Shown here: piece after piece, positions 1 to 46,195 of the stretch | Layout of the letters: the number at the start of each line of letters is the position of its first letter | Numbering within the stretch: position 1 is the stretch's first letter | Origin: Armatimonadota bacterium | GTDB lineage: Bacteria; Armatimonadota; UBA5829 | Direction of reading: 5' to 3' | Length of the DNA stretch: 46,195 bases | Assembly (NCBI GenBank): GCA_029907315.1 | Contig: JARYME010000010.1 | Span: forward strand, 1 to 46,195 | Notes under the pieces: model-generated | Seen by the model: only the letters and a program-made list of their open reading frames with translations | The model's database searches: none | Told to the model about the DNA's origin: nothing | Made by a program: the position numbers and the translations under genes

Positions 1-964
1 AACCACCGCTGTCCTTCTCCATTTGACCGCTGACCCTGCGAATAATGGCGGGCAAACCGTTGGGATGTGGTTCGAAGAAGCTCATCTTGCTTCCATACCA
101 CTGCGCACGTTCACATCCGCCAAAAGCCCCACGCCAGTTAACCGATACTCGGAAGGGATGACCGCGGTCGGTCTTGAAGAAAGCGGTTTCGCACCAGAAC
201 GGGTTGTTGTAGCGGTTTGGGAAGTTGATGGGGTCTCCGTCGCCCCACCCCAGACAAGTAACTTCTACCAGCCGCTCGCCGGTCAGGCCGACAAGGAATG
301 CCGTACAATGAGTTGGATACAGCATAGGCGGCAGTCCGTGGCGCCAGGTCGGTTTTCCGTTTTCATCGTACCAAAGAACGTGTTCCATACCGGCGTGCAG
401 GTACTCAGCTTCGGCATAGTAGATTTCACCAAACTTACCCTCAGCGTACCACTTGCGTGCCGAAATCATTGCCTGGTGATAGTAGCTGGTCTCGGCCATC
501 ATATAGGTCAGGCCCGTCTGCTCGACTGTTTCCACAAGCTCGTGGCATTCCTCGAGGCTCATGGCAGCTGGCACCGCGCAGATAACGTGCTTGCCGGCTT
601 TGAGACAAGCTACCGAGTGCCGTACGTGGTCCGGCGCACCGGTAAACACGGCTACTGCGTCTACGTTCTTGTCCTTTATCAGTTCTTCGAGCGAGTCGTA
701 TACGTTGTCGCATTTGAATCTGTTGCGAAGAGCCTCCCGCCTGTCGGGACGCAAGTCGGCAACAGCCGTCACTACACAATTCGGATGTTCCGACCAGTAG
801 AATGCTGTTCCGAATCCGCCACCCACTACACCCATCCTGATTTTCTTGTCCGACGCCATTGCATCTGCCTCCTCACGCGATATCAACGTATCAGCGACTG
901 CCAGGCCAAAGAGCGCGCCTCCGCTGGTCCGAAAAAATTCTCTCCTCGTCATGCGCAAACTCAT
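1..964 (-). CDS. Gfo/Idh/MocA family oxidoreductase with Tat-type signal, 3' end cut by window
   Basis: This gene was read directly from the minus strand; it is open to the window edge, so the C-terminus is missing and 321 codons are visible. A nucleotide-binding Rossmann motif (IRMGVVGGGFG) lies near residues 41-51, followed by the family pattern VDAVAVFTGAPDH and the AGKHVICAVP segment, where Gfo/Idh proteins usually have GKHVxxEKP. The usual EKP lysine is replaced here (AVP), so catalysis may differ or the protein may be non-classical. From the start at 964 the N-terminus reads MSLRMTRREFFRTSGGALFG, a twin-arginine signal pattern, so export by Tat is likely. An inner ATG at 952 is also possible. 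It lies 82 bases after the amidohydrolase gene on the same strand, probably in one sugar-metabolism operon. The substrate is unknown; an NAD(P)-dependent sugar or cyclitol oxidoreductase is inferred. Confidence 0.9.
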   Translation of the reverse strand, partial: MSLRMTRREFFRTSGGALFGLAVADTLISREEADAMASDKKIRMGVVGGGFGTAFYWSEHPNCVVTAVADLRPDRREALRNRFKCDNVYDSLEELIKDKNVDAVAVFTGAPDHVRHSVACLKAGKHVICAVPAAMSLEECHELVETVEQTGLTYMMAETSYYHQAMISARKWYAEGKFGEIYYAEAEYLHAGMEHVLWYDENGKPTWRHGLPPMLYPTHCTAFLVGLTGERLVEVTCLGWGDGDPINFPNRYNNPFWCETAFFKTDRGHPFRVSVNWRGAFGGCERAQWYGSKMSFFEPHPNGLPAIIRRVSGQMEKDSGG

Positions 965-986
965 TTACCCTGTATCTCCCTGGTTC

Positions 987-1001
987 GTCAACAGTGTTGA
1001 C
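987..1001. promoter_or_regulatory. Perfect 15-bp inverted repeat (candidate operator)
   Basis: GTCAACA G TGTTGAC is a perfect inverted repeat with 7-base arms around one central base. It sits 22 bases upstream of the Gfo/Idh start codon, between that gene and the amidohydrolase gene. The size and symmetry fit a dimeric regulator site. In RNA it could also fold as a 6-bp hairpin with a 3-base loop, but it has no T tract, so a terminator is unlikely. No regulator gene is visible nearby. Confidence 0.45.
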
Positions 1002-1046
1002 TGCCTATTTGCTTTGCCTCTCGATGCTGACGAGTTAACCTTGATG

Positions 1047-2078
1047 TTACTTCCAACCCAACAGTTCAGCAGCGTTGTCAAACATCACCTTTCGGAGCAC
1101 GGCGCGCGCGTTTCCAATCCGCCTGGCCGCCGCAATAAGGGCTTTCAACTCCTCATAGAGATAATAAGTATAATTCGCCTCGACATCAGGCGGTTTCCTG
1201 TTGGTGTTCCAGGAATAGTCGCCGTCGGTGTAGTTTATATAGATCTCGCCTATGTGTTCGCGATAACCTCGAATCAGAGTTATGGGCAGGTCGCTGCCAT
1301 ATAGTACCCTATCCAATCCCAAGGTGCGAATCGCATACTCAATTACGTCGGGATTCATTACTGCGGCAATATCGTACCACACATTGGGCAAACCTACCAG
1401 AGCAGGAAGCGCACTTTGTGCGGTAGGAAGGCAAAATGAACGGCCAACGTGCGCCACTATGATTTTTGCGGATGGATAAGTATGCGAAAGGTCGATCAGG
1501 TCTCTGATATTATCTGGATCAGCAATACGCCCCTTCTTCGGCAGATGAAGCATAACGATGCCAGCCCGTCGGTTGACGAGCTCCAAGTGATGCCTGGGTA
1601 CGACGTCGTAAACGCCGGGTTCTTCCTTGCCCGACAACACGAGATCGGGGTACGGTTTGACGCCGAGAAACCCTCGGCTAAACGCCGATTCGAGCATAGA
1701 AGCCGGGTAATCCGGTCTGCTAACGTATAGTGCCTTCGCATATTGGCTAAACCGCGAGGCACCGTCCAACACATATTCATTGTTACGTTCCAGGTCAACT
1801 TCTCGCAGGGGAATACCGAACGCCAGTACCCGAACCTCCAGATCCGGAAAAAGAGCCCGCAGGTAGCGCCACAAGTCCTCCCAAGACTGATCAAGTCCAA
1901 CTTCGTACGCCCAGTTTTCCTTTTTCCTCTCCTCTGAAATAGGACCTATATGTTCGGCAAGCCCTATATGAACGTGAGCATCGATTACCGTACTAGGTAA
2001 CCACGGCCGCAGCTCTTCGGTGTAAACTCTCTGATCGACAGGTCTGACTTCCAACTCCGCCCCTTCAATCGTACACAA
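1047..2078 (-). CDS. Amidohydrolase family (Amidohydro_2) metal-dependent hydrolase
   Basis: The 343-residue protein has the amidohydrolase-2 TIM-barrel pattern: a DAHVH metal motif (Asp33, His35, His37), a likely metal histidine in MLHLP (His178), IIVAHVG (His210) and the late aspartate in YGSDLP (Asp263). No signal peptide is seen, so it should act in the cytoplasm. Family members hydrolyse or decarboxylate small carboxylated or lactone substrates; the exact substrate cannot be read from sequence. Its start overlaps the 3' end of the upstream glycosidase gene by 14 bases, which suggests translational coupling. The Gfo/Idh gene follows. In many soil and candidate-phylum bacteria such amidohydrolases sit beside Gfo/Idh and glycosidase genes and are thought to handle sugar lactones. 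That role is inference here. Confidence 0.85.
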   Translation of the reverse strand: MCTIEGAELEVRPVDQRVYTEELRPWLPSTVIDAHVHIGLAEHIGPISEERKKENWAYEVGLDQSWEDLWRYLRALFPDLEVRVLAFGIPLREVDLERNNEYVLDGASRFSQYAKALYVSRPDYPASMLESAFSRGFLGVKPYPDLVLSGKEEPGVYDVVPRHHLELVNRRAGIVMLHLPKKGRIADPDNIRDLIDLSHTYPSAKIIVAHVGRSFCLPTAQSALPALVGLPNVWYDIAAVMNPDVIEYAIRTLGLDRVLYGSDLPITLIRGYREHIGEIYINYTDGDYSWNTNRKPPDVEANYTYYLYEELKALIAAARRIGNARAVLRKVMFDNAAELLGWK

Positions 2079-4383
2079 GCATTAACGGCCCGAGGAATAC
2101 CATCCCACTGGTCTTTCGTCCGCCGACGTTATCAAGCAGAAAAACATCAGTCCAACTGATGGGATAGTGCACTATGCCGTCCGCAGGACCTCCCCAGAAA
2201 CCTGCTTGGGACCCCGTCATCGGTGCACTAAGGCACCTCCATCCACGGAAATCTATTCGTCCCAAATCCGGCTGGAACGTCTGGTGCTGAGAATCCACAA
2301 ATCTGAGCCTGGCGAAGCATCCAACTCCATCGCCCTTTACCCAAATCTTTGCTAAGGCCGGCTTGCCGTCTATCCGAATAGGCAACTTCGGTGATATCCG
2401 AACAAACCGCCAACCCTTATCGAAACTATACCGGAGTTCAACACACCGGGTTAGTGACAGGTCCGAACAGGAAGCGTAACTCAGCGAGGCATAAGCCGGC
2501 ACCGATGGATCGCCGTCAAGCTCGCACGCATAGTTCTCTACCGCCTCGCCTGGTGAACCGCCGTCAAAGGTTTCCACTATAACGCAGCGCTTCTTCGAAA
2601 CTCTAAGCAGTTCGCCGCCTTTGTCGCTACGGATTTCGAACGCAAAGCCGAAAGCTCCTTTCGGCTGGGTCATAAATGGCAGGGAAACCAATTCCTGCTT
2701 GCCTGGCGTTAGCTTGAGCGGAATTTCCAGCAAGGTAAACTCTACGCCCTCCGCTTCACGAAGGATCAGCTTTGCCCGCGAAGCACAAGCACTTGGAGGA
2801 ACGGAAACAAGAACGACCACCCCATCGCCAATGGGAGGCATTATATCCGCGCTGAGACAATTGTCTGTTCTGAGACACAGTAATCTCTCGAGCGGCGGTG
2901 TCAAACCCTCCGCCGATAGCCTTATGTGGATCTTGGGACTTTCGTCAGTCCAGACATAGGGTATGTCGACTTGAATACGACCAGCCATCTTAGGGGTAGG
3001 AATACTTTCGAGCTGGGAAAACTCGCCGGGCACGCCTGGGCCGGACACGGTCAGCTTCGCACTCTTCACGGAGCTTTGGGAAGTTAATCGAAGTATCTGC
3101 TTGCTTTTTCGCCAGACAACCTCAGCTGAAACCATCCAACCAGCCTCTAAGGACCACCGTCTACTTCGCTGCAGGGGGACCACGTATGTAACAGAGCCGG
3201 ACAGTTCCAAACTCAGCGCACCTTCTGATACCTTCACGCGCTTCCTCTCACCCAGCAATGAGACCAACTCAAAATCGGACACGTCCACAGGAAGACGGAC
3301 TGTGTGCTTCTCACCGGTTGTCCAAGCCGCTAAACGACAATCATCTCCCTTTTTGAAAAGCACTAGGTAATCACGCTCGTCAGACCCCAAAGGCAGTCGT
3401 GCGGCAAAGGTGTAACCAGCTAGTTCGCGTGCCAGCGTCTGCATCGCCACATAGGCAGGCTTCGGTCTGCCGTCAAGATAAACAGTACCAAAATGATGCT
3501 CTCGCTCGTTGGGGTCTGGACCATCGTCGCGCCAGTCGTACCATATGGAGAGCCGAACATCATTAATCAAGTTCACTATAAACATGCGGACAAGGTATTG
3601 GGCCTGACGCTCGACACTGAACCCACCGACCGAGGAATACCCCCATTCGCCGCTGACTATAGGAATGTCTCTGTCAGCTGGTTTGTACTGGACGATTATT
3701 TGGCGCATTGCTGAGTAGTAGCGCTCCGCATCCTCCGGAATCGAACACCCGTAGGGATGTAAGGAGACAGCATCTACGTATTTGAGCAGCCCACGCTCGC
3801 AAACTGCCTTCATAAACCCAACATCCCAACCAGACAACGCAGGTGCCAAGATTGTGCACCCAGGATCAGCGCTCTTCACAGCGCGGGACACAAGTTCAGC
3901 CAGCTTGACGTAATGTTCAGGGTTTGGATCCGGTCGCCAAAACTGCGCCAGATTCGGCTCGTTCCAAATCTCCCAAATTACCCCGCGGCCTCGAAAGTGT
4001 CTGGCAGCCGCGGCAGCGAAGTTCGCAAATGCCTTCCTTGCCTCCTCGGTGCGAGGCGCAAGCCCGCGGTCGTACAGAGGATTGCCGTAATCAAGTATGA
4101 AAAGTGGTCGAATACCACGGGCCGCAAGTGAATCAACTAGCTCATCGTAAGCTGTAAAATCATATGTGCCACGTTCTTTCTCGACGACGTGCCAATGGAA
4201 ATCCATTCTGATGAACCGGAACCCCGCCTGCGCGATTTGTTCAACTTGTGAGTCCTCGCGACCGGTAAAATGAATGTTTACGCCCAAGCAATCAGGAATG
4301 ACGGGATTCGGTAGTCCGTGCGAGGCTGAAGACGCTATTGAAGCCCAGATAAAGATCACGACTAACGCACCAACCTTGCGCAT
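2065..4383 (-). CDS. Exported clan GH-A glycoside hydrolase (GH39/GH5-like)
   Basis: This 772-residue protein has a signal peptide at residues 1-22 (basic MRK, hydrophobic core, small residues before the likely cut). A TIM barrel follows at about residues 30-340. The acid/base is probably Glu142 in WNEPN and the nucleophile Glu246 in SGEWGY, with SLHPY at 207-211; this spacing is typical of clan GH-A families such as GH39 and some GH5. About 430 further residues look beta-rich and have no obvious catalytic motif; they may be carbohydrate-binding or accessory domains. The start has GAGGA nine bases upstream. It is the first gene of a minus-strand set followed by the amidohydrolase and the Tat-type oxidoreductase. 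It likely cleaves a plant or microbial polysaccharide outside the cytoplasm; the linkage is not predictable from what I see. Confidence 0.85.
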   Translation of the reverse strand: MRKVGALVVIFIWASIASSASHGLPNPVIPDCLGVNIHFTGREDSQVEQIAQAGFRFIRMDFHWHVVEKERGTYDFTAYDELVDSLAARGIRPLFILDYGNPLYDRGLAPRTEEARKAFANFAAAAARHFRGRGVIWEIWNEPNLAQFWRPDPNPEHYVKLAELVSRAVKSADPGCTILAPALSGWDVGFMKAVCERGLLKYVDAVSLHPYGCSIPEDAERYYSAMRQIIVQYKPADRDIPIVSGEWGYSSVGGFSVERQAQYLVRMFIVNLINDVRLSIWYDWRDDGPDPNEREHHFGTVYLDGRPKPAYVAMQTLARELAGYTFAARLPLGSDERDYLVLFKKGDDCRLAAWTTGEKHTVRLPVDVSDFELVSLLGERKRVKVSEGALSLELSGSVTYVVPLQRSRRWSLEAGWMVSAEVVWRKSKQILRLTSQSSVKSAKLTVSGPGVPGEFSQLESIPTPKMAGRIQVDIPYVWTDESPKIHIRLSAEGLTPPLERLLCLRTDNCLSADIMPPIGDGVVVLVSVPPSACASRAKLILREAEGVEFTLLEIPLKLTPGKQELVSLPFMTQPKGAFGFAFEIRSDKGGELLRVSKKRCVIVETFDGGSPGEAVENYACELDGDPSVPAYASLSYASCSDLSLTRCVELRYSFDKGWRFVRISPKLPIRIDGKPALAKIWVKGDGVGCFARLRFVDSQHQTFQPDLGRIDFRGWRCLSAPMTGSQAGFWGGPADGIVHYPISWTDVFLLDNVGGRKTSGMVFLGPLMLVYD

Positions 4384-4646
4384 TACAGCATTTCCTCAGA
4401 AGACCAATTTCCCTCGTGCCAAAGTTCGCCGGGCATTACACCAAGAACGACACAAAAACGGCCCCAATCAGGCTCTTCAGAACGCACAGCTTCTGCGCGC
4501 GGTATTGAGCGCTCCACCCTGCAAAGCCACGAAGCTGCGCTCGGTCAAAAAGCTTGGGGCCGCACACACGTATCCCATTTAGGGACAAAACCCATCTACC
4601 AAAGGCTTCGCTCTCCGACTAATGACCCATGATTACTGCAACACAA
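4384..4646. other. Intergenic gap with no clear feature
   Basis: This 263-base stretch separates the activase gene stop from the glycosidase start, both on the minus strand. I see no convincing ORF, no strong hairpin with a T tract and no good -35/-10 pair. A TGTAAT hexamer upstream of the glycosidase lacks a -35 partner. It probably contains the glycosidase promoter, but I cannot place it. Confidence 0.4.
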
Positions 4647-7600
4647 CTAGAGTGCTGCTGCACGTTCCGTTTCGTAAGCTTGTGACGTGGTTTTTGTCCC
4701 TTCCCGCCTTCCGTAGTAGCGTTCTTTGACCTGCCACATGAAGCTCACTATCTTTGCTTCACGAGAAGCATCTATGAACCCGTCATAATCCACACTGAGG
4801 AACGGAATGTTCCCGTGTCTGCGACGAAGGGCGTGAGATAGTGCTGAAACGGTATTGCCCGGCATACAGTTGAACGGAATTACACTTACTATACCGGCGA
4901 GTCCTCGTCGTGCGAAGTCCTCGCTCTTGCCCATCGAGCATATAGCCTCACCGCCAAAATTGTAGTTGACGTAAATTGACCCGTACTCGATGAGCTCACG
5001 CGGACCTATGTCGTCATATCCGTCCAAGAAAGGCAGCGCTGCTTGGAACAGCGCGTGCTCGTCCTTCTCAGCCAACCTGCAATTGACTACTCTCGAGATT
5101 AGCTCCTTGATTTCCTGAGTGCTGAAGCCGCAGTCCCTAAGCCGGTCAACTGAAAGCATTTTGCCGAGGTAGTTTACATATGTAAAGAACTCAGTAGGCG
5201 GTGCCAGCCACGTTTCTGCACCCTCTGCCTCTAATTTGCGCAGGATGTCCTGGTTTGCACCATCGTGAATTCGGACGTAGAACTCGCCCACCACACCGAC
5301 TAACGGCCGGTCCTCGTTGCGCTTGGGGATTCTCGCGAAGTCCTCTTGAGCACGCCTTAAAAGCTCTCGGAACTCCTCGAGGTGACCAGTGCCGACAAGA
5401 GCAGCGAACTTCCGCGACTCAAGTCGCTTCTTATGTTCGGGAATCATCTTTTCCAGCTGCTGCACGTAATGACGATACACAGCCTCGGCCTGGCCCTTGT
5501 TGATTTCGTATGGGCGGACTCGACACATCATTTTGAACAGCAAGTCATTTGTCACAAAGCCATCGAAGGCGATAAGAGCAAACATTGTACCAAGCCCACC
5601 GTGCTCGCTAATGGCACCCAAAGTGACTATGTCGACATCTTCCAGACCCATTTTGTCGAGGATCCGCCTCTGGAGCATACTGTACATTCCGAATCGGCAA
5701 GGGCCCTCCGAGTTACCTTGGAAAAAAGCCTCGCCGCGAGGATCGAAGTCCGGTTGATTAACGCGGTAAAGCATATCCTCAGTGGTCATAAGAGCCGGCA
5801 AACATACGTCCTCGGAAATCACTTCTCTGGCAAGGTTCAAGCCGATATCCGGAGAGCGCGGGAGCACTTCCGCATTAATCCCGTAAGCCCTCATAGCCGC
5901 AGCTAGTATCCGAGCACTTTCACAAGCGTACGGTATCCACAGCTTACGGTCTCCGAGTTTGGTGATGGCAGTGTCGGTGGTCCGTATTGTCTGAAACTCC
6001 TTAGTGTAGCGCTTGGTAGCCGTGTCGGCGAAGGCTTCGATCCGCGTGATAACTCCCGCGTCTGCAGTGTGCTCATCTATCTGCATGATGTAGCACGGCT
6101 CGCCAATTTCGTCCTTGAAAAACGGGTTCCCAAATGAGTCAGGTCCACAACCGAAATAGGTCAAAACCACCGCGCGAAGCCGCAGGTCTTGTCTTATCAG
6201 CCTGGCCGCAGCAAGTTTCTTTTGGATCTGGCGAGAGTATGCGTTTGGCCAGACATCCGAAATATCCACAGCGTCCAACGGCAAGAAATCCTGGGGTATA
6301 GCCAATATACCCAGGTCCTGAATCTTCTTACCGATATCCATGTTGAGCGCTGGATCCCACAACGTATAGGGACGCCCAACAACTACAAAGGCTACGGCAT
6401 CCTGGGGCAAGCTCCGAAGCACTTCGGCAGCCCTTGCCTCCACGCGTTTTCTGAACTCTTGCAACGTGCGCCAGCCGACTTCAAAAGCGGCCCGGGATTC
6501 CTTCGCGGGTACACCCAGTTCCTTTCCTACTTGTGTAAAAACATTGCGCAAATGCCTGACTCCTCGTTTGAAGTGAAGTCTCGGCGTAAGATATTTGATG
6601 CCCCGTTCAGCAACACCGACTGCGGAGGCAATCACCTCAGGAGCAGCTTGCAGGTAAGGACAGGTTTGGGCTTGTCGCAGGTTAGGGTTGGGTTGTTCCG
6701 TCGAGTAGACTCCGGGTGCAAATATTACGTCCACGCCCTTTTCGATCAGGTTCATGTAGTGGCCGTGGGCGACTTTAAACGGGAAGCAAGGCTCACCAAC
6801 CGCTACCTCCAAACCCATTTCGATGATGTGCTTGTTGGTAGGATCGCTCGGAACTACTTCGAAACCCAGCTCTCCAAAGAACGCCGCATACAGAGGGTAG
6901 TATTCGGAGAACATCAATCCGCGCGGTATACCGATTCGCAGATTCCTTGAGGCGCCGCGCTCACGATTGCTGCTCTGCGTTGGTTGGTAAGCCTCCATCA
7001 ACATCTTCTCGCGCTCAGCGAAGAGATCTGGCAGCCCCTCACCTAGGTTCTTCTTGTGAACAGCGCTGAATCTCTCGCACCTATCGTTGTAGTAGTACTT
7101 GGGACCTCCCTCCAGTTGGAAAGTGTTTACGTCGCACCGATTCGGACAACCCTTGCACTCAAACGAAGTAACCTGGTATCTGGATTCAGCTATTTGGTCA
7201 AAACCCCTAAAGCGAGACTCCTGAACATCGGAAAGATAAGCAAGCCGAGCAGCACCAACAGCACCCGTGATGTGAGGATAAGGCGGAACGATTATCTCGC
7301 GGCCCAAGACGGTTTCAAAAGCCGCCACCATTCCTTTGTTAAAGGCCACGGCACCTTGGAAGGCAATTTTCTTGCCGATATCCCTGCTTCCCACATTCTT
7401 GTTCAGGTAATTCTTGACGCTCGCGAGACATATGCCGGCAGCCAAATCTTCGACAGGCACGTTGTTCTGTTGGTAGTAGACCATAGCAGACTCAGAAAAC
7501 ACGGTGCACGTCCAGTCCAAGTCTGGCGGTCGCGTGTTCCTCAAAGCCACATCGCCAAATTCTTCCAATGGGATGCCCAATCGTTCGGCCTGCTTTTCCA

Positions 7601-8993
7601 AGAACGCACCCGTTCCTGCTGCGCAAGCTTTATTCATTTCGAAGTCGATGATGGTGTCACCATCCAAACGTATGTATTTTGAATCCTGACCGCCTATCTC
7701 GAAAACGGTATCAATATCGTCAGCATACGACAGTGCACCGCTTGCTTGCGCAGTAATCTCGTTCTTTATCAAGTCGGCCCCAATGTAATCCCCGGTCAGA
7801 TAGCGGCCGCTTCCCGTAGTGGCCGCCACTATTGTTTCTATTTCCAGCTCTTGACTGACTATCTGCTCGTGGATTTTCGTCAGCGTGTCTCGAACCGCGG
7901 AAAGCGGATCGCCGTTAGTACGCCGATAATAGCTAGCCAGGACAACGAGGCGGCCATCGATCTCGGTAACAAGTGCTGCTTTGGTGCTCACCGATCCTAT
8001 ATCCACCCCGAGTCCCGCCCTTTTGACTCGCACGCCACGGAGTTCACCTGCTGTAGACCAGTATCTCCACGTCGGAGACGACCCGTCAGGCTTAGCTGCG
8101 TGCCATTCGCTGTGAAGCCTTATGGGCTCGCATCCGGGATAGTCTATAGGCTTCGCGATCTGGCGCTCCAAGCGAGCGATCGCATCGTGCAAGTCGACTA
8201 CGGATTCGGCGCGCATTGCCGCACCTATGGCGCCGAGAGTTCGGTTATGCTCAGGAACGAAGAGCCTACCCCCTAATCCCAGTTCCTCAGATAAGTACTT
8301 GACCGCTGCTGGATTTTCGGAGACACCGCCAATAAATGCTACCTTGTCTCTGAACTCTCGTCCGCGAGCTATTGCAGATCGATAGTTGCGGGCTATTGCC
8401 TGGTGTACCCCAGCCGCGATTCGTTCGCGCGGAGTCCCCTTCTGATAGAGATGCACGATGTCACTTTCAGTAAAGACAGCGCATCTGCCGGAAAGAGTGG
8501 CGGGGCTGGAAGCCTCCAGTGCGACCTTTGCGAATTCCTCAATAGAACCGTAATTCAGCCTCCTGGCCATGTGGTCGAGGAATGAACCGCTTCCGGACGC
8601 ACACTTGTTGCCCAAGTTAGACTCTTCGACTAGAAGGCGGCCGCTCGCGGGATCGCGCTCGAACAGTATGTACTTTTGCGCTTCGCGGCCCATTTCTATG
8701 ACGGTGCGAACCTCCGGGTATAGCCAGCCCACCGCCGCAGCCAGAGCGTTGGGTTCGTGCACCGCATCAGCGCCGATAAGATCGCTCACCGAAGGCGCAC
8801 CTGCACCTGTAACACCGCATATTACATTGCGTTCGCCGATCAATCTTGCTGCGGTTTCCAGCGTTTCCTTTACGCGCCTGAGGGGCTGTCCCAAAACGCG
8901 CAGTATGTCAAGACATTCTATGCTCTGATCTTCTCGTATCAGAACGGCTTTTATGGTTTCTGAGCCGATATCAAGCCCTAAACGAATCGACAT
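4647..8993 (-). CDS. Acyl-CoA dehydratase activase-type protein, double ASKHA ATPase plus DUF2229/HgdB-like region
   Basis: The 1448-residue protein belongs to the large fused relatives of the 2-hydroxyacyl-CoA dehydratase activase (BcrAD/BadFG/HgdC ATPase family). Two ATPase domains are visible, beginning at GLDIGSETIK (residues 6-15) and GVDIGSVSTK (329-338). Each keeps the two cysteines that, in HgdC dimers, hold a [4Fe-4S] cluster: Cys131 (NKCASGSG) with Cys171 (GRCAVFTES), and Cys457 (ACAAGTG) with Cys496 (WTCTVFSES). A further CxxCxxxC set lies at 613-620. The remainder starts with a DUF2229-type segment (RIGIPRGLMFSEYYP) and continues into an HgdB-like region with cysteines. The activase couples ATP hydrolysis to one-electron transfer. 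No separate dehydratase subunits are nearby, so the true partner or substrate is unknown. The start has GGAGG ten bases upstream and a good promoter. Confidence 0.88.
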   Translation of the reverse strand: MSIRLGLDIGSETIKAVLIREDQSIECLDILRVLGQPLRRVKETLETAARLIGERNVICGVTGAGAPSVSDLIGADAVHEPNALAAAVGWLYPEVRTVIEMGREAQKYILFERDPASGRLLVEESNLGNKCASGSGSFLDHMARRLNYGSIEEFAKVALEASSPATLSGRCAVFTESDIVHLYQKGTPRERIAAGVHQAIARNYRSAIARGREFRDKVAFIGGVSENPAAVKYLSEELGLGGRLFVPEHNRTLGAIGAAMRAESVVDLHDAIARLERQIAKPIDYPGCEPIRLHSEWHAAKPDGSSPTWRYWSTAGELRGVRVKRAGLGVDIGSVSTKAALVTEIDGRLVVLASYYRRTNGDPLSAVRDTLTKIHEQIVSQELEIETIVAATTGSGRYLTGDYIGADLIKNEITAQASGALSYADDIDTVFEIGGQDSKYIRLDGDTIIDFEMNKACAAGTGAFLEKQAERLGIPLEEFGDVALRNTRPPDLDWTCTVFSESAMVYYQQNNVPVEDLAAGICLASVKNYLNKNVGSRDIGKKIAFQGAVAFNKGMVAAFETVLGREIIVPPYPHITGAVGAARLAYLSDVQESRFRGFDQIAESRYQVTSFECKGCPNRCDVNTFQLEGGPKYYYNDRCERFSAVHKKNLGEGLPDLFAEREKMLMEAYQPTQSSNRERGASRNLRIGIPRGLMFSEYYPLYAAFFGELGFEVVPSDPTNKHIIEMGLEVAVGEPCFPFKVAHGHYMNLIEKGVDVIFAPGVYSTEQPNPNLRQAQTCPYLQAAPEVIASAVGVAERGIKYLTPRLHFKRGVRHLRNVFTQVGKELGVPAKESRAAFEVGWRTLQEFRKRVEARAAEVLRSLPQDAVAFVVVGRPYTLWDPALNMDIGKKIQDLGILAIPQDFLPLDAVDISDVWPNAYSRQIQKKLAAARLIRQDLRLRAVVLTYFGCGPDSFGNPFFKDEIGEPCYIMQIDEHTADAGVITRIEAFADTATKRYTKEFQTIRTTDTAITKLGDRKLWIPYACESARILAAAMRAYGINAEVLPRSPDIGLNLAREVISEDVCLPALMTTEDMLYRVNQPDFDPRGEAFFQGNSEGPCRFGMYSMLQRRILDKMGLEDVDIVTLGAISEHGGLGTMFALIAFDGFVTNDLLFKMMCRVRPYEINKGQAEAVYRHYVQQLEKMIPEHKKRLESRKFAALVGTGHLEEFRELLRRAQEDFARIPKRNEDRPLVGVVGEFYVRIHDGANQDILRKLEAEGAETWLAPPTEFFTYVNYLGKMLSVDRLRDCGFSTQEIKELISRVVNCRLAEKDEHALFQAALPFLDGYDDIGPRELIEYGSIYVNYNFGGEAICSMGKSEDFARRGLAGIVSVIPFNCMPGNTVSALSHALRRRHGNIPFLSVDYDGFIDASREAKIVSFMWQVKERYYGRREGTKTTSQAYETERAAAL

Positions 8994-9071
8994 TTTACGT
9001 CGTCCTCCCGTATCGTTTCAGGCAAAGATCGCCCACTGAGTAGACTCCGGTTCCAGCCGATCCAGTACGAC

Positions 9072-9100
9072 AGTATATTGTGCTTGCCGGAATCGGTCAA
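9072..9100 (-). promoter_or_regulatory. Sigma70-type promoter for the activase gene
   Basis: On the minus strand TTGACC (9100-9095) and TATACT (9077-9072) are separated by 17 bases; each hexamer matches the sigma70 consensus at 5 of 6 positions. Transcription should begin near 9065, leaving a leader of about 70 bases before the ATG at 8993. Confidence 0.7.
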
Positions 9101-9225
9101 GCCAAATGAAGGAACTTGATACCTAGAACCGATAAATAGAGTAATAATTGATGTCAATCGCTAGCCCCGCTTGCCGCGATGCAGTGATTGGGCGAGTCGG
9201 AGCACGGTCTGAGGCGACGACAAAT

Positions 9226-9933
9226 ATGCCCAAATATATAGAGGAGCTTGTAAGCCAACAGATTCGCAGGTCGGAGCTCGCTCGGAAACGAGAAATCGAC
9301 GCGGGCCTGCCGTGTCCTACTCCTGTGGTCACGATTTCACGCACTATGGGCAGTGGCGCCAGAATAATAGCACGCAAGCTAGCCCAGGATCTCGGGTGGA
9401 GCCTGTGGGATAGGGAGCTGCTTGACGCTATTGCCCAAGACGCTGAAGTCTCCCAACGCGTCGTAGAGGCGTTCGACGAGAAGGCCGTGTCGGAAATCGA
9501 ACTTCTGGCAAGATCGGCGCTTGGAGATTATGAGTCGGCTGGATTCCTATATGCCAAGCATCTTGCGAAAGCAGTAGCAGCGGTTGCTAAGCTCGGCAAC
9601 GCTGTTATCCTTGGACGCGGGGCAAATTTTCTGCTTCCGGATGCGCTTTCCATACGCATCGATGCATCGTTCGAACACCGAGTCCAAAACATGATGACAT
9701 ACGAAAACCTTACCCGCCAGCAAGCTGAGGCGAAGCTGAAGGCATCGGACAAGGAGCGCCAAGAGTTTCTTGTGCGCATGTTTGGAAAAGAACGTGTAGA
9801 ACGTGCCCACTACGACCTGAGTATATGGATGGACCGGTTCTCCACAGATGATGCAGTCGAGATAATAAAGACTACTGTGCGTGTGTGGTGCGCACGACAG
9901 AGAAGCAGGCAACCTGCAGCTGAAAAAGCTTGA
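9226..9933 (+). CDS. Cytidylate kinase-like family protein
   Basis: The protein resembles the cytidylate-kinase-like family (PF13189): a P-loop-like segment VTISRTMGSGARIIARKLA is followed by WSLWDRELLD and later NAVILGRGANFLL, the same order as in Cmk-like proteins, which normally read ISRxxGSGG. The second glycine of GSGG is Ala here. The real nucleotide substrate is uncertain because members of this family are not all CMP kinases. The ATG at 9226 gives 235 residues and has GAGG about 11 bases upstream. Starts at 9148 (TTG) or 9151 (ATG) would add 25-26 residues without family features. It is transcribed away from the activase gene and meets the M55 peptidase gene tail to tail. Confidence 0.8.
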   Translation: MPKYIEELVSQQIRRSELARKREIDAGLPCPTPVVTISRTMGSGARIIARKLAQDLGWSLWDRELLDAIAQDAEVSQRVVEAFDEKAVSEIELLARSALGDYESAGFLYAKHLAKAVAAVAKLGNAVILGRGANFLLPDALSIRIDASFEHRVQNMMTYENLTRQQAEAKLKASDKERQEFLVRMFGKERVERAHYDLSIWMDRFSTDDAVEIIKTTVRVWCARQRSRQPAAEKA

Positions 9934-9986
9934 TAATCCGGATGCAACCAACAAGGGATTGCAGCCAATAGGGAACTAAGTCGGCA

Positions 9987-10766
9987 TCACTCAAAACCGC
10001 GCGCGAGGCATTCAAATACTTCAGGTATGGTCTCCCGCTGAACTCTCACCGTCCTATCCGCGATTCTCTCGCCTCCCAGCCTTGAAAGCACCGCATCAGC
10101 GATGTTGGCGTAGTTATATGTTATGTCCAACGTGAAAGGACCAGTCCATTTCAAGGGCTTGAAATCACCAAGACGCTTGGCGGCCGCTGCAGCCTTGCTC
10201 CTTATCAACTCTCTGGCGGTGGAAGGGTGAAGGCAAACTGCACAGTGTCTGGATACACCTGTCTTTACCACTGCTGTCTCCAAATCGCCTACAATGCTAC
10301 GCGCCTCGTCGCAAGCTGCCTGATCGCCCGACACGAGTACGAGCGGAACGTCAAAGTATCCCGCCAACAAAGCGAAACCGCCAATTTCTCCGATCTCGCG
10401 ACCGTTGAGACGCACCTCAAATATGGTGCGATTGTTCATTGTATGGCTCATAACACCGCAAGCAGTCCCAGCCTTGGCATGGGCACCAACAAAGACCATC
10501 GCGTCAAAGTCTGGTCCTAAGCCGTAGGGAAACGGCATTGAGCTCCCACGAATTAGTACAGCTGCAGGATCAAGTTCGGAAGGGTTCATCGTTAAGCCAC
10601 TAGCGTGAAAATCTCTCACAACGAACTCTGTGAAACCCCCTTCCCGCAAGCCTGCGATCGCCGCGTTTGCATCCTGTGCCATGGCAGCCGGGCCGAGTTT
10701 TTGCTCCTCATCCCAAGAAACCGTGCCTGTGGTACCTTCGTAATCGCAAAGAATGAAAGCCTTCAT
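9987..10766 (-). CDS. M55 family D-aminopeptidase (DppA-like)
   Basis: The 259-residue protein matches Bacillus subtilis DppA-type zinc D-aminopeptidases in length and motif order. The metal-ligand pattern is visible as Asp8 and Glu10 (CDYEG), His54 (DFHAS), His96 (GAHAKAG) and Glu127 (GREIGEIG), with His108 (SHTM) at the position of the family's active-site histidine. It should hydrolyse D-amino-acid dipeptides such as D-Ala-D-Ala or wall-derived peptides in the cytoplasm. There is no signal peptide. No dpp transporter genes are adjacent, unlike the Bacillus operon. It is divergent from the unrecognised exported protein gene at 10865 and convergent with the cytidylate-kinase-like gene. Confidence 0.88.
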   Translation of the reverse strand: MKAFILCDYEGTTGTVSWDEEQKLGPAAMAQDANAAIAGLREGGFTEFVVRDFHASGLTMNPSELDPAAVLIRGSSMPFPYGLGPDFDAMVFVGAHAKAGTACGVMSHTMNNRTIFEVRLNGREIGEIGGFALLAGYFDVPLVLVSGDQAACDEARSIVGDLETAVVKTGVSRHCAVCLHPSTARELIRSKAAAAAKRLGDFKPLKWTGPFTLDITYNYANIADAVLSRLGGERIADRTVRVQRETIPEVFECLARGFE

Positions 10767-10767
10767 A

Positions 10768-10792
10768 CTGCTCGTTTTCTACTCCCGAGCAG
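10768..10792 (-). promoter_or_regulatory. Small hairpin just before the M55 peptidase start
   Basis: CTGCTCG and CGAGCAG form perfect 7-base arms around an 11-base loop, ending two bases before the ATG at 10766. In the transcript the only Shine-Dalgarno-like sequence (GGGAG) falls across the edge of the 5' arm and the loop, 15 bases from the ATG. The fold may influence translation, but no ligand or pairing partner is evident. Confidence 0.3.
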
Positions 10793-10864
10793 ATATTACC
10801 TGCTAGCAAGGCTAACCCAGGCAGGTATATTTGCGCACACCAGACAAAACACCATTGGGATGCG

Positions 10865-11959
10865 ATGATTATGAATGGCTCAAGGGTCAGCACGATAATC
10901 CTAATCATCATATCAGCACTCACGAATAACGTCAGCGGGGCGGCTTTGTCCGTACCGAAATGGGATTGTCCACCGAACGATCGTAAATGGTCTTCCGCAG
11001 GGCTGAGACGACTGGAGCGCTCCTACTGGCTGCACGCGTCTCTGGGCGCCAGTCTGGTCAAAGGCTATTGGGCAAAAGACGCGGCCGTGAGCCACATCCC
11101 CCTGCAGTGCGAAATCAATAACGCCGCACGCATATTGAGGACGTACTATGCAGCTTCTAGGCTGTATTTGATCTACCACAACGAAATCGCCATAAGGGAA
11201 TTTGCAGCGATACTTAGTTACTGGAAGGAAGCCTGCGAGGACAACGTAGATATTATCCCGACGTTCGTGCTAGTCAGCTACGACAAGACTCACAGCCAGG
11301 TCTTTTCCAGCCAAGAGCTCAGACAAGTATGCGAAGCCGTAAAAGCACTCGGATTCAAAGTGGCCGCCGTTTACGATGTTCTCCCCAACAGAAATCAGGG
11401 TGAGCTGCTGCAGATACTTGCGGACGAGTTTCCCTCGGGGCTTATTCGCCTCGGTATCCAACCCGGCGAAGAAGTAACAACACCATTTGTGGGAGCGGTC
11501 CAAGATACGTGGTCGGCAATGTGCTACGGGAAAAGCAACACCGACTGGTACTGTCCGGGCTTCGGAGCAGAAACACTGCACAAATGGATAAAGGCTCGTA
11601 ACGCTCAGACAGCCTCCATTGCCTGGGACTTGGTGGCGGTCGCCTGGGATTATGAGGCAACTCAACGCGGCGAGTATCCCGGGTATGACGATGCCCGCAA
11701 GAATATGCCCTTACCTGCGGGGCGAAACAGACTGGCAGCGCGACTAATTCTAAGCTGTGCCGAGAAAGCAGTGCTGAGGGGATTCAGCTCAGACCTGCTT
11801 ATAATTGAGGCGAACTCCAGAGGAGGGAAACGAGATCCAGCAGCGCAGACGCTTTACGAGTGCCTCAAAAGAGGAAAGCCATACACCGGTTATTTTGCAA
11901 AACCCCTTGACGAGATTGCGTCAATCTACCGAGACCTTGCAAACGGAAGACTGCCCTAG
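10865..11959 (+). CDS. Exported protein of unknown function, possibly TIM-barrel
   Basis: I do not recognise this 364-residue protein. It starts with a signal peptide (residues 1 to about 27, core STIILIIISALT and AxA-like cut near SGAALS). The body alternates predicted beta strands and helices (DIIPTFVLVSY, FKVAAVYDVLP, GLIRLGIQPGEEV, ASIAWDLVAVAWDY), as in a beta/alpha barrel. Several acidic and aromatic residues at strand ends would suit a glycosidase-like enzyme, but no family motif is visible. The neighbours do not help: it diverges from the M55 peptidase gene and ends 17 bases from the convergent CsgG-like gene. The start has only a weak ribosome site (GGGAT). Confidence 0.7.
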   Translation: MIMNGSRVSTIILIIISALTNNVSGAALSVPKWDCPPNDRKWSSAGLRRLERSYWLHASLGASLVKGYWAKDAAVSHIPLQCEINNAARILRTYYAASRLYLIYHNEIAIREFAAILSYWKEACEDNVDIIPTFVLVSYDKTHSQVFSSQELRQVCEAVKALGFKVAAVYDVLPNRNQGELLQILADEFPSGLIRLGIQPGEEVTTPFVGAVQDTWSAMCYGKSNTDWYCPGFGAETLHKWIKARNAQTASIAWDLVAVAWDYEATQRGEYPGYDDARKNMPLPAGRNRLAARLILSCAEKAVLRGFSSDLLIIEANSRGGKRDPAAQTLYECLKRGKPYTGYFAKPLDEIASIYRDLANGRLP

Positions 11960-11976
11960 AAAGCTGTTGGGAAGTG

Positions 11977-12936
11977 TTACTCCGCTTTGATAATGAGAGG
12001 CATCTTTCTGGCGATGTCTGTAGGTTCAATTGGCGAAGATTGACGTATGACCTTCGCCTCCGCTCGCTTTCCCGCTATACGAACTATTTCGACCTCAGCC
12101 ACAAGATCTCCACCACGGTACACACCGTATCGGTCGCCGACCTTTGCCGAAGTCGCATCCGGCAGCTCTATTAGAATGGTAGATTCCACCGGAACGGCAG
12201 CAACTGTAGTCGAAGACGGCTGAAGAGGATTGAGAGGCTGAGTCAACTTCGAAGGCGAGTTACTCGGTACATTCTGCCCCGGAATGCTCGAACATAGCGT
12301 CCCCAACTTTTCGACCAATCTACGGACCGCGACGTCTGCAGCCCTGCCGACCAAGGTTTCACGTACTCCCCTTAAGCTGTAACCTCCAGCCCCGATTCTC
12401 CAGTCGCCTGCTATGCTCACTACCGCCGCAGTCTTCAATCCGCTCGCACTACCGCCCACAGTTATCGAAGACTTCAGTAAGCCCGTTGCAGGATCTATAA
12501 TTTGACCATTAATATCCACGGAAGCACGAGCGTAATCGCCCAGTGTCAAGGACTTGTAACCAACAATGCCTTGGGCGTCTTTTACCTGGATTCTCGCGCT
12601 GAGCTCCAAAAACGCTGTGGCGCCGAGCAACTCGTTATCGGGCACCCGAGTGTCAGGTCTAACCCCGGGAAGCGAGCGTTCTTCCTGGATGTGACGCATG
12701 CGCTCACCGCGGACAACCAAAGTCCAACCATGTTTGAGAAGTTCCTCCTCGATCATTGCAGGCAGCCAGTCTCGAACTTGGTCGCTATAATCGCCTGACA
12801 CTCGGAGCTCCATGACAGCCACGCGCTTGGCGGGTATGTCGACGGCTGTTTGCTCAGCCAACAAGCTGGTCTGAATCAGCAGCACAAGCCATGCAGCAAG
12901 CAATACCGCTGCAAAAATTCTCGTGTACACGGTCAT
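11977..12936 (-). CDS. CsgG/HfaB-like exported protein with FlgT-C-like end
   Basis: The protein starts at ATG 12936, five bases after AGGAG, and has a signal peptide ending near LLAEQTA. No lipobox cysteine is seen, unlike true CsgG. The region KRVAVMELRVSGDYSDQVRDWLPAMIEEELLKHG resembles the start of CsgG/curli-secretion and related outer-membrane-associated proteins (quoted only as a pattern: VAVMEL, then a basic KHGWTLVVRGE strand). A Ser/Pro-rich linker around residues 225-245 leads to a C-terminal small beta domain (KVGDRYGVYRGGDLVAEVEI) like FlgT-C. It is the last gene of the pilus operon, 99 bases after the HD-GYP gene. A periplasmic or outer-membrane role in secretion is inferred; pore formation is not shown. 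Confidence 0.65.
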   Translation of the reverse strand: MTVYTRIFAAVLLAAWLVLLIQTSLLAEQTAVDIPAKRVAVMELRVSGDYSDQVRDWLPAMIEEELLKHGWTLVVRGERMRHIQEERSLPGVRPDTRVPDNELLGATAFLELSARIQVKDAQGIVGYKSLTLGDYARASVDINGQIIDPATGLLKSSITVGGSASGLKTAAVVSIAGDWRIGAGGYSLRGVRETLVGRAADVAVRRLVEKLGTLCSSIPGQNVPSNSPSKLTQPLNPLQPSSTTVAAVPVESTILIELPDATSAKVGDRYGVYRGGDLVAEVEIVRIAGKRAEAKVIRQSSPIEPTDIARKMPLIIKAE

Positions 12937-13035
12937 CACCTCTCCTGGTAATCGGCATCGACATGCTTATCTGACGCAGGAGACGCAGGAATGTTTCCCG
13001 CCGACCAACGCACACCCCAAAGGTGCGGAAAGAGA

Positions 13036-14730
13036 TCAGGCTGCTTTTGCGTTTCCTTTTGAAGAGCGGAAGTCGACTCCGGTAAGACGGTCGTGTTCTT
13101 CGTAGACCGGTACTAGGTCGCCGCGGCTCATGAGGCGCTTGAGAGCCTCCACGACAGTGGGGTCCATCGTCCTACCTGCACTTCTGTTCAACTCGCTCAG
13201 TAGCTCTTCTTCAGACATTACATCGCGATATGGTCTGCGCGAACGCATAGCGTCGAAGGAATCAGCAACAACCAAGATTCGCTGCAGGAGAGGCTGTTCT
13301 TCCGGTGGAAGTCCCGCAGGATAACCCTTGCCGTCTATGCGCTCGTGGTGGTGTTTGATAAGAAACAGAACTTCAGGAGCCAAGCCAAGTGGCCGACATA
13401 TCTCCTCGCTGACTATGGGATGCCGCCGCATTGTTTCCCACTCTTCTGCGGTGAGTCTGCCGGCCTTCCGCAGAATAGCGTCGGGCACGCCTATCTTACC
13501 GATATCGTGAAGCTGGGCAGCACTCCGGAGAATCTCTATGCTCTCATCCGGAACGTTCAGCTCCTCAGCAATTAAAGAAGCAACCTTCATCACACGCTCA
13601 GAATGCCCGCGGGTGTATTCGTCGCGAGCTTCCAGACTTGCCGCAAGGCTTTGGAGAGTGCGCAGGAACGATTTTTGGAGGCTGGTATAAAGTCGGAGAT
13701 TAACTATGGCGGCACCGGCTATCGCTGCGAAGATCTTCAGTATATCCAGAGCATCAGGAGCGAAATCCTCCGTAGGCGCACTCCAGACAACAAGCGCTCC
13801 GAGAACAGACACCTCGTTGTCGGCACTCGACGACTGCCACTGCAGAGGAACAGCAATGGCGTGATGGTTATCCCGCTCGAACGCGTTATTATCGGACTGG
13901 GCTTGGTCTGCACCAGGTTTCGATGCCCTAACAACAAACTCCTTGCCAGTGCGGAGAACCCAGTTTGCATACGAACGAATAAGCGAATCAGGCGGCGCCT
14001 CAGCCTCAGATCCACCTTCGGCGGACAAATGGAAAGCCTCGCGCTCCAGTTCGCCAGTTTCCTCATTGATTAATAGAAGCTCTCCGCCTTGTGCGCCCGT
14101 CTGAGTTACCGCAGACTGCACGACGTGAACGGCGAGTTCGTGCACGTCGCGAAAACGGGTGAGTTTGGTCCCACATTCGAGAATAGCCTGCAGGTACGAT
14201 CCGCGTTCGGAAGCCAACTCGTCTTGAGAACGCACTTTGGCCACATAGGCAGCTACCAACGCTCCTAGTATGAGACCTACGCTTCGTATCGCCAACGTGT
14301 AGCCCACAACACTCAAGGACGAACCCGATGCGCTTCCCACATAGAGAACAGCCAGTGCATTTGCGGAAAGAACTACGGCTGAGTCATACACCAACTTTCG
14401 CAGGCTGGCATACGAATACCCGGAGGAAACCAAGACAAACCAATAGAGAAGCCATATAATCGATCCCGACTTTGGACATGCAGCCAGTAATAGTGTGATT
14501 GCCAACGTGTCCACGATGCGGCATACGTCTGAAAGACGCCGTCCGCATTTGGCAAACTTTGTGTCGTTATGCAAGCAAAAAGTTACAAGCGCATTGTAAA
14601 TGACGAGTGCAGTCGAAAGAACAACGGCCAGACGCGCGGAGATCTCGTCAGCGACAACCGCCGCACCGAAGATTAATACCAACCAACGCAGCCAAGTTAT
14701 GAGTTTCTCAGCGCGACGTTTCTTTTCCAT
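13036..14730 (-). CDS. Membrane GAF/HD-GYP protein, likely c-di-GMP phosphodiesterase
   Basis: From ATG 14730 (AGGA six bases upstream) the protein has about 564 residues. Five or six membrane segments fill residues 10-165, a GAF-like domain lies at about 180-350, and the C-terminal HD-GYP domain covers about 355-545. Catalytic motifs are intact: HD in LHDIGKIG (residues 408-409), HHHERIDGKGYP with GYP at 469-471, and ADSFDAM. Intact HD-GYP domains degrade cyclic di-GMP to GMP or pGpG. The gene follows the last pilin-like gene by 74 bases and precedes the CsgG-like gene, so it is probably co-transcribed with the pilus machine. This points to local control of pilus function by c-di-GMP. Confidence 0.88.
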   Translation of the reverse strand: MEKKRRAEKLITWLRWLVLIFGAAVVADEISARLAVVLSTALVIYNALVTFCLHNDTKFAKCGRRLSDVCRIVDTLAITLLLAACPKSGSIIWLLYWFVLVSSGYSYASLRKLVYDSAVVLSANALAVLYVGSASGSSLSVVGYTLAIRSVGLILGALVAAYVAKVRSQDELASERGSYLQAILECGTKLTRFRDVHELAVHVVQSAVTQTGAQGGELLLINEETGELEREAFHLSAEGGSEAEAPPDSLIRSYANWVLRTGKEFVVRASKPGADQAQSDNNAFERDNHHAIAVPLQWQSSSADNEVSVLGALVVWSAPTEDFAPDALDILKIFAAIAGAAIVNLRLYTSLQKSFLRTLQSLAASLEARDEYTRGHSERVMKVASLIAEELNVPDESIEILRSAAQLHDIGKIGVPDAILRKAGRLTAEEWETMRRHPIVSEEICRPLGLAPEVLFLIKHHHERIDGKGYPAGLPPEEQPLLQRILVVADSFDAMRSRRPYRDVMSEEELLSELNRSAGRTMDPTVVEALKRLMSRGDLVPVYEEHDRLTGVDFRSSKGNAKAA

Positions 14731-14804
14731 ACCAGATCCTAACTGGAGGCTTAAAGCCAAAGGAAATCCGCCAATTTGTTATTCCGCAACGTGTGCCGGT
14801 TTCG

Positions 14805-15932
14805 CTATTGGAGTCCGGGCATTTTCAGCTTCCGCAGCCAGGTGATGTCTACAGATGGGTCGGGGTTGAATGTAGTAGACTTGTCGGTCGAAATTGTATC
14901 TGCACTCACGGAGCCTTTGATGCTCGTGACTCCCTTGACGTTGATAACACCTGTACCAGCCGTGTTGTGGCAGTAAAGCACAGCTTCTACGTTTGTCGCC
15001 GTGGCTTCGATCGTAATCTTTTTTGTTGAAATGATAGCCAGACGAGAACCCGAATTGGCAGCTGTGAGGTTGCCGTTGATACTGACGTCGTCAGTGGCAA
15101 CGATAGTATAGACCCCGTTGTAAACCCCCTTTATCCAAACCTTGCCGTATACAAGAGCTATCCCTTTGCCTCCTGGATACCAGATGGGGTTGAAAGTAAC
15201 GTCAAACCAATAGACGTAGTCGGCAGCTGTGTAGAAGTAGTAATTGAGGTCGATGTCTGGAAACCGTATTGGCGGACTGCTTGGATACCGCGGTAAGACC
15301 GTCCCTGAGCAGGTGATGGTGGTAGTCGCCCACGCACCGGTAGTAACGTTGTTCGACGGGCTATTCAGTCTCACTTCGCCGTTTGCACGAATGCCGCGAC
15401 CGGTTCCGGTGCTGATATTGGCTTCACCATCGATAACGCTGCTGTTCTCGCACCGAGCGTATTCATATGGAAGTAAGCCCAGTATAACGCGCCGGATGGT
15501 GTACTTGTCGCGGCCCACCGTGCCAGTAGAAGTAACAAGAACAGTCGACCTGTCGCGGCTGCCATCATCGACTGCCGTTACCTGAAACGAGCCCGTTCCC
15601 AACGTCACGGTCTCCGAGAGCGGTAGATGGGCGCCATCGTAGTGCAACCTCCAGAAAACATAGTCCACGCCCGCTTCAGCCATATTGTACGCACTCTGGA
15701 ACCTGCGCAACGAGTCTTCTTGAAAGAACCTGCTGCTGGCAAATCGAAGAGTTGCCAGCCCCAAGATCATACCGACCATTAATGTAGTCAAGGCAAGAAC
15801 GTATGCTGCACCGTACTGTGTTCGGGCCACACGTCTGGCTACACAAATCGTTCTATCTGTCTTCGTTTTGTGCAACCCAGATGTTCCGGCGGGTTCAAAC
15901 ACTGCAATGCTCAATTCGTGTTGCGCAAGCAT
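14805..15932 (-). CDS. PilX-like minor pilin/pilus assembly protein
   Basis: The 375-residue protein has one N-terminal membrane helix (GAAYVLALTTLMVGMILGLA, about residues 41-60) followed by the heptad-rich FQSAYNMAEAGVDYVFWRL, the PilX-type arrangement in which a prepilin-like helix lacks a standard class III cleavage site. The long remainder is beta-rich with Asn/Gly/Thr repeats (GEVRLNSPSNNVTT, VSINGNLTAA, INVKGVTSIKGSVSA), resembling extracellular beta-helix surfaces. The ATG at 15932 overlaps the upstream gene by 22 bases, which supports coupling. A later in-frame GTG nearer the helix is possible because the 40-residue cytoplasmic head is long for PilX. It likely joins a pilus tip or priming complex. 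Confidence 0.7.
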   Translation of the reverse strand: MLAQHELSIAVFEPAGTSGLHKTKTDRTICVARRVARTQYGAAYVLALTTLMVGMILGLATLRFASSRFFQEDSLRRFQSAYNMAEAGVDYVFWRLHYDGAHLPLSETVTLGTGSFQVTAVDDGSRDRSTVLVTSTGTVGRDKYTIRRVILGLLPYEYARCENSSVIDGEANISTGTGRGIRANGEVRLNSPSNNVTTGAWATTTITCSGTVLPRYPSSPPIRFPDIDLNYYFYTAADYVYWFDVTFNPIWYPGGKGIALVYGKVWIKGVYNGVYTIVATDDVSINGNLTAANSGSRLAIISTKKITIEATATNVEAVLYCHNTAGTGVINVKGVTSIKGSVSADTISTDKSTTFNPDPSVDITWLRKLKMPGLQ

Positions 15933-16555
15933 ACGAGTCGGGTGTGGCTGACCTGTTGTTCTGCACGACCAATCATGTAGCTCGACACCACGGTAACGCT
16001 GACGACGGGTCTAGTACCACTTGAGTCCACAGAAAACTTTATGGACTTTATACCCTCTGTTCGCCCACGAGTCGTGTTGTAGTACATACTCCAAGAAACG
16101 TCGGGCACGACGCTCGCCGGAAATCCGGACCAGGTCATCGTGCCCGCCCAAAGTACGTTTCCCGCACGATAGTAGCTACCAGTGGAATCGGACAGATAGA
16201 ACACTATCCAAGACCCACTTCGAAATCCAAAGCCTCCACCGGACCAAACAGGCGCATATACCTTGGGATACGGCGAATCGAGGGGAAGATTGACCGCGAT
16301 CGCATCGTTTGGTGTGAACCGCGTCAAGAGCTCCACCCCTGTCGCCTGTGACAGATACTGGCACAGTCGTGAGCAAGCTTCCGCGGCAGTCGCCGTGGCT
16401 TGGGAAAGTCCTTGTCCGCGTTCGTATTCGCGGGCAATAGTAAAGTAAACACCGCAAATCCCTGACAGTACAACAACCGTGACGGACGATGCAACCAAGA
16501 GCTCCGCGAGTGAAAAACCACGATTGCAACTATTTGCGGGCGATGAGCGTCTCAT
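15911..16555 (-). CDS. PilW/GspJ-like minor pseudopilin
   Basis: The 214-residue protein carries a class III prepilin signal: basic leader MRRSSPANSCNR, then G-FSLAELL at residues 13-19 with Glu5 of the mature helix present, and a hydrophobic helix to about residue 40. Prepilin peptidase should cut after Gly13. The C-terminal part is a beta-rich pilin head ending in RLVCLRNTN. Its start overlaps the 3' end of the PilV-like gene by 26 bases and its own 3' end overlaps the PilX-like gene by 22. This continuous overlap is typical of minor-pilin sets. The exact type (PilW versus GspJ) is assigned by position only. Confidence 0.8.
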   Translation of the reverse strand: MRRSSPANSCNRGFSLAELLVASSVTVVVLSGICGVYFTIAREYERGQGLSQATATAAEACSRLCQYLSQATGVELLTRFTPNDAIAVNLPLDSPYPKVYAPVWSGGGFGFRSGSWIVFYLSDSTGSYYRAGNVLWAGTMTWSGFPASVVPDVSWSMYYNTTRGRTEGIKSIKFSVDSSGTRPVVSVTVVSSYMIGRAEQQVSHTRLVCLRNTN

Positions 16556-16943
16556 AGGTTATCGTCCGGGTGCCGCCACCCTCAGGCCAAGAAACTCGAA
16601 CAACCACCCTATACAAGTCGGTCTCGTCTGCAGTAGGGTAGCCCGACACCGTTGTAACAACTGAGTTGCCCTTCGGCAAAACTGGGTCGCTGGCTGTTCC
16701 CGCCTGCGCAGGGAGGGAACTGACCGGCATTGATCTGAGTTTTTCGATTCGGTTCTGCGCTACGGCTCGCCCTACTGAAAGCAGCGCTGCTCTGCGGTGA
16801 TATTCTCTTGCAGTGCCGCTGGTGGCAACAACTGCTAGCAGTCCTATGGAGAGAAGAGCCGCTGCTGCCAGGACTTCAACAAGCGTAAACCCGCAGCGGC
16901 GAGTGCGCAATCCTCTGGTAACCAGGATAGTAGGCGGCAACAT
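16530..16943 (-). CDS. PilV/GspI-like minor pseudopilin
   Basis: This 137-residue protein has a class III prepilin signal, RRC-G-FTLVEVLAAAALLS, with the cut expected after Gly18, followed by a single hydrophobic helix and a short head. The head has the GspI/PilV-like pattern of RIEKLRSMP after the helix and a YRVVVRVSWPEGG strand close to the end. It is the first minor pilin gene after the major pseudopilin, separated from it by a 126-base gap that contains a strong hairpin. The ATG at 16943 has no strong ribosome site. No prepilin peptidase gene is visible in the window, so that enzyme must be encoded elsewhere. Confidence 0.8.
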   Translation of the reverse strand: MLPPTILVTRGLRTRRCGFTLVEVLAAAALLSIGLLAVVATSGTAREYHRRAALLSVGRAVAQNRIEKLRSMPVSSLPAQAGTASDPVLPKGNSVVTTVSGYPTADETDLYRVVVRVSWPEGGGTRTITYETLIARK

Positions 16944-16996
16944 CAGTACACACGATGACCCGGGTCGTTCGAACCCAGCAACTAATGAAATCCCGC

Positions 16997-17036
16997 AGCG
17001 GGGCTGACCAACCGTCTACGGATCATCAGCCCCGCT
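16997..17036 (-). terminator. Strong GC-rich hairpin after the major pseudopilin gene
   Basis: AGCGGGGCTGA (16997-17007) pairs perfectly with TCAGCCCCGCT (17026-17036) around an 18-base loop. It lies 34 bases past the gspG stop and 54 bases before the next pilin gene on the same strand. There is no T tract after it, so it may act as a partial terminator or as a 3' stabiliser of the gspG message rather than as a full terminator. Confidence 0.55.
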
Positions 17037-17069
17037 CTTCGCGACTTTTGCTTTCAGCAAGCTGCTACA

Positions 17070-17513
17070 TTACCACGAGCTATATGGCGTACCGTCCAAG
17101 GCGTTACCGGTAGCGCTGCTGGTCACCTTGCCTACGTTGGGCGCCGTGGTCGAATAGTTGAATGCCGATCCTGAAATGGGGTCGTTCGGAACCTCTTGTA
17201 GATAAGGCCCATGCCAATCCGCGGCGTTGATGCTGACTTCATTACCAGAGGAGTCGAGCCCTTTGGCAGGAGCAGATGTAGCTGCCAAGTCTGAGAGCGT
17301 CTTCGGATAAGCCCCTGTATCCGTGTAGAACAGCCCAATGGCATTCCTAAGCAGCTTCAAATCGCTCCGGAGTGCCGACTCTTTACTTCTCTTACTGGAA
17401 TCCATGAATTTCGGCAGCACGATCGCTGCCAGGACGGCAAGGACGACTATCACCACAAGCAACTCTACCAAAGTGAAGCCGCGCCGCCTTACTCTTGGCA
17501 TTAGATTGCTCAT
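17070..17513 (-). CDS. Major pseudopilin, GspG-like
   Basis: The real start is probably ATG 17513, which has GGGGAGG nine bases upstream; a longer reading to 17717 has no matching features and overlaps the GspF gene. The resulting 147-residue protein reads MSNLMPRVRRRG-FTLVELL, a textbook class III prepilin signal with cleavage after Gly12 and Glu5 present. The helix VVIVVLAVLAAIVLPKFMDS leads into RSDLKLLRNAIGLFYTDTGAYP and HGPYLQEVPNDPIS, the GspG head pattern. It would be the main subunit of a periplasmic pseudopilus or short pilus. It follows gspF by 50 bases. Confidence 0.88.
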   Translation of the reverse strand: MSNLMPRVRRRGFTLVELLVVIVVLAVLAAIVLPKFMDSSKRSKESALRSDLKLLRNAIGLFYTDTGAYPKTLSDLAATSAPAKGLDSSGNEVSINAADWHGPYLQEVPNDPISGSAFNYSTTAPNVGKVTSSATGNALDGTPYSSW

Positions 17514-17563
17514 CCTGACGAACCTCCCCTTTACTACTATGTGCCGTATACCACCGGCTGTGG

Positions 17564-18757
17564 CTACTTGACTCCGCCCACTAGCGAATAAATGGGAACT
17601 ATAATCGATATGGCTATGAATCCCACCACAAACCCCAAGACAACTATCATCACAGGCTCTATAACCGACGTGAGCGCCTTGACCTTGGCGTCCGTTTCGC
17701 GAGCGTAAAGCGAACAAACGTATTCAAGCATAGAGGGCAGCTCGCCTGTTTTCTCGCCGCTCGCAACCATTTGCAGAATTAGCGGTGGAAATACCCCCGC
17801 TGACCTCAAGGCCTGGGACGTTGTAGTGCCTTCGGCTACGTCCTGTTTGGCTTTCAGTAATGCTTGCTCTACAACGTGATTATCGGCAGCTGCCGCTGAG
17901 GTCTCTAGGGTTTTTACCATGGGCACACCGCTAGCAAGCAGTGTTGCCATTGTGGCTATTGCGCGGCTCAGTACTATCTTGTGTACTATTTCGCCGATCA
18001 ACGGCAGGCGTAACAGAAGAGCATCGACTGTTGATCTGCCACGCTCGCTTCTCAAATACCGCCTACCTAAGTAGTATCCCAACGCAACTGCACCCAGAAA
18101 CCAATACCAATCCGCTAGGACCGCATGGCTGACCCCCATCAACATTTTTGTAGTCCAGGGCAGCTTCGCACCCATCTGGCTGAACAACTTCATGAAGCGC
18201 GGAAGAATGAAGGTAACCATAGCCAGCACGGTGACGACCGATATTGCCAGGACTACGATAGGATATGCCAAAGCCGACTTGACTTTGCGTGATATCTCAG
18301 CTGAGTTCTCCAGATACGCTGCCAATCGCCCCAGAGTTTCTGCCAGGCTGCCGCCGGCTTCCGCTATCCGCGACATCTCAGCAGCAAGCGCAGGAAACAC
18401 TTTCGCCTGGCGCGCGAACGCATCGCTCAGAGCCATCCCGTGGCTTACGTCTGCGGCCATCTGCTCAAGGGATGCTTTAAGCGCCTGCGAACGTGTTTGC
18501 TCAGCTAAACCTTGCAGACTCTCGACCAACGGCACCCCGGCGCGCACGAGTATACTCATCTGGCGAACCACCGATGCGACTTCGTCGGTAGACGGTCTCT
18601 TGCCGACAGACCTGCGGCGTGAGTACACCGGCGGAGCGGCGCTCTGATCAAGGTTACGGGGCGTTTGGTCTAGGCGCTTAGCCGAAGCCCTACGTGAATC
18701 CCATTCGACAATCGTTTTGAGCTCTCTGCCCGCAGGTTCGCCTACCTTCGTCGACAC
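17564..18757 (-). CDS. Inner-membrane platform protein, GspF/PilC family
   Basis: The 397-residue protein contains two tandem T2SSF domains. The first has VVRQMSILVRAGVPLVESLQGL (about 62-84 in pattern: RQM, LVRAGVPL) and the second ATLLASGVPMVKTLE with the conserved GEKTGELPSMLE. Three membrane helices are visible near residues 165-190, 215-235 and 370-395. The GTG start at 18757 has GAGG eight bases upstream. About 50 residues ahead of the first domain are charged and may contact the ATPase. It couples the hexameric ATPase to pilin polymerisation. Spacing to the ATPase gene is 51 bases and to gspG 50 bases. Confidence 0.92.
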   Translation of the reverse strand: MSTKVGEPAGRELKTIVEWDSRRASAKRLDQTPRNLDQSAAPPVYSRRRSVGKRPSTDEVASVVRQMSILVRAGVPLVESLQGLAEQTRSQALKASLEQMAADVSHGMALSDAFARQAKVFPALAAEMSRIAEAGGSLAETLGRLAAYLENSAEISRKVKSALAYPIVVLAISVVTVLAMVTFILPRFMKLFSQMGAKLPWTTKMLMGVSHAVLADWYWFLGAVALGYYLGRRYLRSERGRSTVDALLLRLPLIGEIVHKIVLSRAIATMATLLASGVPMVKTLETSAAAADNHVVEQALLKAKQDVAEGTTTSQALRSAGVFPPLILQMVASGEKTGELPSMLEYVCSLYARETDAKVKALTSVIEPVMIVVLGFVVGFIAISIIVPIYSLVGGVK

Positions 18758-18808
18758 CTTTGAGACCTCGTCAGCGCCAGGTAAACTGCCTGACGGCGCC
18801 TATCGAGA

Positions 18809-20524
18809 TTATTCCGTAGTTACGCGCAGAACTTCCTCAATTGTTGTAATGCCGGCCTTGACTTTATCCAGAGCGTCCTGCCGCAGCGTGCGCATACCTT
18901 TCTCAACGGCAATTTGTCTGATAGCGGCGGCGGATGACCTGCTGATTATTGCAGAGCGAATATCATCATCTACCTTGAGAAGTTCATATATACCTGTTCG
19001 CCCCTTGTAACCTGTGCGTCCGCACTGCTCACAGCCGGTTCCTTTCCTAGCTCCCGCAAGTTCTTCAGAAGTAACGCCCAAGTTAAGCCGCCTCAGTAGC
19101 TCGTCAGAAACAACATAAGGCGCCGCACATTTGGGACAAACTGTCCGAACAAGTCTCTGCGACAACAAGCCGATAACCGACGAAGCGACCAAGAATGGCT
19201 CTACTTGCATATCGATCAATCTCGCAGCGGCACCGGCGGAATCATTCGCATGAAGGGTTGAGAGAACCAAATGGCCAGTGAGTGCAGCCTCAACTGCGAT
19301 CTGGGCCGTCTCGGAATCCCTGATTTCGCCAACAAGTATGACATCTGGGTCTTGTCGAACAATGGTTCTCAGCCCGGTAGCAAACGTCAGCCCGGCTTTT
19401 CGGTTCACGTTCGCTTGGATAACGCCGGGCAGTTGATACTCAACCGGATCCTCGATCGTGATTATGTTACGCTCGACCGAATTGATCATGTTGAGAGCTG
19501 CGTAAAGGGTCGTGGTTTTGCCAGCGCCAGTAGGTCCGCAAGTGAGAATCATGCCGTAAGGCGCGTGGACCATACTCGCGAACTGCTCTGCCACGTCGGG
19601 CTGCAATCCCAGCTTGTCGAGCGTGATCTGAGCGGCGCTCTTTTCCAAAACTCTTATGACAACGTTTTCTCCATGAATAGCAGGGTAAGTCGAGATTCTA
19701 AAATCATATTCTTGGGGCCGGGCAATCAAGGTAATGCGTCCATCCTGCGGTGCACGGCGCTCAGCCACGTCCATGCCAGCCATGACTTTGATTCGAGATA
19801 TGACTGGCGCCTGGAGGTCTTTGGGGATGCTCATCGCCTCGTGAAGAATACCGTCTACACGAAATCTGACCCTGACGCGGCTTGCTTCCGGCTCGATGTG
19901 AATATCGCTGCAGCCTTCAGCTATGGCGCGAGCAATAAGCGCGTTCACCAGTCGCACGACCGGTGCGCCACCTGCCAGATCACGCAGGTCGGCAACATTA
20001 ACCTCCGTTTCCTCAGGCTCCTCTTCCTCACGAACACTGACGTCGGCATCAGCATCACGTATTGCTTCGACGATGATATCGCTGACGTCGCCGGCTGCAC
20101 CAAAGCATTTGAAGATAGCCTCCAGAATCTCGTCCTCGAGCGCAATAAGTGGTATTGGCTCAAGCCCAGTAACCCTGGCGATTTCGTCAACAGCCTGAAC
20201 GTCGAGAGGATTTGCCATAGCAACCTTGAGTATGTCTTCAGCCCTTTCAATTGGTATTGCCTTGCAGCGCAGGGCTAAGGCATGCGGTATGAGCCTCGCA
20301 ACGTTTGGATCGATCTCGCGCCCTGAGAGTTCGACGAATTGGATGCCGTGCTGAATACCGACGCATCGCACTCGGTCGCGCTCTGAAATCATGCCGAGGC
20401 GGACTAGAAAATGCCCGATGTCCTCGTTGACATCGGTGCGCATAGCGAGAGCAGCATCCAGTTCCTTTGCGCTGAGAAGCCCCTCTTCCAATATCACAGA
20501 GGTCAATGTTGACCTTGTCGGCAT
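18809..20524 (-). CDS. Assembly ATPase, GspE/PilB family
   Basis: From ATG 20524 (GGAGGG eight bases upstream) the protein has 571 residues. The ATPase core has Walker A GPTGAGKT (330-337), an aspartate-box region IEDPVEYQ, Walker B VILVGEIRD (395-403), and a tetracysteine zinc motif CPKC (463-466) and CEQC (498-501). The N-terminal 140 residues contain two MshEN/GspE_N-like halves (SVILEEGLLSAKELDAAL and FLVRLGMISERDR). In c-di-GMP-binding MshEN domains these motifs start with RLG; here the first is STL and the second DIG, so binding may be weak or lost. The protein powers pseudopilin assembly on the cytoplasmic side. It lies between secretin and gspF. Confidence 0.93.
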   Translation of the reverse strand: MPTRSTLTSVILEEGLLSAKELDAALAMRTDVNEDIGHFLVRLGMISERDRVRCVGIQHGIQFVELSGREIDPNVARLIPHALALRCKAIPIERAEDILKVAMANPLDVQAVDEIARVTGLEPIPLIALEDEILEAIFKCFGAAGDVSDIIVEAIRDADADVSVREEEEPEETEVNVADLRDLAGGAPVVRLVNALIARAIAEGCSDIHIEPEASRVRVRFRVDGILHEAMSIPKDLQAPVISRIKVMAGMDVAERRAPQDGRITLIARPQEYDFRISTYPAIHGENVVIRVLEKSAAQITLDKLGLQPDVAEQFASMVHAPYGMILTCGPTGAGKTTTLYAALNMINSVERNIITIEDPVEYQLPGVIQANVNRKAGLTFATGLRTIVRQDPDVILVGEIRDSETAQIAVEAALTGHLVLSTLHANDSAGAAARLIDMQVEPFLVASSVIGLLSQRLVRTVCPKCAAPYVVSDELLRRLNLGVTSEELAGARKGTGCEQCGRTGYKGRTGIYELLKVDDDIRSAIISRSSAAAIRQIAVEKGMRTLRQDALDKVKAGITTIEEVLRVTTE

Positions 20525-20546
20525 ACCGTGGACCCTCCAGTCCTGA

Positions 20547-21953
20547 CTATTCGCCTGAGACCGTGGGCACAATACGAGGCGAAAGCAGTATAACTATTTC
20601 TGTTTGCTCCCTGGTTCTCTTGGCGTGCTTGAAAAGGTTCCCTATTACCGGCAGTTCCGAAAGCACAGGGAGCTTTTGCATATTTACGATCTCGTTATTC
20701 CGAAGCAAGCCACCGATCGCCAGCGTGGAACCATTTTTCACTGAGACAGTGGTACGAGCTTCCCTCGTGCTGATTTGAGGGTAATCGCCCGCTTGTGTGC
20801 GCAAATAACCCGTAACTAGACTCACCTGCGGATACAGGGTCAACACTATGCTATCGTCGCCTGCTACTTTGGGCGCTATCTGGAGGTAAATGCCAACCTT
20901 CTCCTCAGCCTTGTCATATATGGGTGAGCCGATCTGGTTGTAGCCAACCAGCTTAGGGTATAGAATGCGATCGCCTATCAGTATGTCTGCGCACTCACCG
21001 TCCAACACAGAAATGTTCGGCTGAGCAAGAAGATTGGCTTTGCCGTCCTTGATCAAAAGTGAAAGCGCGCCTGTTATGCTCATCCCTTGCTTTGTAAACT
21101 TGCCGAAGCCGATTCCCGAAGTATTTGTTTCCGTAAACGCAATATCGCTCCAAGTCCATTCGATGCCCAGATCCTTGGAAGCCGAAGCACTAATCTCCGT
21201 TACGGCTACATCGATGGCAACCTGCTTGCGCGGAACATCCAGCTTTTCGAGTACACTCTTGGCACTCTCAATTGCCTGTTTGTCAGCTACAAGCACTATC
21301 TTGTTCGATGTATTCCTAGATGCGCCACCCGATTGCGCTGAGCTCGTTGGCCGCTGTTCGCCGGTTAGTCCTCCTGCAGCAGCGTCGAGCTCCGGGGTAG
21401 ACGAACTGGGGCCCTCCGTGCAGGTGATTGAGGGAAACAGCTTCGTAATGACGGACACCAAATCCGCGGGCTTCGCATACCGGCAATCCCAAACGAAAAC
21501 CTCAGTCGGAGGCGTGGGCTCCAGAGAGGACTTATTCTGTTCGGCGCTCTGAGTGTTCTTTCGTGGCACTGTAACCACGTAGGTCCCGTTGACCTTCTCG
21601 TACGTGAAGCCGGTCACGGCTGCCAAGTAATCCAAAATTGCATCAAGCGACAACTGCTTTAAATGAGCGTTGACCTGACCTGAGACCTCAGGACTGACCA
21701 CAATGTTCGCTCCTGACCGGCGCGCCAACAACTCCAGGATCAGGCGGATGTCAGTGCCGCTGGCATTGACGTCGTACAGTCCGGGCTTCTGGGTAGTTGT
21801 AACAGTGCTTGTTGCAGTCGAATCGCCGGACGTGGAAGTTTCGCCCGTACTTGATGCGCAGCCCGGATAGCACCACAATAACAAGCCAACAAACACTATT
21901 ATTGGAAAGGCGTTCCGGACAATATCAAACCGCTTCGCTATTCTAGACAACAT
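20547..21953 (-). CDS. Secretin, PilQ/GspD family
   Basis: This 468-residue protein has a signal peptide (FPIIVFVGLLLWCYPG) and a cysteine at a lipobox-like site (YPGC) that does not fit the usual consensus, so lipidation is unsure. An STN-type N0 domain (YDVNASGTDIRLILELLARR, then VNAHLKQLSLDAILDYL) is followed by an N1-like repeat, with a Ser/Thr/Gly-rich insert near residues 170-205. The C-terminal secretin core includes PRKQVAIDVAVTEI, TREARTTVSVKNG, LAIGGLLRNNE and VPVLSELPVIGNLFKH-like ending, the family signature. It forms the outer-membrane ring for the pilus. It is short compared with typical secretins of 600-700 residues, having fewer N domains. Confidence 0.92.
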   Translation of the reverse strand: MLSRIAKRFDIVRNAFPIIVFVGLLLWCYPGCASSTGETSTSGDSTATSTVTTTQKPGLYDVNASGTDIRLILELLARRSGANIVVSPEVSGQVNAHLKQLSLDAILDYLAAVTGFTYEKVNGTYVVTVPRKNTQSAEQNKSSLEPTPPTEVFVWDCRYAKPADLVSVITKLFPSITCTEGPSSSTPELDAAAGGLTGEQRPTSSAQSGGASRNTSNKIVLVADKQAIESAKSVLEKLDVPRKQVAIDVAVTEISASASKDLGIEWTWSDIAFTETNTSGIGFGKFTKQGMSITGALSLLIKDGKANLLAQPNISVLDGECADILIGDRILYPKLVGYNQIGSPIYDKAEEKVGIYLQIAPKVAGDDSIVLTLYPQVSLVTGYLRTQAGDYPQISTREARTTVSVKNGSTLAIGGLLRNNEIVNMQKLPVLSELPVIGNLFKHAKRTREQTEIVILLSPRIVPTVSGE

Positions 21954-21959
21954 CTGCTA

Positions 21960-22622
21960 TTACCCCGGCCTTCTTGCAACGATTGTCTGCTTGCCGTTCG
22001 TCAGAACCGCTTCGTCACGGCTCACGCTTACCACCCTGAACCCGTTCTCGAGTACGTCGCCGATGTCCACCGCTCTCACAACCGAGTCCGGTGACTGGAT
22101 CAGCGCGCTGCACCCATGGTCACTCGTAACCGTAGCCAGCAAAACGTACTTGACCGATCCGCTGTCGACTTTTTGGACCTGCGCCGGAAGCTGTTGGTCC
22201 TCCCCTTGTATCCGCAGATCGGAACCGGATACTGCATCTCGGACGGGCAACACCTTAACCAGGTCTTTTGCCACCCATGAGTTGTTGCTCCTGACACTCT
22301 GCGGCAGACCTACAGGCAACGGTTGCACGCCTCCACGCCGAGCATTGCCGCCGCTCACGGACGCGCGCACAATACTCGGCATGGCAAACGGATTGCGCGA
22401 GAGCATATGTTGTGTTCTGGTGTCCACCCCTGTGCCGGTGCCAGGTTTCGCAGTAAGCGTCGAGTCTTGGGAAGCCTGCACTGCTGCCGGTGATGCACCT
22501 TGAAGCGCCGCAGTGCGCGATCGAATACGATACCCCAGCACACCGAGCGTAATGACAAGGACCGCCACCAGCACGATAACTGTTTTGGTCTGACTACTGT
22601 CGGTTTTCACGAGTGCCGTCAT
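21960..22622 (-). CDS. PilP/GspC-like pilus assembly protein
   Basis: The 220-residue protein has one N-terminal membrane helix (TVIVLVAVLVITLGVLGY), a low-complexity Ala/Thr/Gly linker to about residue 110, and a small C-terminal beta domain (SVKYVLLATVTSDHGCSALI, VRAVDIGDVLENGFRVVSVS, AVLTNGKQTI) resembling the homology region of GspC/PilP. In that family the domain bridges the PilNO platform to the secretin N0/N1 domains. Its place between pilO and secretin is the usual one for pilP. The start overlaps pilO by 29 bases and the stop lies 6 bases from the secretin start. Assignment is mainly by position and topology. Confidence 0.65.
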   Translation of the reverse strand: MTALVKTDSSQTKTVIVLVAVLVITLGVLGYRIRSRTAALQGASPAAVQASQDSTLTAKPGTGTGVDTRTQHMLSRNPFAMPSIVRASVSGGNARRGGVQPLPVGLPQSVRSNNSWVAKDLVKVLPVRDAVSGSDLRIQGEDQQLPAQVQKVDSGSVKYVLLATVTSDHGCSALIQSPDSVVRAVDIGDVLENGFRVVSVSRDEAVLTNGKQTIVARRPG

Positions 22623-23196
22623 TGGGCTGCTCTTTCTTCTCGTAGACCGTGATCACGACATCGAAGCTTATCGACAATCCTCCGGTATCGGAATTTCCAT
22701 ACAGCGCGAATGAATCCAGCCTGACGGGAAGATCTGAATGCCGGAAGCGATTCAGTAGGCGAATGACGGCTTCATACTGTCCCGTTCCTTTAGCCCGAAC
22801 CTTGAAAGCGTTCCACGTACCCAGCTTTACACCGTCAGACTCTATTTCGTTGACAGTCGGTGCGCCCTCTGGCACGAACGACTCTATTCTTACACGCTCT
22901 TGCTGTGCCCACTCATCGAACTTGACTGCGAAGAAGTCCACGCCTCCGCGCGGCGGCGGCTTTTGTCTAGCCTCAACATCGCGCTCTCGATCAAACTGGC
23001 GCGCCAGATTGGCCGCTTCTGTTTTCGTCTTGCGAAGCAGGCGTTTGGCGGCCGAGACGTTTGCCACCGCAACACCGCACTGCACCCCTAAGTACACACA
23101 AAGGACCAGTGCTAGTCCGGCACCCACCGCCTGGACATACTTCGCCAGACGCACGTTTTCAGGACTGTATAATAAGTTCGACGGCAGCGGTATCAC
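22594..23196 (-). CDS. pilO: Pilus assembly protein PilO-like
   Basis: The 200-residue protein has one membrane helix (about residues 20-42), a coiled-coil segment rich in Lys/Glu/Arg (KRLLRKTKTEAANLARQ), and a ferredoxin-like C-terminal domain ending in an extended strand (LDSFALYGNSDTGGLSISFDVVI). The KVRAKGTGQYEAVIRLLNRF segment fits the PilO/GspM pattern GxYxxxxxFl. It begins with GTG two bases after the pilN stop and overlaps the PilP-like gene by 29 bases. PilO pairs with PilN in the inner membrane and links cytoplasmic PilM with the periplasmic secretin-facing parts. Confidence 0.8.
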   Translation of the reverse strand: MIPLPSNLLYSPENVRLAKYVQAVGAGLALVLCVYLGVQCGVAVANVSAAKRLLRKTKTEAANLARQFDRERDVEARQKPPPRGGVDFFAVKFDEWAQQERVRIESFVPEGAPTVNEIESDGVKLGTWNAFKVRAKGTGQYEAVIRLLNRFRHSDLPVRLDSFALYGNSDTGGLSISFDVVITVYEKKEQPNDGTRENRQ

Positions 23197-23198
23197 TT

Positions 23199-23864
23199 TC
23201 AGGGCGAACCTTGTACATTCGGCACCGCTTGGGCGGCTTGCTGCACCTGCGTGCCTTCCTTCTGTTGCAACTTTGCCTGAAGTGCAAATGCGACAGTGTT
23301 GTGGTAACCGGAAGCGCTCTTCCGGACAAGAGCATCGTTGCCACCTCGACCAATCTCAAGCGGACTAGTCGCCAAACCAGTGACCTGCGCACTGTTCAGC
23401 TGGACGTTTGAAAAGTCGCCGCATTCCTTCAAGGCTCTCATGAAATCGGACACCAGGTTCATCGAAAGCGCCTGTCCCTCTACGGTGACGGCATTTGCAG
23501 ATTCGGAAGTCTCCACACGATGGAGCCAAACTCCTTCGGGAACGCTGCAAAGTATCTTATCCAGCAGCGAAAGCCACCTATTGCTAGATTGAGCCAACTG
23601 CTCGTGCCATTTTCGCTGACCGGACTTTGTTTTGAGCGCAAGCAAGCTTTGTTTCAAAGAAACGCAGCGCTCTTGAGCGCCAGCAAGTTCGGCCTCCACA
23701 ACAGCCATTTCACCTGCGACACTCGATCTGCACCACAAGAATCCGGCAAATGCCAACAGGTCAAGCAGAAGTAGTGCCGCCAACACTCTGGCTCTCTTTC
23801 TTATTTCGCGCCGACACACTGCGCGCTGACGTATTCTTTCTTCTGCCAGGTTAAAAGGTTTCAT
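23199..23864 (-). CDS. pilN: Pilus assembly protein PilN-like
   Basis: The 221-residue protein has the PilN layout: a short cytoplasmic head beginning MKPFNLAEERIRQR (the PilN head that binds PilM usually reads xxINLLPxR), a membrane helix VLAALLLLDLLAFAGFLW, a coiled coil, and a periplasmic domain containing WLSLLDKILCSVPEGVWLHRVE and VEGQALSMNLVSDFMRAL, both typical of the family. The last 40 residues are Gln/Ala-rich and look like a tail. It starts 3 bases after the pilM stop and ends 2 bases before pilO. Confidence 0.85.
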   Translation of the reverse strand: MKPFNLAEERIRQRAVCRREIRKRARVLAALLLLDLLAFAGFLWCRSSVAGEMAVVEAELAGAQERCVSLKQSLLALKTKSGQRKWHEQLAQSSNRWLSLLDKILCSVPEGVWLHRVETSESANAVTVEGQALSMNLVSDFMRALKECGDFSNVQLNSAQVTGLATSPLEIGRGGNDALVRKSASGYHNTVAFALQAKLQQKEGTQVQQAAQAVPNVQGSP

Positions 23865-23867
23865 TTT

Positions 23868-25022
23868 CTAAGCCGCCGCAGCGCGGTCCTCAACAAGCGA
23901 AGAATCGTCACAGTAGCTGCCGATCGCCAGTCCAACAGCGGTAATAAACTGCGCCGCAAAGTCTCCAATGCTCTGAAGGCCAGGTCGAGCATCAACGGAA
24001 AAGCCCGCGAACGGATCAGCGATGGAGTTTATCTCGACCCCCTGGTACATCAAAGCCCTGTCCAAGCCCCGTAATAGCGCACCGCCCCCGGCGAGCACGG
24101 TTGAACCGATGATCCCCAAATAGCTGCCCTCAGCATATTGACTACTGAAAAATCTCAGTGATCGCTGTATTTCACGCGCCAAACGCCCAACGACATTATC
24201 GCAAGGGACCGATACCTCTCCTTCCGCAGTCGCGATAACCAGCGTTGCATTCTCCAACAGACGTGTCCCGCGCGACAATTTGATTTTTTCGGCTTCTTCC
24301 CAATCGATCGACAGGCGCTCGGCTATCCGAGCGGTAAAGTCGTTGCCGCCCACCGGTACGGTCCTTGCAAACTCAAGTTCGTCTCCGCGTATGACACTGA
24401 TAGTTGTACTCCTCGCTCCGACAATGCAGTGCGCCCGAGGTTGCCCGCTCCACAGCGGGCTTCCGCGCCTCGTGGTGTCCTCTATACTGCGCGCTGCAGC
24501 CACAGGGCCTACATCAACAGCGACAGGTTCCAAGCCAGCCCTATCAGCCAAATCAAGCATCGTGTCAATTGTCGAAGCAGAAGCCGCAACGAGCATTACG
24601 AAATGGACATTGCGTCCGCGCCTCGCTCTTGGAAGCAATACACGGTAATCAACCACCACATCATCCGGGTCGAACGGTGCCCCCCGTACAGCAGCAACTC
24701 GCGCCGTCTCGTCGAGCTCGGTCGGACTTGACGCTTCCAGGTGAAGCCATTTCATGTAGACGGCCTCCGGCGGAAGAGCCAGGATCACTTTGTTAGATTG
24801 GAAGCCGCCTGTTGTAAGCATTGTTCGAACAGCATGCACTATCGCGTCCGGTGTAGGTGGTTCATTGGGATTCGATGTGCTCAAAATGGGCACGACTTGG
24901 GCGGCTCGGATAATCAACTCCGAGCCGCGTTCAACCACCTCGACACCTTTTACGGAATGGGTACCTATGTCGAGTCCTATCCTGTGAGGAGTCCGAGCAC
25001 GTGTCTTGCCATCAAAACTCAT
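23868..25022 (-). CDS. pilM: Pilus assembly actin-like protein PilM
   Basis: The 384-residue protein is an ASKHA-fold PilM: the first phosphate loop is RIGLDIGTHSVKGVEV (14-29), the middle has LALPPEAVYMKWLHLE and DELEFARTVPVGGNDFTARIAERL patterns, and the late adenosine motif is LAGGGALLRGLD. Length and order match PilM from type IV pilus operons. It binds the PilN head inside the cell and helps couple the ATPase to the envelope complex. It is the first gene of the pilus operon; 105 bases separate it from the DUF5658-like gene, and no clear promoter was identified there. Confidence 0.92.
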   Translation of the reverse strand: MSFDGKTRARTPHRIGLDIGTHSVKGVEVVERGSELIIRAAQVVPILSTSNPNEPPTPDAIVHAVRTMLTTGGFQSNKVILALPPEAVYMKWLHLEASSPTELDETARVAAVRGAPFDPDDVVVDYRVLLPRARRGRNVHFVMLVAASASTIDTMLDLADRAGLEPVAVDVGPVAAARSIEDTTRRGSPLWSGQPRAHCIVGARSTTISVIRGDELEFARTVPVGGNDFTARIAERLSIDWEEAEKIKLSRGTRLLENATLVIATAEGEVSVPCDNVVGRLAREIQRSLRFFSSQYAEGSYLGIIGSTVLAGGGALLRGLDRALMYQGVEINSIADPFAGFSVDARPGLQSIGDFAAQFITAVGLAIGSYCDDSSLVEDRAAAA

Positions 25023-25127
25023 ACGTTAGAGTGCCAAGAAACCGCCTAATGACCATGGAATGCGGCCACACTTTTAGTATCGGCACTTCGCGCGTGGGTA
25101 ATTAGAAGAGTCAAGAAAAGAGGAGGT

Positions 25128-25460
25128 TTATTGGAGAAGCACTTGTGCGTTGACAACCGCAAAGGATATCGCGTAAATGCCAACGTAGCTCCCAAGGGTG
25201 AGCCTGCCGATTAGGGCAGCCAAATCCGGGCTCTTGAACCGTCTATACCACTCGAGCACAGCCACATAAGCAAGGAGCGTGGACATTTTGACGGCAACGA
25301 AGACATCGATTCCGGAACGCAAGACATAAGCCATTATGGGGTTAATCTCGACAGCCTTGCCAGTGTGCAACCAGATCAAGGTTGTCAACAGATCCAGCAA
25401 ACCGACAAAAAGAAGGACTATATTTGCCGGCAGCAGTGGTAAACGAAAGCAAGTTTGCAT
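25128..25460 (-). CDS. Small membrane protein, DUF5658-like
   Basis: From ATG 25460 the protein has about 110 residues with three hydrophobic helices. The first reads LLFVGLLDLLTTLIWL and is followed by GKAVEINPIMAYVLRSGIDVFVAVK, the conserved pattern of DUF5658 (LDxxTT, then E-NP-M and a lysine at the start of the next helix). AGGAG lies 11 bases upstream of this ATG; a TTG at 25496 is less likely. The function of the family is unknown. The gene lies between a TPR gene and pilM on the same strand and may be co-transcribed with either. Confidence 0.72.
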   Translation of the reverse strand: MQTCFRLPLLPANIVLLFVGLLDLLTTLIWLHTGKAVEINPIMAYVLRSGIDVFVAVKMSTLLAYVAVLEWYRRFKSPDLAALIGRLTLGSYVGIYAISFAVVNAQVLLQ

Positions 25461-25522
25461 GAGTGCCCACACTCCTGTATATGCACATCTTCTCAATTGC
25501 AGAATAACATGATTTGCAGGCT

Positions 25523-26203
25523 CTATCCATCCGTACTGCTACTTGTTTGCGACCGCAAAGATTCTTGCTCGCGAATATGACGCATCATTTCTGGTGAAAC
25601 AATGGCAGGGCGACCGGAAATAATGCGCTCTATTTGTATGCAGGGGACAGGATTGTCCGGTTCTGCGGCTTCCTGTTGAAACCAAATGGCGAGAGCACTA
25701 CCGATGTCGCCGCAGTGTTCGTACGCATGCGCTAGGAAATGCCATACAAACTCAGGCACATCGAAAGCCACTGCTTTCTCAAGGCAGGCAACAGCCTCTT
25801 CGAATCTGGCGTGAATGTAGTAGAAAAAGCCCAGTTCCCAATACAAGTCGTAGACGTCACGGTTGCTCGCGAGGCCATCGAGAAGAACCCGCTCTGCACT
25901 GTCGGCACTCTGCATAAGCGCATTCTCCATAAGCCACGCCGCGTTCGCATACGCTTCGGTATCTCGCGGATCGATGGAAGCTATCAACCTCAATACGGCG
26001 ACGCAACGAGCATATTCGCCTCTGTGCCAAAAGACGTCATCTGTCAACCACAGCTTGTCACGCACCATCGCGAGGATATCCTGAAGTTTCTCAAGAGAGG
26101 ACACAGGAATCTCCCGCTGCACTTTTCTTGGTAAAGCAACAGCACCAGCAGAAAACGCCAGCAACAAGACCGTGCTAAGTATCCATCTGAATCCGCTATT
26201 CAT
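25523..26203 (-). CDS. Exported TPR protein
   Basis: This 226-residue protein has a signal peptide (WILSTVLLLAFSAGAVALP) and then several tetratricopeptide-like helix pairs between about residues 55 and 195: FWHRGEYARCVAVLRLIASIDP, then DLYWELGFFYYIHARFEEAV and FLAHAYEHCGDIGSALAIW as short patterns. TPR repeats mediate protein contacts, so a periplasmic scaffold role is likely. It is divergent from xylB and precedes the DUF5658-like gene; proximity to the pilus operon suggests, without proof, a role like the PilF/Tgl pilotin. It lacks a lipobox cysteine, which pilotins have. Confidence 0.75.
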   Translation of the reverse strand: MNSGFRWILSTVLLLAFSAGAVALPRKVQREIPVSSLEKLQDILAMVRDKLWLTDDVFWHRGEYARCVAVLRLIASIDPRDTEAYANAAWLMENALMQSADSAERVLLDGLASNRDVYDLYWELGFFYYIHARFEEAVACLEKAVAFDVPEFVWHFLAHAYEHCGDIGSALAIWFQQEAAEPDNPVPCIQIERIISGRPAIVSPEMMRHIREQESLRSQTSSSTDG

Positions 26204-26207
26204 AATC

Positions 26208-26237
26208 TTGACTCCGAGATTGAGCTTCGACTATTCT
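26208..26237 (+). promoter_or_regulatory. Candidate sigma70 promoter for xylB
   Basis: TTGACT (26208-26213) and TATTCT (26232-26237) are separated by 18 bases, about 35 bases upstream of the xylB ATG, in the divergent gap with the TPR gene. The -10 matches consensus at 4 of 6 positions, so the call is moderate. Confidence 0.4.
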
Positions 26238-26271
26238 TATACGCGAACGCTGGTTCAGCAGAGGGAGGCTT

Positions 26272-27807
26272 ATGACGTACCTGTTAGGAATAGATATAGG
26301 CACATCGGGCACGAAAGCACTGCTCATCGACGCCGACCGCGGCGGTGAGGTAGTTGCCTCCTCAACGAAGACTTATCCGCTCTACACGCCCAAACCTCTT
26401 TGGGCTGAACAGGAACCTGAGGATTGGTGGCAAGCAACAATAGCAGCTATAAGGGAGATACTTGACGAATCCGGGGTCGACCCTAATCGAATACAAGGGC
26501 TCGGCTTATCCGGACAAATGCACGGCTCAGTTTTTTTGGACGCAGACAACAACGTGCTAAGGCCCGCCATCCTCTGGTGTGACCAAAGAACACAGGCAGA
26601 GTGCGATTGGATAATGGAGACCGTGGGGCGAGAGAAGACAGTTGAGCTCATCTCAAACCCGGTGCTTACCGGCTTCACAGCTGGCAAAATCATATGGCTG
26701 CGGAACAACGAGCCTGAACTCTACACTCAAGTCAAGAAGGTTCTGCTGCCCAAGGATTATGTTCGCTTCAAGCTGACCGGCGAGTATGCGACTGAAGTCT
26801 CTGATGCAAGCGGAACTGCGCTTTTCAACGTCAAGAAGCGCGATTGGGCATACGAGATGTTGGACGCGATCGGCATACCCAGGGATTGGATGCCGCGGGT
26901 GTACGAAAGTCCCGAGATAACCGGTCGAATTACCGAGGAAGCCGCGTCCCTAACAGGACTAAAACCTGGGACGCCGGTCGTGGGCGGTGGAGGAGATCAG
27001 GCTGCCGGTGCTGTAGGAAACGGCGTTGTGGAGTCCGGCATAATCTCCTCGACTGTTGGAACCTCAGGCGTTGTATTTGCATTTGCAGACAAGCCTGTGG
27101 TTGACCCGGGTCTGAGGGTCCACACGTTTTGTCACGCTGTGCCGGGGAAATGGCACGTGATGGGCGTTATGCTGTCGGCAGGCGGGAGCCTGCGGTGGTA
27201 CCGAGACACGTTTGCAAGTGCTGAAACGTGCGTAGCGCGCGCCCTCGGAAAAGATCCCTATGAGGTAATTATTGACGAGGCGGCAACAGTTCCGCCGGGC
27301 AGTGAGGGATTGATCTTCTTGCCGTACCTCTCTGGAGAACGAACGCCATACGCTGACCCGCACGCAAGAGGTGTCTTTTTCGGCATAACACTGCGAAGCA
27401 ACCGAGGGCATTTTGTGAGGTCTGTTCTGGAAGGCGTAGCTTATGGGCTTCGAGACTCGTTCGCGATCCTACAGGAGATGAACATACCGATAACCCAGGT
27501 GCGAGCTTCCGGCGGAGGTGCTAGAAGTGAACTATGGCGTCAAATTCAAGCCGACGTCACCGGCTATGACCATGTGACCATCAACATCGATGAGGGTCCC
27601 GCTTTGGGCGTAGCGCTACTTGCGGGAGTCGGTACGGGCATCTACTCGAGCGTCGAAGAAGCATGCAGGTCCGTTATCAAGGTAGTCGCCACAACAAAAA
27701 CTAATCAGACCAACAAGCTCATCTACGATAAGTACTACCAAGTGTACCGCTCGCTTTACCAATCACTGAAAGACGAGTTTCCGAAGCTTTCAGAGATAGT
27801 CTCCTAA
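26272..27807 (+). CDS. xylB: Xylulokinase, FGGY family
   Basis: The 511-residue protein has the FGGY order: GIDIGTSGTKALLID (6-20), the XylB-specific GLSGQMHGSVFLD (77-90, with Met-His at 83-84), LWCDQRT (101-107), the catalytic aspartate in GGGGDQAAGAVG (Asp242), and the late adenosine motif ASGGGARSELWRQIQAD. XylB phosphorylates D-xylulose to D-xylulose 5-phosphate with ATP, feeding the pentose phosphate route. Length fits the family (about 490-510). AGAGGGAGG ends three bases before the ATG. Nearby glycosidases, an acetylxylan esterase and a sugar ABC ATPase fit xylan use. No xylA is visible; pyrF follows 19 bases downstream, an unusual partner. Confidence 0.93.
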   Translation: MTYLLGIDIGTSGTKALLIDADRGGEVVASSTKTYPLYTPKPLWAEQEPEDWWQATIAAIREILDESGVDPNRIQGLGLSGQMHGSVFLDADNNVLRPAILWCDQRTQAECDWIMETVGREKTVELISNPVLTGFTAGKIIWLRNNEPELYTQVKKVLLPKDYVRFKLTGEYATEVSDASGTALFNVKKRDWAYEMLDAIGIPRDWMPRVYESPEITGRITEEAASLTGLKPGTPVVGGGGDQAAGAVGNGVVESGIISSTVGTSGVVFAFADKPVVDPGLRVHTFCHAVPGKWHVMGVMLSAGGSLRWYRDTFASAETCVARALGKDPYEVIIDEAATVPPGSEGLIFLPYLSGERTPYADPHARGVFFGITLRSNRGHFVRSVLEGVAYGLRDSFAILQEMNIPITQVRASGGGARSELWRQIQADVTGYDHVTINIDEGPALGVALLAGVGTGIYSSVEEACRSVIKVVATTKTNQTNKLIYDKYYQVYRSLYQSLKDEFPKLSEIVS

Positions 27808-27826
27808 AGGGATAGGCGCCGTTACA

Positions 27827-28549
27827 GTGGAAGCACGGCAGAGAATAATCGTTGCCCTTGATGTTGACGCGCCAGAGAAAGCAGTCGAACTCGTCCGAAC
27901 CCTAAAGGACGACGTAGGGGCATTCAAGGTCGGCTTGGAACTAGTAAACGCAGCAGGCACTGGCATTTTCGAAGCTATCCGCAGTGCCGGTGTTGAGCAC
28001 ATCTTCTATGACGCCAAGTTTCACGACATACCAAACACTGTCGCAGGAGCAGTCAGAGCAGCGACCAGACTGGGAGTCTGGATGATCAATGTGCACTGCT
28101 CAGGTGGTCGAGAAATGATGAGAGCCGCTGCACAAGCTGCCCACGAGGAAGCAACCAGCCTAGGTTTACAACCCCCCAAGGTAATTGGCGTAACAGTTCT
28201 CACCTCAATAGACGAGACTATTCTGCGGCAAGAACTGCGCGTCCCGGGTTCCCTCCTGGACCACGTGGTCCACCTTGCACAACTAGCTCAGGATGCTGGA
28301 CTTGAAGGTGTAGTGGCATCGCCTCAAGAAGTTGAGCACATCAGGGCTGCGTGCGGTCCCGATTTTCTGATCGTCACGCCTGGAATACGCCCTCTAAGTG
28401 CAGATAGCCACGATCAAAAACGAGTTGCAACGCCCAGCGAGGCGATAAGACGAGGAGCGGATTATATCGTAGTCGGACGACCGATAACGCAATCGCCAGA
28501 TCCTAAAAGAGCAGCTAGATCTGTAGTGGCGGAACTGCGGGAACTCTGA
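27827..28549 (+). CDS. pyrF: Orotidine 5'-phosphate decarboxylase
   Basis: The 240-residue protein starts at GTG 27827 and matches class I OMP decarboxylases. ALDVDAPEKA lies at 10-19, KVGLEL at 34-39, and the catalytic D-x-K-x-x-D array is Asp62-Lys64-Asp67 in YDAKFHDIPNT. The end has the phosphate-binding pattern TPGIRP and GADYIVVGRPIT. The enzyme converts OMP to UMP, the last step of de novo pyrimidine synthesis, in the cytoplasm. No other pyr gene is present; it sits 19 bases after xylB and is likely co-transcribed. AGGGATAGG lies about ten bases upstream of GTG. The 3' end meets the DUF4091 gene 23 bases away. Confidence 0.94.
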   Translation: MEARQRIIVALDVDAPEKAVELVRTLKDDVGAFKVGLELVNAAGTGIFEAIRSAGVEHIFYDAKFHDIPNTVAGAVRAATRLGVWMINVHCSGGREMMRAAAQAAHEEATSLGLQPPKVIGVTVLTSIDETILRQELRVPGSLLDHVVHLAQLAQDAGLEGVVASPQEVEHIRAACGPDFLIVTPGIRPLSADSHDQKRVATPSEAIRRGADYIVVGRPITQSPDPKRAARSVVAELREL

Positions 28550-28572
28550 CCGACACTGCGAAAAAGCCGCAC

Positions 28573-30243
28573 TCAGAACTTGTCCTGGCGTTCGGCCAGA
28601 GGGATAAGCAGACGCCGTGCCAGCTCGATGTCCCCGGGAGATTTTATGCGGCCGTCGACGTCGCGGCACGCGAGAGTTATCGCCTGCTCGTAATCCACGA
28701 TTTCTTCCGGAGTCCTGATATTGGCAGAAGCCAACAGAGCAAGCTCGTAGTCAGCTATTCCTTCGAGCAACTGCTCCCAACGCAAACTGGATATGGGTCC
28801 CTTATCTCCCGGGTAGACGAAGAATGTGTCTCCGGTCGGCCAGAGCCCCCACTCAGGATGGGTGTAGGGGTCGTCAGGCCAATCGTTGTAGCTCCACCGA
28901 AGGAAGCCGTCGTAGCCACCCTGAAGTGCAAGCCAGGGTAGCATGCGAGACTCCACAAGCGGCGAAAATAGGAACGTGTTCGGGTGATCAGGACCACAGC
29001 ATACGTAGTACGTAGTGATAGTTCGGCTGGGACACTGCGTCGAAGACGGACACGGACCCCTGGGGTCCAGAAGACGAGCGGACCCAATTACAGATCTATC
29101 TGAGGGTGCAACCTCAGCTACACCTTTCTCTCCAAAGGCTATATGAAGAGAGAGATCATGGATCCTTTGGTACAAGTCCGCGTCTATATTGCCGGCTAGC
29201 GATATGCCTAGTTGAGGAGCATATCTTTCGAGAAAGTCGATAGCCGCCTCCATTGTTTCTCGGTCTCGCTCGTCAAATGCTACATAAGTCTTTTCAAGCC
29301 AGCCTCTCTCAGAAAGGTGCTCGACAAAAGATTCCAGAAACGCGCCCCAAGCTTCGGTGTAGAACTCATCTCCAACCGCCGTCTCCACGAGTCTAGTCGA
29401 ACCTGAATGTGCGTCATAGAACTCTATAGTATTTCCGCCGCTCTTGTCGCCCTGGACCATGGTGTAACAATGGATTGCGCGATCTATACCACACGAATGA
29501 TGCAGTTCGACATATCGATCAAATGCGCTGAAATCAAATTCCCATTTTTCCCCGCACTTGATCCACCGAACCAAGTTTGGATACGGATCTCTCGTTTGAT
29601 TACCCCACGGACGATAACATATCGGGGCGACGACAGTTTTCTGACCGTGAGAAGCCAAGTCTTCGACATATGGCCTCAGAACACAAAAGTGTTCGTCAGA
29701 CCAGATCTCCACTCCGTACCACCGCGCAACTGCGGCAGGATTCATCCACACGTTGAGGAAAAACGTCCAGTCATGCACACTAGGAAGATCAATATCGGCG
29801 ACCTCAATTTCGATAGTGTTCGTCGCAACGTCATCGCCGTCAACAGCCAGCGCAACAATTCCCTGGTACTTTCCCGCTTTAACTCTTTGAGGGATACGTA
29901 TGCTCACGTGTACGGCTGCGCATTTATCGATAGGAAACTCCTCAACCTCGTAGAGTGGATCGCAAACCAAACCGGCTTCGGGAGTTGGAACAACACCGAC
30001 CAGCCGCGCTTTGACAGCACTGGCCGGAATCCTCCCTTTGTCGGAGGCAAGATCACTAAAAACCAATCTGGCGGCAGAAACTGGCTTACTCGCGGTCACT
30101 ACCGCCATAAGGGAAATCTTTTGGTTGCGGCAGGCCAACCCTTTGAGCGGAACACCCTCCACGGGACCATGCACAACTGGCATGTGTCCCGGTAGTGGAG
30201 GTCTAACCAAAGGCTGCCACGCGATTATAGAGAAGTCATGCAA
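28573..30243 (-). CDS. DUF4091 (GH123-like) putative glycoside hydrolase
   Basis: The 556-residue protein has a beta-sandwich N-terminal domain (to about residue 155) and a TIM-barrel-like body. The last third matches DUF4091: GGYDGFLRWSYNDWPDDPY followed by TGDTFFVYPGDKGPISSLRWEQLLEGIADYE, broken here into short patterns. A conserved Asp324-Glu325 pair in YVAFDERD corresponds in position to the Asp-Glu pair of GH123 enzymes that use substrate-assisted catalysis, so activity on an N-acetylated sugar is possible. There is no signal peptide, so it seems cytoplasmic or misses its leader. The TTG at 30243 has GGTGAG six bases upstream; an ATG at 30183 is the next choice. Confidence 0.75.
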   Translation of the reverse strand: MHDFSIIAWQPLVRPPLPGHMPVVHGPVEGVPLKGLACRNQKISLMAVVTASKPVSAARLVFSDLASDKGRIPASAVKARLVGVVPTPEAGLVCDPLYEVEEFPIDKCAAVHVSIRIPQRVKAGKYQGIVALAVDGDDVATNTIEIEVADIDLPSVHDWTFFLNVWMNPAAVARWYGVEIWSDEHFCVLRPYVEDLASHGQKTVVAPICYRPWGNQTRDPYPNLVRWIKCGEKWEFDFSAFDRYVELHHSCGIDRAIHCYTMVQGDKSGGNTIEFYDAHSGSTRLVETAVGDEFYTEAWGAFLESFVEHLSERGWLEKTYVAFDERDRETMEAAIDFLERYAPQLGISLAGNIDADLYQRIHDLSLHIAFGEKGVAEVAPSDRSVIGSARLLDPRGPCPSSTQCPSRTITTYYVCCGPDHPNTFLFSPLVESRMLPWLALQGGYDGFLRWSYNDWPDDPYTHPEWGLWPTGDTFFVYPGDKGPISSLRWEQLLEGIADYELALLASANIRTPEEIVDYEQAITLACRDVDGRIKSPGDIELARRLLIPLAERQDKF

Positions 30244-30295
30244 TTGTGCTCACCATCCCTCAGACCCGACAAGTGTATCACACGATCGGCAGAGA

Positions 30296-30336
30296 TGCAA
30301 AAAGCACGGCCGATTTCGAAACCGAATCGCCGTGCT
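30296..30336 (-). terminator. Intrinsic terminator after the anti-sigma gene
   Basis: On the minus strand AGCACGG C-GATTCG pairs with CGAAATCG-GCCGTGCT, giving 7 perfect outer pairs plus 5 inner pairs after a one-base bulge. It is followed directly by TTTTTGC in the minus direction (plus strand reads GCAAAAAGC). It lies 29 bases past the anti-sigma stop and should end that operon before the DUF4091 gene. Confidence 0.8.
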
Positions 30337-30364
30337 CAAATAAGAGGCTCATTTGCTGGCTGCG

Positions 30365-31339
30365 CTAGCGCACCGGTTCAACTGCGTATATAGATGCAGC
30401 CACCCCGTAGGCTTTGAAACCCACTCGGTTCAAGCACTCGTATAGCGCATCGTCCGGGGTCGCCTGGTAGACCTGAGCATAGGCGACAGGCTTCCCAAGG
30501 TTACCCCAGGCTATTATCGCCACGCCGTATTCCCTGCAGATTCTCCTCAGCACATCGGCCACCGTAGCTTTCTCGATAGAGAAAGTTTTTACGACCGCGC
30601 GGCTCCGCAGCTTGCTCGGCAGGAAAACGGTTTGATATCTTCCCCACTCACCAATACTCCAAGCAACGTGCACGACACGAACTGAGCCGCTTCGCGGAGC
30701 CGGCACCTTGATTGCCGACGGCTTATCTGCTACTACGAAACCGCTGTACTTCGTCCCGGAGATGTCTATGTCAAACGCAACCGGTTTAAGGCTTTTCGTA
30801 TGCAACTTCAAACAATACACTCCCGACTGGACAACATCTAAGGTCAAAATCAGTCCTTGCCCGTTTCTGTTCTCCGGCGTCCAAGGCATAGGTGCCCGAG
30901 CCGACTCTTGGTCCAATGTGCTTATCGGGGCTTCAGAAGGTTTCTGCGCCAAGAACAGACCGGCTATACCAGTCCGCAGAGGCGGCAATACCTGCAGGCT
31001 TATCACGAACGCTATCAGAACAGCTAAACCAACCGCAAGAGCGCGGGCGGGCACGCGAATAGTAAACACCTTCTGCCAGTCAATACTCCACCATCTGACG
31101 CGCGCCGGCACTTTCCGCCGCTCTACTTCAACCCTAGCCATAACGCTCGCACGAAAACCAGCGGGAGGGTTTACATCAGGCAATCTCTCGAGCATACTGA
31201 TTGCGTATCTAAACCGACTGTACGCACGATCGCACTGCTCACAGTCGGCTAGATGCTTCTCGAGATCTACCTTTCGGCTGCTGTCTATGGAGTTGTCCAG
31301 ATACGCGGAGAAGAGATTTCGAGCTGCCTTGCAGTTCAT
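30365..31339 (-). CDS. Zinc-finger anti-sigma factor with periplasmic STN-like domain
   Basis: From ATG 31339 (GGAG nine bases upstream) the protein has 324 residues. The N-terminus is a zf-HC2 anti-sigma domain with Cys3, His29, Cys33 and Cys36 (HLADCEQC). A membrane helix follows near residues 94-116 (ALAVGLAVLIAFVISL). After a linker, a beta-rich region (about 150-245) leads to residues 251-324, which closely follow the secretin/TonB short N-terminal (STN) pattern: FSIEKATVADVLRRICREYG, then a central strand, then PDDALYECLNRVGFKAY. It should hold the ECF sigma factor encoded just upstream and sense a periplasmic signal. Pseudomonas FecR/PupR regulators have a comparable periplasmic STN subdomain, but with a different cytoplasmic domain. 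Confidence 0.85.
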   Translation of the reverse strand: MNCKAARNLFSAYLDNSIDSSRKVDLEKHLADCEQCDRAYSRFRYAISMLERLPDVNPPAGFRASVMARVEVERRKVPARVRWWSIDWQKVFTIRVPARALAVGLAVLIAFVISLQVLPPLRTGIAGLFLAQKPSEAPISTLDQESARAPMPWTPENRNGQGLILTLDVVQSGVYCLKLHTKSLKPVAFDIDISGTKYSGFVVADKPSAIKVPAPRSGSVRVVHVAWSIGEWGRYQTVFLPSKLRSRAVVKTFSIEKATVADVLRRICREYGVAIIAWGNLGKPVAYAQVYQATPDDALYECLNRVGFKAYGVAASIYAVEPVR

Positions 31340-31447
31340 ATCGCTATGCTCCAAACAACGAACAGCTTAACAAAAATTAACCTCTGCACCAGAAGCCGCT
31401 TGCACACCGCCAGACACGACGCGGCTTCATATGGTTTGACCGCTGCC

Positions 31448-32092
31448 TTATCCAAAAAGTTCCGGCTCAGACTCCAACATTTCTGCAATTGCAAGTCGGG
31501 CTCTGTTTAATCTCGACTTAACTGTGCCGATGGGCAGCTTGAGTATCTCTGCGATTTCCTCGTAACTGCGATGCTCCACGTGGTAGAGCGTAATGATTAT
31601 GCGCTGGTAGTCCGGGAGCGCGTTTATAGCCCTTTGCAAAATGCGCATGCGCTCCTTCGTTTGCACAATCTCGTCCGGGCTGGGAGTGGAATCCTCGATC
31701 TGCCTGGTCACCGAGTTTTCGTCCAGTTCGATCGTATCATCAAGAGAAGTGGTAGGGTGAGATTTGAGCTTCTTTCGCTCGTCCAAGTAGACGTTGGTAA
31801 CTATTCGATAAATCCAAGTGGCAAACTTAGCATCGCCTCTGAACGTCTGGATTGAATGAAATGCTCTAATGAATGCTTCTTGGGCTACGTCACAAGCGTC
31901 GTTGTAGTTACCGGTGACCCTCAACGCATAGTTGAACACGCGTTTTTCGAAGCGTCTCACAATCTCGTCAAAGGCAGCGGTATCACCTGCCTTACAACGC
32001 TCGATGAGAACATCCTCACCAAGCTGTTCGTAATCGCCGAACGAACCAGCTCTCGCTCCCACTGAATTCTCAAGCAAGTTGAAGCTCCTCAC
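31448..32092 (-). CDS. ECF (RpoE-type) RNA polymerase sigma factor
   Basis: The 214-residue protein has sigma region 2 at about residues 38-108 (FNYALRVTGNYNDACDVAQE, then FRGDAKFATWIYRI with the -10-binding helix) and region 4 at about 155-206 (LPDYQRIIITLYHVEH, then YEEIAEILKLPIGTVKSRL helix-turn-helix). There is no region 1 or 3, as in ECF sigma factors of the RpoE/SigW type. The GTG at 32092 gives a head of about 25 residues with little family match, so a later start is possible. It lies 59 bases after DUF4446 and 108 before the anti-sigma start, and the two should form a sigma/anti-sigma pair responding to an envelope signal. Confidence 0.92.
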   Translation of the reverse strand: MRSFNLLENSVGARAGSFGDYEQLGEDVLIERCKAGDTAAFDEIVRRFEKRVFNYALRVTGNYNDACDVAQEAFIRAFHSIQTFRGDAKFATWIYRIVTNVYLDERKKLKSHPTTSLDDTIELDENSVTRQIEDSTPSPDEIVQTKERMRILQRAINALPDYQRIIITLYHVEHRSYEEIAEILKLPIGTVKSRLNRARLAIAEMLESEPELFG

Positions 32093-32151
32093 CCAAAGCT
32101 GGAGGTCCGGGTTGAAAGTCGCACCCGCGCCGTCGGCTTAACGCCAAGGAC

Positions 32152-32673
32152 TCACTGTGACATCTTACCGGTGGGTTCGGCTTCCATAGCCTTCGACAAA
32201 GCCGTTTTCTCCTCGTCCGACAGGGCACGATCGCTTGTGCCGTTAATTATTTGCTTAGCATATACCCGCGAGTCTTGGCGTCCGTAGAGACTGCTCAAAG
32301 CAAACCCGTTCCCCTTGCCGTTGAGAAGTACTAGCGAGAAACTCTGTTCGCCGCCAACATCGTCGAAAGCGTCAAACCGAACAATACCCACCTTTTGCAA
32401 GCAAGCGGAGATGTTTTCGGCGTGTTCGGCAAGCCTAGCACTTATGTCGTCCAAGCGCGACTCCAGCATAGTGATTGCTTGCGTCTGCTGCGCAAGACAA
32501 TCCACGATTTCGCCCACGCTGCCGTCCGCGATTTTCGTGTTGTAGCGCCGCAACAACGCGTTGTGTTTGCGCCACAAAGCCAGCAGACACGCCACTAGCA
32601 CTAGGTATAGAATGACCATTGCCAGAATGATGTGGCTGTTGTAGGTCTGAAGTAAACTCAACACTTCTCGCAT
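32152..32673 (-). CDS. DUF4446 family membrane protein
   Basis: The protein (about 173 residues) has one N-terminal membrane helix (ILAMVILYLVLVACLLAL), a coiled coil (QTQAITMLESRLDDISARLAEH pattern in short form: TMLESRLDDI, RLAEHAENI), and the characteristic DUF4446 segment GIVRFDAFDDVGGEQSFSL followed by GNGFALSSLYGR and SRVYAKQI. DUF4446 genes are widespread and often lie near cell-envelope or partition genes; their function is not known. ATG 32673 was chosen; a TTG at 32679 has AAGG at better spacing, so the start is uncertain by two codons. It is the first gene of the sigma-factor operon. Confidence 0.85.
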   Translation of the reverse strand: MREVLSLLQTYNSHIILAMVILYLVLVACLLALWRKHNALLRRYNTKIADGSVGEIVDCLAQQTQAITMLESRLDDISARLAEHAENISACLQKVGIVRFDAFDDVGGEQSFSLVLLNGKGNGFALSSLYGRQDSRVYAKQIINGTSDRALSDEEKTALSKAMEAEPTGKMSQ

Positions 32674-32710
32674 CGGCAAACACTACCTTCGGGTCTAAGG
32701 TTCTCTCTCG

Positions 32711-32719
32711 ATTATACCA
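32711..32719 (-). promoter_or_regulatory. Extended -10 promoter for the DUF4446-sigma operon
   Basis: On the minus strand TGGTATAAT is a perfect extended -10 element (TGnTATAAT). No good -35 is present 16-18 bases upstream, which is usual for extended -10 promoters. Transcription should start near 32704, about 30 bases before the DUF4446 start, in the gap after the UroD-like gene. Confidence 0.6.
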
Positions 32720-32771
32720 CACGGGCGGCACGAGCATGACGTACGCTTTGCCGGTGATTGCAGATTCTGAG

Positions 32772-33785
32772 TTAGTCCTCCCTCGCAGCCTCAGCCATGG
32801 CGAGCACGTTCTGGGGCGGAACATTGGGTAGAATGGCCTCGTGAGAAGGACTTACTACTAGATTGGGCCCCAAAAGATTCTTAACCCTGCGCACTTCAGC
32901 CTTCACGTCTTCGGGCGTCCCACGCACAAGCAGCAGCTGCGTGTCAATACCCCCGATAAAAGCGATGCGACCTTTAAATCTCGAAGCCAAGCTTTCGGCA
33001 TCCATACCAACCGCCCTAGCCTGAAGGGGATGCAGAGCCTGAATCCCGACCTCTATGAAGCGGTCAATGATCTTGTGAATCGACCCGCAGCAGTGATGCA
33101 TAATCTGATAGCCGTATGAACGCGCCAAGTCTATCAACTTTTGAGTGTAGGGCATAACAAAGCGCTCTATCTGCTCCGGACCGATAATCAAGTCGAGCTG
33201 CGTGCCGAGATCATTGCCGAAAAAGAACGCATCCATTTCGCTGCCAGCCAACTCAAAAAACCGCCTATTCGCCTCGAGGTAGAACTCACACACGTTCCGA
33301 GTAACGGCATCGACTACTTCCGGATGGGTGAACATCTTAATGAAGTAGTTCTCCATACCGAAGAAGTCTGCCACTATATGGAAGAAGCAAGACCACATGC
33401 CGCTGGCACGATATACGTCACCCGCGTTTCTCAATCGCTCCAGTGTTTCCGAGAAATCCAGATACTCGACACTGGGCCAACCGCCCCAAGCATCAACTTC
33501 TCTCGGATCCTCACAATGAGCAAAAACCGGTTCTGTTCTACCGGAATCATCCGTCCGCACAGGATTCCACATGGGTTTTCCATCGGGATGCTTGTAGCTA
33601 CCCCACTCCGCCGAAATCCAGCGCAGGTCGTCCTGAAGAAAAACGCGGAGCTCCTCCTGGGTAGAAAAGCCGAAATATTCGAGGTATATGGGCCAAGTAT
33701 CTGGATGTGGCATTCCCAGCCAGAATGCACATCTATCCGGCTTCCCGCCCGCTATTATCGTCCTGACGCGCTCTCTACTGGTCAC
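32772..33785 (-). CDS. Uroporphyrinogen decarboxylase-like (URO-D/MtaA family) protein
   Basis: This 337-residue URO-D-fold protein starts MTSRERVRTIIAGGKPDR, the family opening, and has the HHCCGSI segment where methylcobamide:CoM methyltransferases (MtaA) carry the H-x-C zinc ligands. The late MtaA cysteine is replaced by SPSHEAI, and the RxxR catalytic pattern of true HemE is absent. It is therefore probably not the haem-pathway enzyme. Members of this branch often lie in sugar-catabolic clusters of soil and candidate-phylum bacteria with unknown function; a corrinoid-related methyl transfer is possible. The GTG start at 33785 lies four bases after the stop of the acetylxylan esterase gene, so the two are an operon. 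Confidence 0.82.
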   Translation of the reverse strand: MTSRERVRTIIAGGKPDRCAFWLGMPHPDTWPIYLEYFGFSTQEELRVFLQDDLRWISAEWGSYKHPDGKPMWNPVRTDDSGRTEPVFAHCEDPREVDAWGGWPSVEYLDFSETLERLRNAGDVYRASGMWSCFFHIVADFFGMENYFIKMFTHPEVVDAVTRNVCEFYLEANRRFFELAGSEMDAFFFGNDLGTQLDLIIGPEQIERFVMPYTQKLIDLARSYGYQIMHHCCGSIHKIIDRFIEVGIQALHPLQARAVGMDAESLASRFKGRIAFIGGIDTQLLLVRGTPEDVKAEVRRVKNLLGPNLVVSPSHEAILPNVPPQNVLAMAEAARED

Positions 33786-33789
33786 CGCT

Positions 33790-34755
33790 CTAGTCCCAAA
33801 GCTTATTCATAAACTCGAGAATCTTGTCGGCGGCCCCAGGAAGGGTCTCGTGACCGAAGTCGGGGTATATCAACACGTTTTTTCTCGAGCTGATTTTGTT
33901 ATAAGCTGCAAACTGAGTGGATGGGGGACACACGGTATCCATTAGTCCCGTAAGCATTAGTACCTCGGCCTTTATCCTGGGCGCGAGGTGCTGATTGTCA
34001 ATGTAACCCAGTTTGGTGAAAATCTCTTCTTCGCACTCGTGCCTAGGGTCGAAAAGCCTAAAGTACATCGCCAGCTCCTCATAGGCAGCTTTGGCGTAAT
34101 CCATTTCCCAAACGCGCCGATAGTCGCACAAGAATGGGTAGGTAGACGCCACACGCCTCACGCGCGGCTCCAAAGCGGCACACGCCAAAGCGAGTCCACC
34201 GCCCTGCGATGCGCCCACAGCGCCCACTCGGGTTTCCTCTACTTCTGGCATGGACATCAGTATTCCTGCCAGCTGAGCACAGTCTAGAAAGATCGCTCGA
34301 AAGAGGAGCTTCTCGGGAGAGTCGTCCAAACCGCGTATTATGTGGCCCCTGAAGGTGTTTCCTTTGACACAGCCAATGTCTTCGGAGAGTCCACCTTGAC
34401 CTCTGCAATCCATAGCGGCAACCGAGAACCCCTGCGAGACCCATCCCAGATACGCAAACCAGTCTCCGCTGTTGCCGGAATAACCATGAAAGAAAACCAG
34501 TGCAGGATGCTTTTCAGGACCCCATTTCGGACGTAGATACTTGGCGTGTATTCTTGCGCCTCCGACCCCTGTAAAAAACAAGTGAAAACACTCAACGCCT
34601 CTCGCGGAAATGTCATAGGGAACTAACTCAACCTGCGGATCGACCGACTTCATCTCCGCTAAAGCACGATCCCAATAAAGGTCAAAATCTTCCGGTCTAG
34701 GGTTTCTACCCTGGTACAGCATAAGCTCGTCCAAGGGCATATCTATAAGCGGCAT
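33790..34755 (-). CDS. Acetylxylan esterase/cephalosporin C deacetylase (AXE1 family)
   Basis: From ATG 34755 (GGAGGAG eight bases upstream) the protein has 321 residues, very near the 318 of Bacillus CAH. The catalytic serine is Ser183 in GASQGGGLA, the acid Asp273 in LTGLMDTVCPPST and the histidine His302 in YPDFGHE; in CAH these are at about 181, 269 and 298. The oxyanion region HGYSGNSGDW and the RGQGG motif are also present. It has no signal peptide, as usual for this cytoplasmic family, which removes acetyl groups from imported xylo-oligosaccharides. It pairs with the UroD-like gene four bases downstream. Confidence 0.92.
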   Translation of the reverse strand: MPLIDMPLDELMLYQGRNPRPEDFDLYWDRALAEMKSVDPQVELVPYDISARGVECFHLFFTGVGGARIHAKYLRPKWGPEKHPALVFFHGYSGNSGDWFAYLGWVSQGFSVAAMDCRGQGGLSEDIGCVKGNTFRGHIIRGLDDSPEKLLFRAIFLDCAQLAGILMSMPEVEETRVGAVGASQGGGLALACAALEPRVRRVASTYPFLCDYRRVWEMDYAKAAYEELAMYFRLFDPRHECEEEIFTKLGYIDNQHLAPRIKAEVLMLTGLMDTVCPPSTQFAAYNKISSRKNVLIYPDFGHETLPGAADKILEFMNKLWD

Positions 34756-34876
34756 TCGATTCGCTCCTCCGATCTCTCGGGATCTGACCAAGACCCACAG
34801 CCAAGACACCCGAACGACTAGCTGTGATGTCGAGTCGGTATCTTATAGGTGCGGAATACTTCTGCGCGTGGGTGCG

Positions 34877-35983
34877 CTAATAGACGGCTTTCTCAGTATC
34901 CTTTTCGAATACGTGACTCTTTGCCATATCGAGCACGATGTCTATCTCTTGACCTTCTCTGGCTTTCGTCTCCGCATCAATTGAAGCAACCAATGAGTGA
35001 TTCCCGCAAGTGAGGTACATCGTGACAATCGGTCCCATCGGCTCGATGACGTCAACCAGAGCTCTTATGGTGTTATCCGCCGTCGGCTGAACTATACTAC
35101 TGAGCTCTTTATCGAAAATGTCTTCCGGACGTATCCCAAATATGACCTCCTTGCCTATATACGGCTTGAGGAGGTCAACCTTGTCCTGCGGCGGGCGGAC
35201 TTTGAAGCTGCCAGCATCGATCATGCACCCGTCGGCTCCATCCACCACCCTAGCATCCAGGAAATTCATCGAAGGGGTGCCTATGAAGCCCGCTACGAAC
35301 TTGTTGGCGGGCCGGTTGTACACGTTGAGCGGCGTATCCACTTGTTGTATGACGCCGTCGCACATAACAGCGATGCGGTCTCCCATCGTCATAGCTTCGA
35401 CCTGGTCGTGGGTTACGTAAATGGTGGTTATGCCAAGACGCCGGTGCAGTTTTATCAACTCAGCGCGAGTCTGAACACGAAGCTTCGCATCAAGATTGGA
35501 AAGCGGTTCGTCCATCAAGAAGACCTTTGGCTCTCTAACTATAGCTCGACCCAGCGCCACGCGCTGCCTTTGACCGCCTGAAAGCTGTTTAGGCTTGCGA
35601 TTTAGAAGCTCAGTAAGCCCCAAGAGTTCAGCCACTTCCATTACTCTCTGTCGAATCTGCTCTTTGGGGAGTTTTCGGAGCTTGAGAGCAAAGGCCATGT
35701 TGTCGTAAACGGACATGTGCGGATAGAGAGCATAGTTCTGAAAGACCATTGCAATATCGCGGTCCTTCGGAGACACGTCGTTGACGAGACGGTCACCAAT
35801 GTAGATTTCACCCTCGGTGGCTTCCTCCAGACCGGCTACCATTCGTAAAACAGTTGTCTTGCCGCATCCGGAAGGCCCAACCAGCACAAGAAACTCTTTG
35901 TCATTAATCTCGAGGTTGACATTGTTTACGGCTACTACGTTCTTGAAAGTCTTGGTGAGGTTCTTCAACACAACTCTAGCCAT
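34877..35983 (-). CDS. Sugar ABC transporter ATPase, MsmK/UgpC family
   Basis: From ATG 35983 (GGAGG ten bases upstream) the protein has 368 residues. Walker A is GPSGCGKT (36-43), the Q-loop [13 protein letters not shown], the signature [14 protein letters not shown], Walker [15 protein letters not shown] and the switch histidine in [15 protein letters not shown]-terminal TOBE region (GIRPEDI) completes the CUT1-type ATPase shape of MsmK, MsmX and UgpC. No permease or binding protein gene is nearby, so it is probably a shared ATPase that serves several sugar importers encoded elsewhere. Its own strong promoter fits such a role. Confidence 0.93.
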
Positions 35984-36003
35984 ACAGCCTGTGCCTCCAG
36001 ATT

Positions 36004-36035
36004 CGCTTCGGGCAGGTCCCAATCTCGCCGAAGCG
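36004..36035 (-). promoter_or_regulatory. Leader hairpin upstream of the ABC ATPase gene
   Basis: CGCTTCGG (36004-36011) pairs perfectly with CCGAAGCG (36028-36035) around a 16-base loop. It lies in the leader between the predicted transcription start and the GGAGG ribosome site (35999-35995 region), about 20 bases before the start codon. There is no T tract, so a terminator is unlikely; an RNA-stability or translation role is possible. Confidence 0.4.
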
Positions 36036-36087
36036 GCTACATAAGTAGTTGCTTCCCCGGGACAAGGGTCTCTACTTCACACGCGGG

Positions 36088-36117
36088 ATTATACAAAGTG
36101 CGAGATGTAAGTGTCAA
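36088..36117 (-). promoter_or_regulatory. Perfect-consensus sigma70 promoter for the ABC ATPase gene
   Basis: On the minus strand TTGACA (36117-36112) and TATAAT (36093-36088) are both perfect consensus hexamers, separated by 18 bases. Transcription should start near 36081, giving a leader of about 98 bases before ATG 35983. It is the best promoter match in the window. Confidence 0.85.
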
Positions 36118-36205
36118 ACAAGCAATAGAACAAAGTGAGGCAGCAGAGCCGGTCAACTGGAGTTGATTATTCACGCGCGTACGCATACGGTAATATTGTC
36201 GACTC

Positions 36206-37873
36206 TTATGTCGCGAGCGCTTCCTGATATTCTCTCCATAAGGCGTCCTTATCCAATCCCACATCAAGGTGATCCCAAGGAAAGACTTCGTCCTTGGTCC
36301 TAGCTCTGTACAAGTACCACGCCGGTTCTGTTTGGGTCTCTCTGATCGCCGCACGGTAGTCGCCGCTGCCACGAAGAGCCGCTTCGAGCACGCGGCTCAA
36401 TCTGCGGTCGCCGCGCGCTAACAGTCCCTGTACCATTGAGAGCCTGGGGCTTTCACCACTGATTTTTACTTTTGCCATCTTGGCAACGGCCTTTTTCAGT
36501 CTGGTGTAGCGGTTCCTCAGCACGCGTTCCTCAGCCATAGGATGCCATTGGAAAGGTGTCCAGGGCTTGGGAACGAACGAACTCACCGATACTTCAAATT
36601 CCGTCTTGGCGTAACGAGTAGTAAGTCGACTTAGGAGATCGGCTATGGCGTCTACGTCTTCATCCCTTTCCGTGGGTAAACCCAACATGAAGTACAAGCG
36701 CACGCGTGTCAGTCCTGCATTGGTTGCATTGCCAACGGCCTGCTCGATCTGGGCGTCGGAACAACGTTTACCGATAACGCACCTCAGCCGCTCCGTGCCA
36801 GCTTCGGGCGCAATGGTCAGAGTCTTCTGGCCAGACCTAGCTATAATTGAGGCAACCTCCGCAGTAACACTCTCGAGGCGCAAACTGGCCACCTGGAAAG
36901 AGCCTCCCGCGTCTATTATGCGCCTGCAAAAATCTAAAGCACCAGGGTGGTCAAACACTGAAGCCCCTATCAGCCCATACCTCCCAGCATGCGACACATG
37001 CGCTTCCTGAGAAACATAAGCTTCGAGCACTCTCAGCCTAGGAGGTCTATTGACAAAGCCCGTAACACAGAAGCGGCAGCCTCTCCCACATCCTCTGGTA
37101 ACCTCGACCAGACGCACGGCACCAAACTCGGACTCCCGAGTCACTATTGCAGACATTCCAGGGCACGAGGACAGATCTCTGCACAGTGAGCGTTTGACAC
37201 GTTCCGGTGCTCCGTACATAGGAGTCATACCTAACAGCCTGGCATTATCGTCGTAGCGTGGCTCGTAAAAAGCCGGCACGTAAACACCTTCGATCTGAGA
37301 AAGGTTTTTCAACTGCTCAACCCGACCACAGTCGGCACACGATACCAGAACCTCGGTAACCTTTGGCACAACCGGCTCAGCATCACCAATAACAAAGCAA
37401 TCGACAAACTCCGCCATTGGCTCCGGATTGAAGCTCGTACACACACCGCCCGCAATCACCAAGGGATGCCGTTCTGTCCGTCGGCAGGAACGAATAGGCA
37501 ATCCAGCAAGCTCCATAATTCGAAGCGCATTCAGGTAGTCGAGTTCAAACGCCAGCGAGAATGCCAGCACATCGAAGTCGGCTACCGGAGTCTGGGTTTC
37601 GAAGCTGAAAAGTCTTGTTCCTGTTTTCCGGTACTCTTGGAGGTCCTCTTCATCCGGTAGAAAAACACGTTCGCAGGAGACATCGGGCATGGAGTTGAAA
37701 AGCCGATAGACTATCTGGTAACCGAGAGAAGCCATACCTACTCGATAGACATTGGGGTATGCCAAAGCGATCCGAAGCTTGGCAGCCGCCTTCGGATGAA
37801 TGTCAGTTTCCTCAGCGGCCAACCTCGCTCGAATTTTGTCTATCAAACGCTTCAACGGGCTAAGCTGAGCCAA
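36206..37873 (-). CDS. B12-binding/radical SAM protein, TIGR03960-like
   Basis: The 555-residue protein has an N-terminal cobalamin-binding-like domain (ALAYPNVYRVGMASLGYQIVY, quoted in pieces as AYPNVYRVGMASLG and FSLAFELDYLNAL) and a radical SAM core with the [4Fe-4S] ligands C-x3-C-x2-C in TRGCGRGCRFCVTG. It resembles the TIGR03960 family, found widely in bacteria and often followed by its TIGR03936/DUF2344 partner, which is not seen here. Its reaction is unknown; a modification of tRNA or a protein is often suggested. The TTG start at 37873 overlaps the propeller-protein gene by 14 bases and lacks a clear ribosome site, so coupled translation is likely. Confidence 0.85.
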   Translation of the reverse strand: MAQLSPLKRLIDKIRARLAAEETDIHPKAAAKLRIALAYPNVYRVGMASLGYQIVYRLFNSMPDVSCERVFLPDEEDLQEYRKTGTRLFSFETQTPVADFDVLAFSLAFELDYLNALRIMELAGLPIRSCRRTERHPLVIAGGVCTSFNPEPMAEFVDCFVIGDAEPVVPKVTEVLVSCADCGRVEQLKNLSQIEGVYVPAFYEPRYDDNARLLGMTPMYGAPERVKRSLCRDLSSCPGMSAIVTRESEFGAVRLVEVTRGCGRGCRFCVTGFVNRPPRLRVLEAYVSQEAHVSHAGRYGLIGASVFDHPGALDFCRRIIDAGGSFQVASLRLESVTAEVASIIARSGQKTLTIAPEAGTERLRCVIGKRCSDAQIEQAVGNATNAGLTRVRLYFMLGLPTERDEDVDAIADLLSRLTTRYAKTEFEVSVSSFVPKPWTPFQWHPMAEERVLRNRYTRLKKAVAKMAKVKISGESPRLSMVQGLLARGDRRLSRVLEAALRGSGDYRAAIRETQTEPAWYLYRARTKDEVFPWDHLDVGLDKDALWREYQEALAT

Positions 37874-39305
37874 AGCGGGGAAAGTCTATTTGAGTATTGA
37901 TGTCGACGGGCAAATAGGAATAGAGGTCTGCTTTGCGCAAATAAAACTTCACTTTCTTGTCCTTATCCAGCATGTCGGTCGGAAAGCGCTCAGTTCGCCA
38001 CCTAAGCATATGATTGAGAGAATCACCTACAAAGGGAACGCACTCAGCTCTGGAAAAACCGGGTATGACGTTGTTATATCTATCCAGGAGCTCTGCGACC
38101 ACATAGCCGTCGGAAGCAGTGCGAGCATTGATGGTAACGCAGGGCGTGTTAAACACCTCGCGGCGACTTATCATCCACCCTTCCTTACTTGACGCCCTCA
38201 TTGAGCAAAAACCGTCGAGTCTCAACGTGGCAAGACCAATGGCGCCCCTGACTTTGTCAAAATCCGCATCGTGCAACCTGTCGAAACCACCGTAGTAGAA
38301 ATAGAGCTTGTCGTCGACCACCACAGGGGCACGAGCTGTGTAGATCATACCCCAGTCCCAATCGACATTTTGCTTTCCGAGCGAAATGAATGGCTCGCGC
38401 TTGGGAGTCCTGGTCCATCCTATAAGATCCCAGCTCCATGCAAGCTGAACGTCTACAGTACAAGGACTCCCCTCCTGAGCTTCATACATGACCTTTGGAG
38501 AGGTGTAAGTGCCGTACTTTATCCATCTGGCGTGATATATCCACGGCAACCCAATGTAACACCCTTGATAACAGAACACCGGCATACCATATATTTGGGT
38601 CGGATCCGGATCCAGGTCGTCGGCTCCAAAAACGGCTCCTTCGATAGGCTTGTACCATTTTATCCCGTCATTCGAAAGAGCTATCCCGACAGCACGATGC
38701 CTGCGATTGCAGCACTTGTAGGTGCACACATACCTCCCGTGGTATGGGTCATAGAAGAAATTGACGACGTCGCTCGTCTCGAACAACTTCACGTACTCCG
38801 GTTTCTCGAACCAGCGGAAGCGCAAGCCGTCCCGCGAGAATGCCACATGCGGACCATATTCGCGGCCATAACTGTAGACTGCCCACTGGTTATCCGCGCT
38901 GTCGGGATTCGCCAACTTCATGACACTGGGTATGGCGCATTCCCATTCAGCGAAAACGTTGTTCTCTGTGGATCCCAGGCAGCTGACAATTCCCAAGTTA
39001 GGCTTCGTCCAGTGAATGCCGTCCGTGGATTCGGCGTATAAGGCACAAGCGTGAATCTTCGGATCGGGATTGATTACCTGGTACCACATTTTGAGCTTAC
39101 CCTCATCCCACATCACCGTGCCGTAGACATAGGGTCCCCAGCCCTCCCAGGGTTTGTCGCGCACGATGATGGGGTTTGCCGGGTGCTTTTCTGCGGCGTG
39201 GAAAACCCTCTGCAGTCCGTCAGATTCCTCAACCACCATTGCGTCCAGAAACAGGCGCTTGAAAGGCCACTTGCCTGTCAAACGTTCGTCGACTACCACC
39301 GACAA
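37860..39305 (-). CDS. Five-bladed beta-propeller glycoside hydrolase-like protein (GH43/GH32 type)
   Basis: The 481-residue protein shows repeating propeller blades: KMWYQVINPDP, ALYAESTDGIHWTKPNLG, HVAFSRDGLRFRW, VGIALSNDGIKWYKP and VQLAWSWDLIGWTR patterns each end in an S-x-D-G-x-x-W turn, typical of GH32/43/62/68 five-bladed folds. No signal peptide is seen, so it may act inside the cell on imported sugars. Catalytic acids cannot be assigned with confidence. The TTG start at 39305 is uncertain; a GTG six bases later is an option. Its 3' end overlaps the radical SAM gene by 14 bases, an odd pairing for a sugar enzyme. Confidence 0.7.
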   Translation of the reverse strand: MSVVVDERLTGKWPFKRLFLDAMVVEESDGLQRVFHAAEKHPANPIIVRDKPWEGWGPYVYGTVMWDEGKLKMWYQVINPDPKIHACALYAESTDGIHWTKPNLGIVSCLGSTENNVFAEWECAIPSVMKLANPDSADNQWAVYSYGREYGPHVAFSRDGLRFRWFEKPEYVKLFETSDVVNFFYDPYHGRYVCTYKCCNRRHRAVGIALSNDGIKWYKPIEGAVFGADDLDPDPTQIYGMPVFCYQGCYIGLPWIYHARWIKYGTYTSPKVMYEAQEGSPCTVDVQLAWSWDLIGWTRTPKREPFISLGKQNVDWDWGMIYTARAPVVVDDKLYFYYGGFDRLHDADFDKVRGAIGLATLRLDGFCSMRASSKEGWMISRREVFNTPCVTINARTASDGYVVAELLDRYNNVIPGFSRAECVPFVGDSLNHMLRWRTERFPTDMLDKDKKVKFYLRKADLYSYLPVDINTQIDFPRFGSA

Positions 39306-39386
39306 CTCATCAACACCTCAACTCAATAATTTCTCGTACAACGGCTTCCCCAGGATCAACGCCCGGTCCTTCCGCAAACCGGCTTG

Positions 39387-41069
39387 TTACAACCCAAGCG
39401 CTTTTGCTCTGAGAACGTTCTTCAAGTTGCTGCGGGCGCTAGCATTTTGCGGATCGATCCTCAGAACAGCTCGAAACTGCTCGATTGCAAGGTCATACTT
39501 GCCCTGCAGCGCATACACGCTGCCGAGGTTATTTCGCGCTTTGATATATCTAGGATACATAGCGATCACTCGCTTGTACTCTGTTATCGCCTTGTCGATA
39601 GCGCCTGACTGCCTATAAGCTTCAGCAAGATTGTAACGCGCATCAGCATATTCGGGCCTGTACCTGAGTGCTTTGTGGTAGCAATCGATCGCCCTCGAAA
39701 ATTCCCCAAGATCCACTAGTGCATTGCCAAGATTGTTGTAGGCCAGTGCGTTTGTGGGATCTACCTTCAGTGCTTGAGTGAAAAGACTAATGCTGCTGCG
39801 CCATACACCAACCGCGCGGTACGATGTCAGCACCATTACCAAGACAACAACCACCGCAGCCGCTGATAGACACAACCGGCTCAGCCGCTCGACGCGGTCG
39901 CTGCGAACAGCAAGCACTTCAGGCACCCCCCAAGCAACCAGGATGAAGATACCAATGATAGGTACATAAGTGTAACGATCCGCCATTGCCTGTTTGCCCA
40001 CCTGCACAAGTCCTATTACCGGAATCAAAGTAACCAGGTACCAAAACCAACCGACCGTAGCATACTGCCGCGACCGCGCCAGGCGCACAGCTGCCGCTGT
40101 AGCAAGAAACAGAAATATGCCCGAACACAACACTTGCCAGATGGGCAAATTCCTGCCAGGGTGTAGGTACAAAACCGACAGGTTTGCAGGCCAAACAGTT
40201 TTCAGGAGATACGCCGCATATGACACGAACGCATTTGCCAACCTGACACCGAAAGGATACACGTCCAAGCGCGCGACTGCCCCGCCACTCTTTTGAGCCC
40301 ATAAAGTCACTACGCACGACGCAGCAGCCAACACGAACAGCGGGCTCTTCTCTTTGAGCAAGGGCGCAGCGGCACCGCACGCGCCTTGTCTCTCAAGCTG
40401 GAGCCGTCTCAGCGGCCAAAGATCCAACAAACACAACACTATAGGTAGAGAGACCAGCATCGGTTTTGCCGTCAAGCCCACAGCATACAGAATCAACACG
40501 GCCCAGTAATCTTTTCGCGTGCCGGTACGTGCGTAGCGAACATACGCAAGCATAGTAAACAACCAAAACAGGGTGCTGAGTACGTCCTTGCGTTCCGAAA
40601 TCCATGCCACTGATTCTATATGCAGCGGATGCACGCCAAACAGCGCTGCCACAAAAGCACTTTTCCACAAGGCACCAGTCATTGCATTGAGCACAACGAA
40701 GAGTAGCACGGTATTCGCCGCGTGGAAGAGAACATTGGATAGATGATAGAAGCCCGAATTGCTTCGGCCTAGACTAAGGTCGAAAAGCCAGCCGGCAAGT
40801 TTGGCAGCCTCGGTGTCTACCATAAGGGAAATCCACGTCAGCGGGTGCCAATTTGCCTGGTAGTTCGTCGTCAGAGCCCAAAGAACCGTTTGACGGTTCA
40901 GCCCCGCCTGCACGGCAGGGTTGTTCTCAACATAGACATCGTCATCGAAGTTCACAAAGTCAAAACCGGCCGTTTGCAAAAAGACCACAAGCACCAAGCC
41001 AAGCAGGACTACTCCTACTCGTACCTCGCGACACCTCAGAGAATTCCGCAAGCCCTTACCGCACAACAT
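39387..41069 (-). CDS. TMTC-like GT-C/TPR membrane protein, paralogue 1
   Basis: From ATG 41069 the protein has about 560 residues. The first two thirds form a multi-helix membrane region of GT-C type with conserved short motifs: NFDDDVYVENNPAV after helix 1, NWHPLTWIS, LFHAANTVLLFVVL, HPLHIESVAWISERKDVLS and DRYTYVPIIG. The acidic DDD in the first external loop corresponds to the catalytic acid site of protein mannosyltransferase-like enzymes. The last 125 residues hold three or four TPR repeats (NALAYNNLGNALVDLGEF, ADARYNLAEAYRQSG, KARNNLGSVYALQGKY). It resembles eukaryotic TMTC O-mannosyltransferases in layout. The start overlaps the next paralogue by 14 bases. Confidence 0.82.
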   Translation of the reverse strand: MLCGKGLRNSLRCREVRVGVVLLGLVLVVFLQTAGFDFVNFDDDVYVENNPAVQAGLNRQTVLWALTTNYQANWHPLTWISLMVDTEAAKLAGWLFDLSLGRSNSGFYHLSNVLFHAANTVLLFVVLNAMTGALWKSAFVAALFGVHPLHIESVAWISERKDVLSTLFWLFTMLAYVRYARTGTRKDYWAVLILYAVGLTAKPMLVSLPIVLCLLDLWPLRRLQLERQGACGAAAPLLKEKSPLFVLAAASCVVTLWAQKSGGAVARLDVYPFGVRLANAFVSYAAYLLKTVWPANLSVLYLHPGRNLPIWQVLCSGIFLFLATAAAVRLARSRQYATVGWFWYLVTLIPVIGLVQVGKQAMADRYTYVPIIGIFILVAWGVPEVLAVRSDRVERLSRLCLSAAAVVVVLVMVLTSYRAVGVWRSSISLFTQALKVDPTNALAYNNLGNALVDLGEFSRAIDCYHKALRYRPEYADARYNLAEAYRQSGAIDKAITEYKRVIAMYPRYIKARNNLGSVYALQGKYDLAIEQFRAVLRIDPQNASARSNLKNVLRAKALGL

Positions 41070-42705
41070 CGTCTCTCTCAATTCTGCGCAGGTATTCCTT
41101 TGCGTCAGTATTTCTCGGATTCTCGTGCAATGCGCGGCGCAAAACCCGCACAGCCTCTAATCTTTCTCCCGCTCTAATGTACGCCGTCGCAAGGTTGACA
41201 TAAGCCAAGTCAAAGTGAGGATCAGCATGAACGGCCTTTTCAAAGGCAACAATGGCCATGTCCACTATGCCCTGCTCCAGTAAGTCACAGCCGTAACTAT
41301 TGTAGTGAAGGGCGTCGCCTGGCAACAAATCCAGCGCTTTCCGGATACACTCCCGAGCCTTGACGACATCACCTGCCTGGAAAAGGGCACACCCAAGGTT
41401 GTAGTAAGCGAGGCCGTTGTTCTTGGTCACAGCCGCTGCCCGGGCAAACAGAGAAATGCTGTCGCGCCAGTACGTCGTCTGCCGATATGACAATCCCGCA
41501 AAGACGACTAAAACCAACGAAGCCATCACTCCGGATGCGAGGACCAAACGTCGATCTCGCTTAACTACCTCAGTGACCCACCAGACGATGCCAACGAATA
41601 TGCCTACAAGCGGAACATAAGTGTATCGGTCGGCAGACGCCTGCCGTCCCACCTGCACCAGACCGATAACGGGCAAGAGCGTTACCAAGTACCAGAACCA
41701 AGACACCGCAATGTAGGGTGCCCGGTTTGCTTTTATAACTGCGAAAACGGTTATGAGCACGAGCGCAGTTAGCGATCCGATGACCTGCCAGATGGGCAAG
41801 CTCGCACCAGGGTGAGGATAGAAACAAGCCAGATTCAGAGGCCAAAACGTTTTGATCACATAAGACACGTACGACACAGCAGCGTTAGCCAATCTCACCC
41901 CAAGAGGATAGGTGTCCATAGATACCACAGCGCCGCCGCGCCGTTGAGCGATAACAGTAATGACGCAAGACCCGGCAGCAAGCAAGAACAAAGGCACCTT
42001 TTCTAGAAGGACCTGGCGAAAGACGTCGGTAGATCGAACCTCCAAGCTGCCACACTTCCGAGCTTTCTTCACACCTTCGAGATATGTTCTCCCACAACGC
42101 CTGAGACGTCCCAGCGGCCAGTAGTCAAGGAGCAACAGGATAAAGGGCAGAGAAACAGGCATCGGCTTGGAGAGCAGTCCGAGAGCATACAGACAGAAGA
42201 CTAAGAGATACCTCCTCGCGTTACGAAAGTGAACATAGTGATTGTATGCGAGCAGAGTCGAAAACCAGAAAAACGTGCTGAGGAGATCCTTGCGCTCCGC
42301 CACCCAGGCGACAGATTCTACATGCAGCGGGTGGACGGCGAACAACGCTGCGACAACTGCACTTCGCCAAGGCAGGCCAGTCATAGCAACGAGAACAAGA
42401 AAAAGCACAACACTATTCGCACAGTGAATAAACACATTCACTTGGTGATGCCGCCCTGCATCAAGACCGAACAGACTGCAGTCAAGCATGTGCGATATCC
42501 ACGTCAGCGGGTGCCAATTGGCGGCATAAGTCGACATAAAAGCCCACTTGACACCTTCGAGAGTCAGCCCACGGACAACAATAGGGTTGTCAACGATGTA
42601 GCGGTCGTCGTCGAAGTTGACAAATTCGAACTCCGAAGCCCGATGGTAGACCAGCAGACACGACAAGACCAGTAAGACACTCAGCAAGAAGATACTTCGG
42701 TTCAT
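41056..42705 (-). CDS. TMTC-like GT-C/TPR membrane protein, paralogue 2
   Basis: From ATG 42705 the protein has about 549 residues and keeps the full set of family motifs: NFDDDRYIVDNPIV, NWHPLTWISHMLDC, NVFIHCANSVVLFLVL, HPLHVESVAWVAERKDLLS and DRYTYVPLVG. About four TPR-type repeats end the protein (GLAYYNLGCALFQAGDV, LHYNSYGCDLLEQG, DLAYVNLATAYIRAG). Compared with paralogue 1, it has a charged insert between helices near residue 215 (ARKCGSLEVRSTDVF). It begins seven bases after the GT2 glycosyltransferase stop and overlaps paralogue 1 by 14 bases, so all are co-transcribed. Function inferred: transfer of a polyprenyl-phosphate sugar to protein or lipid outside the membrane. Confidence 0.82.
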   Translation of the reverse strand: MNRSIFLLSVLLVLSCLLVYHRASEFEFVNFDDDRYIVDNPIVVRGLTLEGVKWAFMSTYAANWHPLTWISHMLDCSLFGLDAGRHHQVNVFIHCANSVVLFLVLVAMTGLPWRSAVVAALFAVHPLHVESVAWVAERKDLLSTFFWFSTLLAYNHYVHFRNARRYLLVFCLYALGLLSKPMPVSLPFILLLLDYWPLGRLRRCGRTYLEGVKKARKCGSLEVRSTDVFRQVLLEKVPLFLLAAGSCVITVIAQRRGGAVVSMDTYPLGVRLANAAVSYVSYVIKTFWPLNLACFYPHPGASLPIWQVIGSLTALVLITVFAVIKANRAPYIAVSWFWYLVTLLPVIGLVQVGRQASADRYTYVPLVGIFVGIVWWVTEVVKRDRRLVLASGVMASLVLVVFAGLSYRQTTYWRDSISLFARAAAVTKNNGLAYYNLGCALFQAGDVVKARECIRKALDLLPGDALHYNSYGCDLLEQGIVDMAIVAFEKAVHADPHFDLAYVNLATAYIRAGERLEAVRVLRRALHENPRNTDAKEYLRRIERDDVVR

Positions 42706-42712
42706 CCGATGC

Positions 42713-43465
42713 TCAACTTTGTCGAGGTAGTATTTTGCTCTCAACCAAACCCCATTTCGCCAGTCGGTATGTTATCGCGGTAGCAAGGCAGCCAAATCCG
42801 TATACCACGCTGCGGACAAAATTGATAGAAGATGCCTCAGGAAAATACCTTGTAGGGCAGCTTATCTCAGCAATGGTGTGACCGAACCAAGCTACCTGTG
42901 CCAACATCTGATTATCAAACACGAAGTCATCGGAGTTCTGGTCTAAGGGAAGCTGCTCTAACAGTTCACGCGAGAAAGCCCTGTAGCCACTGTGGTATTC
43001 CGACAGTTTGATGCCGAGGAGTATGTTCTCTACGAAAGTCAAAAACCTGTTGGCTACGTATTTCCACAAGGGCATGCCACCCCGCAAAGCCCCTCGCCCT
43101 AACACTCTGGATCCGATTACACAGTGATATAGACCGTTTCCGATCAAGGAAGCCATAGCCGGAATGAGCTTGGGCGTGTACTGGTAGTCAGGGTGGACCA
43201 TTATTACTATGTCGGCACCCTCCTCGAGCGCAAGCTTATAGCATGTCTTTTGGTTGGCGCCGTAGCCGCGATTTTCGGGGTGCACGTAGACCTTTGTGTT
43301 CGGGAGAGTTTTTGCTATTTCTACCGTGCGGTCGCTGCTGGCATCGTCGACAACGATTACGAGATCCACTACCCCCTGCTCCATAACTTCCTCGTAAGTC
43401 TGACGCAGGGTTCGCTCCGCATTGTATGCCGGCATCACGACTACGACTTTCTTGTCCTTGTACAT
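42713..43465 (-). CDS. GT2 glycosyltransferase, DPM1/polyprenyl-phosphate sugar synthase-like
   Basis: From ATG 43465 the protein has 250 residues with the GT-A fold of family 2: VVVVMPAYNAERTL (7-20), the nucleotide-binding DDASSDRT (40-47) and an acidic HPDYQY (91-96) at the DxD position. The C-terminal part (SGYRAFSRELLEQLP, then SSINFVRSVVYGFGCL) matches DPM1/polyprenyl-phosphate mannose or glucose synthases, with perhaps one membrane-associated helix but no long membrane tail. A GTG at 43495 would add 10 residues. Such enzymes make the lipid-linked sugar donor on the inner side of the membrane. Its location inside the TMTC-like cluster suggests it supplies these GT-C proteins. Confidence 0.88.
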   Translation of the reverse strand: MYKDKKVVVVMPAYNAERTLRQTYEEVMEQGVVDLVIVVDDASSDRTVEIAKTLPNTKVYVHPENRGYGANQKTCYKLALEEGADIVIMVHPDYQYTPKLIPAMASLIGNGLYHCVIGSRVLGRGALRGGMPLWKYVANRFLTFVENILLGIKLSEYHSGYRAFSRELLEQLPLDQNSDDFVFDNQMLAQVAWFGHTIAEISCPTRYFPEASSINFVRSVVYGFGCLATAITYRLAKWGLVESKILPRQS

Positions 43466-43525
43466 CTTAACACCCGCCGCCGAGTGCAAATTCACAGCAC
43501 CCAGTTATACCCTTCGACTCTCCTG

Positions 43526-45187
43526 CTACCGCCTTAGTTGTTCCACAGCCTCGACAAGAGCCTGGCGACAGTTTTCATCATGCGGTTGAATCCGCAAAGC
43601 ATATCGCAAATGGGGTATAGCTTCTGCGCCACGGCCCATTCGTACAAGGGCGATTCCGAGATTGGCGCGATATATGGGATTCCTTGGGCGCAGTTTGACT
43701 GCTTTAGCCAAGTACTTAACAGCCGCTTCGTAGTCACCTCTCTCACCAAGCAGAGCTCCCAGATTTGCATAGGCCTCATGTTTGCGCGGATCAATGCGAA
43801 CAGCAGATTTGAAACAAGCCATCGCGCTTTCAGCATCTCCCTGAGTGGCGAGAGTCGTACCGAGGTTGTAGTAAGCGACTGCATTGTTTTTCGTCACTGC
43901 AATAGCCCTTTTCCACAGCGAGACGTCGTTTCGCCAATAGCCCACCTGCTTGTGAGCTGCAACTGAGAGCAATACGATCGCCGCGCACGCGGCAGACGCC
44001 CAAAGTGCCTGGAGCAGTCCTAGGCGCAACCTTACTGACGCCAACTGCACAAGGCGATCGCAACCCCAGACAACTGCCACGAAAAGCCCCACGTGCGGCA
44101 GATAGGTATAGCGATCAGCCATAGCCTGTTTGCCTACTTGCACCAAGCCTATGACCGGCAGAAGCGCTGCTATGTACCAGAGCCAACCGGTAAACACATA
44201 TGGAGTCTGCCGACGCTTGATTATCGCAACAGCCGTTACGACTGTGAGTGCGGTAGCAGACAGAACGACCTGCCACGTCGGAATGCCCGTGCCCGGATGC
44301 GGATAGAAACAAGCAAGCCCAGTGGGCCAAAACGTCTTCAGTATATAGATGCAGTAAGCCCAGACCGCGTTCGCCACACGCACGCAAAATGGAAACGCAT
44401 CCAAAGGCTTCACAGCACCTGAGGCTCGTTGAACAAGGAATGTGACCACGGACGAAGCCAAAGCTAGAACAAAGAGCGGTATCTTTTCAACCAGTACCGT
44501 CTTGAATGAGGCGACACCGTGAGATCCACTTGGACAGCCTAGCCTGCCGAGCGGCCAGTAATCCAATAGCAGCAGGAGAATTGGCAGCGATACCAACATC
44601 GGTTTTGACAGAAGCCCGAGAATAAACGCAACCATCACCAGGGAGTAATAGAGATTGCTATGCCGCCTCGTATACTTCCAGTAAGCCAAGAGCATAAGTA
44701 TTCCGAAAAACGAGCTCAGCACGTCTTTGCGCTCAGCTATCCACGCAACGGATTCAACGTGCAGGGGGTGCACAGCAAACAGTGCTGCAACGAACCAGCT
44801 TAGTCCCTGCCTGCCGGTCATAGCCCGCAGGACCACAAACAGGAGTATCGAGTTGGCGAGGTGCAGGACAACGCTGGACAGATGGTGTGCCCCAGCGTCC
44901 AAACCGAAGAGATGACAGTCCAGCATATGCGACAACCACGTCACGGGATGCCAGTTGCTGGCGTGCGTGCTGGTAAAAGCCCAAATTGTGCTGCGCCAGC
45001 TGAGCCCCTGCGTGACATGTTCGTTCTGAAAAACGTAAATGTTGTCGTCGAAATTCGTGAAGTTGAATGAAGAGGTCTGCAAATATACCGACAGCACGAA
45101 GACTGCCAGCGCACCACATAAAGCAAAGAATACTTTCTTCTCGGAACCGGTCTTCGACCTCGCTGTCACACGAATATGATAGCACAC
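43526..45187 (-). CDS. TMTC-like GT-C/TPR membrane protein, paralogue 3
   Basis: The 553-residue protein starts at GTG 45187 (a second GTG lies 18 bases later). It carries the same motif set: NFDDNIYVFQNEHV, NWHPVTWLSHMLDC, VVLHLANSILLFVVL, HPLHVESVAWIAERKDVLS and DRYTYLPHVG. The C-terminus has three or four TPR units (AVAYYNLGTTLATQGDA, EAYANLGALLGERGDY, PIYRANLGIALVRMGRG). One difference from the others is NFDDN instead of NFDDD in the first loop, so the third acid is absent. It is the first gene of the cassette and lies 60 bases before the glycosyltransferase. A divergent gap of 96 bases separates it from the nuclease gene. Confidence 0.82.
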   Translation of the reverse strand: MCYHIRVTARSKTGSEKKVFFALCGALAVFVLSVYLQTSSFNFTNFDDNIYVFQNEHVTQGLSWRSTIWAFTSTHASNWHPVTWLSHMLDCHLFGLDAGAHHLSSVVLHLANSILLFVVLRAMTGRQGLSWFVAALFAVHPLHVESVAWIAERKDVLSSFFGILMLLAYWKYTRRHSNLYYSLVMVAFILGLLSKPMLVSLPILLLLLDYWPLGRLGCPSGSHGVASFKTVLVEKIPLFVLALASSVVTFLVQRASGAVKPLDAFPFCVRVANAVWAYCIYILKTFWPTGLACFYPHPGTGIPTWQVVLSATALTVVTAVAIIKRRQTPYVFTGWLWYIAALLPVIGLVQVGKQAMADRYTYLPHVGLFVAVVWGCDRLVQLASVRLRLGLLQALWASAACAAIVLLSVAAHKQVGYWRNDVSLWKRAIAVTKNNAVAYYNLGTTLATQGDAESAMACFKSAVRIDPRKHEAYANLGALLGERGDYEAAVKYLAKAVKLRPRNPIYRANLGIALVRMGRGAEAIPHLRYALRIQPHDENCRQALVEAVEQLRR

Positions 45188-45283
45188 CCGTCGTCAGCGT
45201 ACGAACCGAGCTACTTGCGCAGAACCTTTTGGTAAATCACTGATGTCGGCAGGAAAGATAAGTAGAGCAAAGAAGCAGAAAGT

Positions 45284-46195
45284 ATGAGCGAGGGGTGGAA
45301 ATCCGAATTTTGTTGGTCATTTTCGCTGCGCGCGCATTTCGAGTCGTGCCGCCGCCACTATTTTTACTACCGTTTCTGGGATCGAGACCCCAAGAACAAA
45401 TGGAAGCTCTACGAAATGCGCAACATCACGACTTTGGTTATGCTGCGCGGGATCGTAGTTCACGAGGTTATCGCAGAGTCGCTCCGAGCTGTGAAGACAG
45501 GCGAGAGTTTGTCACTAGACGATGCAGTTGAACTCGTGACGGCAAAAATGCGCCAGAGAATGCGTGAATCGTACTACAGGCTTTGGGATATTAGCAACCG
45601 GCCGCCGGGAACGAAACAGTCGCAGTTCACGAACCTACTGGAGCACTATTATGGTTTTCCAGATACTGAACAAAGAGCACGCGAACACCGCGACATTGCG
45701 CAGAACTGCATTCGAAATTTGCTACACTCGACCTTTTGGCGCGAGATCATCTCAACAGATCACGAGCGTTGGCAGACTATAGACGACAGACCATTCTTCT
45801 TCAACGTCGGCGAATTCAGAACGTGCGCCAAACTGGACTTCGCGCACTGCCACAGCGAACCGACAATTGTCGATTGGAAGACCGGACACGCGGGCACTGA
45901 TGATCGACTTCAACTAACGTTCTACTCGCTGTGCGGCGAATGCAAGTGGGGATGGGACCCCACAAGAACCAGACTCATTGCTGTTTACTTGTACCCATCT
46001 CTAGAGATACAAGAGTTCAAACCTACGACGGACGAAGTGGACAGAGTTGTAAGCCTAGTCAAGGAGAGTTGTCATCAGATGAGTCTGCTCGAACCGGAAC
46101 CGGGCGAGCCAGCCGACATAACGCGCTTTCCTGTCACAGACGACATATGGAACTGCAAGTGGTGTCGTTTCCAGGGCATTTGCGAAGGCGCCCAG
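45284..46195 (+). CDS. Fe-S PD-(D/E)XK nuclease (RecB/Cas4/AddB-like), 3' end at window edge
   Basis: The reading frame from ATG 45284 stays open to the window end, giving 304 residues without a stop. It has the RecB-like order: Cys22 in FESCRRHYFYYRF, His60 (VVHEV), Asp185 (AKLDF), the Asp197-Trp-Lys199 catalytic pair (VDWKTG) and Q-x3-Y (QLTFY, 210-214). The end has Cys291, Cys294 and Cys300 (CKWCRFQGIC), which with Cys22 form the four-cysteine [4Fe-4S] arrangement of AddB, Cas4 and Dna2. It is probably a DNA repair or processing nuclease. No cas gene or CRISPR array is in the window and no helicase domain is visible, so the role is open. Confidence 0.87.
   Translation, partial: MSEGWKSEFCWSFSLRAHFESCRRHYFYYRFWDRDPKNKWKLYEMRNITTLVMLRGIVVHEVIAESLRAVKTGESLSLDDAVELVTAKMRQRMRESYYRLWDISNRPPGTKQSQFTNLLEHYYGFPDTEQRAREHRDIAQNCIRNLLHSTFWREIISTDHERWQTIDDRPFFFNVGEFRTCAKLDFAHCHSEPTIVDWKTGHAGTDDRLQLTFYSLCGECKWGWDPTRTRLIAVYLYPSLEIQEFKPTTDEVDRVVSLVKESCHQMSLLEPEPGEPADITRFPVTDDIWNCKWCRFQGICEGAQ

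Follow-up and report, generated by a model that had tools for sequence, protein, structure and literature searches.

The window, the whole stretch of 46,195 nucleotides that was analyzed, encodes a predicted anti-sigma factor of 324 residues in which an N-terminal zinc finger of the zf-HC2 type is joined, across a single putative membrane helix and a beta-rich region, to a diverged STN/N0 domain at the C-terminus (residues ~251-324), identified by profile comparisons (Table 1). With moderate confidence, we regard this protein as a membrane-bound anti-sigma factor directed against the ECF sigma factor whose gene lies just upstream; its docked STN-type domain would shield the periplasmic stalk and release from docking would lead to proteolysis and a free sigma factor. 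Judged from the sequence comparisons and from a literature search with most subscription papers outside it, the pairing of zf-HC2 with STN appears to be new, class I anti-sigma factors and STN-bearing regulators being already known. The search returned no paper on zf-HC2 joined to STN (domain databases may list the combination), none on anti-sigma factors under the current name of the phylum and none naming DUF4446, the family of the first gene in the unit.

Table 1. Features of the window considered in this analysis.
Feature	Position	Strand	Basis
Anti-sigma factor gene, 324 aa	30365..31339	-	zf-HC2 E 6.1e-8; orthologs adjoin the same sigma factor
zf-HC2 anti-sigma zinc finger, residues 3-36, HxxxCxxC at 29-36	31232..31333	-	Pfam
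Putative membrane helix, about residues 98-118, N-terminus inside	30986..31048	-	Hydropathy and positive-inside charge
Beta-rich, probably periplasmic region, residues about 161-242	30614..30859	-	Strands in a low-confidence model
Predicted STN/N0-type domain, residues about 251-324	30368..30589	-	hhalign E 1.4e-10; PDB profile matches
ECF sigma factor, SigW/RpoE-like	31448..32092	-	Sigma70_r2 E 4.4e-17, Sigma70_r4_2 E 3.4e-17
DUF4446 membrane-anchored protein, first gene of the unit	32152..32679	-	PF14584 E 1.5e-41; order kept in relatives
TGGTATAAT, extended -10 promoter element, housekeeping type	32711..32719	-	Conserved upstream in 12/15 loci
Secretin with its own STN domain, candidate partner	20547..21953	-	Secretin E 1.9e-39, STN E 3.1e-8

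The transcription unit and its anti-sigma domain

The genes for the DUF4446 protein, the ECF sigma factor and the anti-sigma factor follow one another in this order and in one direction. The anti-sigma open reading frame is a real gene, with an overall dN/dS of ~0.12 relative to its closest ortholog (76% identical). The best NCBIfam match of the sigma factor is SigW (E 1.4e-45), but it falls under the cut-off of the SigW model. Adjacency of the sigma and anti-sigma genes is kept across the phylum sample described below, in the nearer families mostly with DUF4446 in front of the pair, and all three genes occur together in most loci of families f1-f3 and in f8; the DUF4446 gene is tied to the sigma/anti-sigma pair across much of the sample. 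The flanking genes beyond the unit, for example PpdK-like (pyruvate-phosphate-dikinase-like) or DinG-like helicase genes, vary among families and were for this reason rejected as sources of a docking partner.

Expression of the unit by the housekeeping sigma factor is suggested by a conserved extended -10 element (TGnTATAAT), which precedes DUF4446 by no more than 150 bp in 12 of 15 loci, compared with 0.006 occurrences expected per 150 bp; both f8 loci are among the three that lack it. Autoregulation through an ECF promoter was also considered and rejected, since a scan for simple GAA-type patterns ahead of the operon turned up no consistent site, a result that counts against the mechanism proposed below.

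The zinc finger scores 33.1 bits against a curated zf-HC2 cut-off of 22.2 (E 6.1e-8, residues 3-36), and H29, C33 and C36 of its HxxxCxxC motif are invariant in all 19 aligned orthologs. In combination with the adjoining ECF sigma gene, these features are those of a class I zinc anti-sigma factor. The best PDB sequence match of the N-terminal part is the anti-sigma-W factor RsiW (5wuq, E 2.8e-5), which the window protein resembles in its zf-HC2 domain and in its SigW-like partner, and from which it differs in its long periplasmic part with an STN-type domain; RsiW is not known to have such a domain. Class I anti-sigma domains are described as binding ECF sigma factors (PMC7406223) and, by analogy with this family, the zf-HC2 domain would bind and hold the sigma factor inside the cell.

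Beyond the zinc finger, Pfam gave nothing above cut-off in the 324-residue protein. A single transmembrane-like segment (Kyte-Doolittle 2.64) starts near residue 100, and the 25 residues that precede it include seven K/R and one D/E, a charge distribution that, by the positive-inside rule, would place the N-terminus inside the cell and the residues from about 120 outside.

A diverged STN/N0-type domain

The first-pass annotation had proposed that residues 251-324 follow the pattern of the STN domain in the secretin encoded by the window itself, which is correct at a level that only profiles detect, as BLASTP of the domain against this secretin gave no match (E 8.8). For the profile comparisons, full-length relatives were collected in the family, order and class, and of the 19 that were aligned the last part of 18 forms profile A4, L026 being omitted as a near copy of L025. 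Against an alignment of 31 of 32 STN sequences of the phylum (L082 left out), A4 aligned in hhalign over 75 columns with a probability of 97.1%, an E-value of 1.4e-10 and a score of 57.0, compared with a maximum of 11.7 for 200 shuffles and with internal controls of 0.75 for the zinc-finger region and 6.1 for the middle region. By profile, the domain is thus related to known STN domains over its full length and belongs, by this measure, to the STN/N0 superfamily in the wide sense, and the proposed joining of a zf-HC2 anti-sigma domain to a periplasmic STN-type domain is borne out at both ends (E 6.1e-8 and 1.4e-10). The Pfam STN family itself (PF07660), which had been suggested as a check, does not match the window protein alone at E<=10, so the strict Pfam definition fails for the single sequence and the relation stands on the ortholog profile; for a broader set of 30 family-spanning members (A6), 13 match PF07660 at E<=1, the best at 1.8e-8.

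Profile searches of PDB sequences and of the genome itself are consistent with this assignment. Searched against PDB sequences, A4 finds PilQ first (E 0.002) and then GspD constructs in a less clean alignment, and its weak matches include EscC, FecA and a gp44-like protein of phage, with unrelated proteins at similar E-values; A6 finds PilQ (2.1e-5), GspD (1.5e-4), HofQ (6.2e-4) and the FecA signaling domain (0.0017). Both profiles align with residues 62-132 of the window secretin, where they keep the register of the STN stretch that Pfam assigns (83-128), A4 at E 0.0012 (probability 19%) and A6 at E 1.2e-5 (81%). In the window genome, the best A4 matches after the protein itself are, at E 6e-5, a small STN-bearing protein on contig C109 and, at E 6.7e-4, the secretin on C103. 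The STN region is under purifying selection, with a dN/dS of 0.08 relative to the closest ortholog. The likeness to secretin N0/STN domains (PilQ, GspD, HofQ) concerns the domain itself, by profile, and its setting differs: here it would end an inner-membrane regulator at the C-terminus, whereas in secretins it lies in the N-terminal part of an outer-membrane ring.

The only Pfam match at residues 251-324 is a weak one to Gp44-like_2nd (E 0.00025 on the C-terminal fragment), which we take to be a phage tail domain of similar fold. This identity was rejected, since the match reaches 18-21 bits against a cut-off of 27 and is confined to 3 of 19 and 5 of 30 members; the MuSo2 tail protein appears in the PDB profile searches at E 0.30-0.36. 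The match is set aside as what may be a likeness at the level of the fold.

We consider it very improbable that the domain is instead another small alpha-beta fold (ferredoxin-like, PulM/PilO) that STN profiles match through its hydrophobic pattern. Such a fold would agree with the failure of PF07660 to match the window protein and with a model of the domain, built by AlphaFold2 from two sequences (the window protein and its 76%-identical relative), for which Foldseek and VIA rank PulM/PulL/PilO domains first (Z up to 7.3). No STN or secretin chains are among the matches listed, which carries no weight in either direction. Taken by themselves, the PulM/PulL/PilO matches would speak weakly against the STN assignment, and they were not trusted, because the two-sequence model has a pLDDT of only 58 (pTM 0.49) and Z values below 8 are common by chance between unrelated models; the corresponding full-length model (pLDDT 43) was not used. 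Also against another fold are the top PDB sequence matches, which are the N-terminal domains of PilQ, GspD, HofQ and FecA, and the full-length STN profile matches in 14 families and weaker ones in two more, with f16, f20 and f41 reaching STN through the strong families and no such relation in four internal control families.

Distribution of the domain across the phylum

Of 291 genomes of the phylum, 148 contain a match to the sigma factor at E<=1e-55. The anti-sigma proteins compared here, 103 from 21 families and mostly one genome per genus, are those whose gene adjoins the sigma gene in loci drawn from these 148 genomes, the 19 of A1 and seven further relatives. Family f13 joined through the further relatives, and its sigma factor, 41-45% identical, may not be an ortholog. 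L175 was left out of the sample, as were L109 and L153, downstream of whose sigma genes no anti-sigma gene was recognized; L171 and L172 (under 200 residues) were omitted from the hhalign runs and L154 from the sigma tree.

An STN-like domain is present in 17 of the 21 families, or 74 of the 103 proteins as counted from family alignments rather than protein by protein. When the last 95 residues were compared with the phylum STN alignment, 14 families matched over the full length with scores of 25-81, f16 (17.4) and f20 (14.0) matched weakly, and f41 (9.3) did not rise above its own shuffles, while f6, f11, f27 and f36 (27 proteins of 225-282 residues) gave no STN match, with scores of 3.5 or less. 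With the STN-like domain of 13 strong families as the reference, scores are 36-56 for f16, f20, f41 and f38, and 4-9 for the four negative families. The domain is also absent from two f1 proteins, L171 and L172 (139-141 residues). Both belong to genus g5, in the family of the window genome, and combine a sigma factor on a long branch with an anti-sigma factor that lacks nearly all of its periplasmic part. As these two proteins and the four families presumably still work, the domain is not essential to the switch, a point against the docking mechanism set out below.

The reverse case is found as well. In 28 of the 103 proteins (21 in f16, three in f17, four in f25), the HxxxCxxC motif is lost and the STN-like domain kept, an observation that counts in favor of the docking mechanism set out below. 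This number excludes L134 (f20), whose gene carries an in-frame TGA that interrupts the coding sequence (genome G043). On a sigma tree of 96 rows, the product of a short search and with many weak branches, the domain changes state about six times with the sigma/anti-sigma pair kept throughout, which is most simply read as the repeated loss of an old domain.

Some minor features of these loci were recorded in passing. Besides the in-frame stop in the anti-sigma gene of G043 (C367), two genomes belonging to a single genus (G104:C1 and G110:C1) have in-frame stops within the matched stretch of their sigma ortholog; in G104 this stop lies upstream of a full-length frame. The two f13 loci (L101:9500-11674(+) and L184:9271-11585(-)) encode zf-HC2 anti-sigma factors of about 500-530 residues with a long Pro/Ala-rich linker; no family matches STN more clearly than theirs (98.6%, E 5.5e-15).

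Proposed mode of control and candidate partners

The layout of the protein resembles that of PupR, FecR and FoxR as described in the literature, with an N-terminal anti-sigma domain, one membrane helix, a beta-rich juxtamembrane region and a C-terminal STN domain; even the position of the last corresponds, at 250-324 in PupR (PMC7186176) and about 251-324 here. The claim of a FecR/PupR-like arrangement with a different cytoplasmic domain was therefore well founded: Pfam finds no cytoplasmic anti-sigma domain of the FecR type and a class I zf-HC2 finger in its place. Of the features that define FecR/PupR regulators, the C-terminal periplasmic STN domain is found, and the FecR-type cytoplasmic domain, PF04773 and an STN-bearing TonB transducer are not. 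PF04773 has no match in the window genome, and in hhalign the middle region has no detectable relation to a FecR set of 15 of 16 sequences (L201 left out; score 8.7, probability 0.4%), so that, judged by the ancestry of its remaining domains, the protein is no FecR-type regulator. The remark that no TonB receptor lies nearby also holds, as the genome (97% complete) has a single PF00593 match, on contig C141, where no STN match was found. Unlike in the PupR/FecR/FoxR systems, the pair does not adjoin a receptor gene, and no STN-bearing TonB receptor was found in the genome. STN-based signaling in the absence of a beta-barrel receptor is described for VreA-VreR-VreI (PUMA3) of Pseudomonas (PMC2729926), which the window system resembles in this respect; in that account VreA is encoded beside the sigma factor and the regulator, whereas no extra STN protein is encoded beside the window pair.

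We suggest that the protein works on the principle of the periplasmic half of FecR, PupR and FoxR, coupled to another cytoplasmic domain. As in its family, the zinc finger would hold the sigma factor inside the cell; one helix would cross the membrane, with the beta-rich region and the STN-type domain outside, the latter probably serving as a protein-docking module. By docking to a periplasmic partner, or by packing against the beta-rich region, this module would shield the stalk from proteases, and with docking lost the stalk would be exposed to site-1 and site-2 proteolysis, setting the sigma factor free. A precedent for the protective contact is the FoxA receptor, which protects FoxR from proteolysis through a contact that is predicted to involve the STN domains of both (PMC11637429). 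The window genome encodes a member of the site-2-protease family, the presence of which says little, since one was also found in 14 of 14 control genomes.

A possible but on balance doubtful variant is that the STN-type domain acts within the protein alone, where it would pack against the beta-rich region as a structural cap or dimer contact and would itself sense nothing, and that a signal such as envelope stress or misfolded protein acts on the proteases. No conserved partner gene besides DUF4446 and the sigma gene was found in the compared gene neighborhoods, and the domain changes state on the sigma tree without the sigma/anti-sigma pair ever being lost, both of which would suit a cap. Also in its favor is the report that, in PupR, which consists of an anti-sigma domain, a beta subdomain and the STN domain, both periplasmic subdomains are needed for partner binding and the STN subdomain loses stability when the other is missing (PMC7186176). 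However, docking is the role that is described for STN domains in regulators (PMC11637429), and the similar conservation of the STN and beta regions (81% and 79% identity, respectively, between the window protein and that of G002) fits an interface as well as it fits a cap.

The first-pass annotation had it that the protein might sense the window secretin or another outer-membrane ring, and the former idea fares poorly in comparison with other genomes. The secretin gene lies 8.4 kb downstream of the anti-sigma gene and the same order is found in G002 (8-9 kb), but a distance of 10 kb or less is confined to these two genomes (G000 and G002), which belong to one genus; in G003, G004, G005, G008, G009, G013 and others, the STN/secretin matches listed sit on other contigs, and in the 13 genomes with the sigma factor and a listed secretin on one contig (best hits only) the nearest pair is ~23 kb apart. 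The linkage reappears in the distant f13, where the anti-sigma factor is clustered with a secretin and three genes, presumably aroC-like, aroKB-like and PASTA genes (by eye and from their usual order), separate the secretin from the sigma gene. Secretins are found in 286 of the 291 genomes, including those of f6, f11, f27 and f36, which lack the STN-like domain.

It is nevertheless conceivable that the domain docks to the N0 domain of an outer-membrane secretin, any of the three in the genome, and so senses the state of that secretin. STN-STN pairing is described for other regulators (PMC11637429), and among 96 genomes a Pfam-strong STN match elsewhere in the genome accompanies 46 of 69 STN-bearing anti-sigma factors compared with 6 of 27 without the domain (Fisher p 1e-4). 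This covariation was rejected as evidence, because it is gone among independent pairs (median p 1, with few pairs and low power). With linkage distant and variable, secretins nearly everywhere and an association that is not independent of descent, secretin docking is retained as an alternative that we consider clearly unlikely.

STN domains are known at both ends of TonB-receptor signaling and in secretins. The presence of an STN-type domain on a class I anti-sigma factor, and its retention in most sampled families even where the zinc motif is gone, suggest that docking may be a more general means of controlling anti-sigma factors. A further extension, which we regard as rather improbable, is a receptor-free form of surface signaling across the phylum, in which the STN domain of a class I (often zinc) anti-sigma factor would dock on the N0/STN domain of a secretin or on another periplasmic STN protein and the sigma factor would report if an outer-membrane machine is assembled or at work. 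STN and anti-sigma domains would in that case have been joined independently at least twice, FecR/PupR being one instance.

The candidate partners in the window genome, three secretins and two small STN proteins, make docking testable. One protein of 245 residues, on C128 (L040:1297-2034(+)), combines an STN domain with a Gly/Tyr-rich tail and is encoded just before another secretin, and the C109 protein (L052:1375-2319(+)), of 314 residues, has an N-terminal STN-type domain and no recognized secretin channel.
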